Source: an uncultured Pelagibacteraceae bacterium (GTDB lineage Bacteria > Pseudomonadota > Alphaproteobacteria > Pelagibacterales > Pelagibacteraceae). From it: 47,125 nt of DNA. Below are positions 1 to 47,125 of the stretch, in pieces (within the stretch, counting starts at the first letter, position 1; every line of letters begins with the position of its first letter). The notes below the pieces were generated by a model. That model did no database searches and was not told the DNA's origin. It saw only the letters and a program-made list of their open reading frames with translations. The stretch is from the NCBI GenBank assembly GCA_902623415.1, contig CACNTU010000005.1:1-47125 (forward strand), given 5' to 3'. Both the position numbers and the translations under genes were made by a program.

Positions 1-56
1 TAAAATCTGAATTAAAAATTATGAATGAGGAAAAACTTTTAAGTTTACTTGTTTAA
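1..56 (+). CDS. 3' end of an unidentified upstream gene
   Basis: An open frame enters at the left edge (codons in phase with base 3) and ends at a TAA at 54-56, giving about 17 C-terminal residues ending in LLSLLV. It stops two bases before the ATG of the lipid A acyltransferase, so the two are probably co-transcribed. In many alphaproteobacteria acyl-carrier, ketoacyl-synthase or dehydrogenase genes of very-long-chain lipid A synthesis precede this acyltransferase, but too little protein is visible to name it. Confidence 0.5.
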   Translation, partial: KSELKIMNEEKLLSLLV

Positions 57-58
57 AT

Positions 59-919
59 ATGAAACATTTTAAATATTTTTTTCAGTTTATATTGGTAATA
101 ATAAGTTTTTTAATTTTTAAAATATTGGGTCCTAATATTTCATCAAAATTAGGAGGTAAATTATTTGAAAAAATTGGCCCTCTTTTTAGATCAAAAAAAA
201 TTATTTATTCAAATATTAAAAAAGTTTTTCCTGAGATAAATTCAGATGATTTAACAAAAATTACTAGCTCAATGTGGAATAATTACGGAAGATTTTTTGC
301 TGAATATGTATTTATTAAAAATTATAGAAATGGAAACCTTGCATCAAAAATAAATATTGAGGGACAAGAAATACTTGAAGACATAAAAAAAAACAACAAA
401 CAAGTGATCTTTGTATCCGGTCATTTTAGTAATTTTGAATTAATGGCAATGCAAATTGAAAAGGTGGGAATTAAATTAGCAACAATTTATCGCCCACTAA
501 ATAACATTTACCTTAATCCTATTATGGAAAGGGTAAGAAAAAAATATATATGTAAAAATCAAATTAAAAAAGGAATTGGTGGGATAAAAAAATTAATCAA
601 ATTAAAGAGAAATAATTATTCTACAGCTTTAATGATAGATCAAAGAGTTTCTGAGGGAATTTTATCAAATTTTTTTAACCAAAAAGCTTTAACAACAACG
701 ATTCCTGGTCAATTAGTTAAAAAATTTAATATACCAGTAGTTCCAGTTTTCATTGAGAGGATAAAAGGAACTGAGTTTAGAATGACAGTTAAAAATCCTA
801 TTATTTTTTCAAAAGATAAATCTGTTGAAAATATTACTGATGAATTAAATAATGTACTTGAACAATTTATTATTACGAATCCTAAAGAATGGATTTGGTC
901 ACACAATAGATGGAAATAA
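59..919 (+). CDS. Lipid A biosynthesis acyltransferase (LpxL/HtrB family)
   Basis: It probably transfers a secondary acyl chain from acyl-ACP to the lipid A precursor at the inner membrane. At 286 residues it is close to the family length (about 290-310). A hydrophobic N-terminal anchor spans about residues 8-28. The family's catalytic H-x4-D/E motif is visible as H122-FSNF-E127, inside GHFSNFELMA. Later family-like blocks include MIDQRVSEG and IPVVPVFIER. The ATG follows the preceding stop by two bases. The protein ends in WSHNRWK, as is common at the C terminus of this family. Which chain and position it acylates cannot be told from sequence. Confidence 0.9.
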   Translation: MKHFKYFFQFILVIISFLIFKILGPNISSKLGGKLFEKIGPLFRSKKIIYSNIKKVFPEINSDDLTKITSSMWNNYGRFFAEYVFIKNYRNGNLASKINIEGQEILEDIKKNNKQVIFVSGHFSNFELMAMQIEKVGIKLATIYRPLNNIYLNPIMERVRKKYICKNQIKKGIGGIKKLIKLKRNNYSTALMIDQRVSEGILSNFFNQKALTTTIPGQLVKKFNIPVVPVFIERIKGTEFRMTVKNPIIFSKDKSVENITDELNNVLEQFIITNPKEWIWSHNRWK

Positions 920-924
920 TTTTA

Positions 925-1116
925 TTATTTTTCTATTTGTTCTCTTTTTTTAAATGCTTCATGGTAGGAATAATAGGCTTCCTGCAAATCAACATTCCAA
1001 TAAGTTAAATTTTCTATACTTATTTTTTTCTTTGAGATAGCACACTCTACATAATCTCCGGGCTCAATAATTTGAAAATTATTTGGTAAATATTTTATTT
1101 TTGCTAATTTTTTCAT
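925..1116 (-). CDS. DUF2093 family small protein
   Basis: A 63-residue protein that resembles the small alphaproteobacterial DUF2093 family: a PNNFQIIEPGDYVECA-type opening, a central cysteine, then ISIENLTYWNVDLQEAY. The family has no established function that I know of. It converges on the acyltransferase with five bases between the stops, and diverges from purD with only 24 bp between start codons, so both promoters must overlap or lie in neighbouring coding sequence. No signal peptide or membrane segment is seen. Confidence 0.75.
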   Translation of the reverse strand: MKKLAKIKYLPNNFQIIEPGDYVECAISKKKISIENLTYWNVDLQEAYYSYHEAFKKREQIEK

Positions 1117-1140
1117 GATTTATAGTTTATATACTTCTAT

Positions 1141-2403
1141 ATGAAAGTTGGAATAATAGGAAGTGGAGGAAGAGAACACGCATTATGCCATAGTTTAAGA
1201 AAATCAGATAAAATTGATGAAATTTTTTGCTTTCCTGGAAATGCAGGTACATCAGATATTGCAAAAAATATAGATATAAATTTAGAAAATTTTGACAAGT
1301 TTAAAGATTTTATAAAGGACCAAAAAATAGACTTAATAATTGTAGGGCCAGAAAAACCATTGGTTGAAGGAATAGTTGATTTTCTTAAAAAATCTAAAAT
1401 CAAAGTTTTTGGTCCAAACAAGATAGCATCTCAATTAGAGGGGTCTAAAATATTTACAAAACAAATTTGTAAAAAATTTAATATTCCAACTGCAAAATTT
1501 GGAATCTTTAAAAATAAAGAGGAGGCGAATGAATTTTTAGGAAAAACAAATTTTCCAATAGTTATCAAAGCTGACAATTTGGCTTCCGGTAAAGGTGTTT
1601 ATATTTGCAATGACTTTGAGCAATCAAAAATTGCTGTTGAGGAAATATTTAATGGAAAATTTGGAAAAGCTGAAAATTTGCTAATAGAAGAATTTTTAGA
1701 TGGTGAAGAAATGAGTTTTTTTACAATTCATGATGGTAAATCTTTCAAGATTTTTGGAACTGCACAGGATCACAAAAGGGCTTTAGAGGGAGACAAAGGT
1801 AAAAATACTGGTGGTATGGGGGCATATTCTCCCTCCAGATTAATTAATGACGATTTAGAAAATAAAATAATAAAAAAAATTATTGAGCCAACTCTCAAAG
1901 GTTTAAAAGAGCTAGGAACAAAATATACTGGATTTTTATACACTGGTTTGATGATAGTAAAAAATGAACCATATTTAATTGAGTATAATGTAAGGATGGG
2001 CGATCCTGAATGTCAAACAATTTTACCAAAATTAAAAACTGATCTTTGTGAAATATTTTTAGCATGTTGTAATGGAAGATTAACTGATATTAATTTGGAA
2101 TGGTCTAATAAAAAAAGTTTATGTATTGTCGTGTGTTCAAATGGATATCCTGAAAAATATAAAAAAAATATAGAAATAAAAAATTTAAATAAAATTAAAT
2201 TTGATCACCCTAATCTTCTGTTTCATGCAGGAACAAAATTTGAAAACAATAAAATACAAGCTGTTGGTGGCAGAGTATTAAATTTTGTATATATGTCGGA
2301 TGATTTTGGATATGCAAGGAAAAAAATTATTGAAAGCATATCAAAATTAAACTGGTCAGGTGGTTTTTTTCGAAAAGACATAGGCTATAAAGTAATTGAT
2401 TAA
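1141..2403 (+). CDS. purD: Phosphoribosylamine--glycine ligase
   Basis: PurD joins glycine to 5-phosphoribosylamine with ATP, the second step of de novo purine synthesis, in the cytosol. The 420 residues match the family. The N-terminal GSGGREHAL (residues 7-15) is the PurD signature; an ATP-grasp domain follows with IKADNLASGKGV and a downstream GGMGAYSP block, and the metal/ATP site YNVRMGDPE. Its stop codon overlaps the start of rsmD by one base (TAATG), implying co-translation. It is the only de novo purine synthesis gene seen; the purine genes 26 kb to the right are catabolic. Confidence 0.97.
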   Translation: MKVGIIGSGGREHALCHSLRKSDKIDEIFCFPGNAGTSDIAKNIDINLENFDKFKDFIKDQKIDLIIVGPEKPLVEGIVDFLKKSKIKVFGPNKIASQLEGSKIFTKQICKKFNIPTAKFGIFKNKEEANEFLGKTNFPIVIKADNLASGKGVYICNDFEQSKIAVEEIFNGKFGKAENLLIEEFLDGEEMSFFTIHDGKSFKIFGTAQDHKRALEGDKGKNTGGMGAYSPSRLINDDLENKIIKKIIEPTLKGLKELGTKYTGFLYTGLMIVKNEPYLIEYNVRMGDPECQTILPKLKTDLCEIFLACCNGRLTDINLEWSNKKSLCIVVCSNGYPEKYKKNIEIKNLNKIKFDHPNLLFHAGTKFENNKIQAVGGRVLNFVYMSDDFGYARKKIIESISKLNWSGGFFRKDIGYKVID

Positions 2404-2972
2404 TGCGAATTATTTCTGGATTGTTTAAAGGAAAAAAATTACATAATCCTAAAGATTTAAATACTAGGCCATTAAAAGATTTAACAAAAGAATCTATTTT
2501 TAATATAATTAATCATTCTAATAAGTTTAAAATTTTATTAAACACAGCCAATATTTTAGATGTTTTTTCGGGTGTAGGTTCTTTTGGAATAGAATGTTTA
2601 TCACGAGGAGCTAAAAAAGTAATATTTATAGAAAATTACAAAGAGGTATTACCTATCTTAAGAGCAAACTTAATTAGTTTAAATTCGTTTAATAATTATG
2701 AAATAATTGAAAAAAATGCATATGAAATTAAAACTTTAACTGAAATAAATGAAAAGTTTGATATTATTTTTTTAGACCCACCTTATAAAGATAAAAATGT
2801 TGAAATACTACTAAGCAACATATTTAAAGAAAACATTCTAAACCAAAATGGAATAATAATTCTACATAGACACAAAGATGCTAACGATTTTATTTCCTCT
2901 AATTTTAAAATTATCGAGGAAAAAAAATATGGTATTTCAAAAATAATATTTATAAGTAATTTATATAAGTAG
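2403..2972 (+). CDS. rsmD: 16S rRNA (guanine(966)-N(2))-methyltransferase
   Basis: A SAM-dependent methyltransferase of the RsmD family, which modifies G966 of 16S rRNA in the small subunit. The 189 residues are typical. Visible motifs are the N-terminal MRIISGLFKGKKL, the SAM-binding loop DVFSGVGSFGIE (residues 53-64) and the catalytic DPPY at 125-128. It overlaps the purD stop by one base. Its 3' end overlaps the converging pgi gene by 12 bp, with no room for a dedicated terminator. Confidence 0.93.
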   Translation: MRIISGLFKGKKLHNPKDLNTRPLKDLTKESIFNIINHSNKFKILLNTANILDVFSGVGSFGIECLSRGAKKVIFIENYKEVLPILRANLISLNSFNNYEIIEKNAYEIKTLTEINEKFDIIFLDPPYKDKNVEILLSNIFKENILNQNGIIILHRHKDANDFISSNFKIIEEKKYGISKIIFISNLYK

Positions 2973-4115
2973 TTTTTTAGTTTCTTTTTTTATTAATTCT
3001 ACAGCTGGCTGATCATAGGGGTTTAAGTTAAGGGATTTGGCAAGCAAAATTGTCTCTAGAATAAAAAAACTAAATAGTTCGCCAAGAGTTTTCTCATTCC
3101 TTTCTTTAATTTCAAAACTTCGAAAAGGAATATTTTTTTTAATAAATACGTTTTCGGTTGCTTGTTTTTGTAAATAGCTTATGTCGGATATTTTTTTATT
3201 TTTGAGTTTATTTTGTGTTTTTAAAATAAGATTATTATTTAACTTATAAGATTTTTTATCTTTAGTATAAAAAAAAGTAAAAAAATTATTTTCAAAGCCA
3301 TCCAAATATAATTGCATAACACTATGATTATCTCTAGGCATGTTAGAAACTATTGGGAGAATACCTTTTTTTTTCTTACCTAAACTTTCAGCTACTAATT
3401 GCTGATACCATTTAAATATACTTTCAGATTTTTCATCATAATTAATTATTACCGAATTAAATTTTTTTTTTTTTATAAAATAAATAATTGAATTAACACT
3501 TGAAATTAAATTATTAATAAAATTTTTGTTTTTAACCAAATAGTTAAACCTTTTAAAATTATTTGGTTTCAATCCCATTAATTCAGCTGGTAACATTCCT
3601 ACCTCAGATAAGACTGAAAACCTTCCTCCAATAAAATTATTATGGTGAATGACATCTGCTTTCAATTTATTAGCTAAAGTATTCAAATAATTATTTTTTT
3701 TTTCTGTTATGAAAATATTTTTATCTTTATTTTTTATTATTACATTAGAATTAACTATAGTTTCTATTGTATTACCTGATTTTGATACAATTAAATTCGT
3801 GAATTTTTTTTTATTATCAATTAAAAACTCAGAATTAAGATTATCAATAAAGTAAAATTTTTTTTTTATTTTATGTCTGAGAAAATCATAGATTGCTTTA
3901 GTTCCCAAGGAGGAGCCACCCATACCAATAATTCTATAATAATTATTATGTTTATATTTTTTTATATCCTTATTTTTAAAAGAATATTTATAAAATTTTC
4001 CTAATGATTGAATTACTTGATTATTCTCTTTAATAACACTATCTAACTTTTTTTTTGTAATTTGATATTTATATTTTTTTTTAAAATTAATTAAATTAAT
4101 ACCTTTTGTTAACAT
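2961..4115 (-). CDS. pgi: Glucose-6-phosphate isomerase, short form
   Basis: It interconverts glucose-6-phosphate and fructose-6-phosphate. At 384 residues it is much shorter than the roughly 550-residue enterobacterial enzyme, but key elements remain: GMGGSSLG (64-71), the phosphate-binding SKSGNTIET (111-119), the GGRFSVLSEVG block with the catalytic glutamate region (163-173), RDNHSVMQ with the catalytic histidine, and the C-terminal YDQPAVELIKK signature. The ATG shares one base with the stop of the bamF-like gene, so this is the last gene of a six-gene leftward run. The N terminus is highly lysine-rich. Activity on a related phosphosugar cannot be excluded. Confidence 0.9.
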   Translation of the reverse strand: MLTKGINLINFKKKYKYQITKKKLDSVIKENNQVIQSLGKFYKYSFKNKDIKKYKHNNYYRIIGMGGSSLGTKAIYDFLRHKIKKKFYFIDNLNSEFLIDNKKKFTNLIVSKSGNTIETIVNSNVIIKNKDKNIFITEKKNNYLNTLANKLKADVIHHNNFIGGRFSVLSEVGMLPAELMGLKPNNFKRFNYLVKNKNFINNLISSVNSIIYFIKKKKFNSVIINYDEKSESIFKWYQQLVAESLGKKKKGILPIVSNMPRDNHSVMQLYLDGFENNFFTFFYTKDKKSYKLNNNLILKTQNKLKNKKISDISYLQKQATENVFIKKNIPFRSFEIKERNEKTLGELFSFFILETILLAKSLNLNPYDQPAVELIKKETKKLLI

Positions 4116-4441
4116 TAATTCTTCTTGATTTTATCTAACAAAAATTCTTCCAAGTTTTTGCTTTTCTGAGTGTTGTTATTTATATCACTATCTTGATTCT
4201 CATTTTGTGTTACTAGCTTTTTAATTTCTTGATTTCTTTGATCTAGATTAGTATCAATTTCAGAATTAGGTAATGGTAATTCCTCAAAATCTGGAGGTAA
4301 TTTTAAAGGATTTTTTTTTTCAACTAAAAATTCATCCGTGTTATCTTTTTTTTGAGTTGAAAAGCCTTCTTTAATTGTCCCGCAGGAACTCAAAAGATTT
4401 AAAATAAATAAATAAATAAAAAGTTTTTTAAAATTTTTCAT
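4115..4441 (-). CDS. BamF-like lipoprotein (DUF3035-type)
   Basis: A 108-residue probable lipoprotein. The start at 4441 is chosen because it gives a clean signal peptide (KNFKKLF, a hydrophobic stretch, then the lipobox LLSSC with Cys20); a longer in-frame start at 4468 would put nine residues before it. The mature part is polar and has KNPLKLPPDFEELPLP, like the alphaproteobacterial DUF3035/BamF proteins that associate with the outer-membrane beta-barrel assembly machine. Its start overlaps lspA by 14 bp. LspA would process this lipoprotein, so the pairing makes functional sense, although the family call rests on a short motif. Confidence 0.65.
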   Translation of the reverse strand: MKNFKKLFIYLFILNLLSSCGTIKEGFSTQKKDNTDEFLVEKKNPLKLPPDFEELPLPNSEIDTNLDQRNQEIKKLVTQNENQDSDINNNTQKSKNLEEFLLDKIKKN

Positions 4442-4937
4442 ATTCACTTTTATTCCTACTATTATCAATAATTTCTAACAAAATCATAAAAAATACACCT
4501 AATGTTATAAAGACATCAGCAAAATTAAATATAAACCAATGAAAGTTACCTATATGAAAATCTATAAAATCTGGAACAGCTTTAAAAAAAATTCGATCAT
4601 ACAAATTTCCGATTGCACCACCCAATATCATTATTAATGAATATTTTTTTAATCCATGACTCTTGACTGTTATCCAACTAATAATAAAAATTACAATAAT
4701 TATTAATAATGTTAATAAATTGTACAAATTATTTTGATCAAATGATAATAGACCGAATGCTATCCCTTCATTCCAAATTAAAGTAATATTTAAAAATTTT
4801 GAAGAAAATATTTCAGATCCAAGAAACTCCTTATCTAAATAAATAACATAAAATTTTGAAATTCTATCGAGTAAAAAAATTAAAAGAATAAAAGAAGAAT
4901 AAACAAAAAAATTTTTACTAAAATTTTTTATTTTCAT
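4428..4937 (-). CDS. lspA: Lipoprotein signal peptidase (signal peptidase II)
   Basis: LspA cleaves the signal peptide of diacylated prolipoproteins in the inner membrane. The start at 4937 (169 residues) lies two bases after the ileS stop; a start at 4955 would overlap ileS. Four hydrophobic segments are visible. The two catalytic-aspartate motifs are present: GGAIGNLYDR and FNFADVFI. The ileS-lspA order is common in proteobacteria. The coding end overlaps the start of the downstream lipoprotein gene by 14 bp. Confidence 0.95.
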   Translation of the reverse strand: MKIKNFSKNFFVYSSFILLIFLLDRISKFYVIYLDKEFLGSEIFSSKFLNITLIWNEGIAFGLLSFDQNNLYNLLTLLIIIVIFIISWITVKSHGLKKYSLIMILGGAIGNLYDRIFFKAVPDFIDFHIGNFHWFIFNFADVFITLGVFFMILLEIIDNSRNKSEYEKF

Positions 4938-4939
4938 TC

Positions 4940-7666
4940 TTAATTCACAACACAATTTGCTCTATCACAAGCTGTTTCTTTAATCTTCCAGCAAATAGAA
5001 CACTTTGACCCTTTTGCTTTACTAGTGATTGCTTTTGTTTCTATGTCATCTTTATAACTTACTTCAGCCTTTGAAGTAATACAAAGTTCAGAAAAATCTG
5101 TATTTTCTGTAAGACCTTTTAATTTTTGATTTAATTGTATTTTTAAATCCGCCTCCAAGCTTGATCCAATTTCTTTACTAGCTCTCTTTTCCTCAATACT
5201 TATATTGCAAATATTTCTAATTTTTATTAACTCACTCCATTTATTACTTAGTTTTTCATTTTTAAATTTTTCTGGAAATTCAAGAAATTTTTCAAGGTGT
5301 ATACTTTTTTTATCTTTAAATAATAATTTAAAAATTTCTTCCGTCGTAAAAGACAAAATAGGTGCAAACCATTTTAATAGAGCATTTAATGTAATATTAA
5401 GAAGTGTAATTGTTGATTGTCTTTTTTCTGAATCTATAGGATCGCAATAAAGATTGTCTTTTCTTATATCAAAGTAAAAAGCAGACAAATCAACAGTACA
5501 AAAATTTAATAGTTCTTTATATAAATTGTGAAAATCATAATTTTTAAAATACTTTTTAAAATTATTGTTTAAAATGTAGATTTTATGCAGGATTAACTGT
5601 TCTAACTCGGGTAACGCATTTAAATCAAGCGTATTAAAGTTTATTATTTCAAAATTATCATTTATATTTCCAAGTAAATATCTGAAAGTGTTTCTAATTT
5701 TTCTATAAGATTCTGCGTGCTGATCCAATATTGAATAATCTATTCTTAAATCTTCTGCATAATTAGATGATGCTACCCATATCCTTAAAATATCAGCTCC
5801 ATATTTTTTTAGAATATCTTCAGGAGCAATTACATTTCCTAAGGATTTAGACATTTTTAAACCTTTGCCGTCTACAACAAATCCATGAGATAAAATCGAT
5901 TCAAATGGTGCTCTTCCTCTAGTTCCACAAGACTCTAATAATGATGAATGAAACCAACCTCTGTGTTGGTCTGACCCCTCTAAATACATTGATGCTGGCC
6001 ATTTTAAATCATCTCTTTTTTCTAAAACAAATGAATGAGTTGAACCACTATCGAACCAAACCTCAACAATATCACTTAATTTTTCGAAATCCTCAGCTTT
6101 ATATTTATTTCCTAAAAATCTTTGAGGATCGTCTGAAAACCAACAATCTGAACCTTCTTTTTCATAAATAGAAGCAATATTTTCAATAACCTCATCGTCA
6201 ACTAAAATATCTTTTGTTTTTTTATTTACAAAAATTGGAAGAGGTACTCCCCAAACTCTTTGTCTTGATACACACCAATCAGGTCTTGTTTCTATCATTG
6301 ATTTTAACCTTTCTTTACCTTTGCTTGGATAGAAAGTTGTTTCATCAATAGCCTTTAATGCTTTATTTCTTAGTTTATGACTTTCCATTGAAATAAACCA
6401 TTGAGGTGTAGCCCTATGAACAAGTGGAGCTTTGGATCTCCATGAATGAGGATAAGAGTGAACCAGATCACCATTAAATAATAAATTTTTTTGCTCTTTC
6501 AGTTTTTCAATTACAATAGGATTTGCTTTAAAAATATGAGTTCCCTCAAACAATTTCACATTGTTTGTATATTTCCCATCCCCATCAACTGTTTCTATCG
6601 CTTTAATACCGTTATTCAAACAAAGATTAAAGTCATCAGGTCCATGACTTGGTGCGCAGTGAACTATTCCAGTTCCTTGCTCAGTAGTTACAAATCTAGC
6701 CTCAAGCATTGGGATATCATGATCATAACCAAGATTTAAAAATGGGTGACTACAAATAGTGTTATTAAATTCTTTTCCCTTAAAGGAATGAATTTTTTTA
6801 TAATTATTTAGTCCACACTCTTTAACAACTGATTCCAGTAGAGCGTCTGCAATAACAATTTTTCTGTTTTTAAAATCACCTTCATCATTTATTTCCAATA
6901 TTATATAATCAAGAGACTCGTTATATGCTAAAGCTTTATTGGCTGGTATTGTCCATGGTGTCGTTGTCCAAATAACTATTTCACTTTCAGCTAAATCTTT
7001 TAATTCAGATGATTTAACTTTGAATGACGTATAAATTGTATCTGATTTATGATCCTGGTATTCTACCTCAGCATCTGCAAGTGCAGTTTTCTCAACTGTT
7101 GACCATAAAACTGGTTTGAAACCTTTATACAGACTTCCCTCTTTTAAAAATTTACCAAGCTCTCTAACTATTTGTGCTTCTGCTCCAAAGCTCATTGTAG
7201 AATAATAATTTTCCCAATCCCCCACAACACCCAATCTTTTAAATTGGGTTTTGTGAACTTCAATCCATTTCTCAGCAAATGTTCTACATTCTTTTCTAAA
7301 CTCAACTATTGGAACTTCGTTTTTATTTTTTTTATTTTTTTTATATTGTTCCTCAATTTTCCATTCAATTGGTAAACCATGACAATCCCAGCCAGGAACA
7401 TAAATTGAGTCTTTTCCATCCATTTGATGAAATTTTACAATTATGTCTTTAAGAATTTTATTTAGAGCTGTTCCCATATGAATATTTCCGTTTGCATAAG
7501 GGGGACCATCATGTAAAACGAATTTTTCTCTTCCTTTACTCTCGTTTCTTAATTCATCGTAAAGATTTATTTTTTTCCAATATTCAAGAATTTCTGGTTC
7601 TCTGGTAGGCAGGTTGGCTTTCATTGAAAAAGCTGTTTTTGGCAAATTTATTTGTGGTTTAGTCAT
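4940..7666 (-). CDS. ileS: Isoleucyl-tRNA synthetase
   Basis: Charges tRNA-Ile with isoleucine. The 908 residues fit bacterial type-1 IleS. The class I HIGH motif appears as GNIHMG (residues 60-65, within HDGPPYANGNIHMG) and KMSKS as KMSKSLGN near residue 604. WTTTPWTIPAN is the editing-domain (CP1) signature, and WFDSGSTHS and EGSDQHRGWF are conserved core blocks. The C terminus keeps a zinc-finger-like pair of cysteine pairs (C889/C892 and C900/C905). Its start overlaps the ribF stop by 4 bp. Confidence 0.98.
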   Translation of the reverse strand: MTKPQINLPKTAFSMKANLPTREPEILEYWKKINLYDELRNESKGREKFVLHDGPPYANGNIHMGTALNKILKDIIVKFHQMDGKDSIYVPGWDCHGLPIEWKIEEQYKKNKKNKNEVPIVEFRKECRTFAEKWIEVHKTQFKRLGVVGDWENYYSTMSFGAEAQIVRELGKFLKEGSLYKGFKPVLWSTVEKTALADAEVEYQDHKSDTIYTSFKVKSSELKDLAESEIVIWTTTPWTIPANKALAYNESLDYIILEINDEGDFKNRKIVIADALLESVVKECGLNNYKKIHSFKGKEFNNTICSHPFLNLGYDHDIPMLEARFVTTEQGTGIVHCAPSHGPDDFNLCLNNGIKAIETVDGDGKYTNNVKLFEGTHIFKANPIVIEKLKEQKNLLFNGDLVHSYPHSWRSKAPLVHRATPQWFISMESHKLRNKALKAIDETTFYPSKGKERLKSMIETRPDWCVSRQRVWGVPLPIFVNKKTKDILVDDEVIENIASIYEKEGSDCWFSDDPQRFLGNKYKAEDFEKLSDIVEVWFDSGSTHSFVLEKRDDLKWPASMYLEGSDQHRGWFHSSLLESCGTRGRAPFESILSHGFVVDGKGLKMSKSLGNVIAPEDILKKYGADILRIWVASSNYAEDLRIDYSILDQHAESYRKIRNTFRYLLGNINDNFEIINFNTLDLNALPELEQLILHKIYILNNNFKKYFKNYDFHNLYKELLNFCTVDLSAFYFDIRKDNLYCDPIDSEKRQSTITLLNITLNALLKWFAPILSFTTEEIFKLLFKDKKSIHLEKFLEFPEKFKNEKLSNKWSELIKIRNICNISIEEKRASKEIGSSLEADLKIQLNQKLKGLTENTDFSELCITSKAEVSYKDDIETKAITSKAKGSKCSICWKIKETACDRANCVVN

Positions 7667-8586
7667 TTAATATTTCTTGCAATTTTTAAATCTTTTTTAA
7701 TTTGTGCTCTTAATTGATTAACATTATTAAATTTTTTTTCTTTCCTTATAAACTTAAAAAACTCTACTGATAAAAGTTTATTATAAAGATTTCCAGAAAA
7801 ATTAAATAAATGAACTTCTAGTAATATTTTTTTTTGATTAAATGTTGGTCTGTATCCAAGATTAGCAATTCCTTTAAGATATTTCTTACTATTTTTTCTC
7901 AAAACTTTTACTGCATAAACCCCTGGTTTTGCTAAAACATAATCACCGATGTCTATGTTACAGGTTGGAAAACCAATTTTTTTTCCTACTTGTCTTCCTT
8001 TTTTAACTACTCCTTGTATCGTCCAATATCTTTTTAAAAGATTATTTGCTTTGTCCAGTAGACCTTTTTCTAAAAGATTTCTTATTAAAGATGATGATAC
8101 GATCTTTTTGCTTTTAATTAATGGCTCAGGTTTAACAACTTTATAATTAAATAATTTTTCGTATTTTTTTAGTAAATTAACATTACCTTCTCTTTTATTT
8201 CCAAATTTAAAATTATTGCTAACAAAAATAAATTTGGAGCTTAATTTTTTATTTAAAATTTGAGAAATAAAGTTTAATGCTTTGGTTTTTGAAAATTTTT
8301 TATCAAATTTTTTTGTTATAACAAAATCTACTTTTAAACTACTTAGTAACTTAATTTTTTGATCGATATTAGAAAGTCGAAAATTTTTTAATTTTTTGTT
8401 AAAAAACATTTTTGGCATTGGATCAAAATTTACAACACCAATCTTTAGATTATATTTTTTCTTATACGACTGTGCTAACTGAAATAATTTTTGATGTCCT
8501 GAATGTAAACCATCAAAATTACCTATTAAAATAATTGATCCTCTGTGTAATTTTTTAATATTAAAATTTGTATAGTGTTTTACCAT
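7663..8586 (-). CDS. ribF: Bifunctional riboflavin kinase / FAD synthetase
   Basis: Converts riboflavin to FMN and then FAD. At 307 residues it has two domains: an N-terminal nucleotidyltransferase (IGNFDGLHSGH, residues 21-31, a variant of the GxFDGxHxGH motif, and SSSLIRNLLEKG) and a C-terminal riboflavin kinase domain (GRQVGKKIGFPTCNID, the family's PTAN-type motif as PTCN, then KPGVYAVKV and LEVHLFNF). The start overlaps the end of the HAD gene by 7 bp and the stop overlaps ileS by 4 bp. ribF-ileS-lspA is a classic bacterial gene order. Confidence 0.96.
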   Translation of the reverse strand: MVKHYTNFNIKKLHRGSIILIGNFDGLHSGHQKLFQLAQSYKKKYNLKIGVVNFDPMPKMFFNKKLKNFRLSNIDQKIKLLSSLKVDFVITKKFDKKFSKTKALNFISQILNKKLSSKFIFVSNNFKFGNKREGNVNLLKKYEKLFNYKVVKPEPLIKSKKIVSSSLIRNLLEKGLLDKANNLLKRYWTIQGVVKKGRQVGKKIGFPTCNIDIGDYVLAKPGVYAVKVLRKNSKKYLKGIANLGYRPTFNQKKILLEVHLFNFSGNLYNKLLSVEFFKFIRKEKKFNNVNQLRAQIKKDLKIARNIK

Positions 8587-9398
8587 TTTAAATCTGATTG
8601 AATAAAATTAACTATAGCCTCATACTCTTTTGAAACGTCTTGGATACCATTATTTTTTATTTCATTTCTATGTATTCCATTACTGATTAATAAAGAATCA
8701 TAATTTAAAAGATTTGCACCTCTAATATCAGTATTTAAATTATCACCAATTGCTAATATTTTTTTATTTTTATTATCAATTGACTGATTATAAACCTCTG
8801 GATGTGGTTTTCCAAAATATACTACTTCTCCACCCATTTTTTCAAAAACCATTGCGACAGAACCTGCACACAACTCTCTAACTTCACCACGATCAACGAT
8901 TAAATCTGGATTAGTACAAATCATTTTTTTGGTAATATGTTTTTCAAGTAAATCTTTATAAAATTCTAAATCCTTATCATGATCATCAAATAATCCAGTA
9001 CACAATAAATATTCACTATCACCAATATCTTCACACTTATTTTTCTCAAATAAATAAAATAAATCAAAATCTCTAGGTGGACCTATGTGGTAAAACTTTT
9101 TCGATAAGTAAAATTTTTTCAAATAATTCAATGCTGCCTCTCCTGATGTAAATACATGTTCTCTAAGAGTTTTATCCATACCCATCTTTTCTAAAAAATT
9201 TTGAACAGTTTTATTTGGTCTTGGGGCATTGGTTAAAAGTACGAACATTTTCTTTTTTTTTAAAAGTTTATTTAAAACATCTATTGCTTTTTCATGAAGA
9301 TTAACCCCATTATGAACAACGCCCCATAAGTCTATATAAAAAAGATCATAATTATCAGCAATTGATCGTAAGCCATTTAAATCTAAATTTTTGGTCAT
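8580..9398 (-). CDS. HAD superfamily class IIA phosphatase
   Basis: A 272-residue HAD hydrolase with the class IIA (NagD-like) layout. Motif I is YIDLWGVVHNG (Asp23 as likely nucleophile, with W in place of the second Asp's neighbour), motif II is VLLTNAPRP, and motifs III/IV are YFGKPHPEVY and AIGDNLNTDIRGA. Phosphatases of this class act on small phosphorylated metabolites. It is the first gene of the leftward run into ribF; a role on a flavin or other cofactor phosphate is inference from position only. It diverges from groES across 132 bp. Confidence 0.85.
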   Translation of the reverse strand: MTKNLDLNGLRSIADNYDLFYIDLWGVVHNGVNLHEKAIDVLNKLLKKKKMFVLLTNAPRPNKTVQNFLEKMGMDKTLREHVFTSGEAALNYLKKFYLSKKFYHIGPPRDFDLFYLFEKNKCEDIGDSEYLLCTGLFDDHDKDLEFYKDLLEKHITKKMICTNPDLIVDRGEVRELCAGSVAMVFEKMGGEVVYFGKPHPEVYNQSIDNKNKKILAIGDNLNTDIRGANLLNYDSLLISNGIHRNEIKNNGIQDVSKEYEAIVNFIQSDLKW

Positions 9399-9465
9399 AT
9401 TTTAAGGTATAAACCATAAAATCGCGAATTTACTAGGAATTTTAATATCCTAAAGATTTTCTGAT

Positions 9466-9493
9466 CTTGAAATAGATGGTGAAATATCTATAT
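9466..9493 (+). promoter_or_regulatory. Sigma32 (RpoH)-like heat-shock promoter of groESL
   Basis: CTTGAA at 9466-9471 and CTATAT at 9488-9493 are separated by 16 bp, about 37 bp before the groES ATG. CTTGAA is the core -35 element of RpoH promoters, and a C-starting, T/A-rich -10 element is described for alphaproteobacterial RpoH. The same layout, CTTGAA-N16-CYATAT, sits in front of the hsp20 gene at 26346. No CIRCE operator is seen, so control by sigma factor rather than by HrcA is inferred. Confidence 0.65.
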
Positions 9494-9530
9494 GAAGCTC
9501 ATATTTATAAAGATTTATTAAGGAGAATTT

Positions 9531-9821
9531 ATGAAGTTTAAACCGTTACATGATAGAGTTTTAATCGAGGTATTAGATGGCAGTGAAAAAACTGCTGGAG
9601 GAATAATTATCCCTGACACAGCTCAAGAAAAACCTCAAGAGGGTAAAGTTGTTGCTGTAGGTGGTGGTGCAAAAACTGAAGATGGAAAAATAATTCCAAT
9701 GGATGTTAAAGTTGGTGATAAAGTTTTATTTGGCAAATGGTCAGGAACTGAAGTCAAAATTAATGGCAAAGAATACAGCATAATGAAAGAGTCTGACATT
9801 ATGGGTATTTCAGGTAAGTAA
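9531..9821 (+). CDS. groES: Co-chaperonin GroES
   Basis: The 96-residue heptameric lid of the GroEL chaperonin. It has the GroES opening [13 protein letters not shown], the mobile-loop region [14 protein letters not shown] and the [11 protein letters not shown] block. A good ribosome site, AAGGAG, lies upstream of the ATG. It is followed 22 bp later by groEL, which has its own AAGGAG site, forming a two-gene operon that ends at the terminator at 11531. Confidence 0.98.
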
Positions 9822-9831
9822 TTTAATTTAA

Positions 9832-11505
<1,674 letters not shown>

Positions 11506-11530
11506 TCCCTCATTTTCTTTAATTAATTCT

Positions 11531-11561
11531 AAAAAGGCCATCTCAAGATGGCCTTTTTTTT
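11531..11561 (+). terminator. Rho-independent terminator after groEL
   Basis: GGCCATC and GATGGCC form a perfect stem around a TCAA loop (11536-11553), preceded by AAAAA and followed by eight T residues. It lies 26 bp past the groEL stop and should end the groESL transcript. The flanking A and T tracts make it potentially bidirectional, but nothing converges here. Confidence 0.93.
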
Positions 11562-11576
11562 ATGTGAAGTTTAATC

Positions 11577-11693
11577 ATGTCAAAAAGATATAGTGGGAAA
11601 TCATTTAAAGACTCTAGTGTTAAAAAAAAACCTAAATTCAGCTTTAAAGAAAAAAGAAAACTTAAAAAAGATAAGCAAAAAAAGACAAATTAA
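11577..11693 (+). CDS. Possible 38-residue strongly basic protein
   Basis: A short open frame between the groEL terminator and typA encodes 38 residues, starting MSKRYSGKSFKDSS and ending KDKQKKTN. Nearly half the residues are lysine or arginine and none is cysteine, tryptophan or a long hydrophobic run, so a nucleic-acid-binding or ribosome-associated peptide is conceivable. It has no clear ribosome site and lies after a strong terminator, so it would need its own promoter in the short gap. In AT-rich DNA, lysine-rich short frames arise by chance; the stop-free length is therefore weak evidence. Confidence 0.35.
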   Translation: MSKRYSGKSFKDSSVKKKPKFSFKEKRKLKKDKQKKTN

Positions 11694-11778
11694 TCCTGAA
11701 TTTTGAAAATTATTCAAGCCAGTTATGAGTTTTTTTGAGTTTTAATATCCTTTTAAATATGTATAAGAGCCAGAATTT

Positions 11779-13605
11779 ATGAGCAATACTATTAGAAACA
11801 TCACAATCATAGCCCATGTTGATCATGGCAAAACTACTCTAATTGATAATTTAATGAAACAAAGTGGTTCATTTAGAGATAATGAAATTGTTGATGAAAG
11901 ATTAATGGATTCAGGTGAGCTTGAAAAAGAAAGAGGAATTACAATTTTAGCTAAACCTGCTTCAATTAATTGGAATAACTCAAGAATAAATATAATCGAC
12001 ACCCCAGGCCACAGAGATTTTGCGGCTGAAGTTGAAAGAGTTTTAAGTATGGCAGATGGAGCTTTGTTATTAATTGACTCTGCAGAAGGTGTTATGCCTC
12101 AAACAAAATTTGTATTATCCAAAGCTCTTAAACAAGGATTAAAGCCAATTGTTGTTATTAATAAATTAGATAAAGCTGATCAAAGATCTAACGAAGTTTT
12201 AGATGAAACATTTGATTTATTTGTTAGCTTAGATGCAAATGAAGAACAATTAGACTTTCCAGTTTTATATGCTAGTGGAAGATCGGGTTGGGCAGATCAT
12301 GAAGTTGATGGTCCAAGAGAAAATTTAAATCCTTTGTTAGATTTAATTGTTGATCATGTAAAACCTGCTGAACTTGATAAAACTAAACCTTTTGCAATGT
12401 TGTCAACACTACTTTATGCAGATAGTTTTTTAGGAAGAAGTTTAGTTGGAAGAATTACACAAGGGACTGCAAAAGCTAATCAATCAATAAAAGCAATCAA
12501 TTTAAATGGTGATAAAGTTGACGAAGGAAAATTAACAAAAATTTTTAGATATGAAGGAACTAAAAAAGTTCCAATAGATGTTGGTGAAGCCGGGGATATT
12601 GTGGTTGTTGCTGGATTAGAAAAAGCAAATGTTGCTGATACCATATGTGACCTAGAGGTTAATGAGCCAATTCATGCTACTCCGATAGATCCTCCTACAA
12701 TGTCAATTACAATTACTGTAAATACTTCACCTTTAGCTGGAACTGAAGGTAAAAAATTAACTAGCACCCAAATAAGAGATAGATTGGTTCAAGAAGCACA
12801 AAACAATGTTGGAATTACATTTTCAGAAAACGAGGGGAAAGACTCTTTTGTCGTAAGTGGTAGAGGTGAGCTAATGTTAGAAATTCTTTTAACTCAAATG
12901 AGAAGAGAAGGTTTTGAAATGACAGTTAGTCCTCCAAAGGTTTTGTACAAAAGTGATGAGAATGGAAATAAACTTGAACCAATTGAAGAAATTACTATGG
13001 ACCTTGATGAGGAACATTCATCAAAAGTAATTGACTCAATGAACAGAAGAAAAGGTAAACTAATTGAATTAAAAGATACTGGAACTAACAAAAAAAGATT
13101 AATTTTTCATGCACCTACTAGAGGACTAATGGGGTACACAAGTAGATTTCTTACACTTACAAAAGGAAACGGAGTGATCAACAGAATATTCCATAGTTAT
13201 GGTCCTTTTGAAGGAGAAATGGAGGGTAGAAGAAATGGAGCATTAATTTCAATGGAGCAAGGAAAAGCTGTTGCATTCGCAATCTTTAACTTACAGGCAC
13301 GAGGTGAAATGTTTGTTACACATAACGATTCTGTTTATCCTGGAATGATTGTTGGTCTTTCGCCTAAGCCAGGAGATATGATTATCAATGTAATGAAGGG
13401 AAAAAAATTGACCAATATGAGAACTCAAGGCACTGATGAGAATGTTGTACTTACACCTGTAAGAAAAATGTCAATTGCAGAACAATTAAGTATGCTTAAT
13501 ACAGATGAAGCTTTAGAGATAACTCCAGACTCATGTAGATTGAGAAAAGCAATTCTTGATCCCCACGAAAGAAAAAAAAGCGAAAAAGCTATAGCTGCAG
13601 CCTAA
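11779..13605 (+). CDS. typA: Ribosome-associated GTPase BipA/TypA
   Basis: A 608-residue translational GTPase related to EF-G that acts on the ribosome in stress and ribosome assembly. G1 is AHVDHGKTT (12-20), G3 is DTPGH (74-78) and G4 is NKLD (128-131). The TypA-specific C-terminal part is present, with GLMGYTSRFLTLTKGNGV and a GRRNGALISMEQG block. It converges on the next gene with a 4-bp overlap. It has its own promoter region downstream of the groEL terminator. Confidence 0.97.
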   Translation: MSNTIRNITIIAHVDHGKTTLIDNLMKQSGSFRDNEIVDERLMDSGELEKERGITILAKPASINWNNSRINIIDTPGHRDFAAEVERVLSMADGALLLIDSAEGVMPQTKFVLSKALKQGLKPIVVINKLDKADQRSNEVLDETFDLFVSLDANEEQLDFPVLYASGRSGWADHEVDGPRENLNPLLDLIVDHVKPAELDKTKPFAMLSTLLYADSFLGRSLVGRITQGTAKANQSIKAINLNGDKVDEGKLTKIFRYEGTKKVPIDVGEAGDIVVVAGLEKANVADTICDLEVNEPIHATPIDPPTMSITITVNTSPLAGTEGKKLTSTQIRDRLVQEAQNNVGITFSENEGKDSFVVSGRGELMLEILLTQMRREGFEMTVSPPKVLYKSDENGNKLEPIEEITMDLDEEHSSKVIDSMNRRKGKLIELKDTGTNKKRLIFHAPTRGLMGYTSRFLTLTKGNGVINRIFHSYGPFEGEMEGRRNGALISMEQGKAVAFAIFNLQARGEMFVTHNDSVYPGMIVGLSPKPGDMIINVMKGKKLTNMRTQGTDENVVLTPVRKMSIAEQLSMLNTDEALEITPDSCRLRKAILDPHERKKSEKAIAAA

Positions 13606-14249
13606 TCAAAAGTTTTATCAACTAAATAAAGTCCTAGAGCAACGCAAGGACCTATGCCAAACGCAAACAATAAAGTTCCAACCCCTACTGTTCCCCCTAG
13701 ATACCATCCAATACTTACAACTGAAATTTCTAATGTTGCTCTTACAACAGCTATAGGAAAATTTGTTATTTTTTGTAATCCTATCATAAGCCCATCTCTA
13801 GGACCGGCTCCTAAATTTGATACTAAGTAAATACCCCCACCTATTCCAACCATGATTACAGAAATTACAGCTAGAAAAAATTGATGAATATAATTTGATG
13901 GTGTTGGAACATATTTGATACAAAGATCAATCATAATTGCAATTATCAAAGCATTAAATATTGTACCCATCCCTGGTTTTTGCCCGAGAGGGATCCATAA
14001 AATTAAAACAGCAATACTTATTAATAATGTAATAGTTCCAATACTTAAATTAATATTTAAGGAAATACCTTGAGCTAAAACACTCCAAGGAGAGGCTCCT
14101 GTGAATGAAACAATTAACAATCCTTCACCTATTCCAAATAGAGACAAACCGAAACATAAGAAAAAAAATGTAGAAAACTTTGGTTTAAAATTAAATGGTT
14201 TTTCTGAGCTCCATTTTACTTTTGGAATTTTTTTAATTTTTAAAAACAT
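13602..14249 (-). CDS. YczE/YitT-like integral membrane protein
   Basis: A 215-residue protein with about five or six membrane segments. It resembles the YczE/YyaS membrane family: GEGLLIVSFTGASPWSVLAQG near the N terminus and a second related block YLVSNLGAGPRDGLMIGL, consistent with an internal duplication around G-A-[SG]-P-x-[SD]. The family's transported substrate or role is not known to me. It is a single gene, tail to tail with typA, and its start is 53 bp from the divergent secreted-protein gene. Confidence 0.7.
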   Translation of the reverse strand: MFLKIKKIPKVKWSSEKPFNFKPKFSTFFFLCFGLSLFGIGEGLLIVSFTGASPWSVLAQGISLNINLSIGTITLLISIAVLILWIPLGQKPGMGTIFNALIIAIMIDLCIKYVPTPSNYIHQFFLAVISVIMVGIGGGIYLVSNLGAGPRDGLMIGLQKITNFPIAVVRATLEISVVSIGWYLGGTVGVGTLLFAFGIGPCVALGLYLVDKTFD

Positions 14250-14302
14250 AATTATAATAAGCTATATCTATTAATGAAAAATTCTAATATTGTAACTAGC
14301 AA

Positions 14303-14983
14303 ATGAAAAAGTTTGCAGTTATTTTACTTATTATATTTTTCTCATCAATTTCTTTAGCTCATATTGGTCATTATAACAAATTTGACAAAATAGAAATGGA
14401 GATCTTGAGAAATGATGAAGTAATTGGGTATAACAATTATTTTTTTAAAAGGGATGGTGAAATAACTATAGTAAAAAATCAATATAAATTTGAGGTAAAA
14501 TTACTATCTGCAACAATATTTAAAGTAGAAGGATATGGGGAAGAAATTTATTTAAAAGATAATTTAATATCTTTTCAATCAAAGACACTTCAAAATAAAA
14601 AAGAAAAATTTGTAAACTTAAAACTGAATAAAAATAATAAAAAGTTTGAGATCAAAGGATCCTCATATTCAGGTGAAGCTTCTATAAAAAATATTATTGG
14701 CAATTGGTGGAGTCATAAAATTTTACAAGCAGAAAGCCAAATAAGTCCTATTTCTGGAAGTATAAAAGAACAAATAATTACTTTTATTGGCAAGGAAAAT
14801 ATTTCAATTGGTGGCAAGCAATACGAAACAGATCATTTCAAACTTACATCAAAAGATATGTCTCTTCCTGAAGATAAAAAATTAAACTTTGACATTTGGC
14901 TAGATAAAAAAACTTCAGTAATTGTTAAAATAACATATGAGAGAATGGGAAATTGGGAATATCGCTTAAAAAATCTTGAATAA
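14303..14983 (+). CDS. Secreted protein, DUF6134-like
   Basis: A 226-residue protein with a clear signal peptide (KKFAVILLIIFFSSISLA, cleavage likely around residue 19). The mature part is beta-rich and polar, with repeated 'IEMEILRNDEVIG' and 'FKVEGYGEEIYL'-type strands and a C-terminal LDKKTSVIVKITYERMG. This resembles DUF6134-type periplasmic proteins of unknown function; the assignment is by overall pattern, not a decisive motif. It converges on the flavoprotein gene with a two-base gap. Confidence 0.55.
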   Translation: MKKFAVILLIIFFSSISLAHIGHYNKFDKIEMEILRNDEVIGYNNYFFKRDGEITIVKNQYKFEVKLLSATIFKVEGYGEEIYLKDNLISFQSKTLQNKKEKFVNLKLNKNNKKFEIKGSSYSGEASIKNIIGNWWSHKILQAESQISPISGSIKEQIITFIGKENISIGGKQYETDHFKLTSKDMSLPEDKKLNFDIWLDKKTSVIVKITYERMGNWEYRLKNLE

Positions 14984-14985
14984 AA

Positions 14986-15957
14986 TTATTTATTTATTTT
15001 TTTAAAAAGATCATTTGCACTTATCCATCCAGCCTCTACTCTAGGACCTACAAACCAATCTGCACACACTCCTAATTTTAATTTATTATTCCAATAACTT
15101 TTAACTTTTAAGGCTCTAGAATTTGAGGAATATTTCCAACCATGATTTAATGAAGTTAATATTTTTGTTTTTTTAATTCCAGTAAGTTTAAAAAATCGAT
15201 CAATCAAAATCTTTGTATTTTTTTCTTTATTTTCTCTATTTTTATTTATTTTTTTGTTCGCCCACACGTTTGTGCTTTGCAAAGTCCATAAATCATAATT
15301 ACTTTTAAATCTTTTTTTACTATTTTCTTTAGCGGCCCATCCTAAAATTTTATCGTCAAATAAATAACTCGATATGCTTTTATTTGTTTTTTTAATTTCA
15401 ATCATGACTGTAATATTTGCATCCATTTTAATTTTTTGTTTGATGAATGGATCATCTATAAATTTTTTTGATAATTTTTTTAATTGTGGGAATGGACAAG
15501 TTAATATTAATTTATCATAATATTTAATTTTATTGTTCTTAAAGACTAGCATCCATTTTTTGTTTACAAGTTTAATCTTCTCTAACTCACTTTGAAAGCT
15601 ACATTTTATATTCTTTATCAAATGTTTGCTGATATCATTATTACCTTTGCAACCAATTATTTTAATATGATTTTTATTTTCTTTTTTTAATTTGTTTAAA
15701 AAAATATGTTTGCCACTCCATTTTTTTAGAATTTTTTTTTTACGTAAATTTGTAATAAATTTCTTAAATTGTATGGATTTTGGAGAAATATATTGAGCCC
15801 CGTGGTCAAATCCTTTTGACTTGTTTAATCTTTTAAAGGAAGATCTGCCACCTGGACCTCGAGCTTTATCATAAATATGTACAGAATTTTTTTTGCTTAA
15901 CAAATTAGCTATTGTTGCTCCTGAAATTCCAGAGCCAATTACACAATAACTGCTCAT
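14986..15957 (-). CDS. FAD/NAD(P)-binding amine-oxidase-like flavoprotein
   Basis: A 323-residue flavoprotein. The N-terminal dinucleotide fold is VIGSGISGATIANLLSK (residues 6-22), with a following acidic/aromatic strand and RGPGGRSSFKR, typical of the amine-oxidase group. The C terminus keeps the second FAD-contacting block LGVCADWFVGPRVEAGWISA. This matches the renalase-like proteins often listed as photolyase-associated oxidoreductases, although no photolyase lies here. Its ATG overlaps the pmbA stop by 4 bp, so it belongs to the tldD-pmbA transcript. The substrate is unknown. Confidence 0.8.
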   Translation of the reverse strand: MSSYCVIGSGISGATIANLLSKKNSVHIYDKARGPGGRSSFKRLNKSKGFDHGAQYISPKSIQFKKFITNLRKKKILKKWSGKHIFLNKLKKENKNHIKIIGCKGNNDISKHLIKNIKCSFQSELEKIKLVNKKWMLVFKNNKIKYYDKLILTCPFPQLKKLSKKFIDDPFIKQKIKMDANITVMIEIKKTNKSISSYLFDDKILGWAAKENSKKRFKSNYDLWTLQSTNVWANKKINKNRENKEKNTKILIDRFFKLTGIKKTKILTSLNHGWKYSSNSRALKVKSYWNNKLKLGVCADWFVGPRVEAGWISANDLFKKINK

Positions 15958-17270
15958 TTTCCTGCAACAGTCATACCTTCTATCATCATAGTTGGTGAAT
16001 TGACTGAATATTCAAATTCTAAATCATTAGCTAAAGTTATATTTTTAAACATATCCTTAAAATTACCAGCAATTGTTATTTCATTAACTGGATACTTAAA
16101 TTCTCCATCTTCAACCAAAAAACCAGTCGCCCCTACTGAATAATCTCCTGTTACAAGATTAGATCCATGACCAATAGTTTCAGTAATATAAAGACTTTTT
16201 GAATTTTTTTTTAGAAGATCCTCGTAACTTATATGTCCATTTTCAAAATATAAATTAGTAGTTCCGCCACTTCTTCCATTTGATTGTAAATTTATTTTTT
16301 TTCCATTGTAAGTGTCAACAAGGTAATTTTTAAGTATTCCGTTCTCTATAAGTTGTAATGTATTAGAGTTTACGCCCTCTGAATCAAAATTTTGAGAACC
16401 CATTCCTTTAATTATATCTGGTTTATCAATTACATTTATCGAATTTGCAAAAACCTGATGATCAATTTTATCCTTTAAAAATGAAGTGCCTCTTGCAATT
16501 GCAGATGCAGATATTGCACTTGCAAAAACACTTAACATTCCTTTTGAAATTCTTTTATCAAAAATTATGCTTATCTTCTCGCTTCCAATTTTGTTAGGGC
16601 TCAATTTTCTAATAGTTTGCTCGGCAGCTTTGTTTCCAAGATCTGATGCTTGCTTAATATCAGATAAATGACGTTTGCTAGAAAATTCATAGTCTCTTTC
16701 CATGCTATTTTCATCTTTTGCAACTGTTACACAAGAAGTAGTAAAAGAAGAAGTTTTATAACCTTCACAAAAACCGTCACTATTAGCTAATATAAAATTT
16801 GATTTACTTTCAGTAAAACTAGATTCTGTATTTATAATTTGCTTATTTGATGAAGCAGCCTCCTCTAAATCTTTTAAATATTTTATTTTTTTGTCGTTTT
16901 CGAATCTAGTTTCATCATACAAATTAAGGCTAGTAATTTGTTTGGCTAATAAATTTTTATCAGGCAAAGAATTAAATTCATCCTCTGGTGTAATTTTTGT
17001 AGTTTCAAAGCACTTTTCAATTAAAGTTTTTATATTTTCATCTAGTAAATTTGATGATGAAATTGATGATCTTCTTTTACCTAAATAAGTTTCTATACTT
17101 AATGCCAATCCATCTGATCTATCTGAGGCTTCTAGGGATTTATTTCTAAAATTAACTGTTTCTGAAATTGAGTGACCAACTGTAACACTTGCATCAGTTG
17201 CTCCCATTTTTTTTGACAAATCTAAACAATATGAAGCTTTAGATTTTAAAAATTCTTGATCCTTAACCAT
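15954..17270 (-). CDS. pmbA: TldE/PmbA subunit of the TldD/E metalloprotease
   Basis: A 438-residue member of the TldD/PmbA family and the partner of TldD; the two form a heterodimeric protease that trims peptides in the cytosol (known for microcin maturation and antitoxin turnover in E. coli). The N-terminal YCLDLSKKMGATDASV and the C-terminal GHGSNLVTGDYSVGATGF are family blocks. As expected for the E subunit, it lacks the HExxxH zinc motif seen in its neighbour. It starts two bases after the tldD stop. Confidence 0.93.
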   Translation of the reverse strand: MVKDQEFLKSKASYCLDLSKKMGATDASVTVGHSISETVNFRNKSLEASDRSDGLALSIETYLGKRRSSISSSNLLDENIKTLIEKCFETTKITPEDEFNSLPDKNLLAKQITSLNLYDETRFENDKKIKYLKDLEEAASSNKQIINTESSFTESKSNFILANSDGFCEGYKTSSFTTSCVTVAKDENSMERDYEFSSKRHLSDIKQASDLGNKAAEQTIRKLSPNKIGSEKISIIFDKRISKGMLSVFASAISASAIARGTSFLKDKIDHQVFANSINVIDKPDIIKGMGSQNFDSEGVNSNTLQLIENGILKNYLVDTYNGKKINLQSNGRSGGTTNLYFENGHISYEDLLKKNSKSLYITETIGHGSNLVTGDYSVGATGFLVEDGEFKYPVNEITIAGNFKDMFKNITLANDLEFEYSVNSPTMMIEGMTVAGK

Positions 17271-17272
17271 AA

Positions 17273-18685
17273 TTAAAGTTTTGTTCCACCAACTGTCATT
17301 TTATCAATTAAAATTGAAGGTTGAGCGACTCCCACAGGAACTCCTTGTCCTGCCTTTCCACAAGTTCCTATGCCTGGGTCTAACATCATATCATTTCCTA
17401 CCATCGATACTTCTTTAAGAATTGATGGTCCATCACCAATAAGTGTTGCGCCTTTAATTGAAGATCCAATTTTACCATTATTTATTTCGTAAGCCTCGGT
17501 GCAATTGAATACAAATTTTCCAGACGTAATATCCACCTGGCCACCTCCAAAACTTACTGCAAAAATTCCTTTATCAACAGATTTGATCATTTCGTCTTGA
17601 GTTTGGTTTCCACTCAACATCATTGTATTTCTCATTCTTGGTAACACGATATGTCTATAATTTTCTCTTCTTCCAGACCCAGTGGATCTTGTATTCATTA
17701 ATCTTGCATTATGCCTGTCTTGCATAAAATTTTTAAGAATACCGTTTTCAATTAAAACTGTTCGCTCAGTTGGTGTTCCCTCATCATCAATTGTTAAACT
17801 ACCTCTTCTATTATCTATCGTACCGTCATCAACAATTGTTACTCCCTCACTTGCAACTTTTTCACCCATAAGATTATGAAATGCTGATGTTTTTTTTCTA
17901 TTAAAATCTCCTTCAAGACCATGACCAATTGCTTCATGAATTAATATAGCTGGCCAACCAGGTCCTAAAACTACTTTCATCTCTCCAGCAGGTGCTGGTT
18001 TACTTTCTAAATTTACAGATGCTATCCTAAAAGCCTCTTCACAAACATTTTTCCAGTTGTCATTTTTTAAATAGTCATCATAAGATTGTCTGCCACCAAT
18101 TCCATATACACCTGTTTCTTTTCTTCCATTTTTTTCTAACATCACAGACACATTAAATCTAATTAATGGACGTACATCAGTCAGCGACTCTCCACCCGAT
18201 CTAATAATTTCAATTGATTTTTGTTCACCAGCAAAACTAGCTGTCACTTGTTTTACTGATCTATCTTTTTTTCTTAAAAATTCATTTACTTTATTTAAGA
18301 CTTCTAATTTTGAGTCTAACGTTTTTTGTTCAATTGGATTAATATCTTTATAAAATTTTTTATTAGATTTTGGAATTTCATGATTGTATGTGCCTTTAAT
18401 TGATTTCAGAGTTGATTTAAGATTTTCTGAAGAATTTTTTAATGAATCTTTTGATATTTCATTTGAATATGAATAAGCAACAACCTCGTTTGAGATAGCC
18501 CTAAAACCAAATCCCAAATCAGAGCTGTAGTTCGAGCTTTTTATTTTGTTATCATCTAGCAAAATTGGCTCTGATTTAGACTCCTCTAAATAAAGTTCGC
18601 CATCATCACAATTGTTAAGTGTTTCTGATACTAATTTATCTGCATCTTGTCTTGTTAAATCTGATTTATTAAAGAAATTACTCAT
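17273..18685 (-). CDS. tldD: TldD metalloprotease catalytic subunit
   Basis: The 470-residue zinc-binding subunit of the TldD/E protease. The metal site HEAIGH is at residues 250-255 (in LIHEAIGHGLEGDF), with further family blocks GVPVGVAQPSILIDKM at the C terminus and a conserved CGKAGQGVPVG metal-ligand region. It is first of the leftward operon tldD-pmbA-flavoprotein. No modified-peptide precursor was found nearby, so its substrate here is unknown. Confidence 0.95.
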   Translation of the reverse strand: MSNFFNKSDLTRQDADKLVSETLNNCDDGELYLEESKSEPILLDDNKIKSSNYSSDLGFGFRAISNEVVAYSYSNEISKDSLKNSSENLKSTLKSIKGTYNHEIPKSNKKFYKDINPIEQKTLDSKLEVLNKVNEFLRKKDRSVKQVTASFAGEQKSIEIIRSGGESLTDVRPLIRFNVSVMLEKNGRKETGVYGIGGRQSYDDYLKNDNWKNVCEEAFRIASVNLESKPAPAGEMKVVLGPGWPAILIHEAIGHGLEGDFNRKKTSAFHNLMGEKVASEGVTIVDDGTIDNRRGSLTIDDEGTPTERTVLIENGILKNFMQDRHNARLMNTRSTGSGRRENYRHIVLPRMRNTMMLSGNQTQDEMIKSVDKGIFAVSFGGGQVDITSGKFVFNCTEAYEINNGKIGSSIKGATLIGDGPSILKEVSMVGNDMMLDPGIGTCGKAGQGVPVGVAQPSILIDKMTVGGTKL

Positions 18686-18770
18686 TCACCTTAAATAGTA
18701 CTTTGTTGATAATTTTCAACTGATCATTTTACGCATGTACAATTTCTTACTTAAAGTTAATTATTATTAA

Positions 18771-19124
18771 ATGAAAGTATATTTTAATAATTCTTGTAAA
18801 ATTTGTAGATCAGAAATTAACTTATATAAAAAAGAAAATATCAAAGATATTGACTGGATAGATATAACTAATAACTCAGATGCTGAAAAAGAAACATTAA
18901 GAAATGATAAAGAATTGTTAAGAAGACTGCATGTTAAAGAAAATGGTAAAATTATTCAGGGCGCAGAGGCATTTCTTTATGTTTGGAAAAAAATTCCAAA
19001 ATATAAATTTTTATATAAATTTTTTAAACTACCAATAATTTTCACAATCTTCAAATATGGGTATGAAATAATTGCCTTTTTTTTATATTTAAAAAATAAA
19101 AAACAACTTAAAAAACTAAGTTAA
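18771..19124 (+). CDS. DUF393 (DCC family) thiol-disulfide-like protein
   Basis: A 117-residue protein of the DCC/DUF393 type, with the N-terminal VYFNNSCKIC motif (Cys9 and Cys12, CxxC) on a thioredoxin-like pattern. The middle has GKIIQGAEAFLYVWKKIP, also typical. The C terminus carries a hydrophobic stretch (about 85-105) that could touch the membrane. It is divergent from tldD across 85 bp and converges with a 9-bp overlap on the next gene. Redox activity is expected but not shown for the family. Confidence 0.8.
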   Translation: MKVYFNNSCKICRSEINLYKKENIKDIDWIDITNNSDAEKETLRNDKELLRRLHVKENGKIIQGAEAFLYVWKKIPKYKFLYKFFKLPIIFTIFKYGYEIIAFFLYLKNKKQLKKLS

Positions 19125-19409
19125 GAAAAATATTAAAAATTCACTTAGTAAAGACATAGATAACAAGAACATTATTAATAAAATTGAGTACATTAAAGTT
19201 ATAACTCTATTTCTTTTTCTTCTCAGTCTAACAAAAGTTTTATCATCTAGATCTGAAATATCTCTTTCACCTATAACTGGATAATCATAACTCCATCGCC
19301 AAGTAGACTGACCCAACCTAGAGTCAAGACTGTTAAAATATTTTATCCATGCAATAACATATCTAAATATTAAATATAAAATGATCATTAATGCGGAAGA
19401 AAATAACAT
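19116..19409 (-). CDS. Small two-segment membrane protein of unknown function
   Basis: 97 residues with one hydrophobic segment at the N terminus (about 1-22) and one at the C terminus (about 70-95), separated by a polar loop rich in charge (SRLGQSTWRWSYDYPVIGER and DDKTFVRLRRKRNR). I do not recognise a family. Its stop lies inside the end of the DUF393 gene, and it starts 30 bp downstream of the... preceding leftward gene's 3' end is not upstream of it, so it probably has its own promoter around 19410-19439. Confidence 0.6.
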   Translation of the reverse strand: MLFSSALMIILYLIFRYVIAWIKYFNSLDSRLGQSTWRWSYDYPVIGERDISDLDDKTFVRLRRKRNRVITLMYSILLIMFLLSMSLLSEFLIFFLT

Positions 19410-19439
19410 TCTAAATGATACTTAATAATTAAAGATAAT

Positions 19440-20627
19440 TTAATTGATATTTTTGGCTCGTTTTCTTCCAATTAGTTGAGTGAGTGCGTCAACCATAGTA
19501 TCTGAAGCCTTAAATATTTCATTATTTTTAAATTCATGAGAAATATTTTTTTCTGGATTAGTTTTATCTTCAATAACTATTCCTTCATCAGGAGAATTAT
19601 TTTTTATATAAATTAACAAAAGCCATTCATCATCTGATGCTTCATCCCACTTAACAAATATTTCTCCAGTTTCAAATCTTCTATCAATACATCTGAAGAT
19701 GGACATATGCCTTGTTATGTGTCTTTTGTTTAGCTGAAATACCAAACTGCTAGCACTTCTGTAAAAACTTTCGAGAGCAAACTCAATTTTTTGTCTAGCT
19801 AAAGTATATTCTTTTTCTTTTTCTAAAAGTGTTTCTCTATCTTCATCTCCTTGAATTTTTACTCCTAAGGCCTCTACTCTTTCCCTAATCTTTTGATCTC
19901 TAATAATTCGGTATTTTTCTTTTAGTTTTTCTATTCTTTGTTGTAAGCCAGCATAATCCTCTCTTTTTTCTCTTAAAGAAATTTTTTCTAATTTCTCTAA
20001 TTCTTTAACCTCTCTAACTCTAAATTTTTCAATTTGCTTATCTAATTTTAATTGTTGTAAAAATTTCTTTTGTTTTTCTGCTTGTTCAATTCTTAAAAGA
20101 GCTTGTTCTTTTCTTAAGAATAATTTTATTTCTTTTGTTCTTTGTTTTTCTAATCTAATTTCATCCTTTAAAGCTTGTTCTTTTAATTTAACTTTTAATT
20201 CAGCCTCTTTTTGTTTTTCTTTTGCAATTTCAATCTTTTCTAGCCTTTCTTGTTCTTGTTTTTCTAATTTTAATCTTCTTGCTTCATCTTTTTTTAGAGT
20301 TTTATATTGTGAAATTGTATCTGCTATCTTATCAAAAAATGCTTGAATATATTTTTCAAAACCAAAATTTAATCTAAACTTAAATTCAGGCTTTAGAGAA
20401 TTTTGAAAGTTAACTAACTTTAAAAGAAAATCTGGTTTCTTTGGTAATGTAGATTTATATTTTTTTTTTACTTTTTTAGATTTTTTAAATTTTCTGTTTT
20501 TAGAATTTTTTTTTTGTCTTACCTTAACTTTTTTAATATTGCTTTTCTTGATCTTTTTTAGAGCTTTTTTAATTTTTTTTTTGTTTTTGGAAAAATTTTT
20601 TTTTATTTTTTTTTTCTTTTTTTTCAT
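19440..20627 (-). CDS. Lysine-rich coiled-coil protein of unknown function
   Basis: A 395-residue protein with three parts. Residues 1-65 are almost wholly lysine with some serine, arginine and asparagine, like a histone H1 tail. Residues about 110-275 are a long run of E/K/L/Q/R heptads, predicted coiled coil. The last 120 residues look globular, with FYRSASSLVFQLNKRHITRH and VKWDEASDDEWLLLIYIKN. No signal peptide or membrane segment is seen. I recognise no family. DNA or RNA binding through the tail plus self-association through the coil is inference. The tail is encoded by long A tracts, so the start and frame are sensitive to homopolymer errors. Confidence 0.75.
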   Translation of the reverse strand: MKKKKKKIKKNFSKNKKKIKKALKKIKKSNIKKVKVRQKKNSKNRKFKKSKKVKKKYKSTLPKKPDFLLKLVNFQNSLKPEFKFRLNFGFEKYIQAFFDKIADTISQYKTLKKDEARRLKLEKQEQERLEKIEIAKEKQKEAELKVKLKEQALKDEIRLEKQRTKEIKLFLRKEQALLRIEQAEKQKKFLQQLKLDKQIEKFRVREVKELEKLEKISLREKREDYAGLQQRIEKLKEKYRIIRDQKIRERVEALGVKIQGDEDRETLLEKEKEYTLARQKIEFALESFYRSASSLVFQLNKRHITRHMSIFRCIDRRFETGEIFVKWDEASDDEWLLLIYIKNNSPDEGIVIEDKTNPEKNISHEFKNNEIFKASDTMVDALTQLIGRKRAKNIN

Positions 20628-20654
20628 TTGAGGAAATTTATATTTATCAATAAT

Positions 20655-21845
20655 TTATTGATAAATATAGTCTCTTGTAACTGGTGTTGAAGAATAATTT
20701 TTTGTTAATTGAAATTGATATACAACTTGATCACCCCATTTAAATGCCATCTCACAACCTGCAAGATAAAATTCCCACATTCTAAAAAATTTTTCATCAA
20801 ACATTTCAATTATTTTTTCTTTGTTTTTGAGACAATTTTCTTTCCAATGTCTTAAAGTGTGCATGTAATGTAGCCTTAAAACTTCAATATCTGCAACGAT
20901 TAATCCTGACTTTTCTATATGTGGACTTACCTCACTCAAGCTTGGTGTATATCCACCAGGAAAAATATATTTCGTAATCCACGGATGTGGATCTCGAGGT
21001 GGATTTACTGATCCTATAGTATGAATCAATGAAACTCCATCATCTTTCAAAAGTTTTTCGACTTGTGAAAAAAATTTTCTATAAAATTTTCTTCCTACAT
21101 GCTCAAACATTCCAACACTTACTATTCTATCGAATTTTTCGTCTAGCTGCCTATAATCCATAAGTTTAAAGTGTAACTGATTTTCTAAATTAAGTTCTTT
21201 TGCTCTTTTTTTACAATAATTAAATTGATTTTCAGAAAGGGTGATACCTGTAACTTCACAATTTGCACTTTTTGCTATATCAGTTGCAAGCGATCCCCAT
21301 CCGCATCCGATATCTAAGACTTTTTGATTAGGCTTTATATTGAGTTTTTTTATAATATGTTGAATTTTATTATTTTGTGCTGTTTCAAGCGTGTCTGTTT
21401 CGTTTTTAAAGTACGCACATGAATATTGTCTTTTAGGATCCAAAAATAAATCATAAAGATCATCTGAAATATCATAATGATGCGAAACGTTCATTTTTGA
21501 TTTTTTTATAAAATTAAAGTTAGTAAAATATCTGTAAGAACCTCTTAATTTATTAATTAAAGAACTGAAAAAATTTAATTCTCCTCTTCCAAAATTCATT
21601 AAGGAAAGATCTAAAAAATCTGTTAGCGTTCCATTTTCTATAATTATTTCTCCATCAGTGTAAGCTTCACCAAAATATAAATCGGGATGAAATAATAATT
21701 TATAATGGAGGTTTTTATTTAATATTTTAATCTTAATAGGGTTTTCACTTTTTGGATTACCAATAATATAGCTTTTAGAATTAGCATCAATTAAGATAAA
21801 TCCATCTTTTTTAAAAACATTATTTAAAAACCTAGCTAATTGCAT
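20655..21845 (-). CDS. cfa: Cyclopropane-fatty-acyl-phospholipid synthase
   Basis: Methylates cis-unsaturated phospholipid acyl chains with SAM to give cyclopropane fatty acids, at the membrane. The 396 residues are typical. The SAM site VLDIGCGWGSLA is at 176-187; SHHYDISDDLYDLFLD (121-136) and YSCAYF (141-146) are family signatures; VSVGMFEHVG and the C-terminal YQFQLTK also fit. It starts directly at the stop of the aldolase gene (adjacent, no gap), so both are co-transcribed. Relatives methylating other lipids exist, so the product is inferred from family. Confidence 0.92.
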   Translation of the reverse strand: MQLARFLNNVFKKDGFILIDANSKSYIIGNPKSENPIKIKILNKNLHYKLLFHPDLYFGEAYTDGEIIIENGTLTDFLDLSLMNFGRGELNFFSSLINKLRGSYRYFTNFNFIKKSKMNVSHHYDISDDLYDLFLDPKRQYSCAYFKNETDTLETAQNNKIQHIIKKLNIKPNQKVLDIGCGWGSLATDIAKSANCEVTGITLSENQFNYCKKRAKELNLENQLHFKLMDYRQLDEKFDRIVSVGMFEHVGRKFYRKFFSQVEKLLKDDGVSLIHTIGSVNPPRDPHPWITKYIFPGGYTPSLSEVSPHIEKSGLIVADIEVLRLHYMHTLRHWKENCLKNKEKIIEMFDEKFFRMWEFYLAGCEMAFKWGDQVVYQFQLTKNYSSTPVTRDYIYQ

Positions 21846-22730
21846 CTAAGCCGCCTTAGTATTATTTAATGAAAAATTTAATTTCTCTAAATTATTGATT
21901 AAATCTGATGCTTCTTTAGAGTTTAAAATACTAAGTGGTGGCAAAAGATTTTTATAGTATATTTCTTTTTTACTAAAGTAAGTATGTAAACTTGAAATCA
22001 AATTATATTTTTCAAATTCTGCTCTTACATCGCAAAGATTTTGATTTACTGTCTGATCGTTTCCATCATTAAAATCATCGTAAACTTTTCTTGCTAGTGT
22101 AGAAGTAGCATTGCATGTAGCTGTAATAATTCCGGAACAACCTAATTGAAGTCCTTTAAATAATTTAGATTCTGATCCAGGTAAAACTGAAAAACCATCA
22201 ATTTTTAAATTTTCAAAAAGATTGTAAGAACTATCTTTTACACCAATAATATTTTTTGGATATTTTTTTACTAACTCTTCAATACATTCAATACTAAACT
22301 TATAACCACAGAGTTTTTCAAAATTATATAGTACTATTTCACAATCAGAAATTACTTCTACTATTTTGCTATAAAATTCTATTACTTCTTTATCTCCATA
22401 TTTATAGTAAGCAGGCGGCATAATTAAGAATCTATTAAAACCTAAAGATTTAGAAACTCTAATTAAATTAATTGTTTCACCTAAAGAATTTAAACCAGTG
22501 CCTATAATATATTTTTCTTTGTGTTTGCTTGAAGTCAGATGATTTAATAAATTAATTTTTTCTGAGACAGGTATAAGTTGAGCCTGCCCTGTACTTCCAA
22601 ATATAGCTGCTCCGTGGCAACCATTGTCTATAACCATTTCTGCGTGCAGAATGGTTTTTTTAATATCAAGCGTCAAATCATCATTTAAGATCGACATTGA
22701 GGCCGCATAAATGCCTTTAATTTTACTCAT
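21846..22730 (-). CDS. Dihydrodipicolinate synthase family aldolase/lyase
   Basis: A 294-residue TIM-barrel class I aldolase of the DapA/NanA superfamily. The Schiff-base lysine is in IIGVKDSS (Lys165), the catalytic tyrosine is Tyr135 (in VLYNF), and the GTTGE-type loop is changed to GSTGQ (45-49). That change, and the lack of the usual YNxP proline, suggest a substrate other than that of lysine biosynthesis. It is divergent from the GT9 gene and abuts cfa. A true dapA should be elsewhere. Confidence 0.85.
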   Translation of the reverse strand: MSKIKGIYAASMSILNDDLTLDIKKTILHAEMVIDNGCHGAAIFGSTGQAQLIPVSEKINLLNHLTSSKHKEKYIIGTGLNSLGETINLIRVSKSLGFNRFLIMPPAYYKYGDKEVIEFYSKIVEVISDCEIVLYNFEKLCGYKFSIECIEELVKKYPKNIIGVKDSSYNLFENLKIDGFSVLPGSESKLFKGLQLGCSGIITATCNATSTLARKVYDDFNDGNDQTVNQNLCDVRAEFEKYNLISSLHTYFSKKEIYYKNLLPPLSILNSKEASDLINNLEKLNFSLNNTKAA

Positions 22731-22779
22731 AATAAAAATTTATATAAAAATATTAATTAGTAAAGTTTATAAATTAACT

Positions 22780-23742
22780 ATGAAAATATTAGCTATTCAA
22801 AACAGGATGGGCATAGGTGATACGGTAATTTTTCTACCTTTTATTAAAGCCATTTCAAAAAAATTTGGAGCACCTGTTAGTTTATTGGTTAAAGAAAATT
22901 CAAAAGCTAACGAGTTTTTAAATCAAACAAATTATATTGATGAGATAATTCACTTAGAAAGAGATAATAAAATAAATCAAAAACATGATGGTTTCAAAGG
23001 ATTTTTCAAATTAGTAAGTGATATAAAAAAATATAATTTCGATAAAGTTTTTATATTCAATTCTTCTTTGAGATATAACTTAATTTCTAGATTGGCAGGA
23101 ATTAAAGAAATATTTCAATACCCATTATTTGAAAAACAAAATCAACACATCACTGAACCGGCTAAAGCTATAATAAAAAAATATTTAGGTATCGAAATTA
23201 TTGATAATCCAGAAATTCAAATTGATAATAGTTTAGTTAAAAAAACAGCAGTAAACTTTAATATTAATAATGATGAGCTTAATGTTTTGTTGGGTGTTGG
23301 TGGTTCAGGTCCAACAAAAAGAATACCATCAAAAACTTTTCTAGACGTAATGGAAAAATTAGAAGCTTTTAAAAAATGTAGATTTTTTTTAGCTACAGGT
23401 AAAAATGAAGATGAACAAAAAGTTTTAAGCGAATTATATAATACAAAATTTAAAGAAAAATGTGTTACCCTAGACAATCTAAGTATAAGAGAAATTTTAC
23501 CTATTATTAAAAATTGTAATGTTGCAATATGTAATGATACAAGTTTCTCACATCTATCTTCAGCATTAGGAATTAAAACAATTACACTAATGGCAGATAC
23601 TCCATTAATTTATGGTTCTTACAACACAAATATGTATCCAATTATTCCTGATGGAGAAATAACAGTTTCTCACAATACTCGTGGTAAAGACAAAATTAAT
23701 CCAGATAAAATCTACGAAAAACTATTATCAATAATTAATTAA
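22780..23742 (+). CDS. Glycosyltransferase family 9 (heptosyltransferase-like)
   Basis: A 320-residue ADP-heptose:LPS heptosyltransferase-like enzyme, acting in lipopolysaccharide core assembly. The start at 22780 is chosen because the N-terminal strand and loop KILAIQNRMGIGDTVIF begin there; the upstream in-frame start at 22711 would run over the divergent gene and adds an unrelated tail. The C-terminal nucleotide-sugar site is visible as CNVAICNDTSFSHLSSALG, a family pattern. It converges on the J-domain gene with a 4-bp overlap. Which sugar is transferred is not evident. Confidence 0.85.
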   Translation: MKILAIQNRMGIGDTVIFLPFIKAISKKFGAPVSLLVKENSKANEFLNQTNYIDEIIHLERDNKINQKHDGFKGFFKLVSDIKKYNFDKVFIFNSSLRYNLISRLAGIKEIFQYPLFEKQNQHITEPAKAIIKKYLGIEIIDNPEIQIDNSLVKKTAVNFNINNDELNVLLGVGGSGPTKRIPSKTFLDVMEKLEAFKKCRFFLATGKNEDEQKVLSELYNTKFKEKCVTLDNLSIREILPIIKNCNVAICNDTSFSHLSSALGIKTITLMADTPLIYGSYNTNMYPIIPDGEITVSHNTRGKDKINPDKIYEKLLSIIN

Positions 23743-24242
23743 GAAATATCTTTAAGAACTATCTCTTTTGCTTCATTAACAATAGCTGATAATCTTGAAG
23801 TTTCTGGAGAAATATCGGGGTGAATTTTTTTTTGAATTTTTTGATAAGCTTTATTTAGAACTTCTTTAGTTGGTTTTTTATTAATGTCTAAATTTAAAAT
23901 CTTATATGCCTCGGATATTGATAATGATGACGAGTTATTATTTTGATATTGATTAAAAGAAAATCTTCCAGAATTTCTTAAGGTTTGAATAAGCCTATAA
24001 AGAGAAAGCAATTGAAACAATGATAAACCTTTAAGTTTAACTAAAGCAAGGCTTGCAAGAGTTAATGGCAATGTGAGTAGAAATTTTCCACCAATAGCAA
24101 ATAAAACTGCTAATAAAGCCAATAATAAAATTGTAATAAGCCTAACTCCTTTTGACATTTTTTTTGGAGAAATATTTGACCACCATCTTAATAAAAAATA
24201 TAAGATGACTAAAATTACAAGTAGATAAATAATAATATTCAT
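23739..24242 (-). CDS. Membrane-anchored J-domain protein
   Basis: A 167-residue DnaJ-like co-chaperone. The start at 24242 puts the N-terminal membrane helix (NIIIYLLVILVILYFLLRWW) at residue 2. A second hydrophobic region follows (about 30-70), and the C terminus is a J domain with the diagnostic HPD (in KKIHPDIS) that stimulates DnaK ATPase. The layout with an N-terminal membrane part resembles TIM14/Pam18-type and other alphaproteobacterial membrane J proteins. Only 15 bp separate its start from that of ptrB. Confidence 0.85.
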   Translation of the reverse strand: MNIIIYLLVILVILYFLLRWWSNISPKKMSKGVRLITILLLALLAVLFAIGGKFLLTLPLTLASLALVKLKGLSLFQLLSLYRLIQTLRNSGRFSFNQYQNNNSSSLSISEAYKILNLDINKKPTKEVLNKAYQKIQKKIHPDISPETSRLSAIVNEAKEIVLKDIS

Positions 24243-24257
24243 ATATTTCCTTATTAG

Positions 24258-26333
24258 ATGAAAGTACCACAACTTAAAAAAAAACTAGAGATAAAAACTT
24301 GTCACAATATTGATTGGGAAGACAATTATAGCTGGATTCATCAAAAAGATATTTTAGAAGTCCTTAAAGATAAAAATAAGTTAGATCCTGAAGTGAAAAA
24401 ATATTTAGAAGACGAAAATGCTTACACTGAACATCATTTAAAAGATACAAAAGATATCCAAAAAAATTTATTTAATGAGATTAAAGGAAGAATTAAATTG
24501 GATGATGAATCTTTACCCTATAAAGATCATACTTATGAGTATTGGACAAAAACTACAACAAAAGGAAATTATTCAATAAAACTTAGAAAAAAAATTGGTT
24601 CAGAAAATATAGAAGAAATATGGAATGGAGATAAGGAAAAAGAAAAACTCAAAACCGAATATTTTGGAGTTGGAGATTTAGAAGTAAGTAATAATGATAA
24701 ATATCTAGGATACTCTTTAGATCTCAAAGGTTCTGAATATTATACAATTTATTTAAGAGATATAAAAACAAACAAAATTATTTCAAAAGAAATTGCAGAA
24801 ACATCAGGAGGGATAACATTTAGTTTGGATGACAAATATATTTTTTATTCTAAACTTGATGAAAATCATAGAGCAAGAACAATATACCGACACAGAATAG
24901 GTGATTTTGAGGGCAAAGATGAATTAATATTTGAGGAGAAAAGCGAGGCTTTTACAGTAGGAATTGGAAAAAGCTCAGATGAAAAATATTTTTTTATAAA
25001 TACTTCTGACCATAATACTTCAGAGCAATATTACTTTAAATCAGATGAATTAAATCCATCTCCAAAACTTATTATTAAAAGAGAAAGAGGTGTTTTGTAT
25101 TCTGTTAATTCATGGGATGGTAAATTCTATAATCATACAAATAAAAATGCTGAAGACTTTAAAATTGATATTTGTGACAGTTTAGAAAATCAAAATTGGA
25201 AAACATATATTCCAGCAAAAGATGAAGTTTTGATTGGTGGATTAACATTCCTTAAAAATTGGATTATTCGTGGTGAAACATCAGATGCACTAGATAAATT
25301 ATTTGTCAAAAATATTTCTACAAATATAGAAGAAGAATTAATTTTTTCTGATGAAACTGTTTATGTTCCAGGAGTAAGCTTAACTCAAAAAGATAGAAAT
25401 ACTGATGAAGTTTATTTAGGATACTCATCACCTAAAACTCCTTCTAGAGTATTTAAATATAATTTAGCAAAAAAATCTAAAGAACTTGTTAAAGAACAAG
25501 AGATCCCATCTGGTCATAATAAAGATGACTATATTGTTGAGAGAGTTGAGTTTAAATCTCATGACGGAAGAATGGTTCCATTAACAATTACTAGACACAA
25601 AAAAACAAAAATTGATGGGTCTGCAAATGTTTTATTGTATGGATATGGCTCTTATGGAAATTCTATGTCCCCAAGTTTTTCTTCTACAAGATTAAGTCTT
25701 ATTAATAGAGATATAATTTGGGCTACAGCTCACATTAGAGGTGGTATGGAAAAGGGTATGAAGTGGTGGAAAGAGGGAAAATTAACAAACAAAAAAAATA
25801 CTTTTGAAGATTATATTTACGCAGCAAAATATGTGATTGAAAAAAATTATACGTCAAAAGGAAATATTATTGGAATGGGTGGATCGGCTGGAGGATTATT
25901 GATGGGTGCTGTTGTGAATCAATCTCCTGAATTATTTTTAGGAATTATTATGGCTGTTCCTTTTGTAGATTCTTTAACTACAAATCTAGATCATTCTTTA
26001 CCTTTAACTGTAGGAGAATTTGATGAATTTGGGAATGCAAAAGATAATGAAGAACACTTTAAATATATTTTTTCATATGCGCCCTATAACAATATTAAAA
26101 AAATGGATTATCCACATATTTTTATCACAACAAGTTTAAGTGATAATAGAGTTTTATTTGATGAACCTGCAAAGTTCACAGCAAAACTTAGAGACTATAA
26201 AACAGATAATAATTTGCTTCTCTTGAAAACCGAAATGAATGCTGGTCATGGTGGAAAATCAGGAAGAGATGGCGCAATAGAAGAAATTGCTATTGACTAT
26301 GCATTTGCATTAAAAATTTCAAAAAAAATTTAG
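24258..26333 (+). CDS. ptrB: Oligopeptidase B (S9A prolyl oligopeptidase family)
   Basis: A 691-residue serine peptidase that cuts small peptides after basic residues. It has an N-terminal beta-propeller (roughly 70-400) and a C-terminal alpha/beta-hydrolase. The catalytic serine is Ser543 in GMGGSAGG; the Asp is expected in the TSLSDNRV block and the His in NAGHGGKSGR near the C terminus. AHIRGGMEKGMKWWKEGK is a strong oligopeptidase B marker. No signal peptide is seen, so it is cytosolic. Confidence 0.93.
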   Translation: MKVPQLKKKLEIKTCHNIDWEDNYSWIHQKDILEVLKDKNKLDPEVKKYLEDENAYTEHHLKDTKDIQKNLFNEIKGRIKLDDESLPYKDHTYEYWTKTTTKGNYSIKLRKKIGSENIEEIWNGDKEKEKLKTEYFGVGDLEVSNNDKYLGYSLDLKGSEYYTIYLRDIKTNKIISKEIAETSGGITFSLDDKYIFYSKLDENHRARTIYRHRIGDFEGKDELIFEEKSEAFTVGIGKSSDEKYFFINTSDHNTSEQYYFKSDELNPSPKLIIKRERGVLYSVNSWDGKFYNHTNKNAEDFKIDICDSLENQNWKTYIPAKDEVLIGGLTFLKNWIIRGETSDALDKLFVKNISTNIEEELIFSDETVYVPGVSLTQKDRNTDEVYLGYSSPKTPSRVFKYNLAKKSKELVKEQEIPSGHNKDDYIVERVEFKSHDGRMVPLTITRHKKTKIDGSANVLLYGYGSYGNSMSPSFSSTRLSLINRDIIWATAHIRGGMEKGMKWWKEGKLTNKKNTFEDYIYAAKYVIEKNYTSKGNIIGMGGSAGGLLMGAVVNQSPELFLGIIMAVPFVDSLTTNLDHSLPLTVGEFDEFGNAKDNEEHFKYIFSYAPYNNIKKMDYPHIFITTSLSDNRVLFDEPAKFTAKLRDYKTDNNLLLLKTEMNAGHGGKSGRDGAIEEIAIDYAFALKISKKI

Positions 26334-26345
26334 TAAACTTTTAAT

Positions 26346-26373
26346 CTTGAAAAAAATAAATTAATTACCATAT
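26346..26373 (+). promoter_or_regulatory. Sigma32 (RpoH)-like promoter of hsp20
   Basis: CTTGAA at 26346-26351 and CCATAT at 26368-26373, 16 bp apart, reproduce the groES promoter layout. Transcription would start near 26380, immediately before the hairpin at 26381-26403. Finding the same two-part element in front of the only two heat-shock operons in the window is the main support. Confidence 0.65.
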
Positions 26374-26380
26374 AAATTCA

Positions 26381-26403
26381 GTAAGTCGCCTAATGGGGCT
26401 TAC
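26381..26403 (+). promoter_or_regulatory. 5'-end hairpin in the hsp20 leader
   Basis: GTAAGTC and GGCTTAC pair (7 bp with one G-T) around a short GC-containing internal part (GCC-TAAT-GG), making a stable hairpin at the very start of the predicted hsp20 transcript. The ribosome site AAGGAGG (26424-26430) lies well downstream and is not visibly paired with it, so an mRNA-stabilising role is more likely than a classic RNA thermometer. This is inferred by eye. Confidence 0.4.
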
Positions 26404-26435
26404 ATAAATAAACTTGCTTAACAAAGGAGGATATA

Positions 26436-26882
26436 ATGACAAGTAAGGATCTATCTATATTTAACTCACTTAGACCTTTTTCAATTGGTTTTGATGATAT
26501 GTTCGACCAATTCGAAAACATGTTGGGAAATGGGAATTTGACAATGCAGTCAAATTATCCACCATACAACATACGAAAGACAGGCAAAGACAACTATGCA
26601 ATTGAGGTAGCATTAGCTGGCTTTAGCAAAAAAGACGTAGAGGTTGAGTTTGAGGACAACTTATTAACAGTCAGAACAAAACAAGTTAATAAGTCTGAAA
26701 ACAGTGATGTTGATGGAGAAATAATTCATAAGGGTATTTCTCAAAGACAATTTGCAAGATCATTCACTATTGCTGATGATGTAAAAGTTAATGGTGCTGA
26801 GCTTAAAGATGGTCTTTTAACAATATCTTGTGAAAGAATAATTCCAGAACATAAAAAAAAGAAACTTATTGAAATTAAATAA
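26436..26882 (+). CDS. Small heat-shock protein, Hsp20/IbpA family
   Basis: A 148-residue alpha-crystallin chaperone that holds unfolded proteins in the cytosol. The crystallin domain (about 38-140) includes YPPYNIRKTGKDNYAIEVAL, FEDNLLTVRTK and the C-terminal LKDGLLTISCERIIPE with the I-x-I/V-type tail. A strong ribosome site, AAGGAGG, sits 5 bp before the ATG. It is a single-gene unit with its own heat-shock promoter. Confidence 0.95.
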   Translation: MTSKDLSIFNSLRPFSIGFDDMFDQFENMLGNGNLTMQSNYPPYNIRKTGKDNYAIEVALAGFSKKDVEVEFEDNLLTVRTKQVNKSENSDVDGEIIHKGISQRQFARSFTIADDVKVNGAELKDGLLTISCERIIPEHKKKKLIEIK

Positions 26883-26897
26883 GTCTTAAACCTTGCT

Positions 26898-26917
26898 TGT
26901 GGGGAGAAGTCCCCACA
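26898..26917 (+). terminator. Hairpin after hsp20 (possible terminator)
   Basis: TGTGGGGA-GAAG-TCCCCACA forms a perfect 8-bp GC-rich stem with a GNRA-like GAAG tetraloop, 16 bp past the hsp20 stop. It is not followed by a T run (the next bases are GGTATGAG), so it may protect the 3' end or end transcription with a factor rather than act as a standard Rho-independent terminator. Confidence 0.55.
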
Positions 26918-27012
26918 GGTATGAGTAAATCTTAAAAACTGATTAATTTATACAAGTTCCTTTTGTATAATTAAAAAACCTATAATGAGCAGATTTTTTT
27001 CTAGCATCGAAT

Positions 27013-27318
27013 TTAAAAACATCCGTTTGATACAAAACCAACGACTATGTTTTCTGAATTAATCTCAAACCTTCGTTCACAAGGAACTAGGTATTTTTTG
27101 CTATTATAAACTAGTTCAAAATTACCTTTAGCATTTTTAAAATCTTCGTCTGGTTTTCCAAGTTCCATTTGAAGTTCACTGGCAGATTTTCCTAAGAATT
27201 TACTTAATTTTTCATTTTCTTTTTCAACAATTGCATCTGTTTTTTCCTTTACAGTTTGACACCCTGAAAAAAAAATTATGATAATTAACAGGCTTATTGC
27301 TGATTTTAATTTTAACAT
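27013..27318 (-). CDS. Small lipoprotein of unknown function
   Basis: A 101-residue lipoprotein: a basic N terminus, a hydrophobic core (SAISLLIIIIF) and the lipobox FSGC (Cys20). The mature protein has a short charged helix and a domain with LGKSASELQMELGKPDEDFK, reminiscent of SmpA/OmlA-type domains in which a G-x-P turn follows a helix, then strands ending in VPCERRFEI and GFVSNGCF, whose two cysteines could form a disulfide. I cannot name a family with confidence. It is read toward hsp20 and away from the purine uptake operon. Confidence 0.7.
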   Translation of the reverse strand: MLKLKSAISLLIIIIFFSGCQTVKEKTDAIVEKENEKLSKFLGKSASELQMELGKPDEDFKNAKGNFELVYNSKKYLVPCERRFEINSENIVVGFVSNGCF

Positions 27319-27356
27319 AAGTTCAAATTAACATTTTTTGCTTCAATAAATTATTA

Positions 27357-27401
27357 ACTTTTAAGTTGTATAAATAATTTATTTCTTATTACTTTTAAGT
27401 T
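27357..27401. repeat. Paired 11-bp direct repeats upstream of the purine uptake operon
   Basis: ACTTTTAAGTT occurs at 27357-27367 and again at 27391-27401, start to start 34 bp. Each copy has inverted ACTT/AAGT arms, as an operator for a dimeric regulator might. They lie 45-90 bp before the deaminase start. A regulator-binding role is inference; AT-rich DNA makes such matches less surprising. Confidence 0.35.
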
Positions 27402-27445
27402 TAATTATAGTAACAATTGTGTTCTTTATTTGATGGTTCAAGCAT

Positions 27446-28036
27446 ATGAATGAAAAAGCCTTAGAAAAGATACTAAATATATTTTTAAAGAAAGTCTTAC
27501 CTCTTACTGAAAAGGGTGTTGCTAGAGGTAGTAAAATATTTGGGGCCGCTATAATTAAAAAGGATGATTTATCGGTTGTAATTGCAGAAACAAATAACGA
27601 AATAGAAAATCCGTTGTGGCATGGAGAGATGCATACACTAAAGAAATTTTATGAATTAGATGCAAACACAAGGCCCAATGAGAAAGACTGCATGTTTTTA
27701 AGTTCACATGAACCCTGTAGTATGTGCTTAAGTGCAATCACTTTTTCTGGATTTGATAATTTTTATTATTTGTTTCCATACGAAGCAACAAATGATGATT
27801 TTAATATCCCTCATGACCTGAATATACTAAAGGAAGTTTTTAATATTAGTGACGGAAAATATAATAAAGAAAATTTTTATTGGAAAAGTCAAAACATAAA
27901 TTTACTTATTAACAATTTACCTACTTCAGAAAAAGAAACAGTTTTAAACATATTAGACGAAATTAAAAAAAGATATTTAATTTTATCGAGACAATATCAG
28001 AAAAATAAGGATGGAAATTCTATACCATTAAATTAA
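27446..28036 (+). CDS. Cytidine/deoxycytidylate-type deaminase of unknown substrate
   Basis: A 196-residue protein with the zinc site of the cytidine deaminase superfamily: H59-G-E61 (in WHGEMHT) and P-C91-SM-C94 (in HEPCSMCLSAITF). It is longer than the guanine deaminase in this window and differs around the active site. It stands four bases before the ATP-binding gene of the solute importer, so the two are co-transcribed and the deaminase probably acts on the imported compound or one of its products. Substrate unknown; a purine or pyrimidine base or nucleoside is a reasonable guess. Confidence 0.8.
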   Translation: MNEKALEKILNIFLKKVLPLTEKGVARGSKIFGAAIIKKDDLSVVIAETNNEIENPLWHGEMHTLKKFYELDANTRPNEKDCMFLSSHEPCSMCLSAITFSGFDNFYYLFPYEATNDDFNIPHDLNILKEVFNISDGKYNKENFYWKSQNINLLINNLPTSEKETVLNILDEIKKRYLILSRQYQKNKDGNSIPLN

Positions 28037-28039
28037 TTA

Positions 28040-29530
28040 ATGAATACAAACCTTAAAATTTCAAATGTAACTAAAATATATCCTGGGTGTGTTGCAAACG
28101 ACGATGTTTCACTCGAGTTTAATAGTGGTAAAATTTATGCTCTTCTTGGAGAGAATGGTGCTGGAAAATCTACACTTGTTAAAATTCTTTCAGGTGTAGT
28201 CATTCCTGATGAAGGCAAAATTTATTTAAATAAAAATATCTTAAAACTTAATTCACCATCAGATGCAAAAAAAAATGATATTGGAATGGTATTTCAGCAT
28301 TTTAATCTTTTTGAAACTTTGTCTGTATTTGAAAACCTAATAATAGACTCAGATGAGCAAAGAGAAAATTTAAAAGAAAAAATAGATACAATCATGAAAA
28401 AATACAATTTTTCAGTTGATCTTGATGTTCCTGTTCTCAATTTATCAGCAGGTCAAAAACAAAAAGTAGAAATAATAAGATGCCTAATAAGAAGCCCAAA
28501 AGTTTTAATTATGGATGAACCCACATCGGTATTAACAGAGCAAGAAACCAGTGAATTATTCTTATCATTAAAAAAATTTTCAGAGGAAGGAATTTTAATT
28601 ATTTATATAACCCATAAACTAAAGGAAGTTATGCAACTTTGTGATGAAGTTGCTGTAATGAGAAGAGGAAAATTGGTCTCTGTGAGTCAAATCAATAATG
28701 AAAATATAGAATCTCTTGCTAACAAAATGGTAGGTCAGGATTTAAAAACAATTAAGAAAAAAAAGGAAAATACTTCTTCAGAACAATTAATAAAAATAAC
28801 AAATCTTAATTTTACAAGTGAAGATCCTTTTGAAACAAACTTAGTTGATATTAATTTTTCTCTAAATCGAGGGGAATGTTTAGGAATCGCCGGTATTTCA
28901 GGAAATGGCCAAAGTGAATTATTTCAAGTGTTAAGTGGTGAAATTATATCAAATAAGAATTCCATAGAATTTAATAAAAATTTTATTGGGGATTTAAATC
29001 CTCAAGAAAGAAGAGAATATTTAATGGCTTTTTCTCCAGAAGATAGGCTTGAACAAGCTGCTATTCCACAAATGGCAATTTTTGAAAATGTAGCTCTAAA
29101 CAATTTTAAATCCTCAAATTTTTTTAATAATGGATTAATAAATGAAAGCAAAATTAAAGAGCATTCGAAAAAAATTATTTCAGAATTTAATGTAAACACT
29201 GAAAATATAGATTTAAAAAGCCAATTTTTATCTGGAGGAAATTTACAAAAATTAATTATTGGAAGAGAATTAATAACATCTCCAGATTTATTAATTTGTT
29301 TTAATCCTACATGGGGTTTAGACGTTGGAGCTATAAATTATATTCATGAAACATTAATTAAAATAAATGAACAAAATAAATCAATAATATTAATATCAAC
29401 AGACACTGATGAGTTGTTAAAATTAAGTGACAAAATTTCAGTAATCCATAGAGGAAAATTATCAAAAATAATGAATGCTGAGGATGTTACATCTGAGAAG
29501 CTTGGGGTACTTATGGGAGGAGGAAATTGA
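28040..29530 (+). CDS. ABC importer ATPase, two fused domains (NupO/YufO type)
   Basis: A 496-residue ATPase with two nucleotide-binding domains in one chain. The first has Walker A GENGAGKST (38-46), signature LSAGQKQK and Walker B LIMDEPT; the second is degenerate at Walker A (GISGNGQSE) but keeps LSGGNLQK and a modified Walker B (LICFNPTWGLD). This layout is the sugar/nucleoside CUT2-like class that works with BmpA-type binding proteins. Its stop overlaps the next gene's TTG start. Confidence 0.93.
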   Translation: MNTNLKISNVTKIYPGCVANDDVSLEFNSGKIYALLGENGAGKSTLVKILSGVVIPDEGKIYLNKNILKLNSPSDAKKNDIGMVFQHFNLFETLSVFENLIIDSDEQRENLKEKIDTIMKKYNFSVDLDVPVLNLSAGQKQKVEIIRCLIRSPKVLIMDEPTSVLTEQETSELFLSLKKFSEEGILIIYITHKLKEVMQLCDEVAVMRRGKLVSVSQINNENIESLANKMVGQDLKTIKKKKENTSSEQLIKITNLNFTSEDPFETNLVDINFSLNRGECLGIAGISGNGQSELFQVLSGEIISNKNSIEFNKNFIGDLNPQERREYLMAFSPEDRLEQAAIPQMAIFENVALNNFKSSNFFNNGLINESKIKEHSKKIISEFNVNTENIDLKSQFLSGGNLQKLIIGRELITSPDLLICFNPTWGLDVGAINYIHETLIKINEQNKSIILISTDTDELLKLSDKISVIHRGKLSKIMNAEDVTSEKLGVLMGGGN

Positions 29531-30591
29531 TTAAAATCGTAAAAAGAGATCAACCTTCAAAAGCTATATTTTTCTTTACACCTATCTTAGCTATTTTTCT
29601 CACATTGATAGCGGGAGGTATAATATTTTATATTTTAGGTTTTAAACCATTTGAAGCCCTAAAATTTTTTTTCATAGTTCCAATTGCAGATAAATATGGT
29701 TTTAGTGAATTACTATTAAAAGCCACACCACTTTGTTTAATAGCGATTGGTTTATCATTTTGTTTTAAAAGTAACAATTGGAATATTGGAGCAGAAGGTC
29801 AATTAACTTTTGGGGCTATAGTTTCAGGAGGAGTTGCATTATTATTTTATGATCAAGAAGGTTTCTATATTCTACCAATAGTAATATTAGCTGGCGCAAT
29901 TGGTGGTATGATATATGCATCAATACCTGCAATATTAAAAACTTACTTCAATACAAATGAAATATTAGTAAGTCTTATGTTGGTATATGTTTCAAAATTA
30001 ATTTTAGATTATCTTGTTGTCGGTCCTTGGAGTAATCCAGAAGGATTTAATTTTCCTGAAACTAGACAGTTCAGTGACTCTGCAAGACTTCCTTTATTAT
30101 TTGAAGGACTAAGAATTCACGCAGGAATATTTTTAGCATTAGCTGCAGTGGTTATTAGTTGGTTTGTTTTTTATAAAACATATTTGGGTTTCCAAATGAA
30201 AGTTTCAGGTTTTAGTTTAAAGACAGCAAAATATGCTGGCTACAAAGGTAAAAAAATGATTATCCTAGTTTTTTTAATAAGTGGAGCTTGTGCTGGTCTA
30301 GCAGGCGTAGGAGAAATAACTGGACCCATTGGACAGCTTCATAGAGAAGTATCTCCAGATTATGGATTTACTGCGATTATTGTTGCATTTTTAGGTCGCT
30401 TACATCCTGTGGGAATAATTTTTGCATCTCTAGTTGTTGCAATAACTTATCTGGGTGCTGAAACGGCACAAATCTTTATGCAAATACCAAAATATACAGG
30501 TCAGGTTTTCCAAGGAATGATTTTATTTTTTCTTCTTGCTTCTGACTATTTACTCTTTTTCAAATTTAAATTTATAGGTACAAAAAAATGA
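29527..30591 (+). CDS. ABC importer permease 1 (NupP/YufP type)
   Basis: A 354-residue inner-membrane permease with many hydrophobic helices. Family blocks include NIGAEGQLTFGA and the RLHPVGIIFASL region near the C terminus. The start is a TTG that overlaps the ATPase stop by 4 bp (TTGA); no better start lies nearby. Its stop overlaps the next permease start by 4 bp. It pairs with the second permease to form the channel. Confidence 0.92.
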   Translation: MIKIVKRDQPSKAIFFFTPILAIFLTLIAGGIIFYILGFKPFEALKFFFIVPIADKYGFSELLLKATPLCLIAIGLSFCFKSNNWNIGAEGQLTFGAIVSGGVALLFYDQEGFYILPIVILAGAIGGMIYASIPAILKTYFNTNEILVSLMLVYVSKLILDYLVVGPWSNPEGFNFPETRQFSDSARLPLLFEGLRIHAGIFLALAAVVISWFVFYKTYLGFQMKVSGFSLKTAKYAGYKGKKMIILVFLISGACAGLAGVGEITGPIGQLHREVSPDYGFTAIIVAFLGRLHPVGIIFASLVVAITYLGAETAQIFMQIPKYTGQVFQGMILFFLLASDYLLFFKFKFIGTKK

Positions 30592-31520
30592 TAGTAGATA
30601 TAAATTTTGTTGGACTAATAATTGCATCAATCATGGCCTCTGCTGTTCCTTTAATCCTAGCGTCTTGTGGTGAACTGATTACAGAAAGGTCTGGAGTTTT
30701 AAACCTTGGTGTTGAAGGAATGATGATCATTGGTGCTATTTCAGGTTTTGCATTAATGACTGTTACAGGAAGTTTAATTATTGCAATTTTTGGGGCAATG
30801 TTAGCTGGAGTTTTAATTTCAACTATTTTTGCATTCCTGACTCAAACATTGATCACAAATCATGTTGCTACTGGTTTAGCGCTTACCATATTTGGAATTG
30901 GTATTTCTGCGATGATAGGAAAAAATTTTGTAGGTATTCCTGGAAAAGAGTTTCCTGTTTTATTTGAAGGTTTAAAAGATACAATACCACTTTTAGGTCC
31001 AATATTATTTGGACATTCAATTGTTTTTTATTTTGCTTTTGCCCTTCCCTTCATAACTAGCTATTTTTTAAAAAAAACAAAAATTGGATTAATTGTAAGA
31101 GCTGTAGGAGACTCACCTGAGTCTGCATCTAATCAAGGAATAAATGTTAGGCTAGTTCGTTACGCTTGTATACTTTATGGAGGCGCAATGAGTGGACTTG
31201 CTGGTGCATATTTATCGATGATTTATACTCCTCAGTGGATTGAAAATATGACAGGTGGAAGAGGTTGGATCGCATTGGCTCTGGTGGTTTTCTCAACATG
31301 GAATCCAATTAAAATTTTGATAGGTGCTATGATTTTTGGTGGGTTAACAATCATTCAATTTCATATGCAAGCAATTGGAGTAAGAATTCCTGTGCAATTT
31401 TTAACAGCTCTACCTTATATCGTTACAATAATAGTTTTAGTTGTAATTTCTCGTGATAGTAGAAAAATTAGGCTAAGTACTCCTAGTTCTCTGGGGAAAT
31501 CTTTTCATAAAGACAATTAA
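30588..31520 (+). CDS. ABC importer permease 2 (NupQ/YufQ type)
   Basis: A 310-residue permease with about eight to ten helices. It shows GVLNLGVEGMMIIGA and VRAVGDSPESASNQGINV, both typical of the second permease of BMP-family importers. It starts inside the previous stop codon and ends 78 bp before the binding-protein gene, a gap that includes an inverted repeat. Confidence 0.93.
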   Translation: MIVDINFVGLIIASIMASAVPLILASCGELITERSGVLNLGVEGMMIIGAISGFALMTVTGSLIIAIFGAMLAGVLISTIFAFLTQTLITNHVATGLALTIFGIGISAMIGKNFVGIPGKEFPVLFEGLKDTIPLLGPILFGHSIVFYFAFALPFITSYFLKKTKIGLIVRAVGDSPESASNQGINVRLVRYACILYGGAMSGLAGAYLSMIYTPQWIENMTGGRGWIALALVVFSTWNPIKILIGAMIFGGLTIIQFHMQAIGVRIPVQFLTALPYIVTIIVLVVISRDSRKIRLSTPSSLGKSFHKDN

Positions 31521-31540
31521 TTTTAAAATAATTATTTTTT

Positions 31541-31560
31541 TTTAGATAATTTAATCTAAA
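31541..31560. promoter_or_regulatory. Inverted repeat between permease 2 and the binding protein
   Basis: TTTAGAT-AATTTA-ATCTAAA, a 7-bp perfect dyad preceded by a T run, sits 38 bp before the binding-protein ATG. It could be an operator of a separate promoter or a weak attenuator or processing hairpin. In importer operons binding proteins are usually made in excess over permeases, so a distinct promoter here would fit. Confidence 0.4.
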
Positions 31561-31598
31561 TTTAATTTTATTAAAAAATCAAAAGGGGAAATAAATTT

Positions 31599-32669
31599 AT
31601 GCATAAATTTTTAATTCGTTCTTTCGTCTCTTCTTTAGTTTTATTATTTACATTGACTGTAGCTGCAGTTGCCAAAGATGTTAAAGCAGCATTTGTTTAT
31701 ATTGGTCCAACTGGTGACCATGGATGGACATATCAGCATGATGTGGGTAGAAAAGCTGTTGAAGCTGCCGGATTTAAAACAACTTACGTAGAAGGTGTTC
31801 CAGAAAGTGCTGATGCTGAGAGAGTTCTTAGACAATTAGCTAATTCTGGTCATGACATTATCTTTACAACTAGTTTTGGATACATGAATCCAACCAACAA
31901 AGTTGCAAAAGAGTTTCCAAATGTAAAATTTGAACATGCTACTGGATACAAAAGAGAACATGCAAATGTTTCAACATACGCAGCTAGATTCTATGAAGGT
32001 AGAACTATCTTAGGAACAATTGCTGGAACTATGACAAAATCAAATGTTATTGGTTATGTTGCATCTTTTCCAATTCCTGAAGTTATCAGAGGTATCAATT
32101 CGTTTACTTTAGCGGCTCAAAAAGTTAACCCAAATATTAAAACTAAAATTGTTTGGGCTTTCACTTGGTATGATCCAGGTAAAGAAGCAGAGGCAGCAAA
32201 AGCTTTAATAGATCAGGGTGCTGATGTAATTGCTCAACATACAGATAGTACTGCTATTGTTCAAATGGCTGAAAAAGCTGGAGTATATGCTTTTGGACAA
32301 GCAAGTGATATGGACAAGTTTGCTCCTAAAGCTGTATTGACTTCAGTTGAAAACAATTGGGGACCATATTACGTAGACAGAGTTAAAGCTGTTGCGAACG
32401 GTACATGGAATCAAAAAGATACTTGGCATGGTATTGGAGATGGTATGGTTGTTATATCAGATTTAGATTCACAAATGCCAGCTGACTTAAGATCAAAAGT
32501 TAAAAAGCTTCAAGCAGATTTAGCATCTGGTAAAGTTCACTCTTTCACTGGACCAATTTATGACCAGAAAGGTAACTTGATGGTAGCAGAAGGAAAAACT
32601 GCAGATGATGGAATGCTTGCAGGAATGATGACTTACGTTAAAGGTGTCGAAGGAGATATACCTAAGTAA
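31599..32669 (+). CDS. BMP-family periplasmic substrate-binding protein
   Basis: A 356-residue solute-binding protein with a signal peptide (residues 1 to about 25, cleavage after AVA; no lipobox cysteine). The mature start KDVKAAFVYIGPTGDHGWTY is the BMP/Med signature, and AAKALIDQGADVIAQHTDS and QASDMDKFAPKAVLTS are ligand-site regions. It follows a good ribosome site (AAGGGG). Close relatives bind purine nucleosides or related bases; the location beside a purine degradation cluster supports a purine-like ligand, but the exact one is not evident. Codon use suggests high expression. Confidence 0.93.
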   Translation: MHKFLIRSFVSSLVLLFTLTVAAVAKDVKAAFVYIGPTGDHGWTYQHDVGRKAVEAAGFKTTYVEGVPESADAERVLRQLANSGHDIIFTTSFGYMNPTNKVAKEFPNVKFEHATGYKREHANVSTYAARFYEGRTILGTIAGTMTKSNVIGYVASFPIPEVIRGINSFTLAAQKVNPNIKTKIVWAFTWYDPGKEAEAAKALIDQGADVIAQHTDSTAIVQMAEKAGVYAFGQASDMDKFAPKAVLTSVENNWGPYYVDRVKAVANGTWNQKDTWHGIGDGMVVISDLDSQMPADLRSKVKKLQADLASGKVHSFTGPIYDQKGNLMVAEGKTADDGMLAGMMTYVKGVEGDIPK

Positions 32670-32692
32670 TCAGTTTCCAATTTAAAAAATTT

Positions 32693-32722
32693 AAAAGGCC
32701 GGTTTTTTAACTGGCCTTTTTT
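32693..32722. terminator. Bidirectional Rho-independent terminator
   Basis: AAAAGGCCGGTT-TTTT-AACTGGCCTTTTTT forms a stem (one G-T pair) with an A tract on one side and T tract on the other. It lies 23 bp past the binding-protein stop and overlaps by two bases the stop of the converging phosphoribosyltransferase gene, so it can end both transcripts. Confidence 0.88.
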
Positions 32723-33245
32723 ATATCTGATGTTTTTTTTTTATTTCTTCAATCCTTAATTCTTCATAAATTTCGAAGGGCTGCACTATCCAAGGATTAT
32801 CAGGAAGTCTATTTGCACAGAAATCTGGCTCAAATGTTGATTTCTTTTTTTTAAACAATGTTGCAGTTTTGATATCTTCTATTTTATCCTTAATAGGTTC
32901 GTATTTTCTTAACCAATCTATACTTTTGTTAAAAGTAATTCCTGTGTCAGACAAATCATCACATAAAAGTATTTTTCCACCCATATTAGGTGCTATCGAA
33001 CTCATTTCTCTTGAGAACACAATGTCACCCTGTTCATCCTCTACTCCCTTACCACTGTAAGATTCAACTGCAAGATACGCACATTTTAATTTAAAAATTC
33101 TACTTAGAACATCTATCATGGGCGCTGCTCCACGCATGATGCCAACTAGTATTGTTGGTTTATATCCGCTCTCATCAATTTGGATTGCTAGTTTCTCAAC
33201 AGTTTTGTTGTACTCATCCCAGCTGACAATCATTTTTTCAGTCAT
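32721..33245 (-). CDS. Purine phosphoribosyltransferase (Gpt/Hpt-like)
   Basis: A 174-residue type I phosphoribosyltransferase with the PRPP-binding loop ILLCDDLSDTGITF. PRPP enzymes of this size with GIMRGAAPM act on xanthine, guanine or hypoxanthine. As last gene of the leftward guanine/xanthine degradation operon, it gives the cell a salvage branch alongside catabolism. The base preferred is not evident from sequence. Confidence 0.8.
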   Translation of the reverse strand: MTEKMIVSWDEYNKTVEKLAIQIDESGYKPTILVGIMRGAAPMIDVLSRIFKLKCAYLAVESYSGKGVEDEQGDIVFSREMSSIAPNMGGKILLCDDLSDTGITFNKSIDWLRKYEPIKDKIEDIKTATLFKKKKSTFEPDFCANRLPDNPWIVQPFEIYEELRIEEIKKKHQI

Positions 33246-33261
33246 AGTTTTTTATATCTAT

Positions 33262-34173
33262 TTATTTAAATAATAAAACTAAAACCGCAAGAACGATAAG
33301 TGCTATTATTGAGGAAATTAAAATATACAACCTATGAATGTTTCTTCCTCTTAAATTAAAATAATGTCTTGCTACACCGGAGATAACAGCAATTGCACAT
33401 AATATTAACCAATTATATTGGTGATAAACTAAAAAGCTTGAATGCCCAGATAGCATTATAAACAAAACTAAAAAAGTTGAATAATTATTGTGAATTGATC
33501 GTTGTTTAGCTGCTAAAGATAAGCTCATATCAAATTTTTCACCTCTTTCACTGCTACTGATTATGTTCATTTGATTAGGGATAATTACCGTGAAAACATT
33601 GCCAAACATATTGGATCCAATGATTAATCCAACACTTAAAATTGCAAATTTTGGTCCAAATAATTTTGTAAGTCCAAATGATACAATTGCTAGTAAAATT
33701 ATTCCTGTGGATATAAATAAAATATTATTCTCAATTAATTTTGATTTACATAAAAGATCGTAAATAAACCAAGAAATAATCAACGATAAAAGTGAGATAA
33801 TAATTGCATAACTAGGGGGCATTAACAGAACACGCTTATCAACCATTAATACACCAGCGTTATAATAGTAAATTACAACTAAAAGCAACATTCCTGTTAC
33901 AAAAGTTAAGTAACTTTGCCACTTAAAGATTACTAATCTATTTAAGTAATCCTGAGGTGGAGATGTTTTTAACCTCGAAAGTTTGTAAAAAAAACCTGAA
34001 TGCATCAGATATCCTTCACCATCGATATCATCACTTGTTATATTTTTATTTAAATTATTATCTAAGTAATTAAATAAAAAACTATTACCTACCCATAATA
34101 TTGCAAATAATACATGGCCCCATCTTAAAATAACTTCTAACCATTTTATTGTATAAGGTAAAAATTCCATCAA
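33262..34173 (-). CDS. puuD: Urate oxidase PuuD, membrane domain only
   Basis: A 303-residue integral membrane protein matching the N-terminal urate hydroxylase domain of PuuD: the start WLEVILRWGHVLFAILWVGNSF, WQSYLTFVTGMLLLV, and NMFGNVFTVIIPNQMNI are typical. About eight hydrophobic helices are seen. PuuD enzymes normally continue into a C-terminal cytochrome c; here the chain ends after the last helix, and the haem domain is missing. A free cytochrome c at 41642 may replace it. There is no soluble uricase in the window, so PuuD is the likely urate step. It overlaps guaD by 4 bp. Confidence 0.85.
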   Translation of the reverse strand: MMEFLPYTIKWLEVILRWGHVLFAILWVGNSFLFNYLDNNLNKNITSDDIDGEGYLMHSGFFYKLSRLKTSPPQDYLNRLVIFKWQSYLTFVTGMLLLVVIYYYNAGVLMVDKRVLLMPPSYAIIISLLSLIISWFIYDLLCKSKLIENNILFISTGIILLAIVSFGLTKLFGPKFAILSVGLIIGSNMFGNVFTVIIPNQMNIISSSERGEKFDMSLSLAAKQRSIHNNYSTFLVLFIMLSGHSSFLVYHQYNWLILCAIAVISGVARHYFNLRGRNIHRLYILISSIIALIVLAVLVLLFK

Positions 34174-34640
34174 TATTTAATTTTATCTACTCTTTTATCC
34201 CAAATTTCAAATGCTTTTAAAGCATCATCTCTAAGCATTTGTACCATTTTAATTTTCCTGTCATTAATTTTTTTTGGAATTTCTGTATAAATAAACGAGT
34301 CATCGAAATCTATATTTTTTGCATCTTCTCTAGTGTTTGCATAATATATTTTATCTAATCTTGACCAATAAATTGCTGAAAGACACATCGGGCAAGGTTC
34401 ACAAGATGTGTAAATCTCACATCCAGAAAGATCGAAAGAATTTAAATTTTGACAGGCTTCTCGAATTGCTACTATTTCTCCATGAGCAGTTGGATCATTT
34501 GAAGAAGTAACTTTATTAGAACCCTCTGCAATAATCTTATCATTCTTAACTATAACGCTTCCAAAAGGACCTCCAATAGTATTCGCACTATTAATTGATA
34601 ACTCAATGGCTCTTGCCATAAATTTTTTTTTATCTTCCAT
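34170..34640 (-). CDS. guaD: Guanine deaminase (GuaD, CDA-fold)
   Basis: Deaminates guanine to xanthine. At 156 residues it is the same length as the B. subtilis-type enzyme, with zinc ligands His53 (TAHGEIVAIR; Glu55 as proton shuttle), Cys83 and Cys86 (CEPCPMCLSAI) and the GGPFGSVIV and FDDSFIY elements typical of GuaD rather than tRNA adenosine deaminase. It lies between xdhB and puuD, with overlaps of 11 and 4 bp, feeding xanthine to XdhAB. Confidence 0.9.
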   Translation of the reverse strand: MEDKKKFMARAIELSINSANTIGGPFGSVIVKNDKIIAEGSNKVTSSNDPTAHGEIVAIREACQNLNSFDLSGCEIYTSCEPCPMCLSAIYWSRLDKIYYANTREDAKNIDFDDSFIYTEIPKKINDRKIKMVQMLRDDALKAFEIWDKRVDKIKY

Positions 34641-36933
34641 TTAAATTTTTAATTTTGTTGATACTCATTAAAATTCTTTCAGGTGTTGCCGGTGCATTAA
34701 GTTCTGGTGCAAACTGGTAATTTCCAATTGAAGCAACTGCGTCTTTAATTGCATAAAAAACACTCATAGCTAGCATCAAAGGGGGCTCACCAGTTGTTTT
34801 TGCTTTATTTACAACTTTTTCTTTATTTAATCCCTCTTTAAAAATTTCTACATTAAATTTTTTTGGAATATCACTTACTGCAGGTATTTTGTAAGTCGAT
34901 GGAGAAAAAGTTGTAATCTGACCATCTGACTTCCACCTTAATTCCTCTATTGTCAGCCATCCCTGTCCTTGCACAAAACCACCCTCAATCTGACCTAGTT
35001 CTAGTGCTGGATTTATTGGTTTGCCGGCATCGTGTAAGATATCCACTCTTTCCAGTATATTTTCACCCGTTAATGTATCTACAGTTACTTCTGAAACAGC
35101 TGCCCCATAACAAAAGTAATAAAAAGGTCTTCCTCTAAATTTTTTTTTATCAAAATTAATTTTTGGTGTTGAATAGAAGCCTGATGATGAAAGAGATATT
35201 CTATTTAAATATGCCTCTTGAATTATGCTTTTAAATTCAAATTGTCTGTTTCCAAATATTATATATTGATCTTTATATACTGCCTCTTGATTGTAGATCT
35301 TATATTTTTTTTTAATAAATTTTTCTATATTTAATTTAATTTTTGCTACTGCATTTAGAGCTGCTGCTCCATTAAGGTCTGTAGTTGAGGAAGCGGCGCT
35401 AGCTGAAGTATTTGGAACCTTGGCTGTATTTGTTGATGAGATATGAACTAAATTATATGGTAATCCTAAAGAATTTGCCACTAACTGAGCAATCTTTGTG
35501 TGAGTACCCTGACCCATTTCAATTCCTCCATGATTCAAATGAACACTTCCATCTGTATAAATATGAACTAAGGCTCCAGCTTGATTTAAATGAATTGTAG
35601 TAAATGAAATACCAAATTTTAAAGGTGTAATAGCTATACCCTTCTTTTTAAATTTATTTTTTTCATTAAATTTTCTTATATCCGAATATCTTTTCTTATA
35701 ATTAGATTTATTTTCTAATTTTTTAAATATTTCATTAATAACATTATCTTCAACTGTCATTCCATAATGAGTTACATTCCTTTTATCTTTTTGATAAAAA
35801 TTTTTCTTTCTGACTTCTATAGGATCTTTTTTTAAGTACCTTGCGATATTATCTATAATATTCTCTATAGCCATCATCCCTTGATTTCCACCGAAGCCTC
35901 TAAATGCAGTTGATGTTGGAATATTTGTTTTACATAAATTATTTGTTACTTCGATATCTGGAATATAATATGCATTGTCCACATGAAGCAAAGCTCTCTC
36001 GTTTATTGCAGCTGATAAATCGGGTGACATTCCACAATTTGAGGATAAGTTTATTTTTAATCCTTCAATAATTCCTTCATCATTAAAACCAACTTCATAT
36101 TCAGATAAAAATTCATGTCTTTTGCCAGTCAATATTATATCATCATCTCTATCTAATCTTAGTTTGACTGGCTGTCCTGATTTTTTTGCTAACAACGCAC
36201 AAATACACGCTGTCATGAAATTTGTTTCTTTTCCCCCAAACCCACCTCCAATTCTTCTAACTTCTACATTTATTGAATTACTTTTTTGATTAAACATTTT
36301 TGCAATTAATTGTTGAGTTTCTGATGGATGTTGTGTTGAACTATAAACTAAAAAATTATCATCTTCCTTAGGAACAACAAAAGCTGCCTGGCCTTCTAGA
36401 TAGAAGTGCTCTTGGCTTCCAGTTGTAAAATTTCCTTTTAAATTATTTTTTGAATTTTTTATTTTTTTAGAAGGGTTTCCTTTTTTAACTTTTCTAGGTT
36501 TAAATAAGAATTGCTTCTTATTTAAAGCTTCTTTTATTGTAATAATTGGTTTTAAATCTTTATAGGTAACTTTAGCTTTTAATACTGCCTTTCTAGCAAG
36601 TTCTGTAGTTGTAGCAGCTACAGCAAATAATGGCTGACCAAAAAACTCTACTTTTTTTTCTGGAAAGATTGGATCACCTTCAAAAACAGGACCTACGTCA
36701 TTCCTACCAGGGATGTCTCTTTGAGTAACTACCGATATAACTCCTTCACTTTTTTTTACTTCAGTGAGGTCTATTTTTTTGATTATTGCATGAGCTTTTT
36801 TACTTAAACCAATAGCGCCATAAATTGTGTTTTTTGGCTCATTAATATCATCGGTATACTCTGCATATCCACTCACATGTTTATACGCACTATCATGTGG
36901 TCTTATTTCCTCAATATAGTTCTCTTTGCTCAT
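34630..36933 (-). CDS. xdhB: Xanthine dehydrogenase, molybdopterin subunit
   Basis: The 767-residue catalytic subunit that oxidises hypoxanthine and xanthine to urate with a molybdenum cofactor. Visible features are RRIGGGFGGKETN, AFRGFGGNQG, GGIEMGQGTHTKIAQ and the catalytic-Glu region TTGEPPLMLAMSVFYA. It starts directly at the xdhA stop. Cofactor sulfuration and insertion needs XdhC, whose gene appears damaged at 42.6 kb. Confidence 0.96.
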   Translation of the reverse strand: MSKENYIEEIRPHDSAYKHVSGYAEYTDDINEPKNTIYGAIGLSKKAHAIIKKIDLTEVKKSEGVISVVTQRDIPGRNDVGPVFEGDPIFPEKKVEFFGQPLFAVAATTTELARKAVLKAKVTYKDLKPIITIKEALNKKQFLFKPRKVKKGNPSKKIKNSKNNLKGNFTTGSQEHFYLEGQAAFVVPKEDDNFLVYSSTQHPSETQQLIAKMFNQKSNSINVEVRRIGGGFGGKETNFMTACICALLAKKSGQPVKLRLDRDDDIILTGKRHEFLSEYEVGFNDEGIIEGLKINLSSNCGMSPDLSAAINERALLHVDNAYYIPDIEVTNNLCKTNIPTSTAFRGFGGNQGMMAIENIIDNIARYLKKDPIEVRKKNFYQKDKRNVTHYGMTVEDNVINEIFKKLENKSNYKKRYSDIRKFNEKNKFKKKGIAITPLKFGISFTTIHLNQAGALVHIYTDGSVHLNHGGIEMGQGTHTKIAQLVANSLGLPYNLVHISSTNTAKVPNTSASAASSTTDLNGAAALNAVAKIKLNIEKFIKKKYKIYNQEAVYKDQYIIFGNRQFEFKSIIQEAYLNRISLSSSGFYSTPKINFDKKKFRGRPFYYFCYGAAVSEVTVDTLTGENILERVDILHDAGKPINPALELGQIEGGFVQGQGWLTIEELRWKSDGQITTFSPSTYKIPAVSDIPKKFNVEIFKEGLNKEKVVNKAKTTGEPPLMLAMSVFYAIKDAVASIGNYQFAPELNAPATPERILMSINKIKNLNGR

Positions 36934-38370
36934 TTAATTTACTCTTGATAACTTATTAGAATTTATTTCTACAAAACATTTCATCAATAAATTTTTTGCT
37001 ATCTCTAGTCTGTATTCTTTACTAGCTCTCATGTCTCCAATAGGACTTAAATCTTTTTCTAAATATTTTTTTGCTTGATCAAAAGTGTTGATGGTAAGAG
37101 GCTTATTTTTAAGAATTTTTTCACATGCTTTAGCTCTTTTTGGCACAGCAGCCATACCTCCATATGCAATATAAACCTCCTTAATTTTATTATTATTAAT
37201 CTCAAAATTAAAAGATCCACAAACAGATGAAATGTCATCATCAAATCTTTTTGAGATCTTAAATGCCTTAAAAATATTTTTCTTAAATAATGGTATTTTT
37301 ATTGAGTGTATAAATTCATTGTTTTTTAATTTAGTTTTTCTGTAATCAAGAAAAAAATGATTTAAAGGTAATACTTTTCTTTTATTAAAACTTTCAATTA
37401 AAACCTCTGCATTTAAAGATAATAGAATTGGCAGTGAGTCGCCAATTGGAGATGCAGTTGCAATATTGCCACCTATAGTTCCAACATTTCGAATTTGAAC
37501 AGATCCATATCTTTTTAGAACCGAATAAAAATCTGGATAATATTTTTTAATTTCTTTTTCAAATTTTATTAATGGTGTAGCGGAACCAACTTCTAAATAA
37601 TTTTTACTTACTTTTATAAAATCTAATTCATTAATTTCTTTTAAATCAATTATAAAAGGAATTTCTTTTCTTTCTTTTGTAACTTTTAAAGATAAGTCAG
37701 TTCCACCAGCAAGAAAACTAAATTTAGAATGTTTTTTAATTATACCTTTTAAATCTTTAATATTTTTCGGTGAAAAATAGATTTTATCATCTTTTTTAAT
37801 ATAAACATTTTTCGGTTTAATTTTTTTTAATTGCTGAATAACTTTATTTTTATTTTTAGAAAATTGATCATTCTTGTTTATCTTATTTAAACTTTTGGCA
37901 GCATCAATTATAGGTCTATAACCAGTACAACGACATAAATTACCTGATATAGAATCTGTTATTAATTCATTACTAAGTTTTTTGTTATTTTTAAACATTG
38001 AAAATAAAGACATAACAAATCCTGGGGTGCAGAAACCACATTGGGAACCATGAAATTTGACCATCGCATCTTGCACTGGATGAAGTTTTCCATTTTGAGA
38101 AACTAAATCTTCAACAATTATAAGTTGCTTACCATTCAATGATGGGACAAATGAAATGCAAGAATTAATTGCTTTATATTCAATTTTATTATCGACTAAT
38201 TCACCTAAAACAATTGTACATGCGCCACAGCCACCCTCTGAACATCCCTCTTTAGTTCCAGTCTTTTTTAATTCAGTTCTAATATAATTAAGTAATGTTT
38301 GGTTTGGATCTGGATTTTTGATTACTATAAGCTCGTCATTTAATAAAAATTTAACAGAACTCGATATCAC
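36934..38370 (-). CDS. xdhA: Xanthine dehydrogenase, FeS/FAD subunit
   Basis: A 478-residue subunit that carries electrons from the molybdenum site. The N terminus has two 2Fe-2S clusters: C43, C48, C51 and C71, then C111, C114, C146 and C148 (CGFCTPG, CRCTGYRP). The FAD domain follows from about residue 190, with FLAGGTDLSLKV and RNVGTIGGNIATASPIGDSLP. XdhA and XdhB together form a bacterial-type enzyme. It is preceded without gap by the hydroxyisourate hydrolase. Confidence 0.96.
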   Translation of the reverse strand: MISSSVKFLLNDELIVIKNPDPNQTLLNYIRTELKKTGTKEGCSEGGCGACTIVLGELVDNKIEYKAINSCISFVPSLNGKQLIIVEDLVSQNGKLHPVQDAMVKFHGSQCGFCTPGFVMSLFSMFKNNKKLSNELITDSISGNLCRCTGYRPIIDAAKSLNKINKNDQFSKNKNKVIQQLKKIKPKNVYIKKDDKIYFSPKNIKDLKGIIKKHSKFSFLAGGTDLSLKVTKERKEIPFIIDLKEINELDFIKVSKNYLEVGSATPLIKFEKEIKKYYPDFYSVLKRYGSVQIRNVGTIGGNIATASPIGDSLPILLSLNAEVLIESFNKRKVLPLNHFFLDYRKTKLKNNEFIHSIKIPLFKKNIFKAFKISKRFDDDISSVCGSFNFEINNNKIKEVYIAYGGMAAVPKRAKACEKILKNKPLTINTFDQAKKYLEKDLSPIGDMRASKEYRLEIAKNLLMKCFVEINSNKLSRVN

Positions 38371-38721
38371 TTAACTACCTCTATAAGTAGAATAACTCCA
38401 AGGTGAAACAAGTAAAGGAACATGATAATGCTGTGAAGGATCTGAAATACCAAATCTGATAACAACATCATCCAAGAATGGTACATCACTAGCAGAAGAT
38501 GTATTTTTAAAATAATCACCAATATGAAAAACTAATTCATATTTACCCTTAATAAAAACATCTCCTTCTGCTAATGGTGAATTAGCTCTACCATCATCAT
38601 TGAGTTTTGTTGACGTTAATTTTTTTCGTTCTGAATTATTAATATAAAATAACTCAACTAAGATACCTTTGCCAGGTTTACCAGAATACACATCTAAAAC
38701 ATGAGTTGTGAGCTTTGTCAT
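38371..38721 (-). CDS. 5-hydroxyisourate hydrolase
   Basis: A 116-residue transthyretin-related enzyme that opens 5-hydroxyisourate, the product of urate oxidation. The N-terminal LTTHVLDVYSGKPG contains a catalytic histidine, and the C-terminal YRGS tetrapeptide is the marker that separates this enzyme from transthyretin. It leads the leftward operon; its start lies 47 bp from the divergent uraD gene, which performs the next step. Confidence 0.97.
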   Translation of the reverse strand: MTKLTTHVLDVYSGKPGKGILVELFYINNSERKKLTSTKLNDDGRANSPLAEGDVFIKGKYELVFHIGDYFKNTSSASDVPFLDDVVIRFGISDPSQHYHVPLLVSPWSYSTYRGS

Positions 38722-38768
38722 AAAATTATAGTATCATTTAATTTCAAACTTAAATTATTTAAAGTTAT

Positions 38769-39266
38769 ATGAGAACAATAGATAACATTAACGATCTTAA
38801 CAAGTCTGATTTTTTGTCTATATTTGGTAATGTTTTTGAAAAAACTGAATCAGTTGCTATGGAAGCTTTTGAGTCAAGACCATTTAAAAACTTCGAAGAT
38901 ATTGTGTTCAAAATGCTTGATATTTATGAAAATTACGAAAACAATAAAATTTTAGAGATTTTAAATGCACATCCTGAGCTTGCTGTAGCAAAAAAAATGA
39001 CCTCTGAATCTATATCAGAACAAGCCTCTGCAAAATTAAACCAATGTTCTAATGATGAATATCAGGAATTTAAAAAATTAAATGCAGAATATAAAAAAAA
39101 GTTTAATTTTCCTTTTATAATTGCCGTAAAAGGTAAAGATAAAAATGAAATTTTGAATAATTTTAGACAAAGAATACAAAGTGATGTAGAAAGTGAATTC
39201 CTTGAAGCAAAAAAACAAGTAAAAAAAATCGCAACCTTTCGTTTGAATGAAATAAACAAAAAATGA
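38769..39266 (+). CDS. uraD: OHCU decarboxylase
   Basis: A 165-residue enzyme that converts OHCU (2-oxo-4-hydroxy-4-carboxy-5-ureidoimidazoline) to S-allantoin. ILNAHPELA contains the catalytic His, and SISEQASAKL and FPFIIAVKGKDKNEIL are family motifs. It begins the rightward operon and overlaps the allantoicase gene by 4 bp. Together with the divergent hydrolase gene it makes urate oxidation stereospecific. Confidence 0.96.
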   Translation: MRTIDNINDLNKSDFLSIFGNVFEKTESVAMEAFESRPFKNFEDIVFKMLDIYENYENNKILEILNAHPELAVAKKMTSESISEQASAKLNQCSNDEYQEFKKLNAEYKKKFNFPFIIAVKGKDKNEILNNFRQRIQSDVESEFLEAKKQVKKIATFRLNEINKK

Positions 39267-40249
39267 AAAAATTTATAAGTGCAAAAATGATTAACTTAGC
39301 AGATCCAAGAATTGGATCTAAAGTTATATTTAAGACTGATGATTTTTTTGCAGCTGCTCATAGAATATTAAACATCGAAACTCCAGTTTTTAAAGATGGA
39401 CTATTTGACAAACATGGTAAATGGATGGATGGATGGGAAACAAGGAGACGAAGATCAAAAGGTTTTGATTATTTAATTTTAAAACTTGGTAAACCTGGAA
39501 AGATATTTGATATAGACATTGACACAACACACTTCAATGGAAATCAGCCTACACATGCTTCGTTAGAGGGTTGCTTAAGTAAAACAAGGCCTAATAAGAA
39601 AACAAAATGGATTTCTTTACTTAGCAAAAAAAAACTTGGGTCAAGCCGAAACCATAGCTTCAAATCAAAGAACAAATCTGTTTTTAATTATATAAGACTA
39701 AACATTTTTCCAGATGGTGGAGTTGCAAGACTAAGGCTTTATGGAAAAATTGAAATGGAGAAAAACTTTTTAAATAACAAAACTATCAACCTTACATCTG
39801 TTTTAAATGGCGCTTCAATTATTGGTTGTAATAATGAACATTTCGGCAGGTCTGAAAATATTATAGCACCTGGTAAAGGAAAAAATATGGGAGATGGTTG
39901 GGAAACAAGAAGAAGTAGAGGAAAAAACTTTGATTGGCTTATAATAAAATTTGGAAAACCAGGATTAATAAAAAAACTAGAGATAGATACCCATCATTTT
40001 AAAGGAAACTATCCCGACAGTTGTTCAATTCAAACTGCAAACATTTCAAAAGATCTGTCCAATAAATCAATTGTCAATAATTCAAAAAATTGGAAGTTTA
40101 TTTTAAATAAGTCAAAACTGTCAGCTCACAAGAAACATGTTTTTAAAAAATTCTTAATTAAAAGAATTAAGGAAAATTATCTTAGAATAAATATCTATCC
40201 AGACGGTGGAATTTCAAGAATAAGGGCATTCGGAAATTTTGTAAGATGA
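39263..40249 (+). CDS. alc: Allantoicase
   Basis: Hydrolyses allantoate to ureidoglycolate and urea. At 328 residues it has the two related jelly-roll repeats of the family: GWETRRRRSKGFDYLILKLG (about residue 55) and GWETRRSRGKNFDWLIIKFG (about 212), each followed by an IDTTHFNG/IDTHHFKG strand and a final FPDGGVARLRLYG/YPDGGISRIRAFG segment. Overlaps both neighbours by 4 bp. Confidence 0.95.
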   Translation: MKKFISAKMINLADPRIGSKVIFKTDDFFAAAHRILNIETPVFKDGLFDKHGKWMDGWETRRRRSKGFDYLILKLGKPGKIFDIDIDTTHFNGNQPTHASLEGCLSKTRPNKKTKWISLLSKKKLGSSRNHSFKSKNKSVFNYIRLNIFPDGGVARLRLYGKIEMEKNFLNNKTINLTSVLNGASIIGCNNEHFGRSENIIAPGKGKNMGDGWETRRSRGKNFDWLIIKFGKPGLIKKLEIDTHHFKGNYPDSCSIQTANISKDLSNKSIVNNSKNWKFILNKSKLSAHKKHVFKKFLIKRIKENYLRINIYPDGGISRIRAFGNFVR

Positions 40250-40737
40250 AAATAATAAAAGCAAAAAAAATTACTAAAAAAAATTTTTCTAAATTTGGTC
40301 AATTAATAGATACATCAAAAAAAAATCCTATAAATATTAATGATGGCTATGCAAAAAGATTTGATAATTTGATAAACGTAGATGCATCTAAAAACAAAGG
40401 GAAAGCAATTGTTAGTATTTTTAAAGCAAAAAAAAGAAGGTTTCCTATGAAAATTGATATGATGGAAAAACATCCTTTAGGAAGCCAAGCCTTTATACCA
40501 ATGGAAGATACAAAGTTTTTAGTATTTGTAGCACCAAAAGGAGATAAGCCAGATGTAAATAAAATCCAATCCTTTTTAGTCCCAAAACAAACTGGGGTTA
40601 ATTACAATGCTGGTATTTGGCACTTTCCATTAATTTCTATGAAAAATATGAATTTTCTAATTGTTGATAGAAAAGGAAAAGGAAACAATCTTGTTATTTA
40701 TAAATTTAAAAAAGATAAAATTATTTTGAAAAAATGA
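40246..40737 (+). CDS. allA: Ureidoglycolate lyase
   Basis: A 163-residue cupin-like enzyme that releases glyoxylate and urea from ureidoglycolate. The family's N-terminal FGQLID segment, KHPLGSQAFIPM, and the GVNYNAGIWHFPLI block with the conserved histidine are all present. It is translationally coupled to alc and puuE by 4-bp overlaps. With it, the pathway ends in glyoxylate plus two urea. Confidence 0.93.
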   Translation: MKIIKAKKITKKNFSKFGQLIDTSKKNPININDGYAKRFDNLINVDASKNKGKAIVSIFKAKKRRFPMKIDMMEKHPLGSQAFIPMEDTKFLVFVAPKGDKPDVNKIQSFLVPKQTGVNYNAGIWHFPLISMKNMNFLIVDRKGKGNNLVIYKFKKDKIILKK

Positions 40738-41633
40738 AAAAAAAATACCCAAGAGATTTGGTGGGATATGGTTCCAAAAAAGTTAAGGTAAAATGGCCTG
40801 GTAATGCTAAGTTGGCTTTGCAATTTGTGCTTAATTACGAGGAGGGAGCAGAAAATTGTACTCTTCATGGTGATAAAACTTCAGAAGTATTTTTATCAGA
40901 AATTATAGGAGCAAAACCAATTAAAGGTCGACACTTAAATATGGAATCAATTTATGAATATGGATCAAGAAGAGGTTTTTGGAGAATTCATGATCTATTT
41001 AATAAAAAGAAAATTCCACTTACTATTTTTGGAGTCGGTATGGCATTGGAAAGAAATAAAGAAGTTTGTTCGGCTATAAAAAAAGCAAATTATGAAGTTG
41101 CTAGTCATGGGTGGAGATGGATTGACTATCAAAATGTATCAAAGAAAAAAGAAAAGAATGATATGAAGCTTGCAGTCAAATCTATAAAAAAGATTTTTGG
41201 TAATCAACCTGCTGGTTGGTACACTGGTAGATGTAGTGAAAATACTCTAGATTTAGTAATTGATAATGGTAGTTTTTTATACTGTAGCGATACATACAGT
41301 GATGACCTTCCTTATTGGATAAAAAAAGGAAATAAAAAACAGCTGATGGTTCCTTATACACTTGATAACAATGATATGAGGTTTGCAACCAATCAAGGAT
41401 TTAATTCGGGTGAACAATTTTATAATTATTTAAAAGATAGTTTCGATTCCCTTTATGAGGAAGGAAAAACTTCACCAAAGATGATGTCAGTCGGCTTGCA
41501 TTGCAGATTAATTGGAAGACCTGGTAGAATACAGTCTCTTAAAAAATTTTTGAATTACATCACAAAATTTAAGGATATTTGGATCTGCAAGAGAGTAGAT
41601 ATAGCTAAACATTGGATAAAAAATTATAATTAA
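40734..41633 (+). CDS. puuE: Allantoinase PuuE (polysaccharide-deacetylase fold)
   Basis: A 299-residue enzyme that hydrolyses allantoin to allantoate using the NodB/CE4 fold, unlike the amidohydrolase-type AllB. The start YPRDLVGYG, the metal-site-like FVLNYEEGAE and the EVASHGWRWIDY block are diagnostic of PuuE. It is the last gene of the rightward operon and converges on the cytochrome gene with an 8-bp gap. Confidence 0.94.
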   Translation: MKKKYPRDLVGYGSKKVKVKWPGNAKLALQFVLNYEEGAENCTLHGDKTSEVFLSEIIGAKPIKGRHLNMESIYEYGSRRGFWRIHDLFNKKKIPLTIFGVGMALERNKEVCSAIKKANYEVASHGWRWIDYQNVSKKKEKNDMKLAVKSIKKIFGNQPAGWYTGRCSENTLDLVIDNGSFLYCSDTYSDDLPYWIKKGNKKQLMVPYTLDNNDMRFATNQGFNSGEQFYNYLKDSFDSLYEEGKTSPKMMSVGLHCRLIGRPGRIQSLKKFLNYITKFKDIWICKRVDIAKHWIKNYN

Positions 41634-41641
41634 AATTTTTA

Positions 41642-41965
41642 TTATTTTTCCGCAGCTATAGATGTATAGTGAGCAACTGCTTCTATTTCCTCATCAGTTA
41701 GTATACCCTCCATTGCGGGCATTACCCCTATACCGTTTCTAACTGCCATTATAATTCTTTGAATATCAGGTCTAATTTCATTTAAATTTGGGCCAACCAT
41801 TGCGTTCGATCCAGCATCTGAGAGCATATGACATGCTGCACAATTTCCAGTTCCCAGAAAAACCTCTTTTCCCTTATTAAATAATTCATCAGCATTAACG
41901 TGGGTTAATGATAAAAATATCAAAAATAATGATGTACCAAAGAAATTTAAAAATAATCTTTTCAC
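41642..41965 (-). CDS. Small cytochrome c (probable PuuD haem partner)
   Basis: A 107-residue c-type cytochrome with a signal peptide (1 to about 25) and the haem motif C42-AA-C45-H46; the likely axial methionine is in GVMPAMEG (Met82). The ending TDEEIEAVAHYTS is class I cytochrome c-like. Its size and motifs match the cytochrome domain that is fused to PuuD elsewhere, and it stands at the end of the purine cluster, so a role as electron acceptor for the stand-alone PuuD is a reasonable inference. It is divergent from DUF1330 across 43 bp. Confidence 0.85.
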   Translation of the reverse strand: MKRLFLNFFGTSLFLIFLSLTHVNADELFNKGKEVFLGTGNCAACHMLSDAGSNAMVGPNLNEIRPDIQRIIMAVRNGIGVMPAMEGILTDEEIEAVAHYTSIAAEK

Positions 41966-42008
41966 ATAAATTTGGTATCATAATTAAAAAAATTTAAAAA
42001 GGAGAATT

Positions 42009-42296
42009 ATGAAAGCTTATTGGATTGCAAATTATACTGAAATAAAAGATGACGAAAGACTTAAAAAATATGCCGTCAAAGCTAAAGAAGCGGTTGAAAA
42101 ATATTCTGGAAAAATAATAGCGAGAAGTGCAAATAATGTAACTTTGGAAGGTAGGGAAATGATTAGAGTAGCTCTTGCAGAATTTCCAGATATTGAAACA
42201 GCAAAAAATTGTTACAATTCTGAAGAGTATGTTGAAGCTAGAAAACATTTGGAAAATAATGCTACTAGAGAACACATAATTTTTGAGGGAATGTAA
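42009..42296 (+). CDS. DUF1330 family protein
   Basis: A 95-residue ferredoxin-like-fold protein of the DUF1330 family: KAYWIANYTEIKDDERLKKYA at the start, ALAEFPDIETAKNCYNSEEY and REHIIFEGM at the end. No function is established that I know of. A ribosome site AAAAAGGAG precedes it. Its position between the cytochrome and XdhC-family genes suggests a link to urate or molybdoenzyme function, but this is inference. Confidence 0.85.
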   Translation: MKAYWIANYTEIKDDERLKKYAVKAKEAVEKYSGKIIARSANNVTLEGREMIRVALAEFPDIETAKNCYNSEEYVEARKHLENNATREHIIFEGM

Positions 42297-42317
42297 AATT
42301 AAATAACAATATAATAA

Positions 42318-42647
42318 ATGACACAATCATTTAATGATAGGATTTTAGAAGAGGCAATTTCATGGATTGAGTCCGGTGAGCAAGTAACTCTTGCAACCGT
42401 AGTTGAAACTTGGGGATCGTCTCCATTCCAAATTGGAAGTAAAATGATAATTAATGAAAAAGGTAATTTTTTAGGATCAGTTTCTGGTGGTTGTGTCGAA
42501 ACAAGTGTAATTACTGAATGTTTGGAATTAATAAAAAATAATAATTTATTTAAAAAAATTGATTTCAAAATCTCCGATGAAAATGCTTGGGACAAAGGCC
42601 TTGCATGTGGAGGAGAAATGACTGTTTTTATAGAACAAATAAATTAA
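42318..42647 (+). CDS. XdhC/CoxI-domain protein (short form)
   Basis: A 109-residue protein with only the N-terminal XdhC/CoxI domain: TLATVVETWGSSPFQIGSKM, the SVSGGCVET motif and the C-terminal DKGLACGGEMTVFIE. Proteins of this family help insert the sulfurated molybdenum cofactor into xanthine dehydrogenase-type enzymes. It is intact and its stop overlaps the start of the second XdhC gene by one base. Confidence 0.9.
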   Translation: MTQSFNDRILEEAISWIESGEQVTLATVVETWGSSPFQIGSKMIINEKGNFLGSVSGGCVETSVITECLELIKNNNLFKKIDFKISDENAWDKGLACGGEMTVFIEQIN

Positions 42648-42937
42648 TGAAAATAGAAACACTCAAAGAAATAATAAAAAAAAAATCATCTTATGAAGAA
42701 TTTGCTGTTTTAACTAATTTAAGTAACGGGTCCTCTGAAATGTTTAAATTAGGAGTCCCTTTAAGTAAAAATTTTATTAATCATAAAAATGAAATAGAAA
42801 ATTATTATAATTTAAAAAAAAATGGTATCATTAATAAAACTGATATTTATATTCAAAATTATATAAAACCAATTGATGTAATCATAGTTGGTGCAGTGCA
42901 TATTACACAATATTTTCAAAAACTCTCTCTTGAGTAG
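42647..42937 (+). pseudogene. XdhC-family gene, 5' portion (broken)
   Basis: This frame encodes 96 residues that match the start of the longer (about 230-residue) XdhC-family protein: a TLKEII-type N terminus and then the beginning of the Rossmann domain PIDVIIVGAVHITQYF. The normal protein would continue with the rest of the dinucleotide fold; here it ends a few residues later at a TAG. The missing C-terminal part is present on the opposite strand at 46826-47125. The last few codons coincide with the antisense fusion-protein fragment, so the breakpoint lies about 42904-42917. Confidence 0.8.
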
Positions 42938-43079
42938 TAGTTACTATTATTCCAGGGGGCGGTCTTTTACTGAATTTTTTTTTGAAATGATTTCCGATCA
43001 TTGTTCTTCCAATAATCACTGTTGCAATTATTAGAAAAAATATAATTACTATACTTGTTATTTTGGTAGATGTTTTCAT
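42903..43079 (-). pseudogene. N-terminal fragment of an HlyD/RND membrane-fusion protein gene
   Basis: A 58-residue open frame whose ATG overlaps the sseA stop (ATGA). It has a basic start, one membrane anchor (about 8-24), then a KRPPPGIIVTTTQERVFENIV segment, which looks like the opening of RND efflux adaptor subunits. The family usually continues for another 300 or so residues; here a TAA follows at the point where xdhC breaks from the other side. The identity rests on the anchor plus proline-rich segment, so it is moderate. It would be the third gene of the msrA-sseA transcript. Confidence 0.55.
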
Positions 43080-43894
43080 AAGTTAATTTTTCCATATTCG
43101 GCCCAAGAGCCATCGTAAATGGTCGGCATATATTTAGCATTTATTAAAGAATAAGCTAGTGCCAAAACACTTGCGGTTACTCCAGAACCACATGAAAATA
43201 CAATGTTTTTGTCATGGTCAAATTTAAATGACTTAAACTTTTCAAGTATTTTGTCTTTACTAATGAAAGTGTGGTCCTCATTAATTAATTCAGAAAAGGG
43301 TAGGCAAAAAGAATTTTTTATTGAACCACTTCTAAGACCTTTCCTTGGTTCAGCAACTTTACCTTCAAATCTTTCTCTACTTCTTGCATCAACAACATTA
43401 AATTTTCCTGAATCAATATTTTCATCTATTTGTTTTTTATTTTTAACAAGTTCTTTATTTTCTTTACTTGTATACTTAGAAGTTTGAGTGGTCACTTTAT
43501 TGTTATCTGTAAATCTATTTTCTTCTTTCCATTTTTTTAATCCACCATCTAAAACATGAACTAGTTTAGGGTCATGTCCATAATAAATTAAATTGTACCA
43601 ACATCTACAAGAGCTAATAACATCAGAGTTATCGTAAACTACTATTCGATCATTATTTTTTATACCCATGTTATTCATTATTTTTTCCCAAGATTTACTA
43701 TCAGTAAGCATATGTGGTAAATCAGTATCTAATTTAGAATTTTTATCTAAATCAAAAAAAATAGCATTTGGAATATGTTCCTCTGCATATTCCTCAAAAC
43801 CGTTTCTTTGAGTTTGAGGCATATGCCACGAGCAATCAATAATTTTTACTTTATCAATATTATTTTCTAACCAACTTGTATCAACTAAAGACAT
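43076..43894 (-). CDS. sseA: 3-mercaptopyruvate sulfurtransferase
   Basis: A 272-residue protein with two rhodanese domains. The active-site loop CGSGVTAS (Cys235) is of the mercaptopyruvate type rather than the thiosulfate type (CRKGVT). The inactive N-terminal domain has SWHMPQTQR and HIPNAIFFD; the linker repeats the pattern FNVVDARSRERFEG. It follows msrA with one base between and is followed by the broken adaptor gene. Confidence 0.93.
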   Translation of the reverse strand: MSLVDTSWLENNIDKVKIIDCSWHMPQTQRNGFEEYAEEHIPNAIFFDLDKNSKLDTDLPHMLTDSKSWEKIMNNMGIKNNDRIVVYDNSDVISSCRCWYNLIYYGHDPKLVHVLDGGLKKWKEENRFTDNNKVTTQTSKYTSKENKELVKNKKQIDENIDSGKFNVVDARSRERFEGKVAEPRKGLRSGSIKNSFCLPFSELINEDHTFISKDKILEKFKSFKFDHDKNIVFSCGSGVTASVLALAYSLINAKYMPTIYDGSWAEYGKINL

Positions 43895-43895
43895 T

Positions 43896-44339
43896 TTATC
43901 TTTTTTCTAAATATCGTTGATGATACTCTTCAGCTGGGCAATAATTTTTAACTAAAGAAGTTTTTGTTACTATTTTTCCTGATAATTTGACGTTTTCTTT
44001 TTCTATCATTTTTTCAGCAGTAATTTTTTGATCATCATTTAAATAAAATATTTCACTTCTATATTGAGTTCCGAAATCTGGTCCTTGAGAATTTAAGGTT
44101 GTTGGATCGTGAATTTCAAAAAAATATTCAAGAATTTTCTCGTAAGATATTACTTTAGGATCAAAATCTAATTTTACTACTTCTGCATGATTTGTTTTGC
44201 CTGTACATACTTCTTTGTAATTTGTTTTAGCATTATGACCTCCACAATAACCTACTTCTGTTTTTATAACTCCATCAAGTTTACTAAACTTAATTTCTGG
44301 TCCCCAAAAACACCCTAATCCTAAAATTGCTATTTCCAT
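43896..44339 (-). CDS. msrA: Peptide methionine sulfoxide reductase A
   Basis: Reduces methionine-S-sulfoxide in proteins. The 147-residue chain contains the catalytic GCFWG motif (Cys10) and the FFEIHDPTTLNSQGPDFGTQYRS block, and a C-terminal EEYHQRYLEKR. It is a compact MsrA lacking the longer C-terminal tail. It starts the leftward msrA-sseA-adaptor run and is divergent from the EamA gene across 34 bp. Confidence 0.96.
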   Translation of the reverse strand: MEIAILGLGCFWGPEIKFSKLDGVIKTEVGYCGGHNAKTNYKEVCTGKTNHAEVVKLDFDPKVISYEKILEYFFEIHDPTTLNSQGPDFGTQYRSEIFYLNDDQKITAEKMIEKENVKLSGKIVTKTSLVKNYCPAEEYHQRYLEKR

Positions 44340-44373
44340 TGATAATTAACTTAATTAATCTAAAGTTAATCAT

Positions 44374-45255
44374 ATGTTATCAAAAAATCAATTAGGCTTT
44401 TTTTACATGTTCATATCGGTATGTGCATTTTCACTTATGGATGTGATTGTTAAATGGTCCGAGGATTATCCCGTTGGACAGGTATTATTTTTCAGAGGAT
44501 TTTGTGGAATAATTCCTATTTTATTTCTTATTCCTAAAGATAGATATTTAGATTTTTACAAAACAACCAGACCACTTCTTCATTTTAAAAGATGTTTAGC
44601 AGGATTAATTGCTTTGGTTTCTATATTTATAGCATTAAGAAATTTGCCTTTAGCAACAGTTGTAAGTATTTCTTTTGCAGCACCAATATTTATAACAATA
44701 TTTTCAATTTTTTTACTAAAAGAAAGAGTCGGTATTTATCGATGGTTAGCAGTTTTAGTAGGATTTGTTGGTATAATTTTCATCACTGAACCAGGTTTTA
44801 GCTCTTTAAATTTATATTATATTTATCCAATAATTTTTTGCTTAGGCCTATCTTACGTTGCTATTGCTATAAGAAAATTATCATCAACAGAACCTGCTTG
44901 GTTAATTAGTTTTTTCTTTTCATTCTCGATAATGCTTCTAAGTTTTTTATCTTTTTATCAGGGATGGGTTTTGCCAAGTTTACGTGATTTATTTATGTTA
45001 TCAATGGTTGGTATATTAGGCGGTCTTGCAAATCTATGGTTATCACAATCTTATAAATACTCAGAAGTAAGTTTAGTTTCCCCTTTAAAATATCTTGGAT
45101 TAGTCTTTGCTATAATATTTGGATATTTTATTTGGAACGAAATACCAACTTCTAAAACATTATTAGGTGCCTTATTAGTTATAGTTTCATCTATTATTAT
45201 ATTTAGAAGAGAAATGTATTTGAAAAAAAAGTTATCTGTTTCACGACATGAGTAA
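44374..45255 (+). CDS. EamA-family (DMT superfamily) transporter
   Basis: A 293-residue inner-membrane protein with about ten hydrophobic helices in two EamA repeats. The N terminus shows SLMDVIVKWSEDYPVGQVLFFRG and repeat ends such as LKERVGIYRWLAVLVGFVGI, both typical of the family. Substrates of this group are metabolites or amino acids; none can be named here. It overlaps the glycosylase gene by 8 bp. Confidence 0.9.
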   Translation: MLSKNQLGFFYMFISVCAFSLMDVIVKWSEDYPVGQVLFFRGFCGIIPILFLIPKDRYLDFYKTTRPLLHFKRCLAGLIALVSIFIALRNLPLATVVSISFAAPIFITIFSIFLLKERVGIYRWLAVLVGFVGIIFITEPGFSSLNLYYIYPIIFCLGLSYVAIAIRKLSSTEPAWLISFFFSFSIMLLSFLSFYQGWVLPSLRDLFMLSMVGILGGLANLWLSQSYKYSEVSLVSPLKYLGLVFAIIFGYFIWNEIPTSKTLLGALLVIVSSIIIFRREMYLKKKLSVSRHE

Positions 45256-45883
45256 AACTCCATCATATTGGAATAAAGCAAAAAAATATTTATCTAAAAA
45301 AGATAAAACCATGTCCTCTTTAATTAAAAAATATAAATCCCCTTCAGAGACAGTGTTAACTTCAAGAAAAGATGTCTTTTTCTCTCTCTGTAAAAGTATA
45401 ATTGGACAACAAATTAGTGTAGCAGCTGCTAATTCAGTTTTTTTAAAATTTAAGAAAAAATGCAAAAATAAAATTAACGCAAAAACAGTAAGTAAGTTAT
45501 CTACTATTCAGCTCAAAAGTTGTGGTCTTAGTAGACAGAAAGTAAAAGGAATAAAAAGTTTAGCCAAACAGATATTGAATAAAGAATTTGATCCAAGACT
45601 TATTTCAAAAATGTCTGATGAAGATGCCATAATTTATCTGTCTCAATTAAGACAAATTGGAAGATGGTCAGCAGAAATGATTTTATTATTTACTTATAAT
45701 CGCCCTAATATTTGGCCAATCCAAGATATTGGTTTGTTAAGAGCTATTTCAAAAAATTTTAATAAAAAATATCTTCCACCAGAAAGATATGTTAAATATT
45801 TAAACAAAAAGTTTTCACCTTATTGTTCAGTTGCAACTTGGTATTTGTGGAGAAGTATAGATCCCGAACCTATTCAGTATTAA
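45248..45883 (+). CDS. DNA-3-methyladenine glycosylase II (AlkA-like)
   Basis: A 211-residue base-excision glycosylase of the HhH-GPD family. The helix-hairpin-helix is LRQIGRWSAEMIL (124-136) and the catalytic aspartate is Asp150 in WPIQDIGL. GQQISVAAA near residue 54 is another AlkA-like mark. The large N-terminal domain of E. coli AlkA is missing, as in the shorter Mag-type enzymes. No iron-sulfur cluster cysteines are seen. Confidence 0.9.
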   Translation: MSKTPSYWNKAKKYLSKKDKTMSSLIKKYKSPSETVLTSRKDVFFSLCKSIIGQQISVAAANSVFLKFKKKCKNKINAKTVSKLSTIQLKSCGLSRQKVKGIKSLAKQILNKEFDPRLISKMSDEDAIIYLSQLRQIGRWSAEMILLFTYNRPNIWPIQDIGLLRAISKNFNKKYLPPERYVKYLNKKFSPYCSVATWYLWRSIDPEPIQY

Positions 45884-45892
45884 ATCATTATA

Positions 45893-46780
45893 TCAATCTA
45901 TCCATTCTTGATATTTGTCTATATTATCAATTAAAAATTTAGGTAAATTTTGTATCGGATAATTTTCTAATTTGTTCCCACCTAATTTATTTTGTCTTTG
46001 ATCTGCTGATAAATTATAGACTGCAATTTTATCTTTTATTATTTTATTAATTTGATTAGTAGTTAACGGATTTTTGTCAAATTCAATATGATGAAGATAT
46101 GATTTTAATTTATGTTTAATCTCTTCAGCTGTTTTTATATTGGTAAAATGCCATCCACCTTTTTTAATTATCTTACAATTAATAAATTTTTTTTCAGAAA
46201 AAAAAGCATCTATCCTATAGAATGGATATTTACGATCTTTTATATTTCTTAACCACTGAGGGTTTTTTAAATATTTCTTTCTACAGCCCTTAGTTCCTTT
46301 CCATGATAAGTTGGGTAATTTTAAATTAAATTTGTAATAAAACATATCTTGTTCAAATAAAAAAATTTTTTGACTTATTTGATTAAAATCTAAATCATTT
46401 AAATTTGGTATTTCGTCTACATCTGAAATTAAAATGATATCATCGCTTTCAGCACTTTTTAAACCTTTTTCAATGAAATTTCTTTGACCATTCTCTCTGA
46501 AAATAGCATTCATAATTAATTTTCTTGATTTCTCTTTCTCAGTATCTTTTATATTGATATCCTCTATATTTTCTGGAACCTGATCATAAATGAGATAAAT
46601 GATTTTATCTTTAAATTGTTCAAATTTATTTTGATTAAATTTTAATTCTCTCTTTTCTCCACGATGAGTGAATGTACTTTCCACGATTACAAAATAATCA
46701 ACATATTTTTTTAAAATATTTAGCCTAAGATCTAAAATCATTTCCTCGTCAAAATACATAAAACAATCAAATATCTTCAT
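45893..46780 (-). CDS. Glycosyltransferase family 17 protein
   Basis: A 295-residue GT17-like enzyme: the N-terminal KIFDCFMYFDEEMILDLRL, VESTFTHRGEKREL and the DDIILISDVDEIP aspartate-rich metal-site block are typical. In eukaryotes GT17 adds beta-1,4-GlcNAc; bacterial members are found with cell-surface polysaccharide genes and their acceptor is unknown. It is read leftward, 45 bp after the xdhC 3' part, and converges on the glycosylase gene with a 9-bp gap. Confidence 0.88.
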   Translation of the reverse strand: MKIFDCFMYFDEEMILDLRLNILKKYVDYFVIVESTFTHRGEKRELKFNQNKFEQFKDKIIYLIYDQVPENIEDINIKDTEKEKSRKLIMNAIFRENGQRNFIEKGLKSAESDDIILISDVDEIPNLNDLDFNQISQKIFLFEQDMFYYKFNLKLPNLSWKGTKGCRKKYLKNPQWLRNIKDRKYPFYRIDAFFSEKKFINCKIIKKGGWHFTNIKTAEEIKHKLKSYLHHIEFDKNPLTTNQINKIIKDKIAVYNLSADQRQNKLGGNKLENYPIQNLPKFLIDNIDKYQEWID

Positions 46781-46825
46781 AATCTTTTTTTATATATTAA
46801 AAATTTACTATAGATAAAGATACAA

Positions 46826-47125
46826 TCATAATTTGTTTCTTTCCGAAACTAATTGGGCAACAATTGACAAAGCTATTTCTGGAGCAGATTTTCCTCCCAG
46901 TTTAATACCAATTGGTCCATGGATTGAGTTGATTTGATCATCATCAAATCCATCTTCTTTTAATCTTCTACATCTATTCTGATGAGTTTTTCTACTCCCT
47001 AGAGCACCTATATAAAAAAACTTCTTTTTCAAAGCGTATTTTAATGCTGGTTCGTCAATTTTTGGATCATGAGTCAAAGTTATTAAAAAAGTATTAGAAC
47101 TTAATTGAATTTTTTTAAAAACTTC
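46826..47125 (-). pseudogene. XdhC-family gene, 3' portion (continues off the right edge)
   Basis: The frame is open at the right edge. It encodes the C-terminal part of an XdhC-family protein: EVFKKIQLSSNTFLITLTHD, then a PKIDEPALKYALKKKFFYIG segment, ALGSRKTHQNRCRRLKE, and GPIGIKLGGKSAPEIALSIV. A TTG at 47077 could be read as a start but the coding frame clearly extends upstream of it. The + strand fragment at 42647 stops at the front of this domain, and the two have no residues in common, so together they make one protein, minus an estimated 35-45 residues that would lie just past the edge. If it proves to be a complete, separate gene, this call should change to CDS. Confidence 0.7.

Follow-up and report, generated by a model that had tools for sequence, protein, structure and literature searches.

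An xdhC gene split between strands at the end of a Pelagibacteraceae contig: a probable amplification chimera in place of an inversion

The split xdhC gene and the reversed segment beside it

The stretch of DNA analysed here (the window) is the whole of contig 5 (G000:C5:1-47125; 47,125 bp) in an uncultured Pelagibacteraceae assembly of 893,819 bp, which comprises 47 contigs and is 71% complete. Because the window is an entire contig, its right edge is also an end of the assembly, and nothing can be read beyond position 47125. Near this edge lie the genes for XdhC, a family that inserts the sulfurated molybdenum cofactor into xanthine dehydrogenase. An intact forward-strand ORF of 109 aa (42318–42647) carries the N-terminal domain XdhC_CoxI (PF02625, 3.5e-21 in Pfam), and just downstream the frame of the Rossmann-domain gene opens on the same strand at 42647 and runs to a stop at 42937. 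Codon alignment with intact relatives shows that homology to L083, L084, L107 and L108 is lost after 42915, that is, after 89 codons and 2 bases. The last 99 codons of the same gene are found on the reverse strand at 46826–47125, in a frame that begins at codon 128 and is truncated by the contig edge. The two pieces have no overlap, and the codon numbering leaves a gap of 112 bp between them. This agrees with the sequence-only reading, which had described an xdhC divided between opposite strands into halves that share no sequence and together nearly complete one protein.

The right-hand piece is recognized as XdhC_C (PF13478; E 2.2e-27; profile positions 45–125 of 125), the start of the profile falling within the missing part of the gene, and the left fragment alone matches no Pfam family at E 0.001. 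Both domains of the XdhC family, XdhC_CoxI and XdhC_C, are present in the window. Since XdhC_CoxI occupies an intact ORF of its own, XdhC is here a two-ORF pair of which only the second ORF is split. The domains are located on two adjacent ORFs, a difference from the XdhC family that is also found in the related locus L014; in other respects the protein is ordinary.

The xdhC gene of relatives matches the window through 42915, and the reverse complement of their efflux adaptor gene matches from 42912, leaving a 4-nt overlap, ATTT (42912–42915), that is common to both sides of the join. The chance of an overlap of at least 4 nt at a random inverted join on this contig is 0.034. To the right of 42912 the first 56 codons (168 bp) of the adaptor gene follow in reverse complement (42912–43079, reverse strand); the gene encodes an efflux membrane-fusion protein of the HlyD type. 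The piece is 95% identical to L014:11868-12860 in a match covering query residues 1–59, the last three of which lie past the join; in L014 the product is a HlyD-type membrane-fusion adaptor and the next gene encodes an AcrB-type pump. The reversed limb continues through genes for a rhodanese-type sulfurtransferase (sseA-like; 43076–43894, reverse strand), msrA (43896–44339, reverse), an EamA-family transporter (44374–45255, forward), an HhH-GPD DNA repair glycosylase (45248–45883, forward) and a family 17 glycosyltransferase (45893–46780, reverse), the last of which is optional at this site in relatives. The limb then re-enters xdhC, in which the contig ends 112 bp before the break.

Outside the pieces in the window, a search of the assembly found neither the remainder of the adaptor gene nor the genes for the pump and, further on, the histidine phosphatase. 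It likewise found no native join, no sequence for the 112 bp lacking from xdhC and no further xdhC. This genome as assembled thus does not show the intact arrangement.

The locus in related genomes

The native gene order in two relatives (G006 and G024) is cytochrome c (−), the xdhC N-terminal ORF (+), the xdhC Rossmann ORF (+), DUF1330 (+), HhH-GPD (−), EamA (−), msrA (+) and sseA (+), followed by the adaptor gene and then the pump gene. Comparison of gene order with relatives, as the sequence-only reading had proposed, shows that xdhC is intact there and that the block after it runs the opposite way. Positions 42912–47125 of the window correspond to the G006/G024 block in reverse, with the glycosyltransferase added between xdhC and HhH-GPD. 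Synteny places the two joined parts natively about 4.3 kb apart, the second being inverted relative to its native order. A different DUF1330 gene lies upstream of xdhC in the window, sharing 42% identity with that of G006 and 32% with that of G024.

A survey of named loci with one sseA protein query (the best 80 of 333 loci, many of them short and containing only part of the block) found 78 of the 80 to be colinear by gene strand, the exceptions being L053 and L060. A nucleotide scan of both strands flagged the same 2 of 80, together with L125 and the window itself. The join sequence, with 3 mismatches allowed, occurs in one of 399 sampled genomes of the genus, the present one, although xdhC itself is present in just 113 of them. 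These 113 are the genomes in which the Rossmann ORF is matched at E 1e-10; the present genome is the only one of them with two matches, and four others have partial matches (G285, G196, G235 and G237). The two pieces in the window are closest to the same relatives, L083, L084, L107 and L108 (80–82% and 82–86%).

The interval between cytochrome c and HhH-GPD (41642–46826 in the window; L044–L123) is a small flexible site, in which xdhC, the family 17 glycosyltransferase and DUF1330 genes are present or absent depending on the relative while the flanking gene order is kept. Among 70 loci with both cytochrome and HhH-GPD (from the best 80 of 333, with L060 left out beforehand), xdhC and the glycosyltransferase are both absent from 44 and both present in 1; of the others, 16 have xdhC and 9 the glycosyltransferase.

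Presence of xdhC was also compared with that of the window's xdhA. In the 57 genomes that are at least 90% complete, xdhC was found in 10 of 10 with this xdhA compared with 2 of 47 without it. Over all 399 genomes the corresponding counts are 79 of 99 and 34 of 300, and the 20 of 99 genomes that have xdhA but no xdhC match are all less than 90% complete. These counts suggest that XdhC goes with this XdhA enzyme, which lowers the likelihood that a genome with an intact xdhA has lost its only xdhC. In a separate observation, xdhC in 7 of 10 relatives (L013, L016, L017, L018, L019, L020 and L021) adjoins another molybdenum-hydroxylase gene set, away from the purine cluster, with a hydroxylase about 24–25% identical to the window's xdhA. 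In G022:C11:44778-47067, xdhA was matched as two slightly overlapping pieces on the same strand, which suggests a frameshift. The purine cluster is already known, and the present finding adds nothing to knowledge of it: the available part of PMC11698098 describes purine degradation genes of SAR11 and other ocean microbes, several of them named as here (uraH, uraD, alc, allA and puuE were assigned by eye), and the term xdhC is absent from its main text.

Similar joins in other contigs and the probable single-cell origin of the genome

Three other contigs (L053, L060 and L125) resemble the window in consisting of normal sequence, a join with a short overlap, a reversed limb and an end short of the break, and differ from it in their breakpoints. 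L053 (AG-900-F19 NODE_31; 1–5505, an entire contig of 5,505 bp) enters the adaptor gene in the forward direction and then turns back, its return limb starting from the far end of that gene; both breakpoints lie within or adjacent to the adaptor gene, the overlap is 4 nt, and the contig ends about 200 bp before its break (199 with L101 as the reference frame). L060 (AG-447-P18 NODE_24; 1–10199, the whole 10,199-bp contig) has its breakpoints in EamA and xdhA, joining the former to the reversed latter with an overlap of 6–7 nt, and ends about 1.3 kb short of the break in the frame of L104. L125 (G346:C21, 11,543 bp; 9940–11543) contains xdhA residues 428–763 on one strand and 194–385 on the other, both breakpoints being in xdhA; its overlap, in a T run, is 3–6 nt, or 3 nt if no mismatch is allowed, and it ends 100 bp before reaching the break when measured against L089. 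In all four contigs, including the window, the reversed limb is terminal and does not reach the far flank. The terminal reversed limbs of L053, L060 and L125 are likely amplification chimeras.

We infer that the present genome is itself a single-cell genome. All of the 80 named relatives (best 80 of 333) carry single-cell names (AG- or SCGC AAA-), with the title prefix “MAG:” on 21 of the 80, and AG- plate names are used for single-cell genomes (PMC6122165). PMC5519541, which is cited for the methods behind single-cell genomes with AG- names, describes, in its available part, assembly with SPAdes in single-cell mode, trimming of 100 bp off each contig end and retention of only those contigs longer than 2,000 bp; the available part of PMC6946804 contains no statement on contig trimming. 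Contig size in the present genome, determined for 20 of the 47 contigs, decreases as the contig number rises, reaching 2,005 bp at contig 47, which is consistent with the cut-off of more than 2,000 bp in the single-cell pipeline.

Origin of the join

A real, fixed chromosomal inversion of about 4.3 kb, disrupting xdhC and the downstream efflux adaptor gene, would account for the reversed gene order and the complementary gene halves, and the 4-nt shared sequence could stem from microhomology-mediated repair, as short overlaps occur at natural inversion joins too. However, a single event would then have disrupted two genes, including the only xdhC that could be found in this assembly, and yet have left xdhA intact. 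Its join is absent from the other 398 sampled genomes, and it would be by coincidence that the contig ends 112 bp from the second break, a coincidence repeated in three other contigs. Inverted repeats also speak against it. A search of 42000–47125 yielded 362 pairs of inverted repeats, the 25 longest of which are imperfect (70–87%) and AT-rich. Since the right break lies outside the contig, the test was repeated on the native sequence of relatives, within 250 bp of both breaks, for the 7 of 9 intact relatives that were testable (L101 and L108 do not have the string used to locate the start of the adaptor gene and were left out). None of the 7 has an exact inverted match longer than 11 nt between the native breaks (the longest were 9–11 nt), and in 6 of 7 the best inverted alignment scores below the random 95th percentile; L015 is just above it, with a score of 15 compared to 14 and a random maximum of 16. 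The repeats at the two ends that go with a chromosomal inversion between inverted repeats were thus not found in the native sequence of these seven relatives. A fixed inversion appears very unlikely.

The lack of an inverted repeat above background in 6 of 7 relatives argues equally against an invertible segment present in both orientations, with the assembly graph forking at the break. Such a segment would likewise explain why the contig ends near the break, but both states would be required within one single cell, and the 78 colinear loci among the best 80 of 333 are accompanied by only 2 exceptions, which have other breakpoints; we give this scenario next to no weight. The possibility raised by the sequence-only reading that a second, full-length xdhC enters from the right, with a remnant at the left, is compatible with the contig taken alone, given its open right edge. 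Against it stand the complementary, non-overlapping pieces, their sharing the same four closest relatives and the single match in each of the other 112 matching genomes, and its probability is minimal. It is likewise highly improbable that a real, perhaps reversible, inversion via the 4-nt microhomology switches off xdhC and the neighbouring efflux adaptor gene.

We conclude that the join is almost certainly an inverted chimera formed in vitro during multiple displacement amplification (MDA, with phi29) of single-cell DNA and kept by the assembler. The k-mers on which SPAdes joins sequences are much longer than 4 nt, and an assembler error alone would thus not produce a 4-nt overlap; a chimeric molecule is required. 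What stands of the inversion with one end in xdhC that had been proposed from the sequence is the geometry of a reversed segment (about 4.3 kb by synteny), and not a genomic inversion that damages xdhC; the “assembly join” offered there as an alternative is nearer, although an in vitro inverted chimera is the more precise description. According to the available part of PMC1855051, 406 of 475 MDA chimeras were inverted, the partners were less than 10 kb apart in 337 of these 406, and complementarity of at least 2 bp was present in 76.8% of MDA chimeras. The join in the window is similarly inverted, its partners lie within 10 kb of each other and a few nucleotides are complementary, whereas the chimeras described in that part of PMC1855051 are reads of an amplified E. 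coli cell and the window is an assembled contig of the SAR11 clade (Pelagibacteraceae). Counting against a chimera, the available part of PMC6162917, on other single-cell genomes, judged chimeric reads to be without substantial impact on assemblies.

In a plausible course of events, a displaced 3′ end in the region would use ATTT to re-anneal to another displaced strand nearby, at a distance of about 4.3 kb, and its extension would produce normal sequence, the join and the reversed limb. The contig would then stop at its return to xdhC, probably at a fork in the assembly graph where the true path, which continues through an intact xdhC, parts from the false join, and 100 bp may subsequently have been trimmed from the contig end. 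A uniform spacing of 100 bp between break and contig end was considered and rejected, the distances being 112 bp (window), 100 bp (L125), about 200 bp (L053) and about 1.3 kb (L060). With exact agreement in one of four contigs, the trimming argument is only a supporting one.

The cell's own xdhC is probably intact. If the join is a chimera, the apparent inversion is not a real feature and nothing new is learned about XdhC. The result calls for caution in that gene halves on opposite strands at the ends of single-cell contigs should be read first as amplification chimeras; such contigs were encountered four times in the vicinity of this single locus. In SAR11 pangenome work, amplification chimeras can be mistaken for pseudogenes and inversions.
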